From positions 186,001-250,000 of the forward strand of contig NZ_SMGG01000004.1 in NCBI RefSeq assembly GCF_004339245.1: a DNA stretch of 64,000 bases, read 5' to 3'. Made by a program: the position numbers and the translations under genes. The notes under the pieces are model-generated. The model ran no database searches. It worked only from the letters and a program-made list of their open reading frames with translations, and had not been told where the DNA came from. This stretch comes from Seleniivibrio woodruffii. Lineage in GTDB: Bacteria > Chrysiogenota > Deferribacteres > Deferribacterales > Geovibrionaceae. Position 1 is the stretch's first letter. Each line of letters begins with the position of its first letter. Positions 1 through 64,000 of this stretch are shown one piece after another.

Positions 1-132
1 TCAAAAGGAACCGTATCGATCATGTCGCCCCTCGCCCGTGCGCTGGTGAACAAAAAGGCCGGAGATGACGTTATAGTTCAGGCTCCCGGCGGCGATATCG
101 AATACGAAATCATCGAAGTTCATTTTAATTAA
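1..132 (+). CDS. greA: Transcription elongation factor GreA, C-terminal end (partial)
   Basis: The reading frame is open from base 1 to a TAA at 130-132 and gives 43 residues. They match the end of the GreA/GreB FKBP-like C-terminal domain: an SPLARAL stretch, then a D-V-V-V-type strand, PGG and a closing E-Y-E-I-I-E-V strand. GreA binds RNA polymerase in the secondary channel and stimulates cleavage of backtracked transcripts. The catalytic coiled-coil half lies before the window, so GreA versus GreB cannot be fully settled; the PGGDIEYE ending is more GreA-like. Confidence 0.85.
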   Translation, partial: SKGTVSIMSPLARALVNKKAGDDVIVQAPGGDIEYEIIEVHFN

Positions 133-209
133 CGGATAAATGTTACTTTTCCCTCGTATCCCGTCTCTCTAAGTTGTATTATTGAATATATAAACCAAGG
201 GAGACGGAT

Positions 210-1802
210 ATGAAGGGGTTTACAGCTTTAACCATTTCACTTATTTTCACTTTTTCAGCTTACAGCGCAGACAGTTTTGAAGACTATAAAAAGTCTGTCA
301 TGGGACAGTATAAGGCCTATGTCGATGAAATCGACAGGCAGTTCTCGGACTTTCTGAAACAGCAGTGGCAGGAATATAAAGGGCAGAAGCCTCAGAAGCC
401 CTATGAAGACCCGAAACCTGTGAAACAGCCGGTGGCGAAACCGGAAACAAAGCCTGAACCTGTAAAGATTGTGCCTAAGCCTGCACCCGCTCCCGTTGTT
501 GTGCCTGTTCCGAAACCCGAACCCGTTAAGGAACAGCCAAAGCCTGAACCTGTTAAGGAGCAGCCGAAGCCAGAGCCTGTGAAAGAACAGCCGAAACCCG
601 TCACCAAACCCAAAGAGGAACCGATAGCACCCAAAGAGCCTCAGCCCTCTTTCACCGGAGAGATACCTGAGCCGAAGCCCTTCTTTGTCCCTGCGGATGA
701 AGGAGAGGTTGTCGATCTGGCGTTCTACGGCCTTGCCCTTAAGATTCCCTATGACAAAAGACTGAAAGCCAACGTCCAGAAACCACTTTCATCGGATAAT
801 ATCGCAAAATGGTGGGAGACCGTTGCCGCCGCAGACTATAAAAAATCAGTGGCCTATATGCAGTCAGCCGCAAAAAAGAACGATCTGGGCGACTGGGGCT
901 ACGTTATGATGGTGGACAGATTCACCTCAAAACTCAGGTTCGATTCCACCGAGCAGAAGATGCTAGCGTGGTTCTTCCTGAATAAGAGCGGATACAGCAC
1001 CAAACTGGGCTACACCAAATCCGGTGAGACCAGAATAATGATGCCAATGGACACAAGACTCTACGGAGTTTCGTTCTACACTTTCGACAACCAGCGATAC
1101 TACGTTGTGGACACACTGGAAAAGAAAAACACCTCGTCAGAACCTGTCTATACCTACAAAGGAAACTATCCCGACGCTGTGAAATCCGTCAGTTTTATGA
1201 GGATGAAACAGCCCAAGCTCTCTTTTGCACGCTTCGACAGGGACCTGAGCTTCGAATATAACAAAGAAAAATACACGGTCAAAGCCGTGGCAAACAAATA
1301 TGACATATCCTATTACACTGCTTTCCCGCAGACCGATCTGGCGGTTTATACCTCAGCAGGTGTGCCGATGTGGGTGGATAAAACTGTTCTTCCGTCACTG
1401 GAAAAGATAGTGGACGGAAAGAGCACCGATGAAGCGGTTAACATTCTTCTTCGCTTCGTCCAGACTGCGTTTAACTATAAAACCGACGATCAGCAGTTCG
1501 GAAAAGAGAAATTCTTCTTTGCACAGGAAGTTATCTATTATCCCTACAGTGACTGCGAGGACAGAAGCGTTCTGTTTGCCTATCTGGTGGAGAAACTGCT
1601 TAAAAGGGATGTGGTCATGCTGAACTTTCCCGACCACGTCGCAACTGCTGTTGACCTCGGCGATAAGTCCACAGGAGCGGTTCTCACATACAAAGGCAAA
1701 AAATACACCGTGGCCGACCCGACCTACATCAATGCGACCGTTGGTATGGTAATGCCGCAGTATAAGAACGTCAGTCCTGAAATAGAGGAGACCGGGATAT
1801 AG
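210..1802 (+). CDS. Secreted proline-rich protein with C-terminal transglutaminase-like domain
   Basis: 530 residues. The ATG follows a good GGGAGA ribosome site. Residues 1-19 look like a signal peptide ending in YSA, so the protein is probably periplasmic or exported. Residues about 50-160 are rich in Pro, Lys and Glu, with three tandem copies of an EPVKEQPKP-like unit that could act as a wall- or envelope-spanning linker. The C-terminal part has the Cys-His-Asp arrangement of the transglutaminase-like fold: C449 in SDCEDRS, H476 in PDHVATAV and D503 in VADPTY. Such domains in bacteria are usually proteases or amidases, or structural. It stands alone between greA and sspB. The substrate is unknown. 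The Pro-rich region produces long false frames on the other strand. Confidence 0.75.
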   Translation: MKGFTALTISLIFTFSAYSADSFEDYKKSVMGQYKAYVDEIDRQFSDFLKQQWQEYKGQKPQKPYEDPKPVKQPVAKPETKPEPVKIVPKPAPAPVVVPVPKPEPVKEQPKPEPVKEQPKPEPVKEQPKPVTKPKEEPIAPKEPQPSFTGEIPEPKPFFVPADEGEVVDLAFYGLALKIPYDKRLKANVQKPLSSDNIAKWWETVAAADYKKSVAYMQSAAKKNDLGDWGYVMMVDRFTSKLRFDSTEQKMLAWFFLNKSGYSTKLGYTKSGETRIMMPMDTRLYGVSFYTFDNQRYYVVDTLEKKNTSSEPVYTYKGNYPDAVKSVSFMRMKQPKLSFARFDRDLSFEYNKEKYTVKAVANKYDISYYTAFPQTDLAVYTSAGVPMWVDKTVLPSLEKIVDGKSTDEAVNILLRFVQTAFNYKTDDQQFGKEKFFFAQEVIYYPYSDCEDRSVLFAYLVEKLLKRDVVMLNFPDHVATAVDLGDKSTGAVLTYKGKKYTVADPTYINATVGMVMPQYKNVSPEIEETGI

Positions 1803-1827
1803 GTGTGTTTGATATTTCAGAGTGATG

Positions 1828-2024
1828 AGACTGCCACGGGCTAAAGCCCTCGCAGTGACGTAAATTCGTCTTTGCGAGGAATATCATGACACTAGCCGAA
1901 GGCTGTACGAAGCAGCTTGCTGCGAGCTAAAGCAATCTTCCATATGAAGACCGGATAGAAATCTAAGTGTAGTCGTAAAGCTGATTTGAAGACTGCCACG
2001 GGCTGTCGCCCTCGCAGTGACGTG
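1828..2024. repeat. Two copies of a dispersed intergenic repeat (GACTGCCACGGGCT...CTCGCAGTGACGT)
   Basis: In the gap 1803-2049 an imperfect repeat of about 32 bases occurs at roughly 1830-1861 and again at 1991-2022. Each copy starts GACTGCCACGGGCT and ends CCTCGCAGTGACGT. Between them lies a stretch with TTTGCGAGGAA and TAGCCGAAGGCTGT, words that recur in other gaps of this window (23640-23752, 27877-28420, 38515-38596, 60900-61010). No gene is seen here. The repeats lie only between genes and look like a mobile, non-coding short repeat family. Confidence 0.7.
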
Positions 2025-2049
2025 AACTGTTGGCGGGTTTCTTTATTGA

Positions 2050-2472
2050 TCAGTTCTTTCTTTTGAACTGGATAACGTTGCTACCGCCTGATGAGGTTTC
2101 CGTGTCTTCCGATTCATCGTCAGAAGTCTCTTTTTCCACAGGCTGCGGGGCGGATTTTCTGTTCTGCGGTTTAAAGCTGAACATGAACTCCGGTTTGACG
2201 GGGTCGTTGAATATTGCGCTTATGGCGTCCACCGGAATATAAAGGCTCTCCCAGCTTCCTGAAAATTTCATATTAACGGTTACAGAATCGTCTTCCATGC
2301 TCAGTTTGTCGTATGAATATGAGCTGAAAACCAGCACGATGCCGTTCTTTTTCTCTTCGCCCACAAGCCCTCTGGAGCCGATTATCAGCTGAGGATGCGG
2401 CATAAGATGGATAAAGAATTTTTCGTAACTGTTCAGAATTTCTTTTAGAACGTTAAGTCTGAAATCACCCAT
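2050..2472 (-). CDS. sspB: SspB-like ClpXP protease specificity-enhancing factor
   Basis: 140 residues. It resembles SspB, the adaptor that delivers ssrA-tagged peptides from stalled ribosomes to ClpXP. Seen: an N-terminal helical segment, the MPHPQLII strand, an IVLVFSS strand, VTVNMKFSG and the LYIPVDAISAIFN block, which matches the LxVPLxAVLAIYA core of SspB. An acidic, Ser-rich flexible linker follows, and the end (NVIQFKRKN) corresponds to the short basic tail that docks on ClpX in known SspB proteins. It is monocistronic and leftward, after a repeat-filled gap. The family call rests on motif memory, not on a search. Confidence 0.75.
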   Translation of the reverse strand: MGDFRLNVLKEILNSYEKFFIHLMPHPQLIIGSRGLVGEEKKNGIVLVFSSYSYDKLSMEDDSVTVNMKFSGSWESLYIPVDAISAIFNDPVKPEFMFSFKPQNRKSAPQPVEKETSDDESEDTETSSGGSNVIQFKRKN

Positions 2473-2532
2473 AGCTGAAACATACAGGATATAAACCTGA
2501 CAGTCAATGGCAAGGTTAACTGTAAATTTATT

Positions 2533-3219
2533 TTACCCCGTTATAAGTCGTTGGCTGTCTATGAGTTTTCGCAAAGACGGGAACTCGGATTTCGACTGGC
2601 TCATCATCTTGGCAAAAACCTCGGCAGTTGCCAGTGCGTCGCCCAGTGCCGTGTGGCGGCCGTTGCAGACAACCTGATATTTAGAAAGGAGAAAATCGAG
2701 ACTGACGTGCTCCTCTTTTTTGCGTATGGCTCTGGAGTATATGAACATTGTGTCCAGCCACTGGTTGTTCATGGAACAGCCGTAGCACTCGTTAAGCTCT
2801 TTATTGATCATCTTTATGTCGAAGTTGATATGGTGGCCGACTATAACCGAACTGCCCACAAAATTTATGAAATCCGGCAGAACCTCTCCCGCTGTAGGTT
2901 TATCCTCTACCATTTCGTTTGTTATGTTGTGCCATTTGATTGATTCTGCTGGGATGTCAATTTCGGGATTTATGAATGAGTTATAGAAATCGATGATTTT
3001 GAAGTTCTGAACTTTTACTGCGGCAACGTTGATTATTTTTGCCGTTGCAAGGTCGAGTCCTGTGGTCTCCGTGTCTACCACGGAGAAAACAGTATCTTCA
3101 ATCCTTTCATCCAGTGTTATATTTTTAGCGAAATTATCGCACAGCTTATTAACATAGATAGATATGGGGTCTTTTGCTTTTTCCCCAGCAGGTTTTTTAT
3201 TAAAGAGTTTGCTAATCAT
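2533..3219 (-). CDS. DnaQ-type 3'-5' exonuclease (DEDDh family)
   Basis: 228 residues. All three exonuclease motifs are present: DTETTG (D49, E51), HHINFD with D134, and H189-TALGD with D194. These make a complete DEDDh active site. Proteins of this size with an N-terminal extension of about 40 residues are usually PolIII epsilon-like or RNase T-like exonucleases acting outside the core polymerase, in repair or as stand-alone nucleases. It may share transcription with sspB downstream (60-base gap). It could be the epsilon subunit itself, but the N-terminal extension and the lack of neighbouring replisome genes make that uncertain. Confidence 0.85.
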   Translation of the reverse strand: MISKLFNKKPAGEKAKDPISIYVNKLCDNFAKNITLDERIEDTVFSVVDTETTGLDLATAKIINVAAVKVQNFKIIDFYNSFINPEIDIPAESIKWHNITNEMVEDKPTAGEVLPDFINFVGSSVIVGHHINFDIKMINKELNECYGCSMNNQWLDTMFIYSRAIRKKEEHVSLDFLLSKYQVVCNGRHTALGDALATAEVFAKMMSQSKSEFPSLRKLIDSQRLITG

Positions 3220-3358
3220 TTTAGAAAACCTATTCAGTGAAATACCATTTTATTTGCACTTATTGTAAAACCAAAACTGATTTATTGCAATAAACTTTCA
3301 CAGGTATTAGAGTATATTTTATCGCATGAATGCAAAAATACCGGAGTATTAACAATTT

Positions 3359-4678
3359 ATGATTCGTCTTAATGACAGGTACCGCAGGGTGCTCGCAATC
3401 TCCATGCCCGCGGTGTTTCACAACTTTATGAACATTGTTCAGTCTATGGTGGATATGCTTTTCGTGGGGCGTATTTCCTCGGTGAGCCTTGCTTCGGTTG
3501 GTGTCAGCATGCAGTACACGACAATGCTGTATGCGTTCATGTCGATAGTGTATGTGGGAACCAACGTTCTTGTGTCCCGTTTTTACGGCTCAAAGGAGAT
3601 GGACAGAGCCGGGCAGACAGTTTATATGATGTTTCTGTTCTCGTTCGTTATCTCTCTGCCGCTGATGTATTTCTGCGTTTTCCATTCGCCGTTTCTTTTC
3701 GAAATTCTGGGTACGGATGCCGAGGTTGTGCGTGACGGTGCAATCTATCTTTCAACCTATTCATACGCAATGCCTGCACTTTTCATTCAGGGCGTGCTTT
3801 TCAGCGGCCTGAACGCCATAGGTCAGACGAAAGTTCCTTTTTATATCAGCATATTCGGCAACCTGATAAATGTTGTTCTGGACTGGGTGCTCATCTTCGG
3901 AAAATTCGGTTTTCCTGAAATGGGTGTTCAGGGTGCGGCGCTTGCCACCGCCATAACCATCTATTGTCAGCTTGCCGTGTATATCTGGTATTACCTGACA
4001 TTCAGCGAAATCAGAATTGTTTCAAAGTGGGATCTTACCCTGCTTATCAGAGGGATAAAGGTTGCTGTTCCGGCGTGGCTGGAACGTATTGTGGCGCATC
4101 CTTCGTATATTGTTCTGTCGGCACTGGTGGCTAAGTTCGGAGTTGACGCTCTGGCGGGCTATCAGGTGGGACTGCGTATCGAAGGGCTTGCGTTCATGCC
4201 CGGAGTAGGGTTCATCTTTGCCAGTATGGCTCTGGTGGGGCAGGGCATCGGAGCAGGAAAGCCGGATGAGGCTGAGAAGGATGCGACGGCCGCCGTCATT
4301 TCCGCATCGGTTATAATGGGTGTGCTTGGGCTTCTTATGGCTGTGTTTCCTCATGGTCTGGCGAGAATGTTCACCGATAATGAGGCCACCATAGAGAACG
4401 CAGTGTGGTATCTGCGGATAATGGGTATCTCGCAGGTTCCTCTGGCCGTGTGTTTTGTTGTTTCGGGCAGTCTGCGTGGTGCGGGCGATACTAACGTGAC
4501 CTTTTATATTAACACCGTCTCCCTCTGGGGACTTCGCATTCTTCCTGCATGGATACTGACATTCTATGTCACAAACTCGGTATGGGTATATCTGGTGGCC
4601 ATGATAGAATCCGTTGTGCGGGCGGGTATACTTCTGGTGCGTTTCAGAAGCGGAAAATGGAAGAGTATAAAGGTCTAG
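3359..4678 (+). CDS. MATE family efflux transporter
   Basis: 439 residues and about twelve hydrophobic segments arranged as two similar halves. Features match the NorM/DinF group of multidrug and toxin extrusion proteins: the opening MPAVFHNFMN with VDMLFVGR, the G-A-A-L-A-T-A-I block near residue 195, and in the second half GLRIEGLAFMPGVGF followed by LVGQGIGAG. These proteins export cationic compounds using a Na+ or H+ gradient across the inner membrane. The gene is divergent from the exonuclease gene across a gap of about 140 bases that must hold both promoters. It ends tail to tail with the ABC ATPase gene, and the two stop codons share the same CTAG. Confidence 0.9.
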   Translation: MIRLNDRYRRVLAISMPAVFHNFMNIVQSMVDMLFVGRISSVSLASVGVSMQYTTMLYAFMSIVYVGTNVLVSRFYGSKEMDRAGQTVYMMFLFSFVISLPLMYFCVFHSPFLFEILGTDAEVVRDGAIYLSTYSYAMPALFIQGVLFSGLNAIGQTKVPFYISIFGNLINVVLDWVLIFGKFGFPEMGVQGAALATAITIYCQLAVYIWYYLTFSEIRIVSKWDLTLLIRGIKVAVPAWLERIVAHPSYIVLSALVAKFGVDALAGYQVGLRIEGLAFMPGVGFIFASMALVGQGIGAGKPDEAEKDATAAVISASVIMGVLGLLMAVFPHGLARMFTDNEATIENAVWYLRIMGISQVPLAVCFVVSGSLRGAGDTNVTFYINTVSLWGLRILPAWILTFYVTNSVWVYLVAMIESVVRAGILLVRFRSGKWKSIKV

Positions 4679-5616
4679 TAAGGGTTATGGCATGAAAAGC
4701 CGTTCCCGAAAACGGGCTTTTCCGTCAGGCATCTGTCGGTTCTTCTTCCGCATCTTTCGGCAAAAATGCACTTTGAGTCGAACTCCGCGCTGTTGAAAGT
4801 TATTGTGCCTTTGATGGTATTCAGGTATTCTCTTGTCTCGCCTATGGCGGGCACGCATTCCCTCAGTGCCTTCGTGTACGGATGGCGTATGTTTCCGGCC
4901 TGCAGGTCTGTTCCCGTGAGCCGCTCCATAATCTCCCCGGCGTACATGATGAAGCTCTCGTCTGCAATTCTGGTGAGCAGTCCCAGATCGTGGGTTATGA
5001 ATATCACAGAGAGATTTTTCTCACGGTTCAGCTTTTTTATAAGGTTAAGTATCTGCTGCTGAATGGTGACATCAAGTGCGGTTGTGGGTTCGTCCGCAAT
5101 GAGCACTTCGGGGTCGCACGACAGGGCAATAGCAATCATCGCCCTCTGGTTCATTCCGCCCGAAAGCTGGTGCGGATATGAGTTCATGCGCTCGGCAGGG
5201 TGGGGTATCTCAACCTCTGTGAGCAGTTCAATGGCCTTCTGTCTGGCTTCGGCCTTTGACATTTTTGGATTGTGGGTGAGGATCGCCTCTGTGATCTGCT
5301 GACCGATGGTGAACACGGGGTTCAGTGAGCCTGTGGGGTTCTGGAATATCATTGATATCCTGTTTCCACGCACAGATGCAAAATCTTTTTCGGTGACGAG
5401 TTCTCTGCCGTCAAGCGAGATGGTTCCTGCGGTTTTAACCACAGGTTTTCTGATGAGATTCAGGATGGTTTTGGCCAGAATGGTCTTCCCGCTTCCCGAT
5501 TCTCCGGCGATTCCCAGTATTTCCCCTTTTTTCAGGGAAAAGCTGATATCCCGCAGAATGATGAAAGGATTGTCCTTTGTTTTCAGTTCCACCGATAAAT
5601 TATTAATTGACAGCAT
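4675..5616 (-). CDS. Oligopeptide/dipeptide-type ABC transporter ATP-binding protein
   Basis: 313 residues from the ATG at 5616; a TTG two codons earlier lacks support. Seen: Walker A GESGSGKT (about residues 38-45), Q-loop in MIFQNP, signature LSGGMNQR, Walker B VLIADEP, the switch His in FITHD, and the Cys-rich C-terminal tail CIFAERC...RC...C typical of the Opp/Dpp ATPase subfamily. It energises import of peptides, nickel or related solutes. No permease or solute-binding gene is nearby, so it is an orphan subunit, or it serves a transporter encoded elsewhere. It converges on the MATE gene with a 4-base overlap. Confidence 0.9.
   Translation of the reverse strand: MLSINNLSVELKTKDNPFIILRDISFSLKKGEILGIAGESGSGKTILAKTILNLIRKPVVKTAGTISLDGRELVTEKDFASVRGNRISMIFQNPTGSLNPVFTIGQQITEAILTHNPKMSKAEARQKAIELLTEVEIPHPAERMNSYPHQLSGGMNQRAMIAIALSCDPEVLIADEPTTALDVTIQQQILNLIKKLNREKNLSVIFITHDLGLLTRIADESFIMYAGEIMERLTGTDLQAGNIRHPYTKALRECVPAIGETREYLNTIKGTITFNSAEFDSKCIFAERCGRRTDRCLTEKPVFGNGFSCHNPY
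4694..4722 (+). terminator. Possible hairpin terminator of the MATE gene inside the 3' end of the ABC gene
   Basis: GAAAAGCC at 4694-4701 pairs with GGCTTTTC at 4715-4722, with an inner GTT/AAC extension. It lies 16 bases after the MATE stop codon. The T tract is short and within the stem, so it is only a candidate. Confidence 0.4.
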
Positions 5617-5692
5617 GGGCAAAATATATTTGATATTTGGTTCTTTGTCTATAAAATATAAGTATGTATACGGAGCTTATTCTTTTTAACCT

Positions 5693-7411
5693 ATGAAAAT
5701 ACCATCGTCAAAAATAGATGAAATTTTAGAAGCCAGCGATATTTACGAGATCATAAATGATGTTGTGCCCCTGAAAAAGCTTGGAAACAGCTTCAAGGGG
5801 CTGTGTCCTTTCCATTCGGAGAAGACACCGTCGTTCAACGTGCATCCCGACAAAGGTTTTTACCATTGTTTTGGCTGCGGAACCGGCGGAAACATAATAT
5901 CTTTTGTGATGAACTACTACAGCCTTCCATTTCCTGAAGCCGTCCGTTTTCTGGCAGACAGATACGGCGTTGAGATGGAGTATGAGGGGGCGGAGGTCAG
6001 CCAGACGGCAAAGGACATCGCCGCACTCCATGAGGAACTGGTGCTCGATTCCCGCAGGAATCTCTATTCCGGCATAGGAAAAGAGGCTCTGACGTATCTT
6101 AAAAGCAGAAACTTTTCCGACTCGCTCCTTGAAAAGTTCATGGTGGGATGGTTCCCCCAGAAGTTCGACACGGAGAAATACGTCCGCAAGTATGACAAAA
6201 GCGTTCTGATCAACTCAGGACTGTTCAAAGAGGGGCAGTTCGGCATGCGCCTGATGTTCTTCGACAGGGTCATGATCCCTGTCAGGGGAGTCAGCGGGCG
6301 GACAATCGCTTTTTCCGGCAGAACTATTTCGGGGCAGATGCCCAAATATATAAACTCTCCCGAAACGGAGATATTTAAGAAAAGAAAGGTGCTTTTCAAC
6401 CTCGATCATGCGAAGGAACATATCCGCAAAAAAGGGCATGTGCTTATAGTCGAAGGTTATTTCGATGTTATGCGCCTGCACGACAAAGGGTTCGGAAACA
6501 GTGTCGCCACCATGGGCACCGCATTGACATCCGACCATGTGGCACTGCTCAAGCGTTTTACCGATGATATATATATGTTGTATGACGGCGACGATGCCGG
6601 ATACAACTCGGCTCTGAAAAGCCTTGATGTCTTTGTTGCTGCGGACAGTTTTCCGTCGGTGATATTCCTGCCCAAGGATGACGACCCCGACACCTTCCTC
6701 GACAGGGAAGGAGCCGAAGGCTTCGGGAAGCTTCTGGAGACACGAAAGGATCTTTTTGTTTTTACAGCGGAAACTCTGGCTGAGGCGGCAGGGGATATGA
6801 ACTCAAGCCTCAGGGCGCTGGAAAGGATGAAACAGCTTCTGGTTAAGGTGAAAAGCCCTTACAGAAAAGAGCATTACGCCGATAAACTGGCGGAAATATT
6901 TAACGTGGGAAAAGAAATATTAAAAAAGGATATTGACCTTTCTGCGGCAAATAATAGTTTAAAAATAGTTAGCAAGCGGCCTGTGCGAAACACGGACCGA
7001 GGCACAACATACATTTATGAACGCGAGTTTATCGCCACACTTTTCAAACTTCCGGAAGACGTAGCTCTTATGCAGACGGAAAATATTCTGCCCGAGTTTT
7101 TTAACGATAAAAAACTGGCTGAGATTTATAAGAAAGTTCTTGATGTTTTGCGTGATGGTGATAATATCAGTGTCCTTTTGTGCTCACCTGATGTGGGCAG
7201 CGAACTATCGGAAGCCGTTATCAAAATGCCGGAAACCGATATCTACAGACTGGCGGCAGCTGCCAGAGAAAAGCTGATTTCCAATTCAGTTATGGACACC
7301 CTGTCTAAAGCTATTCAACAGTCGGATGGCGGGGCGGATGCGCGTGAACTGGCCATTAAAAGGTTCGAACAGGCACGCCGTATGATGCACAAAAGGAATT
7401 CGGAGGATTGA
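5693..7411 (+). CDS. dnaG: DNA primase
   Basis: 572 residues, the usual DnaG length. The N-terminal CHC2 zinc-binding domain shows C38, H41, C59 and C62 (CPFH ... YHCFGC), which recognises the template. The central TOPRIM catalytic core has the conserved [10 protein letters not shown] glutamate and the YDGDDAG acidic motif near residue 300. The C-terminal part is helical and less conserved, as expected for the DnaB-interacting domain. DnaG makes RNA primers for Okazaki fragments. It overlaps the sigma factor gene, the classic dnaG-rpoD macromolecular-synthesis pairing. Confidence 0.97.
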
Positions 7412-7416
7412 GCCTG

Positions 7417-9342
7417 ATGTCGAGAAAGATAAAAAGCCCTGAAGTCAAAAACATTATCGCACTGGGAAAGGAAAAAGGCTTCCTGACCTTTGATGAGATC
7501 AATGAAAACCTGCCGGATGATATACTTACCACTGAGCTTATCGACGAGATCATGATGCTGCTGGCGCAGCTTAAGATCGATGTTATCGACAGCAAAGTGG
7601 ACAAGCCCGGTCTTTTCACCGCCGATGATGATGTTGACGATGACGATGAAGAGTCTTTCGGGCTGCTTAAAGACGTTGGCGAAGAGACAATCAGCACCGA
7701 TGACCCTGTCAGACTCTACCTTAAGGAGATGGGAAACATCCCCCTGCTTAACCGTGACGAGGAGATAGAAGTCGCCAAAGAGATAGAAGACGGGCAGAGA
7801 AAGGTTCTGCGTGCCGTACTTCTCTACCCGAAAACAGCAGCTAAAATAATGGAAATAGCCGAAGGCATCAAAAACGACAGCATGAGGCTTAAAGACATTA
7901 TAGATATAGAGGACGAGCTGGAACCCGAGCATGTCGATATGGATGAGCCGGATGCGGACATCATAAGAAACATCGATGATGATCTGGACACGGTCGAAGA
8001 GAGAGAGGAAGAAGAGGAAGGAGAAGAAGATTTTATCGAGCCTGAGGAAGAGGAGGAGACCGAAGAGGAAACTCCCGAGGCCGAAGACATCAACTCGGTT
8101 TCAGCTGCGGACGAAAAAGAGCTCCAGATCAAAGAGCAGTATATCACCATCCTTGAAGATATAGCCGCAAAGCTTAAGCAGAACATCATAATCAATGACA
8201 GAATTAAAGAGAACAAGCTGGGTCTGGACGAGGTTCTCACCCTTAAGCAGACCATGCACGAAACGGTGGACGAGATCACCGGAAAACTCCTTGAAATTAA
8301 AGTAAATTATTCCAAGATCTGCAATATTGCAGGAGATATAAAATCAGCCTACTCAGCCATCATCGACAGCACAAGGGAGCTTGAGAAGCTCTGCCGTGTT
8401 GTTAAGCTCACCGACTATCAGGATCTTTCGCAGGTCTGCGAAGACAGGATAAAGGGAGCCTGCGAGGCAAGAGGTATGGGCGCAAACGACATTGCGACCA
8501 TCCTTAAAAAGTTTAAAGCGGCGAAGAAGAATTTTGACGCATCAATGAGCAACCTCGGGTTTGACAAGGCCGAGCTGGACGTTATTCATGACAGCCTGAT
8601 TATGGGCGAGTCTGAGACAGAGTCCGCCAAGTCTAAACTTATCGAGGCCAACCTGCGTCTGGTTGTGTCCATCGCCAAAAAATATACCAACAGAGGTCTT
8701 CAGTTCCTCGACCTTATTCAGGAAGGGAACATCGGCCTTATGAAAGCAGTTGAGAAGTTCGAGTATAAGAGGGGCTATAAATTCTCCACTTATGCAACAT
8801 GGTGGATCCGTCAGGCCATAACAAGAGCCATTGCCGATCAGGCCAGAACCATCAGGATTCCCGTGCACATGATCGAAACCATCAACAAGATGATGAAGAT
8901 TACCCGTCAGCTCCAGCAGGATATGGGTCGTGAACCCACACCCGAGGAGATATCCCTTAAAATGGATATTCCTGTGGAGAAAATTAAAAAGGTCATGAAG
9001 ATCGCTAAAGAACCCGTATCCCTTGAAACACCCATAGGTGAGGACGAGGATTCGAGCCTTGGCGACTTTATCGAGGATAAATCCGCTAAGAACCCCTCAG
9101 AAGAGGTTACATACCTGAAACTGAAGGAGCACACTCAGCAGATTCTGGAAACCCTGAGCCACAGAGAATCGGAAGTGCTTAAACTGCGCTTCGGAATAAA
9201 CTGCGACTCCGACCATACACTTGAAGAGGTAGGTAAGAAGTTCAATGTCACACGCGAACGTATCAGACAGATCGAAGCAAAAGCATTGAGGAAACTCCGC
9301 CACCCCACAAGAAGCAGAATTTTAAAAACTTTTACCGAATAA
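7417..9342 (+). CDS. rpoD: RNA polymerase primary sigma factor (sigma-70)
   Basis: 641 residues. I place the start at ATG 7417 because GGAGG (7402-7406) is 10 bases upstream of it, but only 1 base from the in-frame TTG at 7408. Seen: an N-terminal region 1.1-like segment, region 1.2 ([11 protein letters not shown]), a long non-conserved region, region 2 ([12 protein letters not shown] ... [11 protein letters not shown]), region 3, and region 4 ([19 protein letters not shown]) with its helix-turn-helix. Residues around 185-230 form an extremely acidic tract of mostly Glu and Asp inside the non-conserved region. The protein directs RNA polymerase to -35/-10 promoters, and several such promoters are readable in this window. 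Confidence 0.97.
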
Positions 9343-9347
9343 AAGTG

Positions 9348-9376
9348 TTGACAAACTCGTAATTTACGAGTAAAAA
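9348..9376 (+). promoter_or_regulatory. Promoter of the CAU tRNA with an internal palindrome
   Basis: TTGACA at 9348-9353, a 17-base spacer, then TAAAAA at 9371-9376; the tRNA begins 14 bases later. The spacer carries an inverted repeat, ACTCGTAA (9355-9362), one base, TTACGAGT (9364-9371). The one-base loop makes an RNA hairpin terminator for rpoD unlikely, so it may be an operator. Confidence 0.6.
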
Positions 9377-9390
9377 CATCAACTCTGCAA

Positions 9391-9464
9391 GGGCCAATAG
9401 CTCAGTTGGCTAGAGCCACCGGCTCATAACCGGTAGGTCGCTGGTTCGAGTCCAGCTTGGCCCA
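9391..9464 (+). tRNA. tRNA with CAU anticodon (probably tRNA-Ile2, possibly elongator tRNA-Met)
   Basis: A 74-nucleotide cloverleaf fits base by base: 7-bp acceptor GGGCCAA/TTGGCCC, D arm GCTC/GAGC, anticodon stem ACCGG/CCGGT with loop CTCATAA (anticodon CAU), variable loop AGGTC, T arm GCTGG TTCGAGT CCAGC and discriminator A. CCA is not encoded. GGGCC at the 5' end and the GGCTCATAACC anticodon arm look more like the lysidine-modified minor tRNA-Ile than elongator Met. Sequence alone does not decide this. Confidence 0.9.
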
Positions 9465-9491
9465 TTCTTTTAAATAAAACGGGAAAGGTAA

Positions 9492-10592
9492 GTGACAAAA
9501 GTAAGAGATTTACGAAATTACTTGGAGAAGGCTATCGCTGACAAGAGTCGCCAATACGATTGGGACAACAGCGGGAACCAGATAGTACCTGACGACAGGG
9601 AAATCACTAAAGCCGCATTCGCACTTGACCCGACCGACAAAGTTATAAACAAAGCAATAGAAGAGGGGTGTGAGGTTCTGATAACTCATCACCCCCTTTT
9701 TTTTGGCTCTCTGAAAAGCCTCTGCTTCGACAGACCTTTCGACAGAAAAGTCATTAAAGCCATACAGAACGGGCTTTCCATACTCTCTCATCACACCAGT
9801 CTAGACCTTGCTGATTACAGCCTTAACGACCACCTCTGTTCTCTGCTCAACGGAAAAGTTGAGGAGATTTTTGTTACAGAGGGGCACAAGGAAATGGTCA
9901 AGTTCATCGTCTTTGTGCCGGTGACGCATTCGCAGCAGGTCAGAAAGGCCATGGCTGAGGCGGGTGCGGGCAACATTGGCAACTACTCCGACGTGTCTTT
10001 CTCGGCTGAGGGCACGGGAAGATTCAAGCCCTGCGAAGGGGCAAAGCCGTTCATGGGCAGCCTGGGCGAGATTGAAGAGGTCGCCGAGCACCGCATCGAA
10101 ACCATCATTGAAAAATCAAAAGTAAAAAATCTCATAAACAAAGTCGTTGAGGCACACCCCTACGAAGAGGTCGCATACGACGTCTACCCACTTGAGGGCG
10201 GCGCAGAATACGGTCTGGGGCGCATCGCCTCCTTCGAAACCCCCATGCCCCTTTCTGGTTTTCTTGACAAAGTGCGTTTTGCACTGGGTTCGGACACCCT
10301 GCGCATCAACACAGCTGATCTTTCCGCCCGTGTGAAGCGTTTTGCTGTCGTGACAGGCAGCGGAGCCTCCATGTGGAAAAAATGCGTTGGAAGGGCAGAT
10401 GTGCTGGTTACAGGGGATATGAAACACCACGAGGCTCTGGACGCTCAGGAGGCGGGCATCGTTATTGTCGATGCGGGTCACTTCCATACAGAGCGCATCT
10501 TCATGAAATATCTGGCAGAAAAAATAGGTAACGAATTTAATATAAATACAGTGCTGATAGACGAACAACCGCCTATCATAAACTGGAGGTAA
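9492..10592 (+). CDS. NIF3-family dinuclear metal-centre protein (YqfO type)
   Basis: 366 residues from a GTG start. The NIF3/YbgI core is split by an inserted domain. The N-terminal half carries ITHHPLFF, with metal-ligand histidines, and LSHHTSLD with D-Y-SLNDHL. A middle domain of about 100 residues (FVPVTHSQQVRKAMAEAGAG ... CEGAKPFMG) is the PII/CutA-like insert of the longer YqfO proteins. The C-terminal half resumes with VTGDMKHHEAL and DAGHFHTERIF, the remaining metal ligands. The family is annotated as GTP cyclohydrolase I type 2-like, but its biological role is not firmly established. It appears co-transcribed with the zinc-ribbon gene 6 bases downstream. Confidence 0.9.
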   Translation: MTKVRDLRNYLEKAIADKSRQYDWDNSGNQIVPDDREITKAAFALDPTDKVINKAIEEGCEVLITHHPLFFGSLKSLCFDRPFDRKVIKAIQNGLSILSHHTSLDLADYSLNDHLCSLLNGKVEEIFVTEGHKEMVKFIVFVPVTHSQQVRKAMAEAGAGNIGNYSDVSFSAEGTGRFKPCEGAKPFMGSLGEIEEVAEHRIETIIEKSKVKNLINKVVEAHPYEEVAYDVYPLEGGAEYGLGRIASFETPMPLSGFLDKVRFALGSDTLRINTADLSARVKRFAVVTGSGASMWKKCVGRADVLVTGDMKHHEALDAQEAGIVIVDAGHFHTERIFMKYLAEKIGNEFNINTVLIDEQPPIINWR

Positions 10593-10597
10593 GGTAA

Positions 10598-11323
10598 ATG
10601 TTGGAGATAATTTCGCAGCTTATCGAGATTCAGCGTCTGGACAACCTGATAGCCGATGCGGAGGCAAAGCTGGCAGGTCAGCCCGAATATGTTAAGAAGG
10701 CGCAGAACGAGCTTGATAAGGCACAGGCGGCTTTCGACGAGTTCAACAGGAAGTATGAGAAAGATCTCGCCGCCAAAATTCAGGTGGAAGCAGCTTACGA
10801 AGAGGGTAAGGCTCTGCTTGACAAAGCACAGAAAAAACTTCCCGAAGTGAAGAACAACAAGGAATATGAAGCTGTGCTGAAAGAGATGGACACTCTTAAA
10901 AAGAACGTGTATGAGTCAGAGCTCAAACTCATCGAACTGACTGAGGCTGTTGACAAATACAAAGCCGAAAACCAGTCGGTGATCGATCAGCTTGAGAAGA
11001 TGAAACAGGAGCTTGAGTCAACCAGAACCCAGAAGGACGAGGAAAACTCAGAGCTTATCAGCGGACTCTCAGCGGACAAAGCGGCCAGAGAAGTGGCTGT
11101 TAAAGTCGTCAAAAAGCCCATGCTCTCAAAATATGAGAGGATCAGGGATGCGAGAAACAACCTCGCAGTGGTTCGTGTTGAAAACGAAACATGCACCGGA
11201 TGCTGCATAAAAATTCCGCCCCAGCTTTATGTTGAGGTAAAAAAGGATAAAGAGCTTCTCCAGTGCCCCAACTGCCAGCGCTTCCTTTACGCCCTGCCCG
11301 AAGATAATAATGCCGAAAATTGA
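10598..11323 (+). CDS. Coiled-coil protein with C4 zinc ribbon (DUF164/CT398-like)
   Basis: 241 residues. Residues 1-175 are an almost continuous Glu/Lys/Ala-rich helical coiled coil. The C-terminus has a zinc ribbon: CTGC ... CPNCQRF. This is the architecture of the DUF164 (CT398, HP0958-like) family. Members in epsilonproteobacteria and Chlamydia have been linked to flagellar or type III export functions, but in most bacteria the role is unknown. It lies between the NIF3 gene and rnhA and overlaps rnhA by 14 bases, so the three are probably one operon. Confidence 0.85.
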   Translation: MLEIISQLIEIQRLDNLIADAEAKLAGQPEYVKKAQNELDKAQAAFDEFNRKYEKDLAAKIQVEAAYEEGKALLDKAQKKLPEVKNNKEYEAVLKEMDTLKKNVYESELKLIELTEAVDKYKAENQSVIDQLEKMKQELESTRTQKDEENSELISGLSADKAAREVAVKVVKKPMLSKYERIRDARNNLAVVRVENETCTGCCIKIPPQLYVEVKKDKELLQCPNCQRFLYALPEDNNAEN

Positions 11324-11711
11324 TATATACACAGACGGCGCATCCCGGGGAAATCCCGGGCCTGCCGCCTGCGGTTTCGCAGTTTATGCGGACGGTGTCG
11401 AAATTTTTACCGGAAAAAAATATCTGGGCACAGCCACCAATAACTTTGCAGAGTACACAGCGGTCATAGAGGCGGCTAAATGCCCTATGGTTGCGGATGC
11501 CCATGAGATAAACTTCTTTATGGATTCCGAACTGATCGTTAAGCAGATGACAGGCATATACAGGGTCAAGCACCCCGATATGATAATGCTTAAACAGCAG
11601 CTGGATTCCATTCTTGCAGGAAAAAAGGTCACTTTCACCCACGTCCGGCGTGAGCTGAACAAAACAGCGGACAGGCTCGCAAACGAAGCCATTGACGAAG
11701 CACAGAAATAA
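11310..11711 (+). CDS. rnhA: Ribonuclease HI
   Basis: 133 residues with the RNase H fold. The four catalytic acids are visible: D9 in IYTDGASRGNPG, E48 in AEYTAVIEA, D72 in FMDSEL and D121 in TADRLANEAI. The enzyme cuts RNA in RNA-DNA hybrids and removes primers and R-loops. At 133 residues it is slightly short and lacks much of the basic protrusion of the E. coli enzyme. The start codon lies inside the zinc-ribbon gene, which suggests translational coupling. Confidence 0.93.
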   Translation: MPKIDIYTDGASRGNPGPAACGFAVYADGVEIFTGKKYLGTATNNFAEYTAVIEAAKCPMVADAHEINFFMDSELIVKQMTGIYRVKHPDMIMLKQQLDSILAGKKVTFTHVRRELNKTADRLANEAIDEAQK

Positions 11712-11730
11712 GTTATAAAATATATCGTTT

Positions 11731-11823
11731 AAGCCCGCACTAAGCGGGCTTAAATATATCAACTTTTGGGCAGAACTGCCGATTAATGTCCAAAGGAAGT
11801 TTTTTTCCGAATGGAGTCGGAAT
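11731..11823 (+). other. Hairpin-rich non-coding gap upstream of the TPR lipoprotein
   Basis: Three short hairpins can be drawn: AAGCCCGC/GCGGGCTT (11731-11751), GGCA/TGCC near 11769-11780 and TTCCGA/TCGGAA near 11809-11823. None is followed by a convincing T tract, though T7 lies at about 11801-11807. I match no known riboswitch. It may hold the rnhA terminator and a structured leader of the next gene. Confidence 0.4.
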
Positions 11824-11864
11824 TTGTCCATATATAAAAACCCGTGCCGGAGGGATAAAGGATT

Positions 11865-14690
11865 ATGCCGCCGGATATGAGCAGAGAAAAATTTAAACTG
11901 ACACGTCTGCGTCTGCCATACAGGATGCTCATCCTTACTGTGGTGTTCCTGTCTGTGCTGATGTTCTCCTGTTCGAAGCAGGATAAGCCTCAGCCCCAGT
12001 TGGAAGAGAAGCTGACGGATGCAAAACCGATCGTCTCCCCCATAATCAACTCCAATGAAAATATAACCAAAGGTAACGAATTCTTCCTTAAGGGAGAATT
12101 TTCAAATGCAATAGACTTTTACAGCGAAGCGCTGGCTCAGAACCGTTCCATTGCTTTCTATAATATGGGTGTCAGCTATTATCTTCTGGGTGACATTGAG
12201 AAGAGTGAGGAATCGTTCAGACAGGCTGTTAAAGAGAATCCGGCCTTTAAAGAAGCATATATGAACCTTGCCGTGGTGCTCATTCAAACCGACAAGCTGG
12301 CCGAAGCGGAAAAGATCGTCAAAACCCTGCTGAAGGACAACAACAGCAGCACAGCAAAGATGCTTGTGAACATGGGGAACATCTACCTTAAGCGGGGGCA
12401 GACAGCTCTCGCCGCCACCTATTTTCAGGAGGCAATTAAAAAGGGCGAGAACTCAAAATACGTCCGGTCAAACTATGCCTATTTCCTGATGACGGTGGGC
12501 GAATATAAGAACGGCATAGCCATTCTTGAAAATCTGGCCGACAAGGACTACACCGACTATTATAACCTCGGCAGTGCGTACTATAACGAAGGTATGTACG
12601 CTCAGGGACTTGCGAACGCCCTGAAAGCCATGGAGATGTACCGCACGGAGGAAGCAATTAATCTTGCCGCTCTCAACTATGCGGCACTTACCGACTACAA
12701 AAGCGCAATAGCGCTTCTGAAAGAGCTTATCCGTAAGGATCCGGCCGAAGACTACAGATACAGGCTTGCCCGGGCCTATTACCTGAACAGCGATTTCAGG
12801 GATGCCAACACTGAGATAACCTCGCTGATAAACGATTTTCCCGATAAATCGGAATACTACAGACTAAAGTATGAAATACAGCTCGGCATGGGCGAGATAG
12901 CCGATGCCGGCAGGATGGCAATGGCCGCCTATCAGCGTTTTCAGACAGACGATATGCTGTATATGGTCATAAAGCACAAGATAATATACTACGAGCCTCT
13001 GGGCGAGCTTGAGGCGGATCTTCTTTCCGACCGCTCCTCCCCGTTTCTGGATCTTGCAAGGGTGGCCTATTATATTTTCAAGGACAAGATGGTTCCCGCC
13101 AGACAGTTCATTGATAAGGTTCCGCCTGAAACCGACAACGACTATTACGTCTACCAGTCGTATATAAACATGAAATACAAAAAGTATGACAACGTGCTTG
13201 TCTATGCTAAAAAGATTAATAAATCCCGTCCTGAATATTTCTGGTACAGAACAGCCGTATATTTCAGCACGAACAACGTCGCCGGACTGAAAGAGACAGT
13301 GGCGGAACAGGCTCAGCGTGAAACCTCATTCACAAGAAATACGAACGTGCGCTTTCACCTGACACCCAGAATCGAAGAAATAGATTTTTCATACAGATTT
13401 GACGGCACATACGAGCAGATGCTTTCGCTGATGCTCTATCCTCTTTTCATAGAACCTTCGGAGATGATGAGCTTTGTTGCAATGGGCTACAAGCTGCTTC
13501 AGGAGAACGAAAAACTCAGCGCACTGCGTGAGCTTGAGCGTTCGGTGGAGTTTTCCGAGGGGATAAGGATGAACAACACAGGCGTTGCGGATATGTTCGC
13601 ATACAGGTTTAACGAGGCCTACGACAAGTTCGAAAAGGCAAACGAAATGCTGAACAATAACCCGTATACGCTTTACAACATGGGACTTGCAAAGCTCAAC
13701 CTGGGGGATATGGAGTCGGCATCGAAATATTTCGATATGGCGGTTTTACAGAACAACTATCATTTCCCTGCATATCTCGGTCTGGCTGTAACAATGAGAA
13801 CCCTGACCAAAACAACAAAGCCTTCCGACTATTACAACATAGTCAGAGACAGGGCTGTTCAGGCTGTTGAGGATAAACGGAATCTGCCGGAACCGATACT
13901 CTATTCGGCTCTGCTGGCCGAGACCGGACTGGGGCTTTACAGCAAGGTGAAAGAGGATCTTGCGCCGCACAAAGGGCAGAACTCATACTTTAACAACGTA
14001 TACGCCATTGCAGATTTCCTTTCCGGAAAGGGGCATGCCGCTCTTGATCCTCTTAAGAACAGAAAGAGCATATACAGAGGCAGGGTAATCTGGGATCTCA
14101 CCGCAACGGAAGAGGGCAAGAACTTCAGCGTTGATACCGGATTGCTTAACGACAGAGCCTATAAGTTCATGAAGTCCTATGCGCTGCTTAAGAGGGGCAA
14201 AAAGCCCGTTCAGCTGAACTTCAACGAATATAAGGACGACAACGCCGCCCTTAAGGAAATGGTTTATTACAGCATTCTGGCAAAGGACAGAGCTTCCGCT
14301 CTCAGATATCTCCAGCAGATGAGTTCCATAGATATCCGATATAAAGAGCTTTACAAGGCGTCACTCTACTATTTCCTCTGGATAGAGGATTTTGTGAACG
14401 CCGAAGCGTCTTACACCTCGCTGGCTAACCTGAAAGCATCGGACAGATACACCGACATGTACAAGATGATGTATTTTGTGCTGAACTATAACGGCCGCAG
14501 GCTTCTGGATACGGTGAACAACTATATTAAAAGTTACCCCAACGAGCTGACAGGAAAGGAATATAAACTTATTTACGCCCTGCGGAGCGAAAATTTTGAA
14601 ATGACACTGAACATAATCAATGATATAGAGAAGCAGAAGAGGGATTTCCTCTATGACCTTCCGCTGGAGATAAGCATTGACGGTTTATAA
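11865..14690 (+). CDS. Large TPR-repeat lipoprotein
   Basis: 941 residues. An N-terminal hydrophobic segment ends in the lipobox LMFSC (C36), so the protein should be a lipoprotein facing the periplasm. The rest is built from tetratricopeptide-like helical pairs. Clear units read AIDFYSEALAQNRSIAFYNMGVSYY, and again near residues 590-640 (YDKFEKANEMLNNNPYTLYNMGLAKLNLGDMESASKYFDMA, shown here only in part). TPR solenoids act as protein-docking scaffolds. The partner is unknown. It overlaps the next small membrane-protein gene by 14 bases, and the two probably act together. AAAGGA precedes the ATG at a good distance. Confidence 0.8.
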   Translation: MPPDMSREKFKLTRLRLPYRMLILTVVFLSVLMFSCSKQDKPQPQLEEKLTDAKPIVSPIINSNENITKGNEFFLKGEFSNAIDFYSEALAQNRSIAFYNMGVSYYLLGDIEKSEESFRQAVKENPAFKEAYMNLAVVLIQTDKLAEAEKIVKTLLKDNNSSTAKMLVNMGNIYLKRGQTALAATYFQEAIKKGENSKYVRSNYAYFLMTVGEYKNGIAILENLADKDYTDYYNLGSAYYNEGMYAQGLANALKAMEMYRTEEAINLAALNYAALTDYKSAIALLKELIRKDPAEDYRYRLARAYYLNSDFRDANTEITSLINDFPDKSEYYRLKYEIQLGMGEIADAGRMAMAAYQRFQTDDMLYMVIKHKIIYYEPLGELEADLLSDRSSPFLDLARVAYYIFKDKMVPARQFIDKVPPETDNDYYVYQSYINMKYKKYDNVLVYAKKINKSRPEYFWYRTAVYFSTNNVAGLKETVAEQAQRETSFTRNTNVRFHLTPRIEEIDFSYRFDGTYEQMLSLMLYPLFIEPSEMMSFVAMGYKLLQENEKLSALRELERSVEFSEGIRMNNTGVADMFAYRFNEAYDKFEKANEMLNNNPYTLYNMGLAKLNLGDMESASKYFDMAVLQNNYHFPAYLGLAVTMRTLTKTTKPSDYYNIVRDRAVQAVEDKRNLPEPILYSALLAETGLGLYSKVKEDLAPHKGQNSYFNNVYAIADFLSGKGHAALDPLKNRKSIYRGRVIWDLTATEEGKNFSVDTGLLNDRAYKFMKSYALLKRGKKPVQLNFNEYKDDNAALKEMVYYSILAKDRASALRYLQQMSSIDIRYKELYKASLYYFLWIEDFVNAEASYTSLANLKASDRYTDMYKMMYFVLNYNGRRLLDTVNNYIKSYPNELTGKEYKLIYALRSENFEMTLNIINDIEKQKRDFLYDLPLEISIDGL

Positions 14691-15192
14691 GATAAGCAGA
14701 AAACTTGTGTACGGAATGATATTTCTTTTTGTTTCGTCTCTGTTCTTTTCATATTCATTCCTTGTTAAGGATACGTCCGGCGGAGCATCAGCTATCTGCG
14801 CCGTGGTGACGGTTTTTCTGCTGTATAATCTGGTCAGCATGCTTGTGAGCAGATTCAGTGTTGAAGATGGCGAACTGCGCCTTAAAAACCTTATGGGCGA
14901 CAAGAGCATCCGCCTTTCAGATCTGGAGGAGATAGGCATAGTCAACCTCCGCTGGAGGGTGATACTTATCCTTTCCGATCCCAACAAGTTTGTTTTCATA
15001 TCATCGCTTTACGGTAACTTTGAAGATTTTCTGAACATGCTTAAAGACAGTGTGCCCGAAAGCGTTAAGCCTTCGCTGGACAAGATCACCCCTAAGACGG
15101 TCAGGAATAAGAAGATGTTTCTGGTGGCTCTGATGGCGGCGGGTTCTTTGTTCTTTATCGGGTCAGGACTCTATAATCTCCTGTACCGCTGA
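14677..15192 (+). CDS. Small membrane protein of unknown function
   Basis: 171 residues from a TTG that lies inside the end of the TPR gene, with GGAG about 9 bases upstream. Two hydrophobic segments (about 9-30 and 38-58) are followed by a cytosolic domain of about 80 residues with alternating strands (EDGELRLKN ... RWRVILILSD), which resembles the bacterial PH-like domain seen after paired membrane helices. One last hydrophobic segment is near residues 148-168. No catalytic motif is visible. Its 3' end overlaps the 3' end of rsmI, on the other strand, by 30 bases. Confidence 0.6.
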   Translation: MTVYKISRKLVYGMIFLFVSSLFFSYSFLVKDTSGGASAICAVVTVFLLYNLVSMLVSRFSVEDGELRLKNLMGDKSIRLSDLEEIGIVNLRWRVILILSDPNKFVFISSLYGNFEDFLNMLKDSVPESVKPSLDKITPKTVRNKKMFLVALMAAGSLFFIGSGLYNLLYR

Positions 15193-15984
15193 GTAAGCGT
15201 CGTTTCTTTTATATCCCAGTGCTTTCAGGATGTTGACCACGTCCTTTGAGCCATATCCCGCCTTGATAAGCTTTTTAGCTGTGTCGCCGCAGTCAGACGG
15301 TGTTTCTTCGGCTTTAGCTTTTCTGTTATTCACGGCAACAACAAACTCGCCCTTTTTAACTATCTGTTCGATATCCGCTTCTGTATGAATGAAATATGAA
15401 GATTCGAACATCTTGGTTATCTCCCTTGCACAGAAGACGGGAGCGGGGAAAACCTTGAGCAGTGTTTTCAGCGTGTCCTCTATTCGGTGGGGTGATTCAT
15501 AAAAAGCGATTACCGTGTTGTATACAGTGAGGGATTCGGCCTCTCTGAGGCGTTCAGTGGGCTTGTGAGGCAGGAAGCCGTGGAAATGGAAGTCGGATAT
15601 GTCAAAGCCCGACATCATCAGCGCAGGGACAAATGCCGTGGCTCCGGGCAGTGCCTGAAATTTTACGTTCTCACGCACAAGAACCGATGTGAGCGTATTG
15701 CCCGGATCGCTGATGCAGGGAGTGCCCGCTTCGGATATGACGCAGACGGTTTTTCCGCTCTCCACAGTGTGCAGGATTCTGGATGATGCCTGCGCTTCGT
15801 TATCCTTGTGGTAGGATTCCACAGGCTTTTTTATGTCAAGTGCGCTCAGAAGGGATTTTGCCGTGCGGGTATCCTCAGCAAAGATAACGTCGCACTCCTT
15901 CAGAGCCTCCAGACTGCGCAGGGTGATGTCTCCCAGATTGCCTATGGGTGTCGGAACAAAGGTTACGGGGGGCAGTTTACTCAC
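15163..15984 (-). CDS. rsmI: 16S rRNA (cytidine-2'-O)-methyltransferase RsmI
   Basis: 273 residues, typical for RsmI. It opens with VPTPIGNLGDITLRSLEALK, the hallmark of the family. It then shows FAEDTRTAKSLL, the SYHKDNE block, ISEAGTPCISDPG (SAM-binding loop) and the ESPHRI motif. It methylates the ribose of C1402 in the decoding centre together with RsmH. It starts at a GTG directly after the trxB stop and is the last gene of a ten-gene leftward run. The final helix region is slightly extended and overlaps the convergent membrane-protein gene. Confidence 0.95.
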   Translation of the reverse strand: MSKLPPVTFVPTPIGNLGDITLRSLEALKECDVIFAEDTRTAKSLLSALDIKKPVESYHKDNEAQASSRILHTVESGKTVCVISEAGTPCISDPGNTLTSVLVRENVKFQALPGATAFVPALMMSGFDISDFHFHGFLPHKPTERLREAESLTVYNTVIAFYESPHRIEDTLKTLLKVFPAPVFCAREITKMFESSYFIHTEADIEQIVKKGEFVVAVNNRKAKAEETPSDCGDTAKKLIKAGYGSKDVVNILKALGYKRNDAYSAVQEIIES

Positions 15985-16950
15985 TTAAGCCTTCGAAAAT
16001 GTTTCGTTGATGTATTTTTCAGCGTTCTTGGCCGCAACAGTGCCGTCGGCAACTGCGGTGGTTATCTGCTTGTATTCTTTTGTGCGAACGTCTCCGGCAA
16101 CAAAAATGCCGGGAACGGATGTTCTGGTGGATTCATCTGCAACGATGAAGCCCCATTCATCTGTCTTAACCAGATCTTTCACCAGTTCGGTTTTGGCTGT
16201 GTGGCCTATGAATACAAACAGACCGTCGATGGTAAGTTCGCTCTTTTCGCCTGTTAAAACGTTTTTAAGGGTGACTCCGGTGACTTTCGTTTCGCCGTTT
16301 ACGGTGTCCACAACTGAGTTGGTAATAAACTCCATTTTGGGGTTAGCTCTGGCACGCTCCATTGCAAGTTTCGATGCACGGAACTCGTCACGTCTGTGGA
16401 TGATGTATACTTTTGAGGCGAAGCGTGTGAGGTATTCACCCTCTTCGATGGCGGATTCGCCGCCGCCGACGCTTGCAACAACCCTGTCTTTATAGAATGA
16501 GCCGTCGCAGGTTGCGCAGAAGGAGACTCCTCTGCCGTAGAATCTGCTTTCGCCGGGAACGTCAAGCCTTTTGGGTTCGCAGCCGAAGCCTATTATGAGT
16601 GCTTTGGTCTTAACGGGGGTTGCACGGTTTTCAACGTGGATGAGTTTATAGTCGCCGTCCAGTTCAACCTTTGTGCAGTTTCCGTTGCGCACGAGAACTC
16701 CGAACTTTACAGCGTGGTTAAAGAATTTTTCAGACAGATCAGCGCCCATTATGCCGTCGTGGAAACCGGGGTAGTTTTCAACCCATTCTGTTATGGCAAC
16801 GTAGCCGCCGGGGAATTGTTTTTCCAGTATCAGAACTTTCAGCTTGTCTCTGGATGCATACATTCCGGCTGTCAGTCCCGCAGGGCCTGCACCCAATATC
16901 ACCAGATCGTATTCGTCCTGAATGTCCTGTACGTTGAAAAAGTTCTGCAT
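15985..16950 (-). CDS. trxB: Thioredoxin-disulfide reductase
   Basis: 321 residues. FAD-binding motif GAGPAGLTAGMYASR is near residue 20, the redox pair C145-ATC-C148 (CATCDG) lies in the NADPH domain, VGGGESA is the second nucleotide-binding loop, and FVAGDVRTKEYKQ is the C-terminal FAD motif. The enzyme reduces thioredoxin with NADPH in the cytoplasm. No thioredoxin gene is adjacent; instead a thioredoxin-fold protein without active cysteines lies directly upstream. The start ATG overlaps the stop of that gene (TAATG) and has an AGGAG site. Confidence 0.95.
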   Translation of the reverse strand: MQNFFNVQDIQDEYDLVILGAGPAGLTAGMYASRDKLKVLILEKQFPGGYVAITEWVENYPGFHDGIMGADLSEKFFNHAVKFGVLVRNGNCTKVELDGDYKLIHVENRATPVKTKALIIGFGCEPKRLDVPGESRFYGRGVSFCATCDGSFYKDRVVASVGGGESAIEEGEYLTRFASKVYIIHRRDEFRASKLAMERARANPKMEFITNSVVDTVNGETKVTGVTLKNVLTGEKSELTIDGLFVFIGHTAKTELVKDLVKTDEWGFIVADESTRTSVPGIFVAGDVRTKEYKQITTAVADGTVAAKNAEKYINETFSKA

Positions 16951-17501
16951 TACTGACTCCTGTCTAAAATATCGTCCACTATACCAGGTGAAGGAACCTT
17001 GGCCTCATAGAGAATTTGTTTATTTGTATCAATGAGAAAGAAGTGCGGCCAGATACTCAGCCCGTAATCTTTTACCGCCTGTTTAATATTACTTAAGTAT
17101 ATATAATTTTCAAGAACTTTATAGCGAGAGTCGGATAATTTTTCTCGTATAATATCTTTTTTCTGCTCTCCGTCCGTAACAATGATCAGTTTCGCACGGT
17201 TGGCTTTGTCGATGCCTTTCAGATATGGAACGTTTCTGAGATACAGCTCAGTGTATATGCCGCTGGACAAAAATGTTTGCGTGTTAAAAAACACCAGCAT
17301 CACAGGCATTTTATATTCGCTTAAAGAAAACTTTTGTCCGTCCATGGTTTCGAAAGCGACATCCGGCGCCTGTGTGCCGACTTTCAGTGCGTTAGGGTTT
17401 GAGCGGTAGTAGTACAGCATGAAAAAGCTGACAGCCACAGCCACAAAAACCATCCCGCTCTTTTTGTTAAACAGCTTCCTTATCTTCTGACAGCATTTCA
17501 T
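16950..17501 (-). CDS. Membrane-anchored thioredoxin-fold protein lacking the active-site cysteines
   Basis: 183 residues. One transmembrane segment (about 16-31) leads into an AhpC/TSA or TlpA-like domain: VGTQAPDVAFETMDGQKFSLSEY, then MPVMLVFFN. Where TlpA/ResA proteins have W-C-x-x-C, this one has NTQTFLSS with no cysteine; the only Cys are C3 and C4 at the cytosolic end. The later IWPHFFLIDTNKQI strand matches the cis-Pro region (usually PTxFLID). The fold is therefore recognisable but thiol-disulfide chemistry is not expected. It sits between nadC and trxB with 4- and 1-base overlaps. The function is unknown; a binding or scaffold role is possible. Confidence 0.75.
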   Translation of the reverse strand: MKCCQKIRKLFNKKSGMVFVAVAVSFFMLYYYRSNPNALKVGTQAPDVAFETMDGQKFSLSEYKMPVMLVFFNTQTFLSSGIYTELYLRNVPYLKGIDKANRAKLIIVTDGEQKKDIIREKLSDSRYKVLENYIYLSNIKQAVKDYGLSIWPHFFLIDTNKQILYEAKVPSPGIVDDILDRSQ

Positions 17502-18322
17502 TTTCTGATTTTAAGACTCATGTCGACGCTGACTGCCTGATGTGTCAGTGCGCCTACGGAAATATAGTCTATGTCCAGATGGCGGAAGTTTTTCAGTTTT
17601 TCCTTTGTGATGCCGCCTGAAATCTCTATTTTTGCACGTTTAGCGATAACCTCTATTGCCGCAGGCATATCCTCCAGCTTGAAGTTATCGAGCATGATTA
17701 TGTCCGCTCCGGCCTCGGCCGCTTCCTTGGCTTCGGCGAGGTTGCGCACCTCGACCTCGATCTTTACCGTGCTGGGGATGTTTCTGCGGACAAGGTTCAC
17801 CGCAGGAGTGATCCCTCCCGCCGCATCCACATGGTTGTCCTTAAGCATTACGCCGTCGAAAAGCCCCATTCGGTGGTTGTTTCCGCCGCCGATGAGAACA
17901 GCGTATTTCTCCATAACCCGCCAGCCGGGTGTGGTCTTTCTGGTGTCCAGAATCTTTATGTTTGTTCCCTCAAGCTCCTTAACATATGCCGCCGTGTTGG
18001 TGGCTATGCCCGAAAGCCTCTGGAGGAAGTTCAGAGATGTCCTTTCGCCGGAGAGGATCGAGTATACGGGACCGTTGACCTCGCCGAATATTTCGCCTTT
18101 CTGCACAAGGTCGCCGTCTTTTTTGTAAAAGATGGTGTTGATGCCTGCGTTCAGCTCATTGAACACAATGCGGGCGGTCTTGGTTCCGCAGAGTATGAAG
18201 TCCTCTTTTGCCAGATATGCAAAGGCGCTCAGTTTTTCGTAGTCACGGAAAGCCTTCGCTGTCAGGTCGCCTGTGCCGATGTCCTCTTCCAGAGCGAGCC
18301 TTACGAGTTTTTCTCTCAGCAT
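17498..18322 (-). CDS. nadC: Nicotinate-nucleotide pyrophosphorylase (carboxylating)
   Basis: 274 residues, normal for quinolinate phosphoribosyltransferase. Motifs: EEDIGTGDLT at the N-terminus, GERTSLNFLQRLSGIAT, DTRKTTPGWR, the GGGNNHRMGLFDGVMLKDNH block, KIEVEVRNLAEA and MLDNF, and ISGGI near the end. It converts quinolinate and PRPP to nicotinate mononucleotide, CO2 and PPi in de novo NAD synthesis. nadA and nadB are not in the window. The start codon overlaps the end of valS by 7 bases. Confidence 0.96.
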   Translation of the reverse strand: MLREKLVRLALEEDIGTGDLTAKAFRDYEKLSAFAYLAKEDFILCGTKTARIVFNELNAGINTIFYKKDGDLVQKGEIFGEVNGPVYSILSGERTSLNFLQRLSGIATNTAAYVKELEGTNIKILDTRKTTPGWRVMEKYAVLIGGGNNHRMGLFDGVMLKDNHVDAAGGITPAVNLVRRNIPSTVKIEVEVRNLAEAKEAAEAGADIIMLDNFKLEDMPAAIEVIAKRAKIEISGGITKEKLKNFRHLDIDYISVGALTHQAVSVDMSLKIRK

Positions 18323-20931
18323 TGTCCTTTCAGCCTCTCTATTGTCTCTTTAACTTTATTAAGTTTATCATCAATCTCGGCAAATTTCTCTTTATCCTTC
18401 TCAACGACCTCTGGACGGGCGTTTTTCAGATAGTTTTCGTTTTTCAGTTTGCCGCCGTAGATGCTGTGGTCTTTTTCCAGCTTCACCAGCTCTTTTTCAA
18501 GTTTCTGGATCTCTGCTTCAACATCCACAAGCCCCTCAAGGGAAACGTATACCTCGAAAGAGGGCGCAATGTTCTGCGATGCGTTGGGCACTGCGGAATC
18601 GGTCATTTCCAGAACCTCAAGCCTTGCAAGGTTCATGACCATATCCCTGTATTTTGCGAATGCCGTCTTGGTCAGCTCTCTGTCGGTCTTGACATAGGCT
18701 TTCAGCTGTTTGGACATGGATACGTTGTATTCGCCCCTGATGTTTCTGATAAGCCCGATAAGCTCGATTATCTCCTCCATCTCCGTCATTTCTTCGGAAT
18801 AGGCGAAGTCGAATTTTTCCCAGTCAGCGAGCATGATGGATTCTTTGTCAGTTACTAGCTTGTAGATGTACTCTGTCACAAACGGCATGAAGGGGTGCAT
18901 AAGCACCAGAGATTTTTCTATAACGTATGCCGCAACTGCGTATGCATCGTCACGCTTGGTCTCGTCGTATATTCTGGGCTTGATAAGCTCGATGTACCAG
19001 TCGCAGAACTTATGCCAGAAGAAATGGTAAACAGCCAGTGCCGCCTCGTTGAAGTCGTAGTTCTTAACGGCTTTCGAAACCTTTTCTTCGGTCTCTTTCA
19101 GGTTCTGCAGGATCCACTTGTCCTCAAGTGAGAGCCTGGTGTCGGCTGTGAATTTCTGACCGTTGTAGCCTGTTAGGATGAAACGGGATGCGTTCCATAT
19201 CTTGTTCACAAAACTGCGGTAGCCGTCGATTCTGGCTTCGTCCAGTTTGATATCTCTGCCCTGTGCCGCAAAGGCCGCAAGGGTGAAGCGGAATGCGTCC
19301 GCTCCGTATTTGTCTATCATTGTGAGGGGGTCGATAACGTTCCCCTTGGATTTACTCATTTTCTGGCCGTCTTTGTCACGGATGAGAGCGTGGAGGTAGA
19401 CCTCTTTAAAAGGTTCCTTGTCCATGAATTTGAGGCCGAACATCATCATTCTTGCCACCCAGAAGAACAGAATGTCAAATCCTGTGATGAGGGTGGATGT
19501 GGGGTAGAACTTTTGCAGTGTGTCGGTGTTCTCCGGCCAGCCCTGTGTGGAGAACGGCCACAGACCGGACGAGAACCATGTGTCCAGAACGTCCGTCTCC
19601 TGCTCAAGGTTTGTGCTGCCGCAGCGTGAGCATTTTTCGGGAGTCTCCTCCTCGACCATTATCTCTCCGCATTTGCAGTACCATGCGGGAATACGGTGTC
19701 CCCACCATATCTGTCTGGAGATGCACCAGTCACGGATGTCGTTCATCCAGTTGTAGAACGTCTTGTGCCATGTTTCGGGCTTGATAACTATCTGACCGGA
19801 CTGAACGGCGTTCACTGCGGCATTGGACATCTCTTTTATGTTCAGAAACCACTGGAGGCTTATTCTGGGTTCGATGACGGTTTTGCATCTGTAGCAGTGT
19901 CCGACCTTGTGCTGGTGGGTCTTTTTTGCAACGAAGAGGCCAAGCTCGGCAAGTCTTACGACCACCTGTTTGCGTGCTTCGAACCTGTCCAGACCGCAGA
20001 ACTCGCCGCCGTTCTCGTTGATTACGGCGTTCTCGTCCATGACGCTGACGTTCTCAAGGTTGTGCTTCATGCCCAGCAGGAAGTCGTTGGGGTCGTGGGC
20101 GGGTGTCACTTTCAGACAGCCTGTTCCGAAATCCATGTCGACGTATTCATCACCGATGATGGGTATCTCACGGTTGAGGATGGGCAGAACAACTGTCTTG
20201 CCGATGAGGTGCTTATATCTTTCGTCCTCAGGGTGAACGGCAACGGCCGTGTCGCCCAGCATTGTTTCGGGACGGGTTGTCGCAACCTCAAGTTTTATAT
20301 CTGTTCCCTTAACGGGGTAGTAGATGTGGTAAAATGCGCCGTCGATCTCCTCGTGTTCAACTTCGAGGTCGGAGAGGGCTGTGTGGCATCTGGGGCACCA
20401 GTTGACAATATAGTCGGATCGGTAGATAAGCCCCTCTTTGTAGAGCGATACGAACACCTTGCGGACTGCACGGCTGAGGCCTTCGTCCATTGTGAAGCGT
20501 TCTCTCTCCCAGTCGCATGCACAGCCGAGGCGTTTCAGCTGATTGATGATGGTTCCGCCGGACTGGGCTTTCCATTCCCAGACCCTTTCTATGAACTTTT
20601 CACGTCCCAGTTCATGACGGCTTGTGCCCTCGGAGGCCAGAAGACGCTCGACAACGTTCTGTGTGGCGATTCCTGCGTGGTCTGTTCCGGGCATCCACAT
20701 GGTTTCATAGCCGTTCAGCTTGTGGAAGCGGATCATTATGTCCTGCAGGGTGTTGTTCAGGGCGTGTCCCATGTGCAGAGAACCTGTTACGTTGGGGGGC
20801 GGAATGACTATGGAATAGGGCGGTTTTTTGCTGTGTTCGTCAGCATGAAAATAGCCTTTTTCGCTCCACTCGCCGTATAGTTCAGCTTCAAATTCAGAAG
20901 GATTAATTCGTGTAGGGTATTCTTTCTGCAT
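18316..20931 (-). CDS. valS: Valyl-tRNA synthetase
   Basis: 871 residues, the usual ValRS size. The class I signature HIGH appears as HMGH in PPNVTGSLHMGHALN. The KMSKS loop is intact near residue 523 (QKMSKSKGNVIDP). The editing (CP1) domain with TTRPETMLGDTAVAVHP and a Cys-rich zinc knuckle (WYCKCGE ... CSRCGS) lie between them, and the C-terminal end (about 800-871) is the coiled coil typical of ValRS (EAEIQKLEKELVKLEKD). It charges tRNA-Val and hydrolyses mischarged Thr-tRNA-Val. It is part of the leftward operon. Confidence 0.98.
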   Translation of the reverse strand: MQKEYPTRINPSEFEAELYGEWSEKGYFHADEHSKKPPYSIVIPPPNVTGSLHMGHALNNTLQDIMIRFHKLNGYETMWMPGTDHAGIATQNVVERLLASEGTSRHELGREKFIERVWEWKAQSGGTIINQLKRLGCACDWERERFTMDEGLSRAVRKVFVSLYKEGLIYRSDYIVNWCPRCHTALSDLEVEHEEIDGAFYHIYYPVKGTDIKLEVATTRPETMLGDTAVAVHPEDERYKHLIGKTVVLPILNREIPIIGDEYVDMDFGTGCLKVTPAHDPNDFLLGMKHNLENVSVMDENAVINENGGEFCGLDRFEARKQVVVRLAELGLFVAKKTHQHKVGHCYRCKTVIEPRISLQWFLNIKEMSNAAVNAVQSGQIVIKPETWHKTFYNWMNDIRDWCISRQIWWGHRIPAWYCKCGEIMVEEETPEKCSRCGSTNLEQETDVLDTWFSSGLWPFSTQGWPENTDTLQKFYPTSTLITGFDILFFWVARMMMFGLKFMDKEPFKEVYLHALIRDKDGQKMSKSKGNVIDPLTMIDKYGADAFRFTLAAFAAQGRDIKLDEARIDGYRSFVNKIWNASRFILTGYNGQKFTADTRLSLEDKWILQNLKETEEKVSKAVKNYDFNEAALAVYHFFWHKFCDWYIELIKPRIYDETKRDDAYAVAAYVIEKSLVLMHPFMPFVTEYIYKLVTDKESIMLADWEKFDFAYSEEMTEMEEIIELIGLIRNIRGEYNVSMSKQLKAYVKTDRELTKTAFAKYRDMVMNLARLEVLEMTDSAVPNASQNIAPSFEVYVSLEGLVDVEAEIQKLEKELVKLEKDHSIYGGKLKNENYLKNARPEVVEKDKEKFAEIDDKLNKVKETIERLKGQC

Positions 20932-20950
20932 TGGGAAGTGTCTCCGTTTA

Positions 20951-21223
20951 TTATGAAAGTTTAGATTTTTCGTCCGGTTTGCCCATGGCGGAATTGACCT
21001 TTTCGTTCAGGTCGAGAAGATATTTTTCCAGTGTAAGCAGTCTCAGCTTCTGGTTTTTCTTCTCGTATTCGCTAATTCCTATTTCGGCAAGCCTGTTGTA
21101 GGTATCCTCAATCTCCTGAAGTATGAGGTTCAGATCCTCAAGTCCGCTTTTCAGCATGACGATGCGCTGAAGCTCGTCCTCCGAAAGACTGCCCAACAGG
21201 TCAGTTGCGGAATCTTTTTTCAT
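20951..21223 (-). CDS. Small helical protein of unknown function
   Basis: About 90 residues from the ATG at 21223, which has GGTGA upstream; an ATG at 21253 would add ten residues but lacks a ribosome site. The sequence is mostly helix: LLGSLSEDELQRIVMLKSG, then EEIEDTY-like heptads and KLRLLTLEKYLLDLNEKV. I do not recognise a family. It overlaps the end of the upstream zinc-ribbon gene and is 19 bases from valS, so it is translated with the housekeeping operon. A regulatory or assembly-factor role is possible but not shown. Confidence 0.6.
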   Translation of the reverse strand: MKKDSATDLLGSLSEDELQRIVMLKSGLEDLNLILQEIEDTYNRLAEIGISEYEKKNQKLRLLTLEKYLLDLNEKVNSAMGKPDEKSKLS

Positions 21224-21422
21224 CAGTGTCACCGTAAATGTCGGCCTCTTCATCTATATCGTATTCCAGCTCGCCTTCGGGGATTATCTTGTCGAAGACC
21301 TCCGTGCAGAACTGGCACTCATAGTGGTGTATCACCCAGAGGGAGTTATCCACCATTATTTCGGTGGGTTCGAGTTCTTCGAGTCTTTTTTCGCCGCAGA
21401 AGGGGCAGATTTCAGGTTTCAT
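21201..21422 (-). CDS. Small CxxC zinc-ribbon-like protein
   Basis: 73 residues from the ATG at 21422, which overlaps the tsaE stop (TGATG); an upstream TTG is possible but unneeded. Two cysteine pairs, CPFC (ICPFCGEKR) and CQFC (YECQFCTEVF), are about 35 residues apart and should bind one zinc ion. The second half is strongly acidic (EGELEYDIDEEADIYGDTDE). No specific family is recognised. Its tight coupling to tsaE and the small helical gene suggests a conserved microcluster. Confidence 0.6.
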   Translation of the reverse strand: MKPEICPFCGEKRLEELEPTEIMVDNSLWVIHHYECQFCTEVFDKIIPEGELEYDIDEEADIYGDTDEKRFRN

Positions 21423-21841
21423 CAACAATTCAGCACCGCCGTAATTTCTCTTTTGTTTGTGTCCAGTACAGTTATATTTATTTCAATATATTTTTCAAGC
21501 TCATCGTGCAGATTAAATTTTTCCGCCCATTCAACAAAGCATGTGTCACCGGATTCCAGTATGCCGAAGAAGTCGATGTTCTCAAGCTCGTGGAAGCTGT
21601 TCAGCCTGTAAAGGTCGAAATGGCGGATGGTTATGTCGCCGTCATACTGCTGGTGCAGGGTGAAGGTCGGACTGGATGCGGGCGTGCAGTTGAAATGCTC
21701 CGCAATGCACTTTACAAAAAAGGTTTTGCCTGCGCCAAGAGTTCCGTTCAGCAGAACGACCTTTCCTTTCAGAAACTCCGCCGCCTCTTCGGCAAACTTT
21801 TTTGTGTCCTCTTCGCTCTCAAGAATTCTGTTCCAGTTCAT
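21422..21841 (-). CDS. tsaE: tRNA threonylcarbamoyladenosine biosynthesis ATPase TsaE
   Basis: 139 residues, normal for TsaE. Walker A is GTLGAGKT (residues 33-40). The PTFTLHQQY strand and the HFDLYRLNSFHELENIDFF block are the family signatures, the latter carrying the Walker B-like Asp. EWAEKF follows. TsaE works with TsaB and TsaD to transfer the threonylcarbamoyl group to A37 of ANN-decoding tRNAs. Its ATG lies inside the end of nnr (23-base overlap), a common nnr-tsaE pairing in bacteria. Confidence 0.95.
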   Translation of the reverse strand: MNWNRILESEEDTKKFAEEAAEFLKGKVVLLNGTLGAGKTFFVKCIAEHFNCTPASSPTFTLHQQYDGDITIRHFDLYRLNSFHELENIDFFGILESGDTCFVEWAEKFNLHDELEKYIEINITVLDTNKREITAVLNC

Positions 21842-23333
21842 CCAGCACTTTCCCGACAGTGTTTATTATGTCCGTGGTGAGCACGGTCTTTTCGTTCATG
21901 GTCTCAAGCACCAGTTCCGCCGCACGGCCGAGGGTGAAACTGCCCAGCATGCATGCGAAATCCAGATCGAATCCCTGCGCCGCAAAGCCTGTTATAAGCC
22001 CTGTCAGACAGTCGCCGCTGCCGCCCTTGCTGAGAGCGGGTGAGCCGGAGATGTCGACAAAAACAAGTCCGTTGGGCAGGGCAATTAGGGTGTCGGCGGA
22101 TTTCTGCACAAGGATTATTCCCGTTTCGGAGGCGAATTTTCTTGCCAGATTAAGCCTGTCTCTGTTCACTTCATCGGTCGTAAGCTTCAGGAGCCTTGCA
22201 AACTCGCCTATGTGGGGAGTTATGGCGCATCTGCCTGAGAGTTTTTTATAATGCTTCTGCTGAAGCAGGTTTATTCCGTCTGCATCTATTAACAGCGGAA
22301 GGTCTGTATTCTCGATTATATGGTCAAGGAACTCTGCCGTTTCAGGGTTCGTACCGATTCCCATGCCTATTGAGGCAACTGTTTTGCCTTTCAGAAACTC
22401 CGCCAGTCTGTCCGCACCGTTGGCGGTGAAGATGCCGGAAATCCCCACAGGGAAAGTCATTATTTCAGGGTTGGCGTTCTCGGCGGCGGCAAGTATGCCT
22501 GCCGGAACTGCCGAGGTTGTCAGCCCCGCACCGCAGACTGCACATGCACGGGATGCCATGAGCACTGCGCCGGATTTGCCGGCACTTCCGCCTATGACCA
22601 CCGCATGACCGAAATGCCCTTTGTGGCTGTCCGGTTCCCTGGGGGTGATGGCGGGCAGGTTGTCCGGTGTTAAAAGGAATGTGTCGCAGCCCGAAATTGC
22701 GAAATCGGGGATGGATATATCCGCAATGATAACCTCGCCGCAGAGCTTTCGGGCGGGATACATCACATGGGGATATTTCGGACGGGCGAATGTTACCGTA
22801 AGGTCGGCATCAGCGGCCGTGCCTTCGACAAGCCATGAGTCGCCTGAAAGTCCGCTGGGGATGTCAACGGATGCGATATATTCGGCGGAAAGGTTCATGC
22901 TGTAGACCAGCTCCTCATAGAAGCCTTCCAGAGGGCGTTTCAGCCCTGTGCCGAACAGTGCGTCCACCGTGACGTCATATCCCTCGAATGAGGGTATTTC
23001 GTCTTCTGTGACCGTGAAAACGTTTATAGGATAGTTTTTCAGTATGTTCAGGTTGGTGAGTGCGTCCCCTTTAAGTTTTTCGGGGTCGCAGGCAAGATAT
23101 ACGTCGGTATGTATTCCTGCGTTGGTGAGATGTCTCGCCGCCGCCAGTCCGTCGCCGCCGTTATTTCCGCATCCGCAGACCACCGCCGCCGATGTCATTT
23201 CCGGCTGTTTCTCAAGCAGTATGCGGACGAAAGCCCCCGCCGCATTCTCCATCAGCACCGCAGAGGGTATCCCTATGGTGTTAATGGTAAAGCTGTCGGC
23301 CTCGGCCATCTGTGCGGAGCTTAGTATCTCCAT
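21819..23333 (-). CDS. nnr: Bifunctional NAD(P)H-hydrate repair enzyme Nnr
   Basis: 504 residues from the ATG at 23333 (MEILSSAQMAEADS), the usual start of the family, one base from the stop of the Trm112-like gene. The N-terminal YjeF_N epimerase domain shows CGCGNNGGDGLAAARHL and VDALFGTGLKRPL. The C-terminal ribokinase-like dehydratase domain shows GSAGKSGAVLMASRA, TPHIGEFARLL and the GSGDCLTGLITG nucleotide loop. Together they convert R- and S-NADHX/NADPHX back to NAD(P)H. It is co-transcribed with tsaE. Confidence 0.95.
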   Translation of the reverse strand: MEILSSAQMAEADSFTINTIGIPSAVLMENAAGAFVRILLEKQPEMTSAAVVCGCGNNGGDGLAAARHLTNAGIHTDVYLACDPEKLKGDALTNLNILKNYPINVFTVTEDEIPSFEGYDVTVDALFGTGLKRPLEGFYEELVYSMNLSAEYIASVDIPSGLSGDSWLVEGTAADADLTVTFARPKYPHVMYPARKLCGEVIIADISIPDFAISGCDTFLLTPDNLPAITPREPDSHKGHFGHAVVIGGSAGKSGAVLMASRACAVCGAGLTTSAVPAGILAAAENANPEIMTFPVGISGIFTANGADRLAEFLKGKTVASIGMGIGTNPETAEFLDHIIENTDLPLLIDADGINLLQQKHYKKLSGRCAITPHIGEFARLLKLTTDEVNRDRLNLARKFASETGIILVQKSADTLIALPNGLVFVDISGSPALSKGGSGDCLTGLITGFAAQGFDLDFACMLGSFTLGRAAELVLETMNEKTVLTTDIINTVGKVLDELEQNS

Positions 23334-23334
23334 A

Positions 23335-23517
23335 TCAGTATCCGCCTGTGTCTTCCACCTGTTTTGCTTCGTCAATGAGCATAACGGGGATATCCTCACG
23401 GATGTCGTACAGCAGTTTGCATGTGTCGCAGACTATGTATTTCCCGTCTTTCGATTCTCTGACTTTCTGCTTGCATTTCGGACATGCCAAAACATCAAGA
23501 AGCTCTTTCTTTATCAT
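23335..23517 (-). CDS. Trm112-like small zinc protein (UPF0434/YcaR family)
   Basis: 60 residues from the ATG at 23517 (MIKKELLDVLACPKCK). Four cysteines at 12, 15, 30 and 33 (CPKC ... CDTC) form the zinc site, followed by LLYDIREDIPVMLIDEAKQV, the conserved YPIRDGIPVML-like motif of the family. In eukaryotes and archaea Trm112 activates methyltransferases; the bacterial protein is poorly characterised. It is the first gene of the ten-gene leftward run ending in rsmI. A longer frame upstream crosses AT-rich non-coding DNA and is rejected. Confidence 0.85.
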   Translation of the reverse strand: MIKKELLDVLACPKCKQKVRESKDGKYIVCDTCKLLYDIREDIPVMLIDEAKQVEDTGGY

Positions 23518-23629
23518 AGCGTCACCTGAAAATTTATGTTCGTAAAAACAATTTAAAACATATCGCCGATAAATACAAGGAAAGGAATAGCAATTATTGA
23601 AGAATGAGACGGCTGTATAGGATGTGGGA

Positions 23630-23752
23630 CGTATAAGCGTCATTCTGAGGCTTTAGCCGAAGAATCTCAATCGTGAGACTCTTCGCTATTGCTCACTAGC
23701 CGAAGGCTGTATGAGTCCATTTCTGATTAATTGTCGAATAGAGTGACTATTT
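23630..23752. repeat. Dispersed intergenic repeat copy
   Basis: The gap between the Trm112-like gene and the GGDEF-EAL gene contains CATTCTGAGGCTTTAGCCGAAGAATCTC and later GAGACTCTTCGCTATTGCTCA, AGCCGAAGGCTGT and TAATTGTCGAATAGAGTGAC (each shown in part in other gaps). These words recur near 27900-28400 and 38515-38596. No gene is visible in the gap. Confidence 0.6.
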
Positions 23753-23753
23753 G

Positions 23754-25472
23754 TTACAGCAGTTCCACTTCCGGCTTACCGAAATAATACCCCTGAACGT
23801 AGTCCACGCCCATATTTTTCATCAGGGTGTATATCTCCTCGGATGAAACAAATTCGCCGATGGTCTTAATTCCCGCTCTGTTGCACATGCTGACTATGGT
23901 CTCCGTAAGCAGGCGGGCACGCTTTGACTCAAGGATCTGGCGTGTGATGGAACCGTCTATTTTAAGGAAATCCGGCTGGAGCGACAGGATGTACATGAAG
24001 TTGGAATAGCCCGTGCCGAAATCATCGATGGCGATGAGGCAGCCCTCCTGCTTCGCCTGACTGACGAACGCCGCAAGTTCGCTGAGGTTGTCCATACCCT
24101 CGGATTCGGTTATCTCAATGGTTATCCGCCCCTGAAGACTGTATTGCCTGATGGCGGAGAACAGTTTCTGGTGAATTTTCGTGTTCAGCACATCCTCTTT
24201 GTCGAAGTTGAACGAGATGCGCTTGTCGTTATCCTTAATCTTTTCCAGTGTCTTTGTCAGCATTATGGAAGAGAGGTCGTTGTACATTTTAAGCTGTTTT
24301 GAAAGCTCCAGAAAGCACAGCGGCGGGATGAACTTGCCGTTTTCATCCTGAATGCGGATGAGTGCTTCATGTTTGAATATCCTGCCTGTGCTTGTCTCGG
24401 CTATGGGCTGAAAGTGGGGTACGACCCTGTCCAGCTTAACAGCGTCACGCAGTGCGGTCGTGTATTGTATTGTCTCACGCATCTGCTCGGCCACCTGATG
24501 CACCTCGGAATAGGTGGTCAGGCTTCGTTTGTTCTTTCTGGCCTGTTTCAGAGCCATTCCCGCTTTGACCAGCGGGTTGTCGTGTCCCAGAGCGGTTCCG
24601 CATGTCAGGCTGAGGGTGATCTCGTTTCCTTTATGGGTGAAGCGGTACTCGGTTATATAGTGCATTATCTGACGGATTATGTGATTGAACTCTTCAACAT
24701 TTTCAATGTTGTCCGCCAGAACAGCAAACTCGTCGCCGCTGAGCCTGTAGGCGGTCATGGAGAAATCCATACGGCTTTTAAGCAGTTTTGCAAAATCCTT
24801 GAGGATCTCGTCCCCCGCCTCAAGCCCGTAGAAAGTGTTTATGGTGCTGAAAGCATCAATGTTTATTATGGCCAGAGCAGGTTCTTTTATCTTTTCGATA
24901 TCCAGACGCATCTTTGTTCTGTTGGGGAAGCCTGTCAGCGGATCGGTGTACTGCTTGCGTATCTGTTCCTGCTGTTTGAAGAGCTCTGTCAGGTCTTTGC
25001 GGATTGAGAGATATTCGGTTATGCGGTTGTTGTCGTCTTTTATGGGAACAACGGAGGATTCCAGATAGACAGTGTGTCCGTCTTTGGCCTTGTTCATCAG
25101 CATACCCGACCATATCTGACCCTCCTGCAGAGTCTGAAACATTATTTCATAGGTTTCCTGAGGGGTGTCAGGGTGGGTTAGTATGTCGTATCGGTTGCCT
25201 ACTATTTCGTCGAACTCGAAGCCCACGGCGTTCAGATAGGCACGGTTTATATATTTCATGACACCTGTGGTGTCCATCACACACATAAGGTTTGATGCAT
25301 CGACCCCGCTTAAATACTGCTGTATCCTTGCGTTCGCAGCCTTCAGCTTGCGGTTGGCCTCGGCCATCTTTCTTTTTTGTTTGATAAAATAGAGGGTGAA
25401 AAGGAGCGCAGAGATAAGTTGCGATAAGACAAGAAACACCAGTACTGCGCTTAAGGATAGCAATTCAGTCAT
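23754..25472 (-). CDS. Membrane PAS-GGDEF-EAL c-di-GMP signalling protein
   Basis: 572 residues. One N-terminal membrane segment (about 5-28) leads to a PAS domain (residues about 45-160, CVMDTTGVMKYINRAYL). A GGDEF domain (about 175-330) follows whose signature is SGDEF (RLSGDEFAVLADN), one change from the consensus. I see no RxxD inhibitory site. The EAL domain (about 345-572) has HEALIR, the Asn in FNFD, EITESEG, IAIDDFGTGYSN, FLKIDGS, a Glu in TIGEFVSS and VDYVQGYYFGKP, so phosphodiesterase residues look complete. It likely degrades, and may also make, cyclic di-GMP in response to a PAS-sensed signal. Confidence 0.9.
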   Translation of the reverse strand: MTELLSLSAVLVFLVLSQLISALLFTLYFIKQKRKMAEANRKLKAANARIQQYLSGVDASNLMCVMDTTGVMKYINRAYLNAVGFEFDEIVGNRYDILTHPDTPQETYEIMFQTLQEGQIWSGMLMNKAKDGHTVYLESSVVPIKDDNNRITEYLSIRKDLTELFKQQEQIRKQYTDPLTGFPNRTKMRLDIEKIKEPALAIINIDAFSTINTFYGLEAGDEILKDFAKLLKSRMDFSMTAYRLSGDEFAVLADNIENVEEFNHIIRQIMHYITEYRFTHKGNEITLSLTCGTALGHDNPLVKAGMALKQARKNKRSLTTYSEVHQVAEQMRETIQYTTALRDAVKLDRVVPHFQPIAETSTGRIFKHEALIRIQDENGKFIPPLCFLELSKQLKMYNDLSSIMLTKTLEKIKDNDKRISFNFDKEDVLNTKIHQKLFSAIRQYSLQGRITIEITESEGMDNLSELAAFVSQAKQEGCLIAIDDFGTGYSNFMYILSLQPDFLKIDGSITRQILESKRARLLTETIVSMCNRAGIKTIGEFVSSEEIYTLMKNMGVDYVQGYYFGKPEVELL

Positions 25473-25574
25473 TATGTCTCCGGGCCGGGCGTTTGCCAGT
25501 AAAATTAAATAAGTGGTAACTTAGCTTATTGTTATGATATATTATATTTTTATCGACAAAGTAAAGAGTTAAAT

Positions 25575-26498
25575 ATGACGGAAACGGACAAAAAAAGACT
25601 TTTTTACTCTCTTAGCGACTATCTGAAGGAGAGATTCGGCCAAAAAGTGCGCAAGGTCACTGTTGACGCAGGGTTCACCTGCCCTAACAGGGACGGGCTT
25701 AAAGGCACCGACGGCTGTATATACTGCAATGTAGATTCGTTCGTAATGGCTTCCGAGTCCGACATATCCTGTCAGGTGAGGGAGAGGACGGCAAAACTCC
25801 GCACTCAGGGCATAGAAAGATTTATCGTATATTTTCAATCATACTCAAACACTTATGCAGATATCGAAACCATCAGGCGGCGGGTTGAGCTTGCCCTTGT
25901 GGATGAAGGTATAGTCTCAATATACATCGGCACACGTCCGGACGTTATCGATGCCGAAAAACTCGCCTATTTTGCAGAGCTGAACAAAAAATACGAGGTC
26001 ATGCTGGAATACGGACTTCAGTCCGCCAACGACAACACTCTCAGGGTGATAAACAGAGGCCACTCCGCCGCCGATTTTGCAGAGGCGGTGAGGCTTACGA
26101 AATCTTTCAGAATAAAAACCTGCGCCCATATAATCTTCGGACTTCCCGGGGACACCCGTGAGGACATGATGCGCTCTGTGGATCTTTGTGTCGGGCTGGG
26201 TGTGGATTCCATAAAGTTTCACCATCTGCATGTGGTTCGCAATACGCCCCTTGCGGAAATGTATTACGCCGGCAGGGTCGATCTGCTCAGTGAGCAGGCA
26301 TACATCGAGATTCTGGCCGAGGCCATTGGCCGCATGAAGCCTGACATGGTTGTGTCCAGACTGGTGGGGGATGCCGCACAGGGAACACTGATAGCGCCCA
26401 TGTGGCCGGAGGACAAATCCGGATTCACCCGCAAGCTGACGGCATACATGGAAGAGAAGGGCATCTGGCAGGGGTGCAGAATTGTACATTCAGTATGA
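25575..26498 (+). CDS. Radical SAM protein, YhcC family
   Basis: 307 residues. The iron-sulfur motif has the spaced form of the YhcC/TIGR01212 family: C in FTCPNRDG, then GCIYCN, giving three cysteines for the 4Fe-4S cluster. Also seen are YFQSYSNTYAD, IGTRPDVID, LEYGLQSAND, HIIFGLPGDTREDM and KFHHLHVVRNTPLA, all family-typical. The physiological substrate of YhcC proteins is not established to my knowledge. It overlaps the cardiolipin synthase start by 17 bases, so the two are probably co-transcribed. Confidence 0.9.
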   Translation: MTETDKKRLFYSLSDYLKERFGQKVRKVTVDAGFTCPNRDGLKGTDGCIYCNVDSFVMASESDISCQVRERTAKLRTQGIERFIVYFQSYSNTYADIETIRRRVELALVDEGIVSIYIGTRPDVIDAEKLAYFAELNKKYEVMLEYGLQSANDNTLRVINRGHSAADFAEAVRLTKSFRIKTCAHIIFGLPGDTREDMMRSVDLCVGLGVDSIKFHHLHVVRNTPLAEMYYAGRVDLLSEQAYIEILAEAIGRMKPDMVVSRLVGDAAQGTLIAPMWPEDKSGFTRKLTAYMEEKGIWQGCRIVHSV

Positions 26499-27870
26499 CA
26501 ATATCGTCACCTACATTTTAGAGCTTATCTCGTTCGTACTCATCATCATTATCCTTTCGGGCAGGCGGGAGGCCAGAGGGAACCTTTCGTGGGTTCTGGC
26601 GGTTATCCTGTTCCCGCTTTTCGGTGCGCTGGCCTATATCATTTTCGGCAACCCCAGACTCCGCAACATTGTTGAAAAGAGGATGAAACGCTATCCGTTC
26701 ATCGACAGAAGCATATGCAGAGACAAAAACTGTGAAACGGATGTCGGGGATCTCGGCAGACTTATAACCCGTGTAACTGGTATGCTGCCGGTACGCTGCC
26801 GCAACCTGCACCTGATAAGCGAAGCCATAAGAAAATACGCTCTTCTTGAGAGGGACATACAGAACGCTCAGGATTTCATCCTTATGGAATACTATCTTTT
26901 CAGGGACGACGTTGTGGGCAGACGCTTTGCGGCATTGCTTGAAAAAAAGGCAAAAGAGGGTGTGCGCATATATTTCATGGTGGACGGCTGGGGTTCAATG
27001 GGGCTTCTGTTCTCGCCGATGCTTAAAAAGATGCAGGCGGCGGGGATAAAGACCGCTGTGTTCCACTCCCCTTTCAGATTCCGAACCGCTGCAAGACTGA
27101 ATTTCAGAAACCACAGGAAGATAGTCGTCATTGACGGTAAAATAGCCTATACGGGCGGAATGAACATCGGTCAGGAGTATAAGGAGTGGGCGGATGCGCA
27201 TTTGCGATTTGAAGGCAATGCGGTGAACTCCGTTGCGGGTTTTTTCGCCGAGGACTGGCTGTTCGCTACCGGAGAGGATATCTCCGATGCCGTCATGCTG
27301 GAATACAGCACTGACTGCGGCGACAGAACCGTGCATGTGATCCCTTCAGGACCGCACCAGAGCACGCCGATGATTTATGATTCGCTGTTTGCCGCCATAA
27401 CGCAGGCGAAGCAGTATGTTGACATAATAACGCCTTATCTCGTGCCCAATCAGCCCATGATGGAGCTTCTTAAAAATATGGCGAAGCAGGGCATCTATGT
27501 CCGCATCATCGTGCCGGGCAGAAACAACCATCCCATAATAGCCGCCGCCGGACGCTCGTATTATGAGGAGCTTATCGAGGCGGGGGTGCAGATTTACGAA
27601 GCCACCGACAAAATGGTTCATGCGAAGATAATCAACGTCGACGGCAAATGGGCCACTGTGGGGTCGGCGAATATGGATACCAGAAGTTTCAGGCTGAATT
27701 TCGAGCTGAATCTGATGGCGTATTCGGATGATTTTGCGCTGGAGGTTGTGGAGCTGACAAAGAACTACCTGTCACTGTCCGAGCGGGTGTCGCTGGAAAA
27801 GGTCAGGAAGCGTCCTTTCTTTATAAGGGTTTTCGAAGGCGGCTGCCGGACTCTGAGCCCTGTTCTATAA
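26482..27870 (+). CDS. cls: Cardiolipin synthase (phospholipase D family)
   Basis: 462 residues from a TTG inside the end of the radical SAM gene, with GGGGTG about 6 bases upstream. Two N-terminal membrane helices are followed by two phospholipase D domains with HKD motifs: HRKIVVIDGKIAYTGGMN near residue 211 and HAKIINVDGKWATVGSANMD near residue 380. This is the bacterial ClsA architecture. The enzyme condenses two phosphatidylglycerols into cardiolipin at the inner membrane. The gene ends at a long run of non-coding repeats. Confidence 0.93.
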   Translation: MYIQYDNIVTYILELISFVLIIIILSGRREARGNLSWVLAVILFPLFGALAYIIFGNPRLRNIVEKRMKRYPFIDRSICRDKNCETDVGDLGRLITRVTGMLPVRCRNLHLISEAIRKYALLERDIQNAQDFILMEYYLFRDDVVGRRFAALLEKKAKEGVRIYFMVDGWGSMGLLFSPMLKKMQAAGIKTAVFHSPFRFRTAARLNFRNHRKIVVIDGKIAYTGGMNIGQEYKEWADAHLRFEGNAVNSVAGFFAEDWLFATGEDISDAVMLEYSTDCGDRTVHVIPSGPHQSTPMIYDSLFAAITQAKQYVDIITPYLVPNQPMMELLKNMAKQGIYVRIIVPGRNNHPIIAAAGRSYYEELIEAGVQIYEATDKMVHAKIINVDGKWATVGSANMDTRSFRLNFELNLMAYSDDFALEVVELTKNYLSLSERVSLEKVRKRPFFIRVFEGGCRTLSPVL

Positions 27871-27876
27871 AAGGCT

Positions 27877-28349
27877 GAGATTCTTCGCTACGCTCAGAAT
27901 GACTGAAACGTTATTCGTCACTGCATGACCACTCATAATTAATTGTCAAATAGGATGCAAAATAACAGTCTCTGCGAGGGCTTTAGCCCGTGGTAGTCTC
28001 ATAACGTGGCGTGTGCATTTAAGCTAAGTTCTACGAATGTTTGTATGTTTGAGATTGCCGCACCTGCTATGCAGGTTCGCAATGACGTAAGAGATTCTTC
28101 GCTACGCTCAGAATGACTGAAACGTTATTCGTCACTGCATGACCACTCATAATTAATTGTCGAATAGGATGCAAAACAACAGTCTCTGCGAGGGCTTTAG
28201 CCCGTGGCAGTCTCATAACGTGGCGTGTGCATTTAAGCTAAGTTCTACGAATGTTTGTATGTTTGAGATTGCCGCACCTGCTATGCAGGTTCGCAATGAC
28301 GTAAGAGATTCTTCGCTACGCTCAGAATGACTGAAACGTTATTCGTCAC
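27877..28349. repeat. 214-bp tandem repeat, two full copies and a partial third
   Basis: Units begin at 27877, 28091 and 28305 with GAGATTCTTCGCTACGCTCA; the period is exactly 214 bases. The first two copies differ at only a few positions that I can see (for example GTCAAATAGG/GTCGAATAGG and CCGTGGTAG/CCGTGGCAG). The third stops after about 45 bases. Each unit is itself made of the dispersed repeat words found in other gaps (GCGAGGGCTTTAGCCCGTGG, GCAGGTTCGCAATGACG). No reading frame is supported. The near identity points to a recent duplication. Confidence 0.9.
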
Positions 28350-28423
28350 CAGCCGAAGGCTGTAATCGTCGAATAGAATGACCAGCCAAATCAGGTTCGC
28401 AGTGACTCAAATCTATAAAAAAC
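28350..28423. repeat. Remnant dispersed repeat after the tandem array
   Basis: CAGCCGAAGGCTGT, GTCGAATAGAATGACCAG and CAGGTTCGCAGTGACTCA continue the repeat vocabulary up to the stop of the next gene. Nothing else is seen in this stretch. Confidence 0.5.
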
Positions 28424-29686
28424 CTACAGTAGATTGCAGGCTCTGCTGTCGATGAAATCTATGCAGAGGATGAAGTTTTTGTCGCCGCAGTCGAATCTTT
28501 TCGCCATGGTTCGGCAGAGCATACCCGTTGCCAGAGAGATATACGGGTCTGTGTAGTAAGAGAGAAGATTAAGGCTGTTTATGAAATAGAAATATTCTTT
28601 AAGCGAGTGGTCGGTTCCTGTTTTTGAAGGATGGAAAAGGCTGTGTTCGTTGTCGGGGATATCAAATCCGCAGATGGTATCGCCAAACTGAACACCGTCG
28701 TCGTTAAGGAAGTATACGCATTCTATATCTTTGTGGGTCTTGATGAAATCCCATGATATCTGCTGAAATTCCGAAGGTTGGGAGTTGACCACTTCGTCAA
28801 GCATTCTGTTGAGGATGCTTTCGAAGCTGGCGTGCTGGAACCTTTTCTGTTCGAGGCTTAACGCCATATAATCTTTTATTTCGAATGAAATGTTGTCCAT
28901 CAGCGTTTTGCAGCTGAACTCCTGAAAATCGGATATGCTTTTGGGACGTGCGAAGAAAAACCCCTGAAACAGGTCTGCGCCCAGTTCGTGGCATTTCATG
29001 ACGTCTTCTTTTGATTCCACTCCCTCTGCCAGTGTCAGCGAGCCTATTTTTTTGCCCAGATCGATGATTGATTTGATGATCGATTGCTGATAGTAGCTCT
29101 GGCTTACGTTGTGGATGAGGCTTCTGTCTATTTTGATGATATCCGGTTTGGATATTACGAGTCTGTTCAGGTTTGAGTGGAGCGCTCCGAAGTCGTCCAG
29201 CACCACGAACATTCCCAGCGATGAGAATTTCTCGGTGATGGCTTCCAGCTTGCTGTTGTTCTCTATTTTCGATTCGAGGATCTCAACGGCGATATTCTGA
29301 TATTTCAGTCCGGCTTCGTCTGCGTATATCTTTGTCCATGATTTGTCCTCGTCGATAACGTTGTCCAGAACGGAGGCATCGAAGTTAAGGAATAGGACGA
29401 GGTTGTCGTGGTCGGGGATTTTTGAGAACTCTATCATGGCTTTTTTGCGGCAGAGCCTGTCCAGAGCGAGAACCATTTTGTGTTTCTTTGCTTCGGTAAA
29501 GAGTGCGATCGGTGATATCACCGTGCGGTCGGCGGGGTTGATCCCTCTGCAAAGAGCCTCAACGCCGACGGCCTTTTTGAGCTTTAGGCTGAGAATGGGT
29601 TGAAACTCAATGCGTATGAGCTCCTTTTCCACAATCTCCGCAATATCGAATTGAACCTGTTCCAATGGCTGCTCCGTAGCTTTCAT
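28424..29686 (-). CDS. EAL-domain protein with YkuI-like C-terminal domain
   Basis: 420 residues. The EAL domain (about 10-255) has VEALCRG, an Asn in FLNFDAS, EILESKIEN, DDFGALHSN, IIKIDRSL, LAEGVES and DLFQGFFFARP. The loop after DDFG reads ALHSN instead of the usual TGYSS. The C-terminal 150 residues (PAS/Cache-like, ending YFTD-type strands and NFILCIDFID) match the layout of Bacillus YkuI, an EAL protein that binds c-di-GMP but whose activity was not detected. It overlaps its upstream paralogue by 4 bases. I expect c-di-GMP binding; hydrolysis is uncertain. Confidence 0.85.
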   Translation of the reverse strand: MKATEQPLEQVQFDIAEIVEKELIRIEFQPILSLKLKKAVGVEALCRGINPADRTVISPIALFTEAKKHKMVLALDRLCRKKAMIEFSKIPDHDNLVLFLNFDASVLDNVIDEDKSWTKIYADEAGLKYQNIAVEILESKIENNSKLEAITEKFSSLGMFVVLDDFGALHSNLNRLVISKPDIIKIDRSLIHNVSQSYYQQSIIKSIIDLGKKIGSLTLAEGVESKEDVMKCHELGADLFQGFFFARPKSISDFQEFSCKTLMDNISFEIKDYMALSLEQKRFQHASFESILNRMLDEVVNSQPSEFQQISWDFIKTHKDIECVYFLNDDGVQFGDTICGFDIPDNEHSLFHPSKTGTDHSLKEYFYFINSLNLLSYYTDPYISLATGMLCRTMAKRFDCGDKNFILCIDFIDSRACNLL

Positions 29687-30915
29687 GACTTAACGCTGTC
29701 TATAAAATCAATGCAAAGGATAAAATTTTCATCCCGAACGGAAACCGTGCAGGACATAGTTCTCAGAATGTTACCCGATGTGCTTGAAATGAACGTATCT
29801 GTGAAATATCGTCCGGCATCCAGTTTTTTCAAGTAATAATAGTAGTCTTTAAGCGAGTGGTCCGAGTGGTTTTCATGGAACATGCTGAAAGATTTTGTCT
29901 TTTTAAGTTTATGCGAAGGATTTATCACCGAGGGAAGCGTTTGTATGCCTGTGTTGTCCAGAATAAAGATCCTTTCAATCTCAGGGAAAAAACCGACATT
30001 TGCCTCCAGAGCCTTATAGAAAGCTTCCAGACTTCTTCCCTTTGCCTCGTGTTTCAGCAGTGAGGTTATGTTTTCGAAGTTGGTGTGTCTGTTCTTGCGG
30101 ATGGTGACGTTTTCGGCCAGTTTGTTTTTAACATAGCCCACGGTGTAGTTTATTTTGTCCTGAATGAATCCCGCCGCACTGCCCACGTCGATGCAGGGTC
30201 TGTGGAAGAAAAAGCCCTGATACAGGTCTATGCCCAGTTCGTAGCTTTTCATTATGTCTTCCATGTTCTCAAGCCCTTCCGCAAGGGTGAGTGCGCCTGT
30301 TTTTTTGGCTATGTCTATGATGGATGTGATTATCGACTGCTGGTAGTAGTTGTCGTGAATGTTGCGGATGAGACCCATGTCGATTTTGATTATGTTCGGT
30401 TTGGAGAGGATTATGCGGTTCATGTTGGAGTGCATTGCGCCGAAATCGTCCAGTGAGACATAGTAGCCGAGTTTTTTATAGTTATCCACGAAGTGGACAA
30501 GGTTCTGGTTATTTTCAATCTTCGATTCCACTATCTCAAGGGAGATGGAGGAATAGTTGATGCCGAACTCATCAGTGAGTGCTTTTGTATAATTGGCTGA
30601 TTCAGTATCGTTCTTGTCTATTACGCAGGTGTCGATGTTCAGAAACAGCAGATATTTATTATAGTTGGGGATGGTTTTGTAGGCCTTCATTGCAGTGCGG
30701 CGGCAGAGCCTGTCCAGTTCCAGATCGCAGTTTTCTTCTCTGGCCATTTGAAACATTGCAGTAGGCTGGATAATGTTGCCCGTTTCCGAGCAGATACCTC
30801 TGGAAAGTGCTTCAAAGCCCACAATGCGCATTTCTTTCAGACTGACCACAGGCTGAAAGACTGTGACCACGTTGTTTTCCCGCAAAATACGCTTAATCAG
30901 TGTGTCTTCTTTCAC
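29683..30915 (-). CDS. EAL-domain protein with YkuI-like C-terminal domain (paralogue)
   Basis: 410 residues and the same architecture as the downstream gene: EAL domain with FEALSRG, FLNIDTC, EIVESKIEN, DDFGAMHSN, IIKIDMGL, LAEGLEN and DLYQGFFFHRP, then a C-terminal sensory-type domain ending NFILCIDFID. Note that the Asn usually found in the FxNxS strand is present as FLNID. The two proteins share long identical stretches (YYQQSII.SIID), so they arose by tandem duplication. They are transcribed together leftward. The altered loop (AMHSN) again departs from catalytic EAL proteins. Confidence 0.85.
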   Translation of the reverse strand: MKEDTLIKRILRENNVVTVFQPVVSLKEMRIVGFEALSRGICSETGNIIQPTAMFQMAREENCDLELDRLCRRTAMKAYKTIPNYNKYLLFLNIDTCVIDKNDTESANYTKALTDEFGINYSSISLEIVESKIENNQNLVHFVDNYKKLGYYVSLDDFGAMHSNMNRIILSKPNIIKIDMGLIRNIHDNYYQQSIITSIIDIAKKTGALTLAEGLENMEDIMKSYELGIDLYQGFFFHRPCIDVGSAAGFIQDKINYTVGYVKNKLAENVTIRKNRHTNFENITSLLKHEAKGRSLEAFYKALEANVGFFPEIERIFILDNTGIQTLPSVINPSHKLKKTKSFSMFHENHSDHSLKDYYYYLKKLDAGRYFTDTFISSTSGNILRTMSCTVSVRDENFILCIDFIDSVKS

Positions 30916-31023
30916 AAAAGTTCCGTATATATTTTTGGCGATGCGGAAAACTCTACATTATAATTCGGGAAAGAGCAAGCACTGTCTTATGTGATTAATA
31001 AAAGACGCAAAAAATATTGTTAT

Positions 31024-31070
31024 GACAAAAACTAAGCCCCGCCGGAAAATATAAAAACCTGACGGGGCTT
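31024..31070 (-). terminator. Intrinsic terminator of the 74-residue gene
   Basis: Read on the minus strand, AAGCCCCG (31070-31063) pairs with CGGGGCTT (31041-31034), followed by AGTTTTTGTC. It lies 5 bases after the stop codon of the small gene. Confidence 0.75.
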
Positions 31071-31074
31071 TCAG

Positions 31075-31299
31075 TTATGCGCTCTGTCTGACATCGGCAC
31101 CGTTCCTCAGTGTCTGGGCGAGACGTTTTGCTTCGTTTGCTGTTATAAGCAGATTGAGAAGACTTTCCATCTCTTCCCTGTCCAGCGGCCGTTCGCTGGC
31201 GAGGAGATCCCTTGCGATGGAGATGTGGAGGTTTGCAATGCCGGAGAGCTGTTTGATTCGTTCATCATCTGTTGCGGCTGTCAGAAGCTTTGTGTCCAT
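31075..31299 (-). CDS. Small helical protein of unknown function
   Basis: 74 residues with an ATG, an AGGAGG-like site (upstream AGGAGGAAAAAATGG) and a clear terminator, so I think it is real. The sequence is charged and helical (DDERIKQLSGIANLHISIARDLL ... MESLLNLLITANEAKRLAQTL, shown in part). No family is recognised. It lies 53 bases downstream of the hybrid histidine kinase on the same strand and may be a partner or output of that kinase, which is an inference from position only. Confidence 0.6.
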   Translation of the reverse strand: MDTKLLTAATDDERIKQLSGIANLHISIARDLLASERPLDREEMESLLNLLITANEAKRLAQTLRNGADVRQSA

Positions 31300-31352
31300 T
31301 TTTTCCTCCTGATCGGACTGATATGATCAGGAGCAAGCTGTGTGCCATTTGG

Positions 31353-34175
31353 TCAGGCGGTTTTCAGGTTGTTGGCTATGACCTCTTCCGCTTTCATAAG
31401 CTGTTCTGAAAGTTCATTAACGGCGGCTCTGACAGAAGCTGTGTCGTCGTCTTCCAGTGCTTTAAGGGTATTTTTTACCGCTTCCGACACCTGATTCAGG
31501 GCAAGATTTTCAGCATAGGAGTCAGCGGACAGTGCGATGCGTTTCAGTTCATCCGGTGCTTGTGAAGACTCCAGAGAGTTTCTGAGTGTCGCCGCAGCAG
31601 GCAGGAACTCTCTCAGTGCCCGCTTGTAAAGCTCCTCGTTACCGCCGAAAAGCGAAAGACCGGTAATGAAGTCCACATGTCCGGAAGAATCGTGCATATA
31701 GAATCCCGTTCCTCTGCTGGCTCGTATCCTCAGAGCCTCGGTGACGGCTTTTGAAAGTTCGTTTATTTTGAGCGGTTTCGATATGAAGCCGTTCAGCAGG
31801 GATGTTTTTATCCTCAGCCTGTCCTCGTCCATAACGCTGGCTGTCATCGCATAGATGGGTGTGTCTGCGTTTGCTCCGTCCTCTCTGATGAGTCTGGATG
31901 CGGCGTATCCGTCAAGTTCAGGCATCATTATGTCCATAAAGATGATGTCGAACGGTTCTTTTCTGGCAATTGTGAGGGCTTCAGAGCCGTTTTCGGCAAA
32001 TTTCGTTTCAACACCCAGCAGAAGAAGAAACTCTTTTGCAACCTCACGGTTCAGCCCGTTGTCATCCGCCACCAGAGCCTTTATCTGCTGTCCGGCAACA
32101 CTGCCGCTGATTGTCTCTTCCGGTTCGGAATAGGCTTCATTTCCGGTTATGATGGTCACAGCCGTGTTCAGAAGCAGGGTGGGGGAGGCGGGTTTTGCCA
32201 GAGTGGTGACGTTCAGCCCCGTTTCCGGCGGCGTTTCGTTACTGATGTATATCACAGGCGGCATTGCCGAAAGGTCTGTATTCAGGTTATCAAATGCTGA
32301 GAGCGAAGGGATGTCGTGAACCCAGTTTTCTAACACTATCAGGTCGAACCCGCAGGTTCCGTCCTCTTTGATGTTGTTGCCAAGCACCTGCATCAATGCG
32401 ATATGGCTGTCTGCAGGAACAACGTCCGCCATCAGCTCCCTGTATATCGATGAGATGCTTCCCTGTTCTCTGGGGGATTTTTCTGCCACCAGAACTCTTT
32501 TGCCTTTCAGAACTCCTGTGCGCTCGCCAAGATCCTCCGCACTGGTGACATCGGTGTTTTTGACCCTGATTGTTACTGTGAAGGTGCTTCCCTGTCCCAG
32601 AACGCTTTCAACCTTTATGCTTCCGCTCATTTTGTCCAGAATTTTTTTACATATTGAAAGTCCCAGTCCGGAACCGCCGTATTTTCTTGCGTTCTTCTGG
32701 GATATCTGCTCGTAGGACGAGAATATCTTGCCAATTTTCTCCGGCGGAATACCTATGCCCGTGTCTCTGACGGTGAATTTAAGGGTGCTGTATGCCATGT
32801 CGGCCTCGATGTTTTCAACGAAAATGCTGACATAGCCTTCATCGGTGAATTTTACTGCGTTTGAACCGAGATTCGAAAGAACCTGAGTCAGTCTCATCGG
32901 GTCGCCTTTGACATATACGGGAACGTCGGGCGCAACGCCCAGTGAAAAGTATATTTTTTTCCTTTCGGCCTGAACCTCAAGGATATCCTTAACGTTTTTC
33001 AGAAGCTCATAGAGGTTGAAGCTGATGCTCTCCAGCTCCAGTTTTCCTGCCTCAATCTTGGAGTAGTCCAGAATATCGTTGATTATCTCCATCAGAACCG
33101 TTGCTGAGGAGTTTATTTTGCTTATGTATTCGTATTGTTTCGAGTTAAGCCCGGTCTGGAGCGCAAGATAGCTGAGGCCTATTATTGCGTTCATAGGGGT
33201 GCGTATCTCGTGGCTGACGTTTGTGAGAAATTCGGTTTTAACATCGTTTATGTATCTGTAGTTGTCCAGAGCGGATTCCAGCTGTGCGTTCGCCTCTTCA
33301 AGCTGTCTGGTGCGGGTTCCGATGGCGGTTTCGAGGTTTTTGTTAACATCCTCAACCGCATGTATCTGTTTGCTGAGTTCCTGAAGGTTGCTGAAAAGTT
33401 TCTGGCTCAGATTGTTGTAGGCATCTGAAAGAACGCTTATTTCGCTTTTTCCGTAATATTTAAGCGGAACGGGAGGTGTTTCGAGGGTTATCTCTTTTTC
33501 GGAAACGTGTTTTGCTATTTTTTCAATGGGTCTGAACAGAACCTTGATCATGTATCCGGAGACAAGGGCAAGGGCAAACAGTCCGTAGGCAATGATTATG
33601 CCCGCCTGTTTCGTAACCTCGGAGTGCATCTGGCTGACCTCTCTGGTGGTGTCCTTTATAAGGAACAGATACCCTATCTGTTCGGAGGAGAAGTCATAAA
33701 GAGGCATTTTTGATGTCATGTAATATTTATCGCCCAGATGGATTATTCCGGATTTTTCCATAAGTCCGGAGGAGATGTTCTTTCTGGTGGCCTCTGATGA
33801 AAAGTCGTAAACGGTGAGGCTGCCGTAGGGCATCCATTCTGTAACATCCACCAGTCCGCGCGCCTTTTCAACAATGGGGTTATAAACGGCAGTGGCATAT
33901 TCGATGTCTGTGCTGGCCTTTGTTGCTCTGAGAATGTTTTCGATGCGCCCGCCGAACTCAACGGTGCCGACCATATCGAAGTTATACCATACGGGTTTGA
34001 CCACCCGCAGACCCAGCCCGCCCCTTCCGGCCTCAATTCCTGCCACCATAGACTTGAGCGTCATTGCCTTTACAACCGTTTTGCGGAGTTTTTCCAGATT
34101 ATCGCCGTAATTTTCCTTGCTGTGCGCTCTGTAAAAGCTGACCGCAGGGGGGGATATGAAAGTGGAACTGTTCAA
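31353..34175 (-). CDS. Hybrid sensor histidine kinase, main part (downstream of a frameshift)
   Basis: The frame is open for 940 codons from a TTG at 34175, but the natural start is ATG 34497 in another frame (see the 5' piece). In order: rest of a double-Cache-like sensor (FISPPAVSFYRAHSKENYGDN), a membrane helix (IIAYGLFALALVSGYMI), a HAMP-like linker and coiled coil, HisKA with NVSHEIRTPMNAI, HATPase with N-box NLGSNAVKF, DTGIGIPPEKIGKIF and GGSGLGLSICKK, a degenerate receiver (VLVAEKSPREQ), a complete receiver (VADDNGLNREVAKEF, FMDIMMPELDG), and a C-terminal HPt-like bundle in which the phospho-His is replaced (ALSADS where AHTLKG is expected). The stimulus is unknown. The gene follows the molybdoenzyme operon on the same strand. 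Confidence 0.85.
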   Translation of the reverse strand: MNSSTFISPPAVSFYRAHSKENYGDNLEKLRKTVVKAMTLKSMVAGIEAGRGGLGLRVVKPVWYNFDMVGTVEFGGRIENILRATKASTDIEYATAVYNPIVEKARGLVDVTEWMPYGSLTVYDFSSEATRKNISSGLMEKSGIIHLGDKYYMTSKMPLYDFSSEQIGYLFLIKDTTREVSQMHSEVTKQAGIIIAYGLFALALVSGYMIKVLFRPIEKIAKHVSEKEITLETPPVPLKYYGKSEISVLSDAYNNLSQKLFSNLQELSKQIHAVEDVNKNLETAIGTRTRQLEEANAQLESALDNYRYINDVKTEFLTNVSHEIRTPMNAIIGLSYLALQTGLNSKQYEYISKINSSATVLMEIINDILDYSKIEAGKLELESISFNLYELLKNVKDILEVQAERKKIYFSLGVAPDVPVYVKGDPMRLTQVLSNLGSNAVKFTDEGYVSIFVENIEADMAYSTLKFTVRDTGIGIPPEKIGKIFSSYEQISQKNARKYGGSGLGLSICKKILDKMSGSIKVESVLGQGSTFTVTIRVKNTDVTSAEDLGERTGVLKGKRVLVAEKSPREQGSISSIYRELMADVVPADSHIALMQVLGNNIKEDGTCGFDLIVLENWVHDIPSLSAFDNLNTDLSAMPPVIYISNETPPETGLNVTTLAKPASPTLLLNTAVTIITGNEAYSEPEETISGSVAGQQIKALVADDNGLNREVAKEFLLLLGVETKFAENGSEALTIARKEPFDIIFMDIMMPELDGYAASRLIREDGANADTPIYAMTASVMDEDRLRIKTSLLNGFISKPLKINELSKAVTEALRIRASRGTGFYMHDSSGHVDFITGLSLFGGNEELYKRALREFLPAAATLRNSLESSQAPDELKRIALSADSYAENLALNQVSEAVKNTLKALEDDDTASVRAAVNELSEQLMKAEEVIANNLKTA

Positions 34176-34497
34176 CTCCGTAAAGATGTTTCAGGCGTGT
34201 GTCGTAAAGGTTGTCCACAAGTTTTGCCAGCTCGGCTCTGTCTCTGGCCGCAAAGGTCTGAACAAGGGTCCGGTTGTCCAGCAGAGAATCCAGACCCAGC
34301 GAATATTGTTTGATCATTGTCTCCTGCTGGGAGTCAAATATGCGTCCGAAAGTGGCAAACGCTTCCTGATTTTTGGTTATGATGTCTTTTTTAAGTTTTG
34401 AGTAGGTGCTGAATATCAATATGAAAACGGCGACTGACATAAGGAGGGCTGTGAACGCCAGAATTCTGTATCTCAGACTGCCGAAAAGGAGCTTCAT
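34099..34497 (-). pseudogene. 5' part of the hybrid histidine kinase gene, out of frame with the rest
   Basis: The ATG at 34497 starts MKLLFGSLRYRILAFTALL, a membrane helix, then the first part of a periplasmic sensor domain up to GVEQFHFHIPP. From there the frame runs into CGQLLQ and stops at 34099. The other frame continues the same domain as PPAVSFYRAHSKENYGD. The switch is at a run of seven C on the minus strand (34153-34147); six C would join both parts into one protein of about 1,048 residues. So one extra base breaks the gene, or the tract varies, or it is a sequence error. Confidence 0.8.
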
Positions 34498-34607
34498 TTA
34501 TGTTATCCTGTCTTTTAGTTAGGAGATTGTAACACGGAATCTGAAGAAAAGCTAGATTTGTTGGTGTTGGAAATTACTAATGAAATTAACGAAAGATTAT
34601 TAAAAGT

Positions 34608-34940
34608 CTATTCTGAGACGGTTATGCTGAAAACTTTTTCCGAAAATACTTCAGTTTCCATTCCGCCGCAGCTGCTTTTCATCATGTGCATGACAGTTGC
34701 GGTTATGCGGTAAATGCCGGTTTTGGAAAATATGACTGTGGAATCCGGAATCGATTCCTTCGCTGTCATTCCGTCGGCAGGGGATATCCTGACGATATAA
34801 AAATCTCCTCCCCCCGTTTTTGGTTCAGGGGCATCCGCATGTATGCGGAACGGCTCGTTCAGGCGTACGGAAAAAGCCTCTTCCGCATAGGAGCCCATGA
34901 AGGATGCCGTCAGAAACAGAAAAATCATTAATAATCTCAT
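34608..34940 (-). CDS. Small secreted protein downstream of the molybdoenzyme operon
   Basis: 110 residues. Residues 1-19 are a good signal peptide (RLLMIFLFLTASFMGSYA then EEAF). The mature part, about 90 residues, reads like a small beta-sandwich (VRLNEPFRIHAD ... FYIVRISPADG ... VIFSKTGIYRITATVM ... VFSITVSE). A single Cys lies in KSSCGGMETE. I do not recognise the family. It starts 66 bases after the ferredoxin-subunit gene on the same strand, so it may be an accessory periplasmic subunit of the molybdoenzyme. Confidence 0.6.
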   Translation of the reverse strand: MRLLMIFLFLTASFMGSYAEEAFSVRLNEPFRIHADAPEPKTGGGDFYIVRISPADGMTAKESIPDSTVIFSKTGIYRITATVMHMMKSSCGGMETEVFSEKVFSITVSE

Positions 34941-35006
34941 GAAAACCTTTTATAAACAGGGCACGGCAGTCAGTTTTACGGAAAACCGCCGTGCCCCACA
35001 GTTCTA

Positions 35007-35573
35007 TCAGATATCTTTGTCAGTCAGCACCAGTTCGGGGGCTTTCGCCTCGACGAACCTTGTTGACGGGTTAAGTTTTGTGAATTTGCCGAACCCTTTG
35101 GGATACTGCACGGCGTTTTTCACCTCGGAAAGCTCAACAATGGTCAGCGCATGGGCGGGACAGCCCTGAACGCAGGCGGGTTTTTCCCCTGAATCGATTC
35201 GCTCGACGCACATGCTGCATTTTTCAGCACGCTGAAGGACAACGTTGTCCTTTGCCGCATGGTAGGGGCAGTTTTCTATGCACTGGCGGCAGTAGATACA
35301 TTTATCGGATGAGTGAACCACTATGCCGTCCTTCTCACGCTTAACGTGTGCCTGAACAGGGCATACCTGAGCGCAGACGGGTTTTTCGCAGTGGTTGCAG
35401 GCGAGTGAATAGAAGGCACGATCCCTGTGGGGATAGTCCTTTGCCTCCAGCGGCTGAAGGTTTCTCCATGCAACGCCGACCTCCTGATGATACTGGTTTT
35501 TGCAGGACATGGCGCATGAGTAGCAGCCTATACATTTTTTGGAATTTACCATAAAGGCGAGCTGTTTTTTCAT
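35007..35573 (-). CDS. 4x[4Fe-4S] electron-transfer subunit (DmsB/PsrB type)
   Basis: 188 residues with sixteen cysteines in four groups: CIGCYSCAMSC, CNHCEKPVCAQVC, CIYCRQCIENC and CSMC...CVQGC. This is the pattern of the DmsB/PsrB/NrfC subunits that carry four 4Fe-4S clusters and wire a molybdopterin catalytic subunit to its electron donor. There is no signal peptide; such subunits are co-exported with the Tat-tagged partner. The gene is 12 bases downstream of the catalytic subunit gene. No NrfD/DmsC-type anchor follows, which is unusual. Confidence 0.92.
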   Translation of the reverse strand: MKKQLAFMVNSKKCIGCYSCAMSCKNQYHQEVGVAWRNLQPLEAKDYPHRDRAFYSLACNHCEKPVCAQVCPVQAHVKREKDGIVVHSSDKCIYCRQCIENCPYHAAKDNVVLQRAEKCSMCVERIDSGEKPACVQGCPAHALTIVELSEVKNAVQYPKGFGKFTKLNPSTRFVEAKAPELVLTDKDI

Positions 35574-35585
35574 TTTGTCCCCCTG

Positions 35586-37850
35586 TTATATCTTCATTAT
35601 GTCGCCGAACTGGTCGTGGATAGCCACGCCGGGGGCACCTGTTTTGAATGTTCCCATGTCGCTGGATGTGTCGTCCACCAGTTCCTGAACGTTGAAGCTG
35701 CTGTCTTTGTACCATGCCTCATACATAAGAAGCACGTCTGCGGCTATGTTGTCCGTTGTTCTGGCCTTGACCTTAACCTCGCCCGTTTTGTTGAACACTC
35801 TGACCATGTCGCCGTCCTTTATGCCCTTTGCCTTGGCAGAGGCGGGGTTGATGTAGACAAGCGGTTCCTTGTTGAACTCCTGCATGTAGTCAAGGTTATT
35901 GAACTGCGAGTGCAGGGCAAACTGGGTGTGGGGCGTAAGGATGCGGAACTTGTTATATGGCTTTCTTCCCTCTTTATATTCGGGTAGAGCCGTGTGTCCG
36001 TATTCTTTGGCAAGATCGGACTTAAATTCGTATTTACCGGAGGGTGTTGCGAATTTTTTGTCGCTCCATGATGCGGAAGAGGACAGAATGGCTTTTTTAG
36101 GGCCGTTTTTCAGCTCTTCCCAGCTTGATATGCCGAAGAATTTGTATATTCCGTCGTTGAACTCCTTCTCCATCCAGACCTTTGTATCGGTTATCTGGGG
36201 GAAGGTGCAGGAGCCCTGAACCTTCGAGTTCATTTTCGCTGAGAGCAAGGCGGCAATTTCGAGGTCGGACTTTGCCTCATACTGGTTCGGGATGGCCTTT
36301 TCGTTTATGCTGAGCCAGTAGTGCCAGTAGGATACGTTGACGGTGTATTCCTCAAAAAGGGTTGTGCAGGGGAGCACTATGTCGGAGTTCTGTACTGTTT
36401 CGTTGAAGAACTGGTCGACAGTTACCACCATTTCAAGCTTGTCGAACGCTTTTTTCATCTTGTTGCGGTCGAAATCCTGCGCAAAGGGGTTTTTGCAGGC
36501 AACCCACAGCAGACGGATGGGAGGCTCGTTAGTCGTGAGGATGGATTCCGCTATCTTGTTGATGTTTATTGTTCTGTCGGAGTATGAAGTCGCTTCGCCT
36601 TCCGCATTGGCAAACTCACTCTTTATCTTGTCCTTGCCGGTGTAGCCTTTTGAGCCTGCGGGCTGTTTCTGAACCATGGCGTTGTAGTTGAAACCCCATG
36701 TGGCAAGATGGCCGTATCTTGCTCCGCCGCCCTCTTTGCCGATGTTTCCTGTGAGAGCCGCAAGTGCGTCGATGGCACGGACGGATGCTCCGCCGTTTGT
36801 GTGCCTCTGCATTCCGTAGCCAATCCAGATCGTTGCGGGGTCTGCCTTTGCGTATTGCTCGGCAACTGTGCGGATGACCTTTTCGCTGACTCCGGAAACT
36901 TTTGCCGCCCACTTAACCGTGACGTTTTTGTCCAGATAAGCCTTGAACTCCTCATATCCTTTTGTGTTGTCTGCGAGGAATTTTTTATCCACCAGACCTT
37001 TTTCAACTATATGCTTCGCCATGCCCAGAGCCAGTGCGCCGTCCTGTCCGGTTTTAACACGGATGTATGTGTCGGCTTTCGCCGCTGTCTGGGTGAGGAC
37101 AGGGTCGATTACGATGAGCTTTGCGCCGTTCTCCTGAGCTTTGTAGATAAACTTCATGGAGTGGACGGAGTTCCATGCGGGGTTTGCGCCCCACACGATG
37201 ATATATTTCGCCTTCACCATGTCTTCGGGGTCGTTGCACCACATGTTGCCCATGTCAAAGTTCTGAGCGTCGATTCCCGCAGGCCAGCAGGGCGTGCCCA
37301 CGAAACGGGTGGTGTAGCCCAGTGAGGAGAACATACCCTCAACTCCGTAGTGGGTTATGCCGAAGTTGCCGGAATATTTATCCAGAGCCATTCCCAGAAG
37401 GGAACCGTCTTTTTTCTGTATCTCAAGTATCTTGTCTGAAATTATGTTCAGTGCTTCGTCCCAGCTTATTCTGCGCCAGTTGCCGCTTCCCCGCTTATCC
37501 TGAATCATGGGATATTTTATCCGGTCGGGGCTGTAGACCCTTCTGGGATAAGAAAAACCTTTAACGCAGAGTGCGCCGTCGGTGAAGGTTGATTCCTTCG
37601 CACCTTCAACAAACTCTATTGCGCCGTCTTTAACGTAGGTTTTGATACTGCATGTGTCATAGCAGTTTCTGGGGCAGGCGTTGCGGAATGTTTTAAGCCC
37701 GCTCTGAAACTTTGTGCGTTCCCATGCCTCGGCTTTGAAAAGCCCTGCGGGAATGGATGCCAGTGCGCCCGCCGCAGCCAGACCTTTCAGTATGTTTCGT
37801 CTGGAAACGGGGCATATTTCCGCAATGTTCTTTTTGCGTTTGCCTTCCAT
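35586..37850 (-). CDS. Tat-exported molybdopterin oxidoreductase, DMSO-reductase family catalytic subunit
   Basis: 754 residues. Twin-arginine signal SRRNILKGLAAAGALA near residues 16-31 sends it folded to the periplasm. An N-terminal 4Fe-4S site is formed by C59, C63, C67 and C95. The Mo region reads VGTPCWPAG, with C188 aligning to the Mo ligand of DmsA-type enzymes by my reading. Cofactor-binding blocks IVWGANPAWN and VIDPVLTQTAAKAD follow, and the C-terminal MopB domain (VYINPASAKAKGIKDGDMVRVFN, shown in part) closes it. The substrate cannot be read from sequence: DMSO, N-oxide, sulfur or selenium oxyanions are all possible. The gene follows a TorD chaperone gene. Confidence 0.9.
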   Translation of the reverse strand: MEGKRKKNIAEICPVSRRNILKGLAAAGALASIPAGLFKAEAWERTKFQSGLKTFRNACPRNCYDTCSIKTYVKDGAIEFVEGAKESTFTDGALCVKGFSYPRRVYSPDRIKYPMIQDKRGSGNWRRISWDEALNIISDKILEIQKKDGSLLGMALDKYSGNFGITHYGVEGMFSSLGYTTRFVGTPCWPAGIDAQNFDMGNMWCNDPEDMVKAKYIIVWGANPAWNSVHSMKFIYKAQENGAKLIVIDPVLTQTAAKADTYIRVKTGQDGALALGMAKHIVEKGLVDKKFLADNTKGYEEFKAYLDKNVTVKWAAKVSGVSEKVIRTVAEQYAKADPATIWIGYGMQRHTNGGASVRAIDALAALTGNIGKEGGGARYGHLATWGFNYNAMVQKQPAGSKGYTGKDKIKSEFANAEGEATSYSDRTININKIAESILTTNEPPIRLLWVACKNPFAQDFDRNKMKKAFDKLEMVVTVDQFFNETVQNSDIVLPCTTLFEEYTVNVSYWHYWLSINEKAIPNQYEAKSDLEIAALLSAKMNSKVQGSCTFPQITDTKVWMEKEFNDGIYKFFGISSWEELKNGPKKAILSSSASWSDKKFATPSGKYEFKSDLAKEYGHTALPEYKEGRKPYNKFRILTPHTQFALHSQFNNLDYMQEFNKEPLVYINPASAKAKGIKDGDMVRVFNKTGEVKVKARTTDNIAADVLLMYEAWYKDSSFNVQELVDDTSSDMGTFKTGAPGVAIHDQFGDIMKI

Positions 37851-37855
37851 AAAAA

Positions 37856-38410
37856 TTATACCTCCTGAGCAATCAGCTCATTCACGGCGGATTTTACCCA
37901 CCGCTTTAAAATAAAAAGCATATACTCCACCGCCGGTGTCTTCTCCTGTCTGTCAGTTTTTTCTAAGAACAGGTGAATCCATTCGTTCAGGTGGTTGCGG
38001 ACAAAATAGCCGTAAACCGATACGGCTTCGTCCGTTACACGGGAAATAAGGATGAGATAGCGGCATGCGTCAAGCTCCATTGGGAGGCTGTCTTCGGGGA
38101 TGGATGTATCCTCCGGCAGTTCCAGCCCTATCAGCTGATAGATATCCCTGACGCATTTTGTGGTCTGACCGTTATAGGCGCCGTCCTCCTCCAGATAGAA
38201 GGATGCGACAATGGGGGCAAGGGGCGATGCGGGGCCTACGAACAGCCTGTTGAAGCAATACTGCTCCTCTGCCCAGTCTGTTTCGGCCGTTGTGTCGCCG
38301 TTCAGCGAGCATAATTGTTCATATGCCCTCTGCATTCTGTCCTGCGTTCCGAAATAAAAGAAGTCACGCAGGTACTCAAGCACTTTCGGGGTATTCTCTG
38401 CGTTATACAT
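37856..38410 (-). CDS. TorD/DmsD-family chaperone
   Basis: 184 residues, all-helical. Features of the TorD family: FNRLFVGPASPLAPIVASFYLEED (matching the Y-x-R-L-F-x-G-P.. block), the E-L-P-x-D segment, and a C-terminal helix with NHLNEWIHLFLEK (matching D-H-x-x-x-x-L). These chaperones bind the Tat signal of the molybdoenzyme and hold it for cofactor insertion before export. It is the first gene of a leftward operon with the catalytic subunit 5 bases downstream, which strongly supports a dedicated chaperone role. Confidence 0.88.
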   Translation of the reverse strand: MYNAENTPKVLEYLRDFFYFGTQDRMQRAYEQLCSLNGDTTAETDWAEEQYCFNRLFVGPASPLAPIVASFYLEEDGAYNGQTTKCVRDIYQLIGLELPEDTSIPEDSLPMELDACRYLILISRVTDEAVSVYGYFVRNHLNEWIHLFLEKTDRQEKTPAVEYMLFILKRWVKSAVNELIAQEV

Positions 38411-38437
38411 TGAAGCCTCTTGTCATGTTTGTGCGTT

Positions 38438-38509
38438 ATTATAGGCAGGTATGGATAGGGTAGTGAATGTGAGGTAACGGGTAATTTTCGGGTACTTTTT
38501 TATACCCGA
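38438..38509 (-). promoter_or_regulatory. Candidate promoter and regulator sites upstream of the torD operon
   Basis: On the minus strand a perfect TATAAT lies at 38443-38438 with a poor -35. Further upstream are three copies of TACCCG(A/T): minus strand at 38483-38477 and 38494-38488, plus strand at 38503-38509. The last two form an inverted repeat (CGGGTA...TACCCG). Such heptamers resemble the NarL-type TACYYMT pattern with one mismatch. A LuxR/NarL-type regulator gene ends about 95 bases upstream. Confidence 0.45.
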
Positions 38510-38514
38510 TAAGA

Positions 38515-38596
38515 GAGTCATTCTGAGCCTGTAGGGCGAAGAATCTCCTAAGAATGAGACTCTTCGTTCAGCCTTTGGCTGATACTCAGAGTGACG
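38515..38596. repeat. Dispersed intergenic repeat copy
   Basis: AGTCATTCTGAGCCTGTAGG, CGAAGAATCTCC, GAGACTCTTCGTTCAGCC and TCAGAGTGACGG belong to the same repeat family as the copies near 23640 and 27877. It lies between the PAS-LuxR gene and the torD operon. Confidence 0.6.
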
Positions 38597-38603
38597 GCAG
38601 GGG

Positions 38604-40253
38604 TCAGGTGTTGGTGAGGAAAGAGAAAAGATTCAGATCTTTGCCGCTCAGCCCCAGTTTTTTGCGTATGTTCTTGCGGTGGGTCTGGACTGTTTCGAAA
38701 GATATGTTCATCATGTCGCCTATCTCCTTGCTGCTGTGGCCGGACTGGATAAGCTGGCATACCTGAATTTCGGATTTGCTGAGTTTCATGAGGCTTGCAC
38801 TGTTTGCAGCGTCTATCCCCGTCAGGGACGAGAGCTGTTCCTTCAGCATATTTGCGTACATCTTGCGTATCTCTATGTTGTCTTCGGCGGTTATCTTCTG
38901 GAGTGAGGGCATTATCTGGGTGGTGACACGCTGTGCGATGCTCCTTTCCATCTCCTCTTTCTCCTTGCCGATTGTCTTCATCACATTGCGCAGGGTAACG
39001 TTCATTTCCTCCGCCAGAGCCTTTTCCTTGAGAATGTTCTCCTCCATCTGCTTCTGATGGGTTATGTCCCTCACTATAAGATGCAGATACGGCTCATCGC
39101 CCAAAGTCAGCCTGCTGATGGTTATGCTGGCGGGGAATGTGCTGTTCTGGGTGGTCATGCAGAAGGTCTCAATTGTTCCCGTCTCGTGGTCTGCGAAACT
39201 GTGCTTGATGGCTCTCAGTCCTTCAGGGTGAAATACCTTCGAACAGTTTATGCCGGAAAGGCCTATGGATCCGAATCCGAACATCTCGTCCGCCCGCTCG
39301 TTGGACTGGGTCACGGAGAGGTTGCGGTCGGCAAGGATTATGCCTTCGCCCGCACTGCTGAAAAGTGAGCGGAAAAGGTTCTCGGACTTTGCCAGTGCCG
39401 CTGTGCGTTCACCGACCAGCTGTTCCAGCTTTGCCCGCTGTTCGACAATGCAGGTTATGTCGTTCATGATTATCACATATCCGGCTGATGCCAGAGAGAC
39501 TTTTTTCAGCGGCACAATGCCGATGGTCACTATTGAAGAGAGGTTCGGCAGGCGCAGTTCGTTCTGGCTGTGGGCGGGATACCTTTCTAAAAGCTCCTCC
39601 ATCGGCATGGGCTGAATCCCAAGAGTCGGCCAGACGGCGGAATTTATGGCATTTTTTCCGAATCGTTCCTCTGCGGACTGGTTCATCTCCAGAATCTGCC
39701 CTTCGGAATCGGTAACCAGAACCATGTCGGAGGTGGCCTGAAAGATGTTTTCATATTTGTTTTTCGCCAGCGTCAGGATACGGTCGGTCTTTTCCAGCAT
39801 CTTCACTTTTTCATCTCTGGACTGGCTGTCCCATTTTGCAATGGTTATGGATTCGATGCTGTCGAGGAGCCTGCGGAAATCTATGTAGAGTTTCAGTTTT
39901 TCATCAGAGGGAAGAGGGGATGTGAGGATTATGTCATCCAGAGAGTGTATCAGTGTCTTGAAACAGCCGAAGAACATTTCGGCGGTGATGCCTCTGGCCT
40001 TGTGGCGCTCGGCCATCATTATGAGGCTGTCTGCCATGTCCCTGCTGTTTTTCATGATATATGAGAAGTCCACGGGTTTTCCTTCCGCCAGATGCTTCTT
40101 CATGGGGTCGATAACGCCGTGCAGACTGCGTATGCAGTCGTCTCTTTTCGCTGTTGTGTGTTCAAGGTAGCCTGCGGCCTCCATGTGGCGTGTCCAGCCG
40201 CTCAGGAAGGCCTCCATCTCCCGGATAAAACCGTCTAATAAATCTGTCAGCAT
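38604..40253 (-). CDS. PAS-domain regulator with LuxR-type DNA-binding domain
   Basis: 549 residues from the ATG at 40253, chosen because AGAGGA stands 5-6 bases upstream. Residues 1-170 are helical, then a PAS domain (about 175-275, MVLVTDSEGQILEMNQSAEERFG), a coiled coil, a second PAS (about 295-400, GIILADRNLSVTQSNERADEMFG), another coiled coil, and a C-terminal LuxR/NarL helix-turn-helix (LSKSEIQVCQLIQSGHSSKEIG ... FETVQTHRKNIRKKLGL, shown in part). There is no receiver domain or membrane segment, so it is a one-component cytosolic sensor. It lies directly upstream of the torD operon and is a good candidate regulator of it. Confidence 0.85.
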   Translation of the reverse strand: MLTDLLDGFIREMEAFLSGWTRHMEAAGYLEHTTAKRDDCIRSLHGVIDPMKKHLAEGKPVDFSYIMKNSRDMADSLIMMAERHKARGITAEMFFGCFKTLIHSLDDIILTSPLPSDEKLKLYIDFRRLLDSIESITIAKWDSQSRDEKVKMLEKTDRILTLAKNKYENIFQATSDMVLVTDSEGQILEMNQSAEERFGKNAINSAVWPTLGIQPMPMEELLERYPAHSQNELRLPNLSSIVTIGIVPLKKVSLASAGYVIIMNDITCIVEQRAKLEQLVGERTAALAKSENLFRSLFSSAGEGIILADRNLSVTQSNERADEMFGFGSIGLSGINCSKVFHPEGLRAIKHSFADHETGTIETFCMTTQNSTFPASITISRLTLGDEPYLHLIVRDITHQKQMEENILKEKALAEEMNVTLRNVMKTIGKEKEEMERSIAQRVTTQIMPSLQKITAEDNIEIRKMYANMLKEQLSSLTGIDAANSASLMKLSKSEIQVCQLIQSGHSSKEIGDMMNISFETVQTHRKNIRKKLGLSGKDLNLFSFLTNT

Positions 40254-40328
40254 CGTTTCCTCTGAATTTATAATAGCATAACACCGATCCGGCAATTATC
40301 AACATTAAAAGGATTTTATCTTATACCG

Positions 40329-40356
40329 TTGACACTTGCATGAATTCGGATATTCT
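40329..40356 (+). promoter_or_regulatory. Promoter of the MFS gene, possibly giving a leaderless mRNA
   Basis: TTGACA at 40329-40334, a 16-base spacer and TATTCT at 40351-40356. The expected transcription start falls at about 40363, the A of the ATG. No Shine-Dalgarno sequence precedes that ATG. Confidence 0.5.
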
Positions 40357-40362
40357 ATTGTC

Positions 40363-41514
40363 ATGAATGAATTTAAACTCACATCAAAAAACTTTGTTCT
40401 TATATGCATCTCAGGATTTATGTATTTCGGCAGTTTCTATTTTCTTCTGCCCACAATTCCCCAGTATGTTGTCCAGATAGGCGGAAACGCCGGACAGATC
40501 GGCATAGTTATCGGTTTTTTTACACTGACATCGGTTATACTTCGCCCGTATTTCGGCCGACTTGCGGATGACTACGGACGGAAAAAGCTCGCAATGCTCG
40601 GTGCGGGACTTTTCTCGCTCCTTTTCGTTTTTTATAGCCAAGCCCAGAGCGTTATGCCGCTTTACGGCCTCAGACTTCTCCATGGTGTCGCCCACGGATG
40701 CTATCTGGCGGCGGCAATGGCCTACGTTGCCGATCTTGCCCCTGCCGACCGCAGAGGTGAGGTCATGGGTGTTTACGGTGTTGCGAACGTCTTCGCCATG
40801 GCACTCTTTCCCGCATGGGGCAGCCATATAATCTCGACCACACACGATTTTAACCGCCTGTTCACCCTGTCGGCCGTGACAGCTCTTCTGGCGTTTCTTG
40901 CGCTGGTGCTCATAGATGAGCAGAAGCCGGATCTTCACGGCGGCAAAAAAGCCGGAATTTTTGAGGCGGGTTTCAAGCCTCCCGTTTTGGCGGCGTCCAT
41001 CACATTTTTCAGTGCCGCAACAGTATACGGAACAGTGGTGACCTTTCTGCCCGTTTATGCACCCCAGAGGGGCATAACGGATATCGGGATGTTCTTTACC
41101 GTTTATGCAATTTTTACCCTTGTCAGCCGGATAACGGCGGGCAAGCTGTCTGACAAATACGGCCGCCGCAAAGTGGTGATACCCTTCCTTGTTATCCTCG
41201 CTGTGGCGACCTTATGTCTGCCTCTGCTCTCTGATGTGTATATGCTGGGGTTCATCGGCGGTCTGTTCGGACTCGGTTTCGGCGCATTCATGCCTGCGCT
41301 CACAGCCTATGTTGTGGATAAAACTGAACCCCGTGAAAGGGCTGGTGCCCTTGCGTTCTTCTCCTCTTTTATGGATGTGGGGATAACCACCGGAGCGATT
41401 GTTCTGGGTGTTATCAGCGGGTTCATCGGTTTTCAGGCAATGTATGTTCTGGCGGGAATAATTCTCTGCTGCGGAATAGTGTTTTTTGCGGTCTACACAC
41501 GGAAACAGGATTAG
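40363..41514 (+). CDS. Major facilitator superfamily transporter
   Basis: 383 residues from ATG 40363; an upstream in-frame TTG would place the promoter inside the gene. Twelve hydrophobic segments are visible. The MFS signature between helices 2 and 3 is RPYFGRLADDYGRKKLA, echoed in the second half by AGKLSDKYGRRKVV. The GVAHGCYLAAAMAYVADLAP helix is typical of the drug/sugar-phosphate branches. The substrate is unknown. It is followed by a methyltransferase gene whose start lies 17 bases after the MFS stop; the pair may be one operon. Confidence 0.9.
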   Translation: MNEFKLTSKNFVLICISGFMYFGSFYFLLPTIPQYVVQIGGNAGQIGIVIGFFTLTSVILRPYFGRLADDYGRKKLAMLGAGLFSLLFVFYSQAQSVMPLYGLRLLHGVAHGCYLAAAMAYVADLAPADRRGEVMGVYGVANVFAMALFPAWGSHIISTTHDFNRLFTLSAVTALLAFLALVLIDEQKPDLHGGKKAGIFEAGFKPPVLAASITFFSAATVYGTVVTFLPVYAPQRGITDIGMFFTVYAIFTLVSRITAGKLSDKYGRRKVVIPFLVILAVATLCLPLLSDVYMLGFIGGLFGLGFGAFMPALTAYVVDKTEPRERAGALAFFSSFMDVGITTGAIVLGVISGFIGFQAMYVLAGIILCCGIVFFAVYTRKQD

Positions 41515-41530
41515 TCTGAGGAGGGCTTCC

Positions 41531-42301
41531 ATGGCAAAAGGCACAGGCAGAGACCATGAATTTATGCTGGAGAGATGGAAGAAAAAAGCGGCGGGATATC
41601 CCCGATATAAGAATAGCGAAGATGTTATAGAGGCTCAGATATACCGCTCCATAAACAGTGCCGGAGTGGATTTCAGAGGCAGGTCTGTTCTGGATGTCGG
41701 ATGCGGAACCGGAGTGTATACCATCCGCATTGCGAAAGATGCGGCAAAGGTCACCGGAATCGACATTTCAAAAGAGATGCTTGATATTCTGCAAGAGGAC
41801 GCCGCAGATAACGGCTGCGAAAACATTGAGACCATCATCAGCCCCTGGGATACGTTCCCGCTGGATGGCAGGAGATGGGACATCACGGTATCGACCATGA
41901 CCCCCGCCGTTCAGACATTCGAGGATTATGAAAAGGTTTATGAGAGTGCGTCCGAAGCGGTGGTCTATCTGGGCTGGGGCGGAAAGCGGGATGTTGAACC
42001 TGTTAAATATATTGCACAAAAGAGTCAGATTAAGCCCGTACTGTTCAATAACTCACTTAATATGAAGAAGTGGCTGGACGGAAAGGGTTTCAGATATTAC
42101 TCGGAAATATATGACGAGGAACGATATAAGCATATGAGTTTTGAAGAGGCCGTAAGCTACTGCTTTGAAGAGCTTGAGACCAACGAGGTTTTCGCTCTGA
42201 GGGGCGATATTGAGCGGGAGCTTCAGCGGTTCGTTCAGGAGGACAGAAGCGTAAAATTCAAAATTGACGTCCGTCTTGAGCTTATAGTCTATAAAAAATA
42301 A
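41531..42301 (+). CDS. Class I SAM-dependent methyltransferase
   Basis: 256 residues from the ATG at 41531, which has a GAGGAGGG site; an earlier in-frame start overlaps the MFS gene and is less likely. Motif I is VLDVGCGTGVYTIRIA, with GIDISKEMLDIL as the acidic end of strand 2 and WDITVSTMTPAV near motif II. The C-terminal half (GFRYYSEIYDEERYKH...) has no strong family signature. The substrate is unknown. It may be a small-molecule or tRNA-type methyltransferase. It converges on the next gene, leaving one base between the stop codons. Confidence 0.85.
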   Translation: MAKGTGRDHEFMLERWKKKAAGYPRYKNSEDVIEAQIYRSINSAGVDFRGRSVLDVGCGTGVYTIRIAKDAAKVTGIDISKEMLDILQEDAADNGCENIETIISPWDTFPLDGRRWDITVSTMTPAVQTFEDYEKVYESASEAVVYLGWGGKRDVEPVKYIAQKSQIKPVLFNNSLNMKKWLDGKGFRYYSEIYDEERYKHMSFEEAVSYCFEELETNEVFALRGDIERELQRFVQEDRSVKFKIDVRLELIVYKK

Positions 42302-42302
42302 C

Positions 42303-43061
42303 TTATGACAGATATAAAGGCGAGGGTTCGTCCAACTGAACCCAACCCCTGTCGCATCGGTAATAAATCGGTTCGCTGGTATAGCGTATATCCTGCGGAA
42401 CCGGAAAATTATTGTCCGAGCTGAAAAGGATGCTGAGGGCTGAATCTTTAACCATGAAAGACCCCTGAATTATTGTCAGCCTGCCGAACCCGCTGACGCT
42501 GTAGAACGACAGCTCGTTTCTAAGCCTATATAGCTGTGTGCCGCTTTTGTCGCTGTCTTCAATATAGAATCCGTGCCTGCCGGGCACAGGCGGATAATAG
42601 ATGCAGGTGTTTCTGCCGAAACCCTGTGAAGAGGCGGTGATAGCCTCACCGTTGTAGTAATACCAGTTTTGCGGATCATAATAGTCACTTATCCTCTGCT
42701 TCCACTCCGGATTCCCCTTCCGAAGGTTGTTCACCGCCGAATTCAGCTGTTCAAGAAGACTGTTCGCCGCCTCTATCAGATATCCGGGAGGTTTTCCGGC
42801 GAAATATCCCTCGCCGATCTTTTCGACTATGGCGTACACCTTGTCACTGTTTACATTGTTGGATAGGGCAGACCAGAGCCTGTGAAGTTCGTGGGTCAGA
42901 CGGCCGTTCAGGCTGTGGCAGACGATTTTCTGGATGGAGTTAAAACTCAGGCAATGGCAGATATGCTCATCGGGAACACCGCTCAGACGCTTTTTGACCT
43001 CCTTTGTGAAAGGCGGCCTGATTTCATTGAAAAGGTAGTTTTTGTTTTTGAAATATATCAT
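42303..43061 (-). CDS. Protein of unknown function (possible two-domain cytosolic protein)
   Basis: 252 residues from the ATG at 43061, which has GGGGG six bases upstream; an ATG at 43079 would add six residues. The N-terminal half is helical (LSFNSIQKIVCHSLNGRLTHEL ... SLLEQLNSAVNNLR, shown in part). The C-terminal half is rich in Tyr, Gly and Ser with beta-type spacing (YYYNGEAITASSQGFG, FYIEDSDKSGTQLYRLRN, SFYSVSGFGRLTIIQG). It has no signal peptide or membrane segment and no family that I know. Confidence 0.6.
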   Translation of the reverse strand: MIYFKNKNYLFNEIRPPFTKEVKKRLSGVPDEHICHCLSFNSIQKIVCHSLNGRLTHELHRLWSALSNNVNSDKVYAIVEKIGEGYFAGKPPGYLIEAANSLLEQLNSAVNNLRKGNPEWKQRISDYYDPQNWYYYNGEAITASSQGFGRNTCIYYPPVPGRHGFYIEDSDKSGTQLYRLRNELSFYSVSGFGRLTIIQGSFMVKDSALSILFSSDNNFPVPQDIRYTSEPIYYRCDRGWVQLDEPSPLYLS

Positions 43062-43159
43062 CAAATACCCCCAATGCATTTACTAAATATTAGTCAAGTG
43101 TGGAGATATTTTCAATAAGTAAATTTTTTCCCGATTGTTTGCAAAGGGTTACTGGGAGG

Positions 43160-44242
43160 CTATTTGCTGTTGAAGGCCGCCACCTGATATCCGCACTCCA
43201 CAAGGGTGTCGAAATCCCTTTCGGTCATCTGATCCAGTGTTGTTGGATAATATCTGGCTGTGGCTATATCCGCAGGAGGGATGGTCGATTTTGCCGATTC
43301 CAGAACCTGATCGCTCAGCGACAGATACATTCCGGCATTCTCATTGTTTTTCAGATAGTTCATGAATGACCGGACACGCAGTGACCTGTCCTGATCCATA
43401 AGAATGCTGACAAGCTTCGCCGCCCTGTCCAGAGAAAAGGGTTTTATAAGGGCTGTGTCTCTGAACGGCAGACCAGCATCGGAGATTATCAGGAAATCCA
43501 GATCTTTCACATGGGGCTTTATCTTCTGTTCGCCGACCTCGTAGAAGGCTTCGGAACCCAGATTGTCGTATAATCCGCCGTCGTAAATGTGTATAGATTC
43601 ATACACTGGCGGTACTGTTTCCTTTACGCCGGAACCCCACGCTGTTTCACGCTCCCAGACATAATTTCCGGTGGTTATCTCTATGGGGCCGATGCCGATT
43701 GGGAATGCCGCCGAAACTGCCATTGCTTTTGCCAGTTTAAAATCGGACGCATCGGTGTACCCTGTTTTGTAGTCGCCCATTGTTGCGTTTTTAAAACGGA
43801 ACCGCCTGCCGTTTTCGCCGTTTGTTCCGTTGATGGCCCATGCGGGCTTTGTGGGCAGGTCTTTCAGGGTTGTGTGGATTCCCCAAAGCTCCTCAATTGT
43901 GTCGGCAACAATTTCGCCTCTGTGCAGAAAGTTTTTCCAGTTCTCAGGGGTGAAAAGCGACCTTATGCCCTCTGTCTGGATGGATGTTGTGGTAAGCATC
44001 CGCCTTATTTTCGGCAGAACGTGGATGAGATATGCCTTGCCGTCCGGCCATTTGTAGCCTGCGTTGTGGAACACAAGTCCGGTGAAAAGGCTCCCGCCGG
44101 ACACGGAGGAAATGTTTGTGACGTTCTTTAGCACTTCGTTTTTTGCGAGAAACTTAAGCACTCCGGCGTGAAATGCCATCGCCCTGACGCCTCCGCCCGA
44201 AAGTGACAACCCTAACTTTTTGTCGGCAAAACTTACGCCCAT
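43160..44242 (-). CDS. Patatin-like phospholipase
   Basis: 360 residues. The oxyanion loop is LSGGGVRAMAFHAGVL near residue 15-30. The nucleophile motif is SSVSGGS (S-x-S-x-G form of G-x-S-x-G) near residue 45, and the catalytic Asp lies in IYDGGLYDN, the DG(G/A) motif, near residue 215. This Ser-Asp dyad makes it a likely lipid acyl hydrolase. There is no signal peptide; it is probably cytosolic or secreted by another route. The gene upstream is on the other strand across a gap of about 300 bases. Confidence 0.88.
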   Translation of the reverse strand: MGVSFADKKLGLSLSGGGVRAMAFHAGVLKFLAKNEVLKNVTNISSVSGGSLFTGLVFHNAGYKWPDGKAYLIHVLPKIRRMLTTTSIQTEGIRSLFTPENWKNFLHRGEIVADTIEELWGIHTTLKDLPTKPAWAINGTNGENGRRFRFKNATMGDYKTGYTDASDFKLAKAMAVSAAFPIGIGPIEITTGNYVWERETAWGSGVKETVPPVYESIHIYDGGLYDNLGSEAFYEVGEQKIKPHVKDLDFLIISDAGLPFRDTALIKPFSLDRAAKLVSILMDQDRSLRVRSFMNYLKNNENAGMYLSLSDQVLESAKSTIPPADIATARYYPTTLDQMTERDFDTLVECGYQVAAFNSK

Positions 44243-44539
44243 CTCTCCCCCGTCTTCAACACGATTTCATAGTATATCTTGGTATTATTTGATGTCCTCG
44301 TATCTTAACACATATTTTGAGACGTGAGTCATTCTAAAATTTTATGAGGCTTAAATATGTTATAATCCATCCCCAGTTCTAAAAATTACTTTTGGAATAC
44401 CTGTCTTATGCCTGATTTAACGGGAGGACGCCACAAAGAAAATTGCATAAAAACATATATGTGTTATAGTTTTGTGGAGGAAATTTCTATATGTCGAAAG
44501 TGTATCTTAAAGTTATTATTTGATGATTATGGAGATAAT
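44243..44539. other. Gene-free gap between the patatin and DUF1566 genes
   Basis: About 300 AT-rich bases. An open frame reaches back to 44408 in front of the lipoprotein gene but lacks a ribosome site and reads as random sequence. No repeat word or hairpin terminator is clear. It must contain the promoters of the two divergent genes. Confidence 0.4.
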
Positions 44540-45469
44540 ATGCGAAAGATGATTTTTGTTATATTTACAATAGCATTACCGATACTGTTCGGTTGTGACG
44601 GTGGCGATGGTGATATGGTTTCCAGCCCACCTTCTGCCACATTCCCATTGAAAAAGACCGGACAGACATCCTCGTATATTTACCCCGATGACGGATATTT
44701 TCAGAGAGGTGTTACACCAAGTTATACAAGAGACAGCGAAACAGGTATTGTGACAGATAATGTTACTGGTCTCATGTGGCAGGATAATGTCTTGAGTTCA
44801 TCAATGCAATGGGAAACAGCTATCGCAACATGTGAGGATCTGTCTCTGGGCGGATACGATGACTGGAGGCTGCCTACTATAGAAGAAATTGAATCAATAA
44901 TTGACTATGGACACTATGATCCGGCAATAGATCCAATATTTGTTAGGACTGCTTCGAACACATACTGGTCGCATACTGCCCATGTGAATTCCTTTTATGC
45001 ATGGCGTATCAACTTTAAGAATGGATTTTCCAGCAAAGATGGTAAGAATAGTAACAACAACGTCATGTGTGTCCGCGGAACTGCTTACCCCGATGCAGAA
45101 TTTGTTAGAGACAGCGCAACACAGATTGTTGTAGACAAACGTACTGGGCTTATGTGGCAGGATGATGAGTTAGGAGTCAAAAGCTGGGGAGATGCCATTA
45201 ATTATTGCTTTGACAAGAGGCTTGGAGGCTACAGAGACTGGAGACTCCCAAATATACGTGAGCAGCTTTCCATCGTCGATAGAGGCAGATCTTACCCCGC
45301 AATATATCCGGTATTTGTTCATGTGGGGTCAGGCTTGAATTACCACTGGTCATCTACCAGAGTAACAAATGATGATTTTTTGTGGATAGTCAAATTTAGC
45401 GAGGGGAACTCTTATGGAGACCGAATGCCCAGCTATAACTACGTTAGGTGTGTTCGTGTCGGACAGTGA
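44540..45469 (+). CDS. Lipoprotein with two DUF1566 (Lcl C-terminal-like) domains
   Basis: 309 residues from the ATG at 44540, which follows GGAGATAAT. The N-terminus MRKMIFVIFTIALPILFGC gives a lipobox ending at C19. Two repeated domains follow, each with D-x-x-TGLMWQD, then a GGYDDWRLP or GGYRDWRLP block, the hallmark of DUF1566. Related domains occur in bacterial surface proteins, often in many copies per genome. The function is unknown, possibly carbohydrate or matrix binding. The codon choice looks more AT-rich than in the flanking genes, hinting at acquisition by transfer. Confidence 0.8.
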   Translation: MRKMIFVIFTIALPILFGCDGGDGDMVSSPPSATFPLKKTGQTSSYIYPDDGYFQRGVTPSYTRDSETGIVTDNVTGLMWQDNVLSSSMQWETAIATCEDLSLGGYDDWRLPTIEEIESIIDYGHYDPAIDPIFVRTASNTYWSHTAHVNSFYAWRINFKNGFSSKDGKNSNNNVMCVRGTAYPDAEFVRDSATQIVVDKRTGLMWQDDELGVKSWGDAINYCFDKRLGGYRDWRLPNIREQLSIVDRGRSYPAIYPVFVHVGSGLNYHWSSTRVTNDDFLWIVKFSEGNSYGDRMPSYNYVRCVRVGQ

Positions 45470-45638
45470 TTGTTTTGACTTAAACTCTTGCAGATAAGAA
45501 GATATAATTATTGGGGTGCTTTATGCGCCCCTATTTGTTTTATAAGCTTTTGCAAATCAGGGATTTCAAAATTTGTTCCGGAGTAAATATGGCTGCCTTC
45601 ATAAAAAGAAAGTCTTTGTAGATAAGGGGGAAATTTAA

Positions 45639-45712
45639 CGGGCGATGCGGGAGTCGAACCCACTACCTCAGGCTTCGGAGGCCTGCACTCTATCCTAATG
45701 AGCTAATCGCCC
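45639..45712 (-). tRNA. tRNA-Arg (CCG anticodon)
   Basis: On the minus strand a full cloverleaf fits: acceptor GGGCGAT/ATCGCCC, D arm GCTC/GAGT, anticodon stem CAGGC/GCCTG with loop CTCCGAA (anticodon CCG), variable AGGTA, T arm GTGGG TTCGACT CCCGC, and discriminator G at 45639. CCA is not encoded. The first 18 bases of the tRNA are also the end of the upstream methyltransferase gene. Confidence 0.92.
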
Positions 45713-46246
45713 TTTGCTGAAAAGAACAGTACAATAATCTTCATGTATCTGCAAGTCAAGAACTTCCAGTCCATACTTCATATAATGTCTGCGTATGTCG
45801 TAGTGCTCCTCAACGGGGACGCCGGAGAGAACCAGCAGACCGTTTTCGGCCAGTGAGCCGTATATGAAATCTGAGATGGCTGTCAGTATGTCATAATATA
45901 TATTGGCGAAGATGATATCGAAAGTGCCTTTTATGCAGGTTTCAAATCCGCATACGATATGGTTGTTATCTATATCGTTCAGCTCGTTGCAGAGTTTCGC
46001 CGTTGCACAGGCATCGAATGAAACGTCATAGCCGACCACAGAACCCGCACCCAGAAGGGATGCGCAGATGCCCAGAATGCCCGTTCCGCAGCCGACATCA
46101 AGCATCTTTTTGCCCGAAAGCTCCATCCGCTCCAGATGTGCGATACAGGCCTTTGTGGTCTCGTGTTCGCCGCTGCCGAACGCACCCTGATAAATCCTTG
46201 CGGTGCGGCCGTTTTTAAGCGGAATTTCATGTATTCGTCTTTCCAT
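45695..46246 (-). CDS. PrmA-like methyltransferase whose 3' end lies inside tRNA-Arg
   Basis: 183 residues. FGSGEHETTKACI corresponds to the FGTGxHxTT loop of ribosomal protein L11 methyltransferase, followed by SAM motif I LDVGCGTGILGICAS, VVGYDVS, and FANIYYDIL matching the ANILxxPL motif of PrmA. It lacks the N-terminal L11-recognition domain of true PrmA (about 300 residues), so the substrate may differ. The last five codons and the stop (GRLAH, then TAG) are read from the 5' end of tRNA-Arg, the TAG being in its D loop. It is divergent from asd. Confidence 0.8.
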   Translation of the reverse strand: MERRIHEIPLKNGRTARIYQGAFGSGEHETTKACIAHLERMELSGKKMLDVGCGTGILGICASLLGAGSVVGYDVSFDACATAKLCNELNDIDNNHIVCGFETCIKGTFDIIFANIYYDILTAISDFIYGSLAENGLLVLSGVPVEEHYDIRRHYMKYGLEVLDLQIHEDYCTVLFSKGRLAH

Positions 46247-46312
46247 ATGATAAATGGGTTAGCATATGCACCATAGTAAAAGCAATAATATAATGAAAAA
46301 GAGTAAAATTCG

Positions 46313-46340
46313 TTGACAATAGGGCTCTTTCATCATAATT
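46313..46340 (+). promoter_or_regulatory. Promoter of asd
   Basis: TTGACA at 46313-46318 and CATAAT at 46334-46339 (15-base spacer; ATAATT gives 16). The GTG start is about 30 bases downstream. AGCATATGCA at 46261-46270, a weak relative of the palindrome found at the psr-like operons, lies upstream. Confidence 0.5.
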
Positions 46341-46371
46341 GTATCCATCAACTTTGTATGCGAGGTGCAAC

Positions 46372-47391
46372 GTGGCAGAATTAAAGAAGAAAGCAGCCTA
46401 TAACGTGGCAATTGCCGGCGCAACAGGCGCAGTCGGCGAAACATTTTTGCAGATACTTGAAGAGAGGAACTTCCCCATCGCAGAGCTGAAGCTTCTGGCT
46501 TCCAAACGCTCAGTGGGCAAGGAACTGACGTTCAAGGGCAAAACATATAAAGTTGAAGAGCTCACGCACGACTGTTTCGAGGGTGTGGACATCGCACTTT
46601 TCAGCGCAGGCGGCGGCAGAAGCCTTGAATACGCTCCCAGTGCGGTTAAAGCCGGAGCGGTTGTAATCGACAACTCCTCAGCCTACCGTATGGACAAGGA
46701 CGTACCCCTTGTTGTGCCGGAGGTAAACCCCGAAGATGCATTCAAACACAAAGGCATCATCGCAAACCCCAACTGCACAACCATAATCATGCTTGTGGCT
46801 CTCAAACCCCTGTATGACTACTCAAAAGTGAAGAGCGTTGTTGTTTCGTCCTATCAGTCAACATCAGGCGCTGGCGCACAGGCCATGGAAGAGCTTATGA
46901 ACCAGACAAAGGCCTGGGCGAAAGGCGAGGACATCACTGTTGAGAAATTTGCTCATCAGATACTCTTCAACGTTATCCCCCATGTGGATTCGTTCACTGA
47001 CAACGGATACACCAAAGAAGAGATGAAGATGTTCAACGAAACAAGAAAGATGCTCCATGACGACGAGATACTGGTTAGCGCAACGTGTGTGCGTGTTCCC
47101 ACTCTGTCTGCCCACTCCGAGTCGGTCACCATTGAAACCGTAGACCCCATCAGCCCCGAAAAAGCCAGAGAGCTTTTTGCGAAGGCTCCCGGTCTTCAGC
47201 TTCTTGACGACCCCTCAAACAATAAATATCCCATGCCCCTGTTCGTTGCCGGCGGCGACGACTGCTTCGTGGGACGTATCAGAACAGACATTTCCAGACC
47301 CAACAGCCTTGCTTTTTGGGTTGTGGGCGACCAGCTTCGTAAAGGAGCCGCCACAAACGCTGTACAAATAGCAGAATTGCTGATAAAATAA
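46372..47391 (+). CDS. asd: Aspartate-semialdehyde dehydrogenase
   Basis: 339 residues from the GTG at 46372 (GAGG six bases upstream), in line with the usual family length. The nucleotide-binding loop AGATGAVGETFLQIL opens the protein, followed by LFSAGGGRSLEYAP, DNSSAYRMD and VVPEVNP. The catalytic cysteine is in ANPNCTTI. Later blocks VSSYQSTSGAGAQAMEEL and RVPTLSAHSESV are typical. It reduces aspartyl phosphate to the semialdehyde on the way to lysine, diaminopimelate, methionine and threonine. It is a single gene with its own promoter and terminator. Confidence 0.97.
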   Translation: MAELKKKAAYNVAIAGATGAVGETFLQILEERNFPIAELKLLASKRSVGKELTFKGKTYKVEELTHDCFEGVDIALFSAGGGRSLEYAPSAVKAGAVVIDNSSAYRMDKDVPLVVPEVNPEDAFKHKGIIANPNCTTIIMLVALKPLYDYSKVKSVVVSSYQSTSGAGAQAMEELMNQTKAWAKGEDITVEKFAHQILFNVIPHVDSFTDNGYTKEEMKMFNETRKMLHDDEILVSATCVRVPTLSAHSESVTIETVDPISPEKARELFAKAPGLQLLDDPSNNKYPMPLFVAGGDDCFVGRIRTDISRPNSLAFWVVGDQLRKGAATNAVQIAELLIK

Positions 47392-47416
47392 TTACTGTTG
47401 ACCCGATTTGAGTAAC

Positions 47417-47454
47417 AATTTCCCCGGCTCCAGCCGGACCGGGGAAATTTTTTT
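47417..47454 (+). terminator. Intrinsic terminator of asd
   Basis: AATTTCCCCGG (47417-47427) pairs with CCGGGGAAATT (47439-47449), followed by a T tract to 47454. Confidence 0.9.
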
Positions 47455-47621
47455 GCGTATATAGTAACTTCACTTGATACTAGGCAAATTAAGTGATATT
47501 AATTTAGGCGATTTGATGAACCTTGTTAATACAAGACGAGCGTTTATGAATGGTTTTCGGACGTATTTTCATTAGTTATTAATAATAATAGGGATGATGT
47601 GCGTTGTGAATCAATAATTGC

Positions 47622-47650
47622 TTGATTTTAGGGGTTCATGTGTGTATATA
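47622..47650 (+). promoter_or_regulatory. Promoter of the HU gene
   Basis: TTGATT at 47622-47627, 17-base spacer, TATATA at 47645-47650. AGGAGG (47670-47675) then precedes the GTG start. The region 47455-47621 is AT-rich with no gene. Confidence 0.6.
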
Positions 47651-47680
47651 ATTTTAACTTCTTGATGTTAGGAGGTTGTA

Positions 47681-47953
47681 GTGAACAAGAAAGAGCTTAT
47701 TGAGAAGATCGCAGAGCTGTCAGGTCTTAAAAAATCCGACGCTGAGAAAGCACTGAAAGCTTTCGAAGAAGCTACAGTAGAAGCACTGAAAGCTAACGAC
47801 AAGGTTACACTTGTTGGTTTCGGAACTTTCTCTGTATCTGAAAGAAAAGAGCGTAAAGGCAGGAACCCCCAGAGCGGAAAAGAAATGACTATTCCCTCTA
47901 AAAAAGTTCCCAAATTTACTGCCGGCAAGCTTTTCAAAGATTCCATCGGCTAA
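47681..47953 (+). CDS. hup: HU-family DNA-binding protein
   Basis: 90 residues, the standard HU length, starting at GTG 47681. NKKELIEKIAELSGLKKSDAEKAL is the dimerisation helix pair (shown in part), then VTLVGFGTFSVSERKERKGRNPQSGKEM, where GRNPQ(S)G is the conserved tip of the DNA-binding arm, and VPKFTAGKLFKDSI closes it. HU dimers bend and compact DNA. The RNP tip with Pro is intact. It is a monocistronic gene with a strong terminator. HU versus IHF cannot be fully separated, but the sequence is HU-like. Confidence 0.95.
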   Translation: MNKKELIEKIAELSGLKKSDAEKALKAFEEATVEALKANDKVTLVGFGTFSVSERKERKGRNPQSGKEMTIPSKKVPKFTAGKLFKDSIG

Positions 47954-47980
47954 GACGATATTTTTGAATAGTTTTCGTAT

Positions 47981-48016
47981 AAAAGCCCTTCGCAGAGATG
48001 CCGAGGGCTTTTTTTA
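47981..48016 (+). terminator. Intrinsic terminator of the HU gene
   Basis: AAAGCCCT (47982-47989) pairs with AGGGCTTT in CCGAGGGCTTTTTTT, followed by a seven-base T tract. Confidence 0.85.
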
Positions 48017-48178
48017 TTGCTGATTTGCCTTTGTATGGTATATTTGACATGTAGAGTAAAATTATTTTACATTTATTATTGTTAAACAAATAGCCTTGAA
48101 TGGCTGGACAAGTTGTTTGTATTGCTTTATAATCGAAGTTTACTGTGTGAAATATCGGTAGAAAATTGCAGAGGCGGT

Positions 48179-49480
48179 ATGAGCAGAGACTTTTTCGGGT
48201 TTAAAGTTGAGCCTTTCAGTGTTCACCCCGACAACAGGTATTTTTTTTCATCCATTTCCCATGACAGAGCTATAACCCTGCTGGAATACGGCATCAACAG
48301 CCGCAAAGGCTTTATGCTTCTCACAGGGCTTAAGGGCACCGGAAAGACCATGACCTGCAGCATCCTCAGAGAGGGGCTTTCAGGTGTCAATACCGTTGTG
48401 GTTTCGTCCGGAATAAAAGAGCCGGGAAAACTTCTTGAGGACATCTGCTCCGGTTTCGGACTGGACAGAGCTTCGTCATGCTCTCAGTCTGCTTTCGGCT
48501 GCCTTATGGATTTCTTTGTGGGCGAATATAAGGACGGAAGAAACAACCTTATAATAATAGACGATGCCGAGGGCATATCAGACGAGAGTCTTGAGCTGCT
48601 CAACAGCTTTCTGGATATCGAGATTGAACAGTGCAAGCTGGTTCAGGTCATTCTCTGCGGTTCCCCTGCACTCCACGACAGGCTGAAGAACGTCAGCAGC
48701 CGTCTTGGTCCCAAATTCACATTCACAGTTGAGCTGGCCGCACTCTCCCTGAAGGATACTGCGGACTACGTTGAGCACAGGCTTAAGAAAGCCCTCGGAG
48801 ATGAGTTTCCGCTCTTCAGAAAAAGCTCCTACGTCGAAATATATCACTACACCAAGGGCATCCCCTCGGAAATAAACCGCGTCGCTCAGAAGGCAATTGA
48901 GATAGCCAACGACAGCAAAGCCTCCAGAGTGAACGCCGCACATGTTAAACAGGCCGCCGCCATGCTTTACGGTGTCAGCAGACGCAGAACGGTCAATGTT
49001 ATGCCTGTTGCCGCAGTATTCCTGCTGATGACGGCTCTGGTGGTCTATCTGCTGATGAGAGACGGCAGAAAAGACGAGGTGGCCATCGTTGAGCCGCCTG
49101 CTGTCACTCAGGAACAGGCTCCTGTTGTTGAAGAGCCAGCCGCACCTGCGGAAGAGGCTGTTCAGCCACCTGTTGCGGAAGCTCCTGCTGTTGAACCCGA
49201 ACCGGAACCCGTTAAGCCCGAACCTGTAAAAGAGGAACCGCCCGCCGCTGTAGTGCCTGCACATCCTGAGTTTGGCTGTGTCACTGCCGGAAGCGGTCTT
49301 AAAATACGCAAAACACCCTCCAGAAACGCCGCCAGCATAGGAAATGCGCCTTACAGATCGAAAGTTGTCCTTATAAGCCATACGGATGACGGCGAATGGT
49401 GGCAGGTGCGCTTTAAAGGTGTCGAGGGCTACATGTTTGCGGAGTTTGTCAAACCCACTGAATCCGGGGAGTGCCGCTGA
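48179..49480 (+). CDS. ExeA/GspA-like AAA+ ATPase with periplasmic SH3 domain
   Basis: 433 residues from the ATG at 48179 (MSRDFFGFKVEPFSV), which matches the usual start of ExeA/MshM-type ATPases; earlier codons are non-coding. Walker A is GLKGTGKT, Walker B is LIIIDDAEG, and YHYTKGIPSEINRV is the sensor 2 region. A single membrane helix (about 280-298) leads to a Pro/Glu-rich linker of about 80 residues and a C-terminal SH3-like domain (GSGLKIRKTPSRNAASIG ... GVEGYMFAEFVKP). The architecture suggests an inner-membrane ATPase that contacts peptidoglycan, as GspA helps secretion machines cross the cell wall. The next gene is an SH3 lipoprotein overlapping by 10 bases. Confidence 0.88.
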   Translation: MSRDFFGFKVEPFSVHPDNRYFFSSISHDRAITLLEYGINSRKGFMLLTGLKGTGKTMTCSILREGLSGVNTVVVSSGIKEPGKLLEDICSGFGLDRASSCSQSAFGCLMDFFVGEYKDGRNNLIIIDDAEGISDESLELLNSFLDIEIEQCKLVQVILCGSPALHDRLKNVSSRLGPKFTFTVELAALSLKDTADYVEHRLKKALGDEFPLFRKSSYVEIYHYTKGIPSEINRVAQKAIEIANDSKASRVNAAHVKQAAAMLYGVSRRRTVNVMPVAAVFLLMTALVVYLLMRDGRKDEVAIVEPPAVTQEQAPVVEEPAAPAEEAVQPPVAEAPAVEPEPEPVKPEPVKEEPPAAVVPAHPEFGCVTAGSGLKIRKTPSRNAASIGNAPYRSKVVLISHTDDGEWWQVRFKGVEGYMFAEFVKPTESGECR

Positions 49481-50169
49481 TCAGAACAAAACCCTTCATT
49501 CTGCTTATTATCTTTGCTCTGCTGATGTCAGGATGCGGAACAAAGGCTAAGTTCAGAAGCTATGACCGACAGCTGGATGATATCCGTTCCGACGTACGCA
49601 ATATCCGTCTGATAACGGATCAGATGCGCAACGAGCTTGTGACCCTGAAGACGTCCGTTGACGTTGTCGGCGAAAATATCGACAGGCAGTCGAAGGACAT
49701 TGAGGTTGCCAAGAAGAACCAGCAGCTTCTGGTGGAAACCCTTGATGTTATGAAAGAGACTGTGCTCAAGCTTGAAACGGCCACTATCCCCGACAAAAAG
49801 GAAGAGATCGCCAAGGCTGTTAAAGAGGCCGACAGCACCCAGATAAACGTTGTGACGAAGAAAGAGAACGGTGTGACGAAGATTCAGCCTCTGGTGAAGC
49901 CCGTTCCTGAACCCGATAAGGGCGGACGGAAGTACACCACAGGGGTGAACATAGACACCACAAAGACCGGATTCGGCTATGTGGTGAAAGACGGTGTTAT
50001 CCTCTGGAAAGCTCCTACGAAAAACTCCGACGTTCAGGAAGTTCTGATAGCCTGGCAGCAGGTGACCATCCTCGGCGCAGTCAAGAACGAGGGCGACAAC
50101 TGGCTCCGTATCAAAACTCAGGACTACACCGGATTTGTTGACTCAAAATTTGTAATATCCTCGGAATGA
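49471..50169 (+). CDS. Lipoprotein with coiled coil and SH3-like domain
   Basis: 232 residues from a GTG that overlaps the stop region of the AAA+ gene. The signal ends in the lipobox LLMSGCG. Residues about 35-115 form a coiled coil (RQLDDIRSDVRNIRLITDQM...), and the C-terminal part has an SH3-type fold (GYVVKDGVILWKAPTKNSDVQEVLI ... GDNWLRIKTQDYTGFVDSKF, shown in part), echoing the SH3 domain of its neighbour. It is likely periplasmic and works with the AAA+ protein, an inference from overlap and shared domains. No family name is assigned. Confidence 0.8.
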   Translation: MPLIRTKPFILLIIFALLMSGCGTKAKFRSYDRQLDDIRSDVRNIRLITDQMRNELVTLKTSVDVVGENIDRQSKDIEVAKKNQQLLVETLDVMKETVLKLETATIPDKKEEIAKAVKEADSTQINVVTKKENGVTKIQPLVKPVPEPDKGGRKYTTGVNIDTTKTGFGYVVKDGVILWKAPTKNSDVQEVLIAWQQVTILGAVKNEGDNWLRIKTQDYTGFVDSKFVISSE

Positions 50170-51119
50170 ACATGCTCAATGAAATTTTCAAAAAATCACT
50201 GAATAACATAGAAATAACCGCTGACGAGTTCAATGTTCTGGTGAATGCCGACCTTGATGAACTCATTTCCTGCGCTGAACGGATAAAGCTGAAATATATG
50301 GGTTCCGCTCCCCAGACCTGTGCCATAATTAATGCCAGAAGCGGCCTCTGCTCTGAAAACTGCGCCTTCTGTGCCCAGTCCTCACATTTTTCCACCGGTG
50401 CACCTGTCTATAAATATATAGAGCTTGAGCGAATCGAGGCGGCGGCGAAGGATCTGGCGGCCAGAGGAGTTGAGCGGTTCAGCATTGTAACCAGCGGGCT
50501 GGTTCCCGACGATGAAGAGTTTCAGAAGATAAAGGAATCCCTTAAAATAATCAAAAAATACAGGCTGAAACCTGATGCCTCGGTGGGCTGTCTCAGCTAT
50601 GAAAAACTGATGGAACTGAAAGAGGTCGGGCTTGATGCCTACCATCACAACCTTGAGGTCGCAAGAAGCTTTTTCCCTGAGATATGCACAACCCACGACT
50701 ATGAAACGGACGTTGAGACCGTCCGTGAATCGGTGCGAGCCGGGCTTTATGTCTGCTCTGGCGGCATTTTCGGGCTTGGTGAAACATGGGCGCACAGATA
50801 CGAACTGGCTATGACCCTGCGTGAGCTTGGGGTGCATTCCGTTCCCATGAATTTTCTGAACCCAATAAAGGGAACGCCCAAAGAGGGAACTTCCGTTCTC
50901 GGCGAGGACGAAGCTCTGCGCATCCTTGCGGTCTACAGGTTCCTGCTGCCCGACAGAAGCATAAGGGTTTGCGGGGGCAGAAGCATAGTATTTTCCGAAA
51001 GGAGCGCTGAAAAGGTTCTGAGGGCTGGAGCCAGCGGAATTATGGTGGGCGACTATCTCACGGTGAAGGGAATATCCATGGATGAGGATATGGACTTCAT
51101 CAGAAAATCCTCCGAATAG
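50166..51119 (+). CDS. bioB: Biotin synthase
   Basis: 317 residues, normal for BioB. The radical SAM cluster motif is C-S-E-N-C-A-F-C (SGLCSENCAFCAQSS) near residue 60. Conserved later blocks include SVGCLSYEKLMELKEVGLDAYHHNLEVA (shown in part), YVCSGGIFGLGETWAHR, and the RVCGGRSIVF Arg that contacts the second cluster. The enzyme inserts sulfur into dethiobiotin. The start codon overlaps the stop of the SH3 lipoprotein (ATGA). No other biotin gene is in the window. Confidence 0.96.
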   Translation: MNMLNEIFKKSLNNIEITADEFNVLVNADLDELISCAERIKLKYMGSAPQTCAIINARSGLCSENCAFCAQSSHFSTGAPVYKYIELERIEAAAKDLAARGVERFSIVTSGLVPDDEEFQKIKESLKIIKKYRLKPDASVGCLSYEKLMELKEVGLDAYHHNLEVARSFFPEICTTHDYETDVETVRESVRAGLYVCSGGIFGLGETWAHRYELAMTLRELGVHSVPMNFLNPIKGTPKEGTSVLGEDEALRILAVYRFLLPDRSIRVCGGRSIVFSERSAEKVLRAGASGIMVGDYLTVKGISMDEDMDFIRKSSE

Positions 51120-51517
51120 TTTATTATCATTCTCCATTTTCACTTGCCAAATAACATCTGTTAAATTCCGAGCATATGCCATATTGAACATAATTCATTT
51201 ATTCGATTATTTTAATATTTTTATTTTCTTTAATATCAAAAATTAAGCCTTAGTTATCATTCGGGTCTGAAAATTTTTTTTCGCAGGATTGTTGGAAAAA
51301 ATGTAATAATTCGTCAATTATTGTGAATAAGTCCGTTATGGTATTAATATAAAACAATAGTAATTAGCGGTATTATCTTGTTTACGCTCAAAACCTCTGT
51401 AAACTTTCTTTAAGAATAGTCATCTTGTCCTGTTTTAATTCTTCGTTATGAACCACTTAATAAATCAAAAGAAATTGTTTGGAATGCGTGTTGATAGTGG
51501 CAAATGCTAAAAATCCC
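51120..51517. promoter_or_regulatory. AT-rich gap upstream of the first psr-like operon with two CATATGCC-type sites
   Basis: About 400 bases with no gene. AGCATATGCC at 51171-51180 and GGCAAATGCT at 51499-51508 match the palindrome TGGCATATGCCA found at the regulator gene and the second operon. The second site is centred about 50 bases upstream of the predicted transcription start. No terminator for bioB is clear. Confidence 0.55.
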
Positions 51518-51546
51518 TTGCTTAAATGTATGAAAATCTGTATATT
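51518..51546 (+). promoter_or_regulatory. Promoter of the first psr-like operon
   Basis: TTGCTT at 51518-51523, 17-base spacer, TATATT at 51541-51546. The ribosome site AGGAGG is at 51611-51616, so the leader is about 70 bases. Confidence 0.6.
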
Positions 51547-51623
51547 GTGTACTGTATACATAGAAATGTATGAATAGTATCGATAAAATATTGATGTTGT
51601 TGCAAAATTCAGGAGGTTCCCCT

Positions 51624-53936
51624 ATGACGCTTTCCGGTATGAATATCAGCCGCAGAAAGTTCCTTGCCGCCTCCGGAGGTGCTGTGGCCGCAGGACTGGT
51701 AGCTGCCAACCTGTCCACTATCAAAGCTGTTGCAAGCGCCCCCTCAAAAGAAGCCGGCAAAGGAGAAAAGCACATAGCTTCAAGCTGTGAGATGTGCGTC
51801 AACAAATGCGGTTTTTTTGCTCATGTCGTTGACGGCAGGCTTAAAAAACTTAACCCCAACCCCAAGTTCTTTAAAAGCCGCGCCATGCTCTGTGCCAGAG
51901 GAAACGCAGGAGCAGAAGAACCCTATAACCCCGAAAGACTCACAAAACCCCTTCTGCGTGTAGGCGAAAGAGGGGAGGGCAAGTGGAAAGAGATATCCTA
52001 TGAGGAGGCTTTCAGACTCGTTGCCGAGAAACTGAAAGAGTTCAAGGTTAAGAACGAGAACAGATGTTCCGTCGCCTTTGCATCCTCAGAAGGTTTTCAG
52101 GAGGAGATTTTCCAGTATCTCGTGCAGTCCTATGGTTCAACAAACACAGTGCGCCACCCCACCCTGTGTCTGTCGTCCGTTATTCAGGGCTGGTCTTCGG
52201 TTTACGGGGTATATCCTGATGCCGACCTCAAAAATTCAAAATTTGTCCTTATGTTCGGTGCCAACAGGGCGGAAGCCATCGTTACACCCGACACTATAGA
52301 CTTTGTGAAATATAAGCCCGCAGGCTCAAAACTTATCTATCTGGATCCCCGCTTCACAAACACGGCGGCAAAAGCCGACAAGTGGTTCCCCGTTAAACCC
52401 GGCACAGACCTTGCGTTCGTGCTTGGCCTTATAAACGTGATAATCACCGAAAATCTTTATGATGCGGCGTTTGTTGAGCAGTTCTGCGACGGTTTCGCCG
52501 ACCTGCAGGCTATGATAGCTCCCCACACACCCGAATGGGCGGAGAAGGAGTGCGAAATTCCCGCAGCCGAGATACGCTGGACAGCCAGAGAGTTTGCCAA
52601 GGCCGCACCCGCTGCCGTTGCATACCCTGGCAGACGTACCAGCTGGTATGTGAACGACGTATATTTCCGCCGTGCCTGCGCAATCCTGACGGCCATCTGC
52701 GGATGCTGGGATGCTCCCGGCGGAATCTGCCCTAAGGCGTCAGTACCCGTTAAAAACCTCGACCCGCTTTTCCCTTATTTCGAAATGACTGACGACCGTA
52801 TCGATGCGGCCTCAAGCGTTAAGAACAATCTGCCCAAGGACAAAAGGTCTGAGAATATGCCCACGGATTCTGTGGCGTATCTGGGAGAAAAGGACGGAAG
52901 CTGGCTGAGATTCAGAGATGCCATCATCGCTCAGGATCCTTATCCTGTGGAGGCGATGATAGTCTATAAGCAGAACTTCATCGAGGCAGTGCCCAACCGT
53001 GCCAAGACAATGGAGATGCTTAAAAAGATCAAATTCATGGCCGTTATAGATATCCAGATGACCGAAGTCGCATACTTTGCCGACCTCGTCATTCCCGAAT
53101 CAACCTATCTTGAGCGTTGGGACTCTGTCCACAACCTCGCAGGTATCTGGCCCATCGCAACTTTCCGTCAGCCTGTGGTTGAGCCTGTTTTCGGCACCAA
53201 GTCAATGTTTGAGATAGCCGGCGGAATCATCAACGAAATGCTGAAACTGCCCGAACTCTGGGACGATGCCGATCCTATGGAAGTGGAAGATTTCAAATAT
53301 GACGTGGTTGAGGATATCTTTGCTCAGCCTATGCAGGAATACATCAAGCGTCAGCTTGCCGACCATCCCGGTGCGTATGAGCAGATGATGAAGGACGGCG
53401 TTTTCTATCTTTCCGACGAGCCTAAATACGGAACCACCCGCAATCCTGAGTTTCGTTTCAAGACAAGAACAGGAAAGATAGAGCTTGCCAACGTTAAGTA
53501 TGCAGACAAGGGCTTAAGCCCTCTGCCGATATACGTTGCTCCCCGTCAGCCTGAGCCGGGTAAATATCGTATGATCCTCGGCCGCCACGGGTTCAACACC
53601 CACACCGGCACACAGAACAACGAATATCTCTGGGAGATCCAGAAAGAGAACGAAATCTGGATCAACACGGCAGAAGCCAAGAAACTGGGCGTTGTTTCCG
53701 GTGACTATGTAAAGGTTGCAAGCTCTGTGGGAGAGCAGACCATAAAGGTTTTCGCCACCGAAAGGATACGCAAAGACTGCGTTTTCTTCGCCCACGGCTT
53801 CGGACGCCTTTCTCCTCAGCTCAGCCTTGTTTATAAAAAAGGCGCATCACAGGCGGCCATCCTTGAGGACTATCTTGAGCCTATCTCGGGCAACGCCGCA
53901 ATGCACGAAACTTTCGTGACAATTACAAAGGCATAA
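51624..53936 (+). CDS. Psr/Phs/Srr-type molybdopterin oxidoreductase, catalytic subunit (copy 1)
   Basis: 770 residues from ATG 51624, with AGGAGG eight bases upstream. The Tat signal is ISRRKFLAASGGAVAAGL. A 4Fe-4S site (SCEMCVNKCGF ... AMLCARG) precedes the Mo domain. The candidate Mo ligand is C182 in RHPTLCLSS, a Cys, as in polysulfide, thiosulfate, selenite and arsenate reductases. Family blocks FVLMFGANRAEAI and YLDPRFTNTAAKADKWFPVKPGTDLAF (shown in part) bind the guanine cofactors, and the C-terminal domain ends FFAHGFGRLSPQLSL and a conserved ISGNAAMHETFV. The enzyme acts in the periplasm. The exact substrate is not readable. Its paralogue follows at 56750. Confidence 0.93.
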   Translation: MTLSGMNISRRKFLAASGGAVAAGLVAANLSTIKAVASAPSKEAGKGEKHIASSCEMCVNKCGFFAHVVDGRLKKLNPNPKFFKSRAMLCARGNAGAEEPYNPERLTKPLLRVGERGEGKWKEISYEEAFRLVAEKLKEFKVKNENRCSVAFASSEGFQEEIFQYLVQSYGSTNTVRHPTLCLSSVIQGWSSVYGVYPDADLKNSKFVLMFGANRAEAIVTPDTIDFVKYKPAGSKLIYLDPRFTNTAAKADKWFPVKPGTDLAFVLGLINVIITENLYDAAFVEQFCDGFADLQAMIAPHTPEWAEKECEIPAAEIRWTAREFAKAAPAAVAYPGRRTSWYVNDVYFRRACAILTAICGCWDAPGGICPKASVPVKNLDPLFPYFEMTDDRIDAASSVKNNLPKDKRSENMPTDSVAYLGEKDGSWLRFRDAIIAQDPYPVEAMIVYKQNFIEAVPNRAKTMEMLKKIKFMAVIDIQMTEVAYFADLVIPESTYLERWDSVHNLAGIWPIATFRQPVVEPVFGTKSMFEIAGGIINEMLKLPELWDDADPMEVEDFKYDVVEDIFAQPMQEYIKRQLADHPGAYEQMMKDGVFYLSDEPKYGTTRNPEFRFKTRTGKIELANVKYADKGLSPLPIYVAPRQPEPGKYRMILGRHGFNTHTGTQNNEYLWEIQKENEIWINTAEAKKLGVVSGDYVKVASSVGEQTIKVFATERIRKDCVFFAHGFGRLSPQLSLVYKKGASQAAILEDYLEPISGNAAMHETFVTITKA

Positions 53937-53948
53937 GGGGAGGCGGAC

Positions 53949-54503
53949 ATGAGTAACAAAAAATACGGCATAGTTCTGAATGCCAAAAATTGCCTTAACT
54001 GCAAGGCATGTACAGTGGCCTGCAAGTTTGAAAACCATGTGGAGCCCGAAAGCGAGCAATACAGGATCTGGGTTGCCGAGAAGGAGCTGAAAGGCACTTT
54101 CCCAAAGCTCCGTCTGGATTTTGAACCCTCACAGTGTCAGCACTGCGAGAACACACCCTGCGCCAGCGTGTGCCCCACCAGCGCGACCTACAAAACCGCA
54201 GAGGGTGTGGTTCTTATCGACTATAAAAAATGCATCATCTGCAAAGCCTGCATGACTGCATGTCCCTATGACGCAAGGTTTGTCAGCGAGGTCAACCATG
54301 CCATTGAAAAGTGCACCTTCTGCTACCACAGGCTGCCCGAAGGCAGAGAGCCTGCATGCGTGGAGACCTGCCCCACAAAGGTAAGGGTGTTCGGCGACCT
54401 GAACGACCCTGAGTCAAAGGCATCGAAACTGCTTGCAGAGAACGATTCTTATCAGCTTAAGCCTGAGAAGAACACCAGACCCAGACTTTTTTACATCAGG
54501 TAA
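53949..54503 (+). CDS. 4x[4Fe-4S] electron-transfer subunit (PsrB type, copy 1)
   Basis: 184 residues with sixteen cysteines in four groups: CLNCKACTVAC, CQHCENTPCASVC, CIICKACMTAC and CTFC...CVETC. It transfers electrons from the membrane subunit to the molybdoenzyme. No signal peptide; it is expected to be exported with the Tat-tagged partner. It begins 12 bases after the catalytic gene and is 16 bases before the membrane-subunit gene, with a GGGGAGG site. Confidence 0.95.
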   Translation: MSNKKYGIVLNAKNCLNCKACTVACKFENHVEPESEQYRIWVAEKELKGTFPKLRLDFEPSQCQHCENTPCASVCPTSATYKTAEGVVLIDYKKCIICKACMTACPYDARFVSEVNHAIEKCTFCYHRLPEGREPACVETCPTKVRVFGDLNDPESKASKLLAENDSYQLKPEKNTRPRLFYIR

Positions 54504-54519
54504 GGACGGAGGAAAAAAA

Positions 54520-55749
54520 ATGTCAGCTCACGATACTGAAACTGAAGTTAAAGAGGGTTTGATATCAACCCTTAAAGGTTTGATAACCTTTAATAAAGAC
54601 ATCCCCGTAATGCCGCTTATCATCATAGGTCTGGTTCTTGCGGGAATAGGCGCCGTCACTGCGGTGGTGGTGCTTGTAAAAGGTCACGAGGCCATGTACG
54701 CCGTTAACCGTGAGGTTCCGTGGGGAATGCTCATCGGCACCTATGCATACTTTGTTATAACATCCACCGGACTGGCTTTCATCGGCGGTCTCGGCCATGC
54801 ATTCGGATTTGAGAATTTTGCCAAGATAGGCAGACGCATAGTTGTGCTCGCCACACTGGTTCTGCTGGCAGGTTTCACTCAGATTCTTATGGAACTGGGA
54901 CACCCCGTCCGTATGATCATCTGGATGATGCTCTCTCCCAATATCACAGCTCCTATCCTCTGGATGGGCGTGTTCTACACGATAGAGCTTGTGATCCTCG
55001 GATTTGAGCTTTACTACGCTTTTAAAGCCCATCCCACTGCAAAAGACCATCAGACTGCCGCAATGCTCGGCTTTGCCGCCATGGTTGTGGGTACCCTTGC
55101 AACATCGAACCTCGGATTCGTGTTCGGTTCGCTGAATGCTCGTCCCTGGCTCTATGGCGTACATTTCCCGCTGTTTCTTGTTGTTTCCGGTATAACTGCC
55201 GGTGCGGCTCTTCTGCTTCTGGTGCATAACATCGCATACAGGTTCAGCATTCCCGAAGAGTACAAACCCTCAATGAACGCCCTTGCGAAACTAATGGGCG
55301 GCGGTATCGGAATAATGATGCTTATGTATCTGTGGAAGTTCCTGACCTCCATATTCACTCAGCCCGAAGGTTCGTATCAGTCTGCAATGGCGCTCATAGC
55401 AGGCCCCCTTGCGGCTAACTTCTGGATAGGCGAGATGCTTCTTGCGGTCATAATTCCCCTTGTCCTTCTGCTCACTGCAAAAGGGGATACTAAGAAGTAC
55501 GGAATCGCAGGCCTTGTGTTCATGATTGGTCTGTATTTCACAAGGGTTAACTACATTGTTGCGGGTCAGCTTCCCGTTATGCGTCAGGCTACCGACGGTT
55601 CCGGCGTAACAGCGGACATCAACGGTTTGGCCTTCTATTCGCCCTCGATAGCTGAGTGGGGGATATTCCTTCTGGGAATAGGAACTGCAATGGTGCTGTA
55701 TTTCAGCGCAGAAAAGTTCCTTGATCTCAAAACTCCCGATCATCACTGA
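54520..55749 (+). CDS. NrfD/PsrC-type membrane subunit (copy 1)
   Basis: 409 residues from ATG 54520 (GGAGGA seven bases upstream); a longer frame overlapping the ferredoxin gene is not needed. At least eight hydrophobic segments are visible. Family features are REVPWGMLIGTYAYFVITSTG near the N-terminus (the VPWG..I..Y.FF..S.. pattern), HPVRMI, FTLWMGVFY-type helices and NYIVAGQ near the C-terminus. NrfD proteins oxidise quinol and pass electrons to the Fe-S subunit. There is no haem. It is the last gene of the operon, followed by a strong terminator. Confidence 0.93.
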   Translation: MSAHDTETEVKEGLISTLKGLITFNKDIPVMPLIIIGLVLAGIGAVTAVVVLVKGHEAMYAVNREVPWGMLIGTYAYFVITSTGLAFIGGLGHAFGFENFAKIGRRIVVLATLVLLAGFTQILMELGHPVRMIIWMMLSPNITAPILWMGVFYTIELVILGFELYYAFKAHPTAKDHQTAAMLGFAAMVVGTLATSNLGFVFGSLNARPWLYGVHFPLFLVVSGITAGAALLLLVHNIAYRFSIPEEYKPSMNALAKLMGGGIGIMMLMYLWKFLTSIFTQPEGSYQSAMALIAGPLAANFWIGEMLLAVIIPLVLLLTAKGDTKKYGIAGLVFMIGLYFTRVNYIVAGQLPVMRQATDGSGVTADINGLAFYSPSIAEWGIFLLGIGTAMVLYFSAEKFLDLKTPDHH

Positions 55750-55761
55750 TATCACATTGCA

Positions 55762-55788
55762 AAAGGCGGCCACTGTGCCGCCTTTTTT
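55762..55788 (+). terminator. Intrinsic terminator of the first psr-like operon
   Basis: AAAGGCGGC (55762-55770) pairs with GCCGCCTTT (55777-55785), followed by T's to 55788. It ends transcription 13 bases after the stop codon. Confidence 0.9.
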
Positions 55789-55904
55789 GTTTCAGTGACC
55801 ATCCTTAGTCTGTAATTCCGCATAATCTTTAAAATCTATAGAATCTCTCATCACTTTAGTGCTATGATAGTCTGACTTAAGATAGACAAACAGTACAGGT
55901 TTTG

Positions 55905-55916
55905 TGGCATATGCCA
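55905..55916. promoter_or_regulatory. Palindrome TGGCATATGCCA upstream of the DUF134 regulator gene
   Basis: A perfect 12-base palindrome at 55905-55916. It lies about 125 bases upstream of the predicted start of the regulator mRNA and resembles the sites at both psr-like operons. I propose it as the operator of the regulator; this is inference. Confidence 0.6.
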
Positions 55917-56001
55917 ACCTGAGCGATGTTCAGGACTTGTTGGTTTTGGGCTGATATGGTTTTGGTAATTGGCTCAAAATAAAATAGCGTTATATAATTA
56001 A

Positions 56002-56030
56002 TTGACGAATGCCAATATGGGTATTATAAT
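56002..56030 (+). promoter_or_regulatory. Strong promoter of the DUF134 regulator gene
   Basis: TTGACG at 56002-56007, exactly 17 bases, then a perfect TATAAT at 56025-56030. GAGG at 56049-56052 precedes the ATG at 56059. The spacer holds AATGCCAATA, another partial copy of the palindrome half. Confidence 0.75.
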
Positions 56031-56058
56031 TTCAGAATAACACATCAGAGGATTTAAT

Positions 56059-56517
56059 ATGGCCCGCCCGGTAAAAAAGAGGCTTGTGAAACACAGGCTG
56101 ACATTCAAAGATTTCGGCCCTGTGGCCGTTCCCGAAAATCAGAACTGCAAGATAATAAACATACCTGTGGATCAGCTGGAGGCAATGCGTCTGGCGGATC
56201 TTGAGGGAATGTCGCACAACGAGGCGGCAGACCTTATGGGTGTTTCCCGCCAGACCTTCGGCCGCATAATCGAACAGGCCAGACAGTCGGTCACTCTGGC
56301 GCTGATAAACGGCTATGTCCTTAAGATAGTATATGACGAGAACGTTCAGATATGCGACAGAGACCTGAAATGCATTGAATGCGGGCATGAGTGGTGCCAC
56401 GGTTTCAACGAGACCGCCGAGGCCACAACCTGCGAAAAGTGCGGCTCTCTGGAGATAATCAAAATGAAGCGCTGCGGTAAATACTGCGAGTGCCCCCTTC
56501 GTGTAAACAAACGCTGA
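56059..56517 (+). CDS. DUF134/UPF0251-family DNA-binding regulator with nine-cysteine tail
   Basis: 152 residues. The N-terminal part is the UPF0251 family: MARPVKKR, VDQLEAMRLADLEGMSHNEAADLMGVSRQTFGRIIEQAR (shown in part), whose helix-turn-helix resembles sigma region 4. The tail after residue 95 is unusual: CDRDLKCIECGHEWC, CEKC and CGKYCEC give nine cysteines, enough for one or more zinc or iron-sulfur sites. It probably senses metal, redox state or a chalcogen compound and controls the two flanking respiratory operons. It has its own strong promoter. The family's ligand is not known to me. Confidence 0.85.
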   Translation: MARPVKKRLVKHRLTFKDFGPVAVPENQNCKIINIPVDQLEAMRLADLEGMSHNEAADLMGVSRQTFGRIIEQARQSVTLALINGYVLKIVYDENVQICDRDLKCIECGHEWCHGFNETAEATTCEKCGSLEIIKMKRCGKYCECPLRVNKR

Positions 56518-56576
56518 TACTCCGTTATCCCTTCGTTATTATAGTCTGACCGTATTTCTGCGATCATTTTTAAATT

Positions 56577-56655
56577 GAGCAAATGCCATAAACTAAATAT
56601 TCAATTATTTTTGTATATTGCTGAATGAATAATTATTGGCATATGCCATAAACTA
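56577..56655. promoter_or_regulatory. Two direct-repeat operator candidates upstream of the second psr-like operon
   Basis: GAGCAAATGCCATAAACTA at 56577-56595 and TGGCATATGCCATAAACTA at 56637-56655 share 16 of 19 bases and are exactly 60 bases apart, about six helical turns. They are centred about 73 and 133 bases upstream of the predicted start site, a distance that fits an activator. Confidence 0.65.
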
Positions 56656-56678
56656 CTGATGTGTAAAAAGAAATTTCG

Positions 56679-56707
56679 TTGACCTATTCTTAGTTATATC
56701 TTAATAT
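56679..56707 (+). promoter_or_regulatory. Promoter of the second psr-like operon
   Basis: TTGACC at 56679-56684, 17-base spacer, TAATAT at 56702-56707; GGAGGT follows at about 56737 before the ATG at 56750. Confidence 0.55.
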
Positions 56708-56749
56708 CTGCATATCTAGTTTCATCTACCTTTATCGGAGGTCAGTATT

Positions 56750-59074
56750 ATGTCAATGTTCAGTCCTAAGCTGTCACGGCGCCGTTTCCTTGCCGTTGGC
56801 GGTTCTGTTGCGGCTGCTGCGGCTCTCGGCTCAGGCCTTAAAGCTGTCAAGGCTGTTGCGGATGTTCAGGAGACGAAGAAGGTTGCAGGTGTTTCAAAGC
56901 ATATAGCGTCCAGCTGTGAAATGTGCGTGAACAAATGCGGCCTTATAGCCCACGTCGTTGACGGCAGGGTTAAAAAACTGAATCCCAATCCAAAGTTTTT
57001 CAAAAGCCGTGCGATGCTTTGCGCCAGAGGCAACGCCGGAGCGGAGGAGCCTTATAACCCCGAAAGGCTCACAAAACCCCTTGTCCGTGTGGGCGAAAGA
57101 GGGGAGGGCAAGTGGAAAGAGATATCATATGAGGAGGCATACGTTCTCCTCGCCAAGAAACTTGCGGAACACAAAGTTAAAAACGACAACAGAAACTCTG
57201 TGGCTTTCATCTCTTCCGAAGGATTTCAGGAGGAGATATTCCACTATCTTGTCCAGTCATACGGTTCCACAAACACAGTGCGCCACCCCACCCTGTGTCT
57301 GTCGTCCGTTATTCAGGGCTGGTCATCCGTATATGGAGTGTATCCGGATGCTGACATCAGAAACTCAAAATTCGTCCTTATGTTCGGTTCGAACAGGGCG
57401 GAAGCGATAATCACCCCCGACACAATAGATTTTCAGAAGAACAAGCCTGAGGGGCAGAAGGTTGTATACCTCGACCCCAGATTTACGAATATGGCGGCAA
57501 AGGCCGACAAGTGGTATCCCGTTAAACCCGGAACAGACCTTGCGTTCATCCTTGGCGTTATAAACGTGATAATCACTGAAAACCTTTATGATGCGGCATT
57601 CGTTGAGCAGTTCTGTGACGGATTCGCAGATCTTCAGGCGATGATAGTTCCCTATACCCCCGAATGGGCGGAGAAGGAATGCGAAATTCCCGCCGCCGAG
57701 ATCCGCTGGGTCGCAAAGGAGTATGCCAAAGCCGCTCCCGCTGCCGTGGTCTATCCCGGCAGAAGAACGAGCTGGTATGTCAACGACGTATATTTCCGCC
57801 GTGCCTGCGCGATCCTTACGGCAATCTGCGGATGCTGGGATGTTCCCGGTGGAATCTGCCCCAAGGCGTCGGTTCCCGTTAAAAACCTTGACCCGCTCTT
57901 TCCCTATTTCGAAAAGACGGACGACCGTATCGATCAGGCATCTTACGGCAGTGTGAAGAACAGAATGCCTAAGGACGCACGCTCCGCCGCTTTGCCCGCC
58001 GCAGAGGTGGCTTACATGGGCGAAAAGGACGGAAGCTGGCTCAGGTTCAGGGATTCAGTTCTGGCGGAAGATCCTTATAAGGTCGACGCACTTGTTGTCT
58101 ATAAGCAGAACTTCATAGAGGCGGTTCCCAACCGAGCCAAAACTATGGAGATGCTGAAAAAGATAGACTTCATGGCCGTTATAGATATTCAGATGACAGA
58201 AGTTGCATATTTTGCCGACCTTGTTATTCCTGAATCAACCTATCTTGAGCGTTGGGACTCTGTTCACAACCTCGCAGGAATCCAGCCCATCGCAACCTTC
58301 CGTCAGCCTGCAATAGAGCCTGTGTTCGGCACAAAGTCCATGTTTGAGATAGCGGGAGGGGTCATCAATGAAATGCTGAAACTCCCTGAGCTGTGGGACG
58401 ATGCCGATCCCGAAGAGGTTGAGGATTTCAAGCTGGATGTGGTTGAGGATATCTTCGCTCAGCCCATGCAGGAATACATTAAGCGTCAGCTGGCTGATCA
58501 GCCGGGCGCATATGAAATGATGATGAAGGACGGAGTTTTCTATCTGAAAGAAGAGGCCACCTACGGCAGTACACGCACCAATCCTGAGTTCAGGTTCAAG
58601 ACCAGAACCGGAAAGATTGAGCTTGCCAACGTTAAGTATGCGGAAAAAGGCCTGCATTCTCTGCCTCTGTACGAAAGACCCCGTCAGCCTGAGGCCGGAA
58701 AATACCGCTTCATCCTCGGCCGCCACGGGTACAACACTCACACAGGAACCCAGAACAACGGATTCCTCTGGGAAATTCAGAAAGAGAACCAACTCTGGAT
58801 AAACACAGAAGAGGCAAAGAAACTCGGCATAGCCACAGGCGACTATGTAAAGGTTACAAGCGCAGTTGGTGAGCAGACCGTAATGGTCTACGCCACCGAG
58901 AAGATACGCAGAGACTGCGTGTTCTATGCCCACGGCTACGGACGCCTCTCACCCCAGCTCAGTCTGGTCTATAAAAAGGGAGCCTCTCAGGCGGCCATCC
59001 TTGAGGACTATATAGAGCCTATCTCTGGCAATTCGGCGATGCACGAAACGTTCGTAAGCATCGCAAAGGCTTAA
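56750..59074 (+). CDS. Psr/Phs/Srr-type molybdopterin oxidoreductase, catalytic subunit (copy 2)
   Basis: 774 residues with the Tat signal SRRRFLAVGGSVAAAAALG. The same features as copy 1: SCEMCVNKCGLI ... AMLCARG iron-sulfur site, candidate Mo ligand C183 in RHPTLCLSS, FVLMFGSNRAEAI and YLDPRFTNMAAKADKWY. It is highly similar to copy 1 along its whole length, with most differences in the signal, the region around 400-425 and the 600-660 surface loops. One 56-base stretch around the ligand is identical in DNA. Whether it serves a different substrate, or the same one under other conditions, is open. No TorD gene is near either copy. Confidence 0.93.
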   Translation: MSMFSPKLSRRRFLAVGGSVAAAAALGSGLKAVKAVADVQETKKVAGVSKHIASSCEMCVNKCGLIAHVVDGRVKKLNPNPKFFKSRAMLCARGNAGAEEPYNPERLTKPLVRVGERGEGKWKEISYEEAYVLLAKKLAEHKVKNDNRNSVAFISSEGFQEEIFHYLVQSYGSTNTVRHPTLCLSSVIQGWSSVYGVYPDADIRNSKFVLMFGSNRAEAIITPDTIDFQKNKPEGQKVVYLDPRFTNMAAKADKWYPVKPGTDLAFILGVINVIITENLYDAAFVEQFCDGFADLQAMIVPYTPEWAEKECEIPAAEIRWVAKEYAKAAPAAVVYPGRRTSWYVNDVYFRRACAILTAICGCWDVPGGICPKASVPVKNLDPLFPYFEKTDDRIDQASYGSVKNRMPKDARSAALPAAEVAYMGEKDGSWLRFRDSVLAEDPYKVDALVVYKQNFIEAVPNRAKTMEMLKKIDFMAVIDIQMTEVAYFADLVIPESTYLERWDSVHNLAGIQPIATFRQPAIEPVFGTKSMFEIAGGVINEMLKLPELWDDADPEEVEDFKLDVVEDIFAQPMQEYIKRQLADQPGAYEMMMKDGVFYLKEEATYGSTRTNPEFRFKTRTGKIELANVKYAEKGLHSLPLYERPRQPEAGKYRFILGRHGYNTHTGTQNNGFLWEIQKENQLWINTEEAKKLGIATGDYVKVTSAVGEQTVMVYATEKIRRDCVFYAHGYGRLSPQLSLVYKKGASQAAILEDYIEPISGNSAMHETFVSIAKA

Positions 59075-59087
59075 CGGAGGGCGACAG

Positions 59088-59636
59088 ATGAAAAAATACG
59101 CAATTGTATTTGATACAAAAAAATGTCTGAACTGCAAGGCCTGCACAGTTGCCTGCAAGTTCGAAAACCACGTTGAGGTGGGCGACGATCAGTACAGGAT
59201 ATGGGTTAACGAACTTCCCCTTAAAGGAAAGTTTCCGAACCTCGCCCAGAGCTATCTGCCCTCCCAGTGTCAGCAGTGTGAAAATCCTCCCTGCGTCCAT
59301 GTGTGCCCCACAAAGGCCTCATATCAGACGGCGGACGGTGTTGTGCTTGTTGACAGCAAAAAATGCATACTCTGCAAATACTGCATGACCGCATGCCCCT
59401 ATGATGCAAGGTTTGAGAACCATCTGATAAAGGCGGTTGACAAATGCACCTTCTGCTACCACAGACTGCCCGAAGGCAAACCTACGGCATGCGTTGAAAC
59501 CTGTCCCACAAAGGTCAGGGTGTTCGTCGATCTTGAAGATCAGAACGACGAGACGGTAAAACAGCTCGCTTTGGCCGACTACGATGTTCTTAAGCCCGAA
59601 AAGGGAACCAAGCCGAAGCTCTACTATTTAAGATAA
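59088..59636 (+). CDS. 4x[4Fe-4S] electron-transfer subunit (PsrB type, copy 2)
   Basis: 182 residues, sixteen cysteines in the pattern CLNCKACTVAC, CQQCENPPCVHVC, CILCKYCMTAC and CTFC...CVETC, matching copy 1 closely. It starts 13 bases after the catalytic gene with a GGAGG site, and 11 bases separate it from the membrane-subunit gene. Confidence 0.95.
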   Translation: MKKYAIVFDTKKCLNCKACTVACKFENHVEVGDDQYRIWVNELPLKGKFPNLAQSYLPSQCQQCENPPCVHVCPTKASYQTADGVVLVDSKKCILCKYCMTACPYDARFENHLIKAVDKCTFCYHRLPEGKPTACVETCPTKVRVFVDLEDQNDETVKQLALADYDVLKPEKGTKPKLYYLR

Positions 59637-59647
59637 GGAGGACAGCA

Positions 59648-60820
59648 ATGTCGGAAAATACCGAAGCGGTAAAATGCAGTTCAGATATGTTCTGCGGCAA
59701 CAGAAGCATCCCCATGCCGCTGATAATAGTCCTTGCGGCGTTCAGCCTTGTTGGGCTTTACGGCGTGGGAAACATCCTGATAAACGGTCATGCCTCTTCT
59801 CTGGGAGTTACCAGAAGCGTTCCGTGGGGACTGCTCATCTCCACATATGTGTTTTTTGTGGTCTCCAGCACCGGACTCTGCCTTATATCATCAATGGGGC
59901 ACGTTTTCGGCATAGAGAAATATGAGGTCATCGGCAAAAGAGCCATCGTCCTTGCAATCCTGACCCTTCTCTGCGGTTTCGGAGTGATAGGGATGGAGGT
60001 GGGGCACCCTCTGCGCATGGCCATCTATAACGTTATATCGCCCAACCTGACCTCCGCCATATGGTGGATGGGTACGCTCTACAGCGTTTACATGGTCTGC
60101 ATCATCATTGAGTTCTACTTCCTGATGAAGCATAACCACAAGGGAGCTTTCTATGCAGGACTGGCGGGCTTCATAGCGGGGATCTCCGCCCACTCGAACC
60201 TCGGTGCGGTGTTCGGATTCCTTGAGGCCAGACCCTTCTGGCACGGCCCCTATCTGCCGATATACTTCATCCTTTCGGCACTGATATCGGGTACTGCGCT
60301 CATTATAATCATAATGAACATAGCCTACGGCGGCCCCTCAAAACTCAGCGAAAAGGCGAAGAATGCGGTTCTGAGCCTCTCAAAGCTGTTCGGTCTGCTG
60401 TTGGGAATAATAATCTTCTTTGATATCTGGAAGATAATAACCTCTCTCTACGGCACTCCGCCTGAGAAGTACGAAACGGTGATGACCCTTATAGCCGGGC
60501 CTCTTTCGGTGAACTTCTGGCTGTTCGAGGTGCTGATAGGTATGCTGATCCCCTTCGGACTTATACTGTTCTCAAAGGGAAACAGTGTGAAAAAAGCTCT
60601 CATGGCGGCTTGTTTCGCAGTGGTGGGTATCTTCTTCATGCGCTATGACCTTGTGGTTGCGGGACAGCTTGTTCCCATGCGCAATGCCGAGGATTTCGCC
60701 GGCGGACTGGCGAGCTATGCCCCCAGCTTCTCTGAGATAAGCATTGTGGCAGGCGCTATACTGCTCTGCTGTGCGCTGTTTCTTGCGGCTGAGAGATATC
60801 TGAATCTGTCTGAGGAGTAA
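59648..60820 (+). CDS. NrfD/PsrC-type membrane subunit (copy 2)
   Basis: 390 residues with many hydrophobic segments. It shares TRSVPWGLLISTYVFFVVSSTG (shown in part) and the HPLRMA, IWWMGTLYS and DLVVAGQ features with copy 1, but diverges more than the other two subunits. As the quinol-oxidising anchor it may set the electron donor of this copy. It ends the operon; the terminator is about 200 bases downstream, after repeats. Confidence 0.92.
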   Translation: MSENTEAVKCSSDMFCGNRSIPMPLIIVLAAFSLVGLYGVGNILINGHASSLGVTRSVPWGLLISTYVFFVVSSTGLCLISSMGHVFGIEKYEVIGKRAIVLAILTLLCGFGVIGMEVGHPLRMAIYNVISPNLTSAIWWMGTLYSVYMVCIIIEFYFLMKHNHKGAFYAGLAGFIAGISAHSNLGAVFGFLEARPFWHGPYLPIYFILSALISGTALIIIIMNIAYGGPSKLSEKAKNAVLSLSKLFGLLLGIIIFFDIWKIITSLYGTPPEKYETVMTLIAGPLSVNFWLFEVLIGMLIPFGLILFSKGNSVKKALMAACFAVVGIFFMRYDLVVAGQLVPMRNAEDFAGGLASYAPSFSEISIVAGAILLCCALFLAAERYLNLSEE

Positions 60821-60828
60821 GTTCAGGA

Positions 60829-61020
60829 ATCTCAGAGATTCTTCACTTCATTCAGAATGACAATATTAAGGCCTCCTTCGGGAGGCCTCAGACTGATGAC
60901 AAACTGAAGTTTCAGGCACACACCTTGATGAGACTGCCGCGCTACGCTCGCAGTGACAGTTATTTACGTCATTGCGAGGAACGAAGTGACGTGGCAATCT
61001 CATAACACTAAGACTTTGTC
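60829..61020. repeat. Dispersed repeats and a GGCCTCC hairpin downstream of the second operon
   Basis: AGATTCTTCACTTCATTCAG, GAGACTGCCGCGCTACGC, CATTGCGAGGAACGAAGTG and GGCAATCTCATAAC are repeat words also seen in other gaps. The hairpin AGGCCTCC-TTCG-GGAGGCCT (60869-60888) occurs again at 61030-61049. No gene is visible. Confidence 0.65.
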
Positions 61021-61028
61021 AACAACCT

Positions 61029-61053
61029 AAGGCCTCCTTCGGGAGGCCTTTTT
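61029..61053 (+). terminator. Intrinsic terminator shared by the convergent operons
   Basis: AGGCCTCC-TTCG-GGAGGCC (61030-61048) followed by five T's. It terminates rightward transcription of the second psr-like operon and abuts the stop codon of the TonB-like gene. Confidence 0.8.
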
Positions 61054-61922
61054 CAGTATACTCTGAATCTATTGCCGTTTATGTAGTGGAAAAATGCATC
61101 GACCTTTAGATTGTCCAGATTGTATGATTCCGGCAGTGGAACGCCGGACATCTTTTTAAGAGCGGTTATTACTTCGTTGTCAAGATCGGGATAGCCGCTG
61201 GAACGAATTATCCTGATGCTTGAGATGCTCCCGTCACGGGAGACTATGAACGATGCCTGAACTATTCCGCCTTCACCCCGCATTGCCGCTTCCGGCGGAT
61301 ATGTCCATACTCTGTAAAGCCTTGATGCAAACTTGTAAAAATACGACTGATACCGCATTTTGACATACTGCATGGAGACTGTGTCCTCGCCTGTCACTTC
61401 TGAACCGCCCGTGGCGTATTTCTCAATGACATCCTTGGGGTTCATTATGCTGTCAATACGCTTTCTCTCCGCATCCCTGTCTGCTGTGGACGGTATGGAC
61501 TGCTTAGGGGTGTCGGGCGATACCTTCGGCATATCCGCTGTGCTCTTGGGAGGAAGAGCGGTCGGCGGCTGAGGTGCGGGTTTTTCTTCAGCGGCTGAGG
61601 GTTTCTGCGCGGGGGTTCTGTCCGGAGATTTTTTTCTGTCCTCGCCGTTTTTAACAGCGGCTTTTTTCTGCTGTTTAGGAGGCGAAGGTCTGTCCTCTTC
61701 GATGTGTGTCTCCTTCTGTTCGTCCAGATGGGTGGGGGGCACATACCGTTTTGGTGAGGGTTCGGGCTGTCCGGTTTTCTCTTTCGGCTTTTCCTTAGGG
61801 ATGATCTGTATGTCTACGGGCTTTTCACGCTTTTTCTCCCCCTGCGGCAGATGCAGGACATCCAGCAGAAAAAGGTGCAGCAGAAATGAGATAAGCAGAA
61901 ATACCCAGAATATGTAACGCAT
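61053..61922 (-). CDS. TonB-family protein
   Basis: 289 residues. One N-terminal membrane helix (about 3-22) is followed by a long Pro/Lys/Glu-rich linker (about 28-160). The C-terminal TonB domain follows, with YFYKFASRLYRVWTYPPEAAMRGEGG, VQASFIVSRDGSISSIRIIRSSGYPDLDNEVITAL (shown in part) and a closing strand. It transfers proton-motive-force energy to outer-membrane receptors. No ExbB, ExbD or receptor gene is in the window. It could also be a TolA-like or generic TonB_C protein. Confidence 0.88.
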   Translation of the reverse strand: MRYIFWVFLLISFLLHLFLLDVLHLPQGEKKREKPVDIQIIPKEKPKEKTGQPEPSPKRYVPPTHLDEQKETHIEEDRPSPPKQQKKAAVKNGEDRKKSPDRTPAQKPSAAEEKPAPQPPTALPPKSTADMPKVSPDTPKQSIPSTADRDAERKRIDSIMNPKDVIEKYATGGSEVTGEDTVSMQYVKMRYQSYFYKFASRLYRVWTYPPEAAMRGEGGIVQASFIVSRDGSISSIRIIRSSGYPDLDNEVITALKKMSGVPLPESYNLDNLKVDAFFHYINGNRFRVY

Positions 61923-62005
61923 TAAAGAAAGATACTCTTTGATTTATTTATTTACAAGACGGGATTAATGGTAAAAAGTTCTGTGCTGTACACAGGATAA
62001 AAGAA

Positions 62006-62035
62006 CTTGACACGAGGAGACTCAAGTCTTATTAT
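62006..62035 (+). promoter_or_regulatory. hsp20 operon promoter with HAIR operator for HspR
   Basis: TTGACA at 62007-62012, 17-base spacer, TATTAT at 62030-62035. Overlapping the -35 is CTTGACA-N7-ACTCAAG (62006-62026), a close match to the HAIR element CTTGAGT-N7-ACTCAAG bound by HspR. An HspR gene ends the operon. Confidence 0.8.
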
Positions 62036-62074
62036 ACGCTCATAAGCAAATATTACTCAATAGGAGGCTAAACT

Positions 62075-62512
62075 ATGGCAATCGTAAGATGGGATCCCCT
62101 GAAAGACCTGATGACAATGCACGACAGAATGAACAAAATCTTTGACGAAACCCTGAGCAAAACCGCTCACGGAAGCTATGGCGACTGGCTCCCCCCTGTG
62201 GATATCTACGAAACAGATTCGGAGATAGTCATCATAGCGGAACTGCCCGGTGTTAAAGAGGACGAACTGGATATTCAGATGGCTGACGGTGTTCTGGTTC
62301 TCAAGGGCGAAAAGAAATATCCCGTGGACGGCGACAGCGACAACTATTACAGGCTGGAGCGTTCATACGGAAAATTTAACCGCTCTTTCGCAATCCCCAA
62401 CAACGTTGATGTCAACAGCGTTAAGGCATCGCTGAAAGACGGACTTCTGAAGATAACCCTTCAGAAACGCACAGAGGTTCAGCCCAAGGTTATCAAAGTA
62501 GAAACTGAATAA
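62075..62512 (+). CDS. Hsp20 small heat-shock protein
   Basis: 145 residues, an alpha-crystallin chaperone. An N-terminal stretch (IVRWDPLKDLMTMHDRMNKIF) precedes the alpha-crystallin core: WLPPVDIYETDSEIVIIAELPGVKEDELDI (shown in part), then VLVLKGEKKY and the G-x-L motif DGLLKITL. It holds unfolding proteins in an ATP-independent way. AGGAGG precedes the ATG. It is the first gene of the hsp20-dnaJ-hspR operon. Confidence 0.95.
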   Translation: MAIVRWDPLKDLMTMHDRMNKIFDETLSKTAHGSYGDWLPPVDIYETDSEIVIIAELPGVKEDELDIQMADGVLVLKGEKKYPVDGDSDNYYRLERSYGKFNRSFAIPNNVDVNSVKASLKDGLLKITLQKRTEVQPKVIKVETE

Positions 62513-62528
62513 ATTACGGTGAAATAAG

Positions 62529-63638
62529 ATGTCCCAAGACTATTACGCTATCCTCGGCGTGGCGAAATCCGCCACTGAGGACGAAATCAAAAAAGCATAC
62601 AGAAAGCTGGCAAGGAAATATCACCCTGATGTGAACCCCGGCGACAAATCCGCCGAGGACAAATTCAAGGAGATATCCGAGGCCTATGGCGTTCTGTCCG
62701 ATGCCGAGAAACGCAAGCAGTACGACTCTCTGGGGCATGACGCATTTAAAAACGGAGGACACGGATACGATTTCTCCGGTGCAAACTTTGAAGACATAAG
62801 AAACCACTTCGGCGGTTTCGACATGAACGATATATTCGGGAACATGTTCGGCGGCGGATTTGGCGGCGGAGGCCGCCGCCGCTCCGACACCCCCGTTCAG
62901 GGCGAGGATATCAACCTCACTGTTCAGGTTCCCTTCAAAGATGCTGTGTTCGGAAACGAATATGAGATATCCGTGAACCATACAGAAAAATGCGCCTCCT
63001 GCAACGGCAAGGGCGGCGACAAGGTTACCTGTCCCACCTGCAACGGTTCAGGCCAGAGTATGAACCAGAGAGGCGGAATGTTCTCGGTTTCCGCATGCCC
63101 CACATGCAAAGGGCACGGCCAGATATCTAAAAACGTCTGCTCCGTGTGCAAAGGCAGCGGATATAAGAACGTGCAGGAAAAGATAAAGGTCCGCATCCCC
63201 AAGGGTGTGGATAAGAACTCGAAGATCCGTGTGGCAGGAAAAGGAAATGCGGGGCGGAACGGCGGACCGCAGGGTGATCTTTATATCATCACAAACGTGC
63301 AGGATCACGATGTCTTCGAGAGAAAGGGCGACAACATTTATGTGAACGTTGAGGTCGATATGTTCGAAGCCGCACTGGGAACGAAGATAAACCTTCCCAC
63401 CCCATACGGCACCATAAGCATGAACATTCCCGCAGGCACACAGCCCGGGCAGACCTTCCGTGTCAAAAACAAAGGTGTTCCGAGTCTCAAAGGCAGCGCC
63501 GCAGGCGACCTTTATGTCGTTATCAAGGTGCGTGTGCCTCAGGTTGCGGTAGAGAAAGACCGTGAAGCCCTGAGCGACATGCAGCACAGATATTCAGATG
63601 ATGCCAGACAGAGACTCATAGACAAAGCGAGGCTGTAG
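62529..63638 (+). CDS. dnaJ: Chaperone protein DnaJ (type I)
   Basis: 369 residues. J domain with the HPD motif ([10 protein letters not shown]), a Gly/Phe-rich region ([21 protein letters not shown]), a zinc-binding domain with four CxxCxGxG units ([32 protein letters not shown]), and the two C-terminal substrate-binding barrels. It stimulates DnaK ATPase and delivers substrates. dnaK and grpE are not in the window. It lies 16 bases after hsp20. Confidence 0.96.
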
Positions 63639-63640
63639 CC

Positions 63641-64000
63641 ATGAGAAGTAAGCCCCTCTACGTCATAAGTATTGTGTCGGAGATGTTCGATCTGCACCCG
63701 CAGACCCTCCGGCAGTATGAAAGGCTGGGATTCATAAACCCCCAGCGCTCTCAGGGAAACACAAGATTATACTCTGACGAGGACCTTGAAACCTTGAAAT
63801 TCATCCTTACCCTCACCAAAGACATGGGGGTAAATCTGGCCGGAGTGGAAGTTATCATGAACATGAAAAACCAGATAGAGGAACTTAAAGCCCAGAACGA
63901 TACCATGCGCAGATTCATAATGGAGAACGCAGACAGCATAAACGCAAAACGTGAGGGACTTGTTCCCGTTAAGGAGAACAGGATAATCAAGGTCAGAATC
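63641..64000 (+). CDS. hspR: MerR-family regulator HspR (partial at the window end)
   Basis: 120 residues are visible from ATG 63641, 2 bases after the dnaJ stop, and the frame runs off the end. The helix-turn-helix part YVISIVSEMFDLHPQTLRQYERLGFINPQ is strongly HspR-like (shown in part), followed by NTRLYSDEDLETLKFILTLTKDMGVNLAGVEVI. HspR, usually with DnaK as corepressor, represses heat-shock genes through HAIR sites. One HAIR site lies in this operon's promoter, so autoregulation is likely. Confidence 0.88.
   Translation, partial: MRSKPLYVISIVSEMFDLHPQTLRQYERLGFINPQRSQGNTRLYSDEDLETLKFILTLTKDMGVNLAGVEVIMNMKNQIEELKAQNDTMRRFIMENADSINAKREGLVPVKENRIIKVRI

Follow-up and report, generated by a model that had tools for sequence, protein, structure and literature searches.

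In the 64,000-nucleotide stretch of the Seleniivibrio woodruffii genome analysed here (hereafter the window), the DUF134 protein encoded between two respiratory operons is very probably a helix-turn-helix transcription factor that binds a palindrome as a dimer through a code of residues, acts at its own gene, activates the second operon from a class I-like position, and serves a sulfur-respiration regulon with a tail for sensing or dimerisation. Beyond this locus, an operator and a recognition code are proposed for the DUF134 family as a whole, which is the larger result. What can be read directly from the sequences is the association of site and gene, the covariation of helix residues with operator bases, and a fixed promoter spacing.

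The DUF134 gene (56059-56517, plus strand) encodes 152 residues, and its product matches the profile of PF02001 (DUF134/UPF0251, an uncharacterised family), scoring 59.9 bits where the cut-off is 27. The protein, whose AlphaFold model has a mean pLDDT of 85, combines a helix-turn-helix, with a recognition helix starting S63-R64-Q65-T66-F67-G68-R69 (56245-56265, plus strand), with a Cys-rich, zinc-ribbon-like tail, in which residues 105-148 hold CxxC pairs and the final RCGKYCECPL. Both parts are shared with other DUF134 proteins, of which 134 out of 194 have at least four Cys after residue 88, usually as a zinc-ribbon-like pair, and similar palindromes lie 5' of the genes for other members. 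The window protein differs from these in its long form, a third terminal Cys group (RCGKxCxCPL) and linkage to phsABC, whereas most members outside the host phylum, Deferribacterota, are encoded upstream of genes for MinD-like 4Fe-4S ATPases. The same genome encodes a short DUF134 paralogue (helix SRPTFSR), at whose own gene no clear operator was found. A putative promoter of the window gene, TTGACG-N17-TATAAT (56002-56030, plus strand), was read from the sequence and carries the half-site ATGCC in its spacer; a similar half-site occurs within the same promoter spacer in another locus (L055).

Perfect copies of the palindrome TGGCATATGCCA (all palindromic sites are given without strand) number two in the whole 2,906,047-base genome, and both belong to this locus, 732 bp apart: one at 55905-55916, 5' of the DUF134 gene, where a palindromic operator is the proposed family feature, and one at 56637-56648, upstream of operon 2. 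The latter lies within the main candidate operator of operon 2, TTATTGGCATATGCCATAAA (56633-56652), which was recognised from the sequence, from comparison of promoters and as the single window match to the extended family motif TTATNRGCATATGCYNATAA with at most three mismatches (0.09 expected). A second, weaker copy, GAGCAAATGCCA (56577-56588), lies 60 bp upstream of it, in agreement with the 60 bases that the first-pass annotation placed between GAGCAAATGCCATAAACTA at 56577 and TGGCATATGCCATAAACTA at 56637. Two imperfect, doubtful copies precede operon 1, namely AGCATATGCC (51171-51180), far upstream, and GGCAAATGCT (51499-51508), centred 14 bp upstream of the putative -35 box; both are absent in genus-mates. 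All sites quoted in the first-pass annotation were recovered where it had placed them, including the weak relative AGCATATGCA at 46261, of which a further copy at 26710 is inside a gene, and its statement that no full copy lies within genes holds for complete 12-base copies in the window. The perfect palindrome proved unique to this locus, but the window holds five 12-mers with at most two mismatches against 2.6 expected, which is not significant alone, and copies with one mismatch are mostly intragenic across the genome. The looser pattern RGCATATGCY has 27 genomic copies, about nine of them intergenic, including the operon 1 site. The statistical weight therefore rests on the perfect copies, conservation in relatives and DUF134 genes elsewhere, not on window counts.

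Palindromes of this type accompany DUF134 genes well beyond the phylum. Among 80 DUF134 loci from genomes of many phyla, the 75 outside Deferribacterota contain GCATATGC 27 times in the 55 kb beside DUF134 genes versus eight times in the remaining 622 kb. Beside these genes it is mostly found 20-50 bp before the start codon, inside the longer palindrome TTATKRGCATATGCYMATAA, and the related palindromes TGCACATATGTGCA, GAACATATGTTC and GAGTATATACTC occur at DUF134 loci without the exact GCATATGC core. The same kind of palindrome was obtained at loci picked by Pfam profile instead of by similarity to the window protein. A related palindrome of the form TTATnnnCATATGnnnATAA was found upstream of 85 of 147 non-redundant DUF134 genes at p ≤ 0.01, where about 1.5 would be expected, the p-values deriving from single-base shuffles and the expectation being approximate. 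For neighbouring genes in the same loci, the count was 12 of 322, a few of these being clear DUF134-type sites. Within Deferribacterota, the palindromes at DUF134's own gene are less regular than those of other phyla, and several miss p ≤ 0.01.

Variation in the operator follows variation in the recognition helix. The score used to find sites carries no base preference at positions -6 to -3, and when 36 protein positions were compared with five base positions (180 associations), the strongest associations were 65/-5, 68/-4, 65/-4 and 69/-6. Half-sites of proteins with Asn69 have T at -6 in 26 of 26 cases (TTATT), and those with Arg69 have G in 126 of 160 (TTATG). Gly68 goes with G at -4 (108 of 116; GCATATGC) and Ser or Thr68 with A (46 of 52; ACATATGT), while at -5 C accompanies Ser65 in 20 of 26 half-sites and T accompanies Gly65 in nine of ten. 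Since permutation scores ignore the tree, kinship was controlled by contrasts between closest disjoint pairs, many of them distant, on a tree that excluded the helix motif: base -4 differs in 26 of 26 pairs with unlike residues at 68 versus seven of 44 with the same residue, and base -6 in 13 of 14 versus five of 36 for residue 69. Ancestry alone would spread the association over the protein instead of confining it to three residues of the recognition helix. Helix residues 65, 68 and 69 are thus predicted to form a recognition code for operator bases across bacteria, under which the bases at -6, -5 and -4 would be specified by residues 69, 65 and 68, respectively. With the helix SRPTF[ST]R, for instance, DUF134 proteins have the palindrome GAACATATGTTC. 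For the window helix SRQTFGR, with core GCATATGC, the code predicts halves like TTATGRGCAT; in the operon 2 site, with halves TTATTGGCAT and TTTATGGCAT, the core fits, and the outer bases (TTATTGG/TTTATGG), which are the same as in the phylum, fit in part. Together, the palindromes before DUF134 genes in many phyla and the covariation of bases with the helix strongly support the earlier proposal of DUF134 as the protein that binds the palindrome.

Structural relatives are consistent with such a role. The best PDB sequence match of the window protein is the DNA-binding domain of Bacillus subtilis DeoR (7bhy; E = 2e-5 in a profile comparison), and the AlphaFold model can be superposed on this domain at 0.7 Å over 38 residues. 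The helix of DeoR, a member of the SorC/DeoR subfamily, reads SRPTVSR, compared with SRQTFGR in the window protein and SRPTFSR elsewhere in the DUF134 family; the half-sites are alike (TTGAACA for DeoR, TTATGAACA for DUF134). DeoR has the operator ATTGAACAAAATTTCAATTACCAATTTACATATGTTCAA; in a 3.7 Å structure, whose authors urge caution on contacts, R39 touches G4 in the TTGAACA half (PMC11229326). From the alignment we infer that R39 is the counterpart of DUF134 residue 69, where the code pairs Arg with G. Unlike SorC/DeoR proteins, DUF134 proteins lack a sugar-binding effector domain, which is roughly 250 residues long, and have a short Cys-rich tail instead; the 152-residue window protein gave no Pfam match to such a domain. 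The helix-turn-helix fold also superposes within 1 Å over about 50 residues on sigma-70 region 4 of ECF sigma factors. DUF134, however, lacks sigma region 2 (absent by Pfam in the window protein, which has only region-4-like helix-turn-helix matches) and is proposed to read a palindrome instead of a -35 box. The top whole-model Foldseek matches, MCM and HypA, had low scores and were read as zinc-ribbon similarity, not homology, so that the helix-turn-helix matches alone were used.

Operon 2 (56750-60820, plus strand) comprises, by profile matches, genes for a molybdopterin oxidoreductase (56750-59074), a 4Fe-4S protein (59088-59636) and an NrfD membrane subunit (59648-60820). Operon 1 (51624-55749, plus strand) is a second set of this kind (51624-53936, 53949-54503 and 54520-55749), and each shares the three-subunit layout of PhsABC/PsrABC complexes. 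The best NCBIfam match of both catalytic subunits is PhsA, at 502 and 514 bits, and because these scores fall below the equivalog cut-off of 694, the substrate is not fixed as thiosulfate. In the putative operon 2 promoter, TTGACC-N17-TAATAT (56679-56707, plus strand), 36 bp separate the -35 box from the palindrome centre upstream of it. Including this one, ten Deferribacterota operon 2 promoters, whose catalytic subunits fall to about 55% identity, place the palindrome centre 36-37 bp before a TTGACA-like -35 box that is followed by a 17-bp spacer. In 24 genomes the 15-mer RGCAWWTGCYATAAA has 15 matches, nine of them at operon 2-type promoters, against four matches in all for a reversed control pattern.

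At these predicted promoters the site is conserved, helix-phased and 5' of the -35 box, with its centre at about -71. A centre near -71 is the geometry of class I activators at CRP-type promoters, and DUF134 is therefore proposed as an activator of operon 2, which is the most likely reading of the arrangement. Each monomer of a DUF134 dimer would read one half of TTATnnnCAT/ATGnnnATAA; bound about 71 bp before the transcription start of operon 2, the protein would activate in class I style, and bound 5' of its own gene it would tune its own expression. Dimeric binding, activation, sensing and a sulfur substrate are what we infer beyond the sequence patterns themselves. It is rather unlikely that DUF134 binds the palindrome but represses operon 2 and itself, with repression lifted by polysulfide, a redox change or a similar signal. 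Repression would suit the position of the operator in most other phyla, 20-50 bp ahead of the DUF134 start codon, the operon-1-type sites of two genomes (G017 and G030), which overlap with the -35 box or are close to the ribosome-binding site, and the repressor function of the structural relative DeoR (PMC11229326); however, the operon 2 site lies upstream of the promoter, near -71, and its constant spacing in ten promoters disfavours this reading, because a repressor would not need fixed spacing. Activation cannot be presumed for the whole family, since many other phyla have the site in the repressor-like position before the start codon; these sites suggest autorepression, and hence the family may do both. 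A linked regulator could in principle own the palindrome, with DUF134 merely its target, but this is very improbable, given that the bases of the palindrome track DUF134 recognition-helix residues across phyla and that in many loci the site directly precedes the DUF134 gene but no neighbouring gene.

Control by DUF134 is thus well supported for its own gene and for operon 2, as the first-pass annotation had proposed; its extension to operon 1 is weakly supported. In favour of the latter, GCATATGC-like sites occur at operon-1-type operons of four genomes (G013, G017, G020 and G030) from two other families. Against it, the window sites are imperfect, and in three genus-mates without operon 2, where the DUF134 gene lies directly upstream of operon 1, the palindrome is absent. 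These genus-mates, although devoid of DUF134-type sites, keep another palindrome, TGTGTACTGTATACA (GTATAC type), which in the window occupies 51546-51560, at the putative -10 and start of operon 1. We lean slightly towards a reading in which operon 1 lies outside DUF134 control, its sites being chance or decayed copies and a different regulator acting mainly at TGTGTACTGTATACA.

Full-length DUF134 orthologues were found in 13 of 60 relatives searched, and each adjoins a phsABC-type operon. In Denitrovibrio, and in three more families of this order, GCATATGC-type sites occur in the region that separates the DUF134 gene from the operon-2-type phsA, and usually 5' of the DUF134 gene too. A rhodanese-domain operon, for which this genome and two genus-mates (G003 and G004) share paired sites near -200 and -20, is a likely additional target, better conserved than the operon 1 sites, and a multihaem cytochrome operon is perhaps another. 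The Deferribacterota regulon would be one of sulfur-compound respiration, made up of operon 2, the rhodanese operon and perhaps the cytochrome operon. Several other copies were considered and set aside: intergenic copies at SatP-like and CstA-like genes lack clear conservation in relatives, one of the CstA-like copies belonging to a genome without a long DUF134; GCATATGC at solute-binding-protein genes of two loci (L057 and L058) is intragenic, near the coding start; and copies in L013 and L260 lie at a gene end or between convergent genes.

No description of a DUF134 operator was found in the literature searched, in which DUF134 papers were judged by titles, abstracts and word counts and from which subscription journals were mostly absent, so that a published account is possible; within this coverage, the result agrees with the first-pass annotation, which knew of no operator of such form. 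Searches for UPF0251 and COG1342 returned only unrelated UPF0251 work and nothing for COG1342, and searches for four operator words returned, by titles and abstracts, unrelated work only. A paper on Clostridium difficile Xtr containing GCATATGCACCACC (PMC13260099) concerns an XRE protein and was discounted.

The Cys-rich, zinc-ribbon-like tail would likely be the sensing or dimerisation part, although its assignment as a sensor is a guess. Tentatively, and with less confidence than for the window protein itself, DUF134 proteins might be widespread, hitherto unassigned anaerobic regulators that sense metals or redox state and follow a simple code (residues 69, 65 and 68 for bases -6, -5 and -4), recruited in Deferribacterota as an activator of sulfur-compound respiration whose tail senses sulfide, polysulfide or redox state. 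If this is true, DUF134 operators and regulons would be predictable from sequence across the family, including targets in uncultured anaerobes. A domain of unknown function that occurs across many bacterial phyla and also in archaea would gain a role in binding DNA, together with an operator and a code for its specificity, and sulfur-compound respiration in Deferribacterota would gain a candidate regulator.

Beside the diverged DUF134 genes found in another family of the order (loci L047-L051), whose proteins carry the recognition helix ARTTVQQ or a similar one, the upstream regions contain TTTATGGCATATGCCATAAA or close variants, with a half-site identical to the right half of the operon 2 site in the window. 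In locus L069 (genome G012), AGCATATGCC lies at about 8455, immediately downstream of a TTGACA/TATAAT promoter belonging to a Nitro_FeMo-Co gene that adjoins a DUF134 gene, and its position is repressor-like. Within the Seleniivibrio woodruffii genome, two further strong intergenic copies of the DUF134-type palindrome, TTTTTAGCATATGCTAAAAA and AATAAGCATATGCCGTTATT, were located near 1505 of loci L150 and L159, respectively, upstream of genes identified by eye as SatP-like and CstA-like; no clear conservation of these two copies was detected in relatives.

A palindrome unlike the DUF134-type one, TGTGTACTGTATACA (51546-51560), sits at the putative -10/start of operon 1 and is conserved in three genus-mates in the form TGTATACCGTATACA. 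A resembling sequence, TTGTATACAATATACA, is present upstream of a Denitrovibrio rhodanese gene (L056). The phsA gene of a Denitrovibrio genome (L055, 8788-11190 in oriented locus coordinates) is interrupted by one in-frame TAG, reflecting either a broken gene or a sequencing error.

Elsewhere in the window, a further molybdopterin oxidoreductase set (35007-38410) adjoins the gene of a PAS-type protein (38604-40295, minus strand), which is possibly its regulator; the translation, read by eye, ends in a LuxR-like helix-turn-helix and shows no obvious receiver domain.

In 47 of the loci from other phyla (L075-L149), DUF134 is followed by a gene whose product is a MinD-like ATPase bearing 4Fe-4S motifs; this is the commonest downstream gene there, and the pairing is a conserved neighbourhood.
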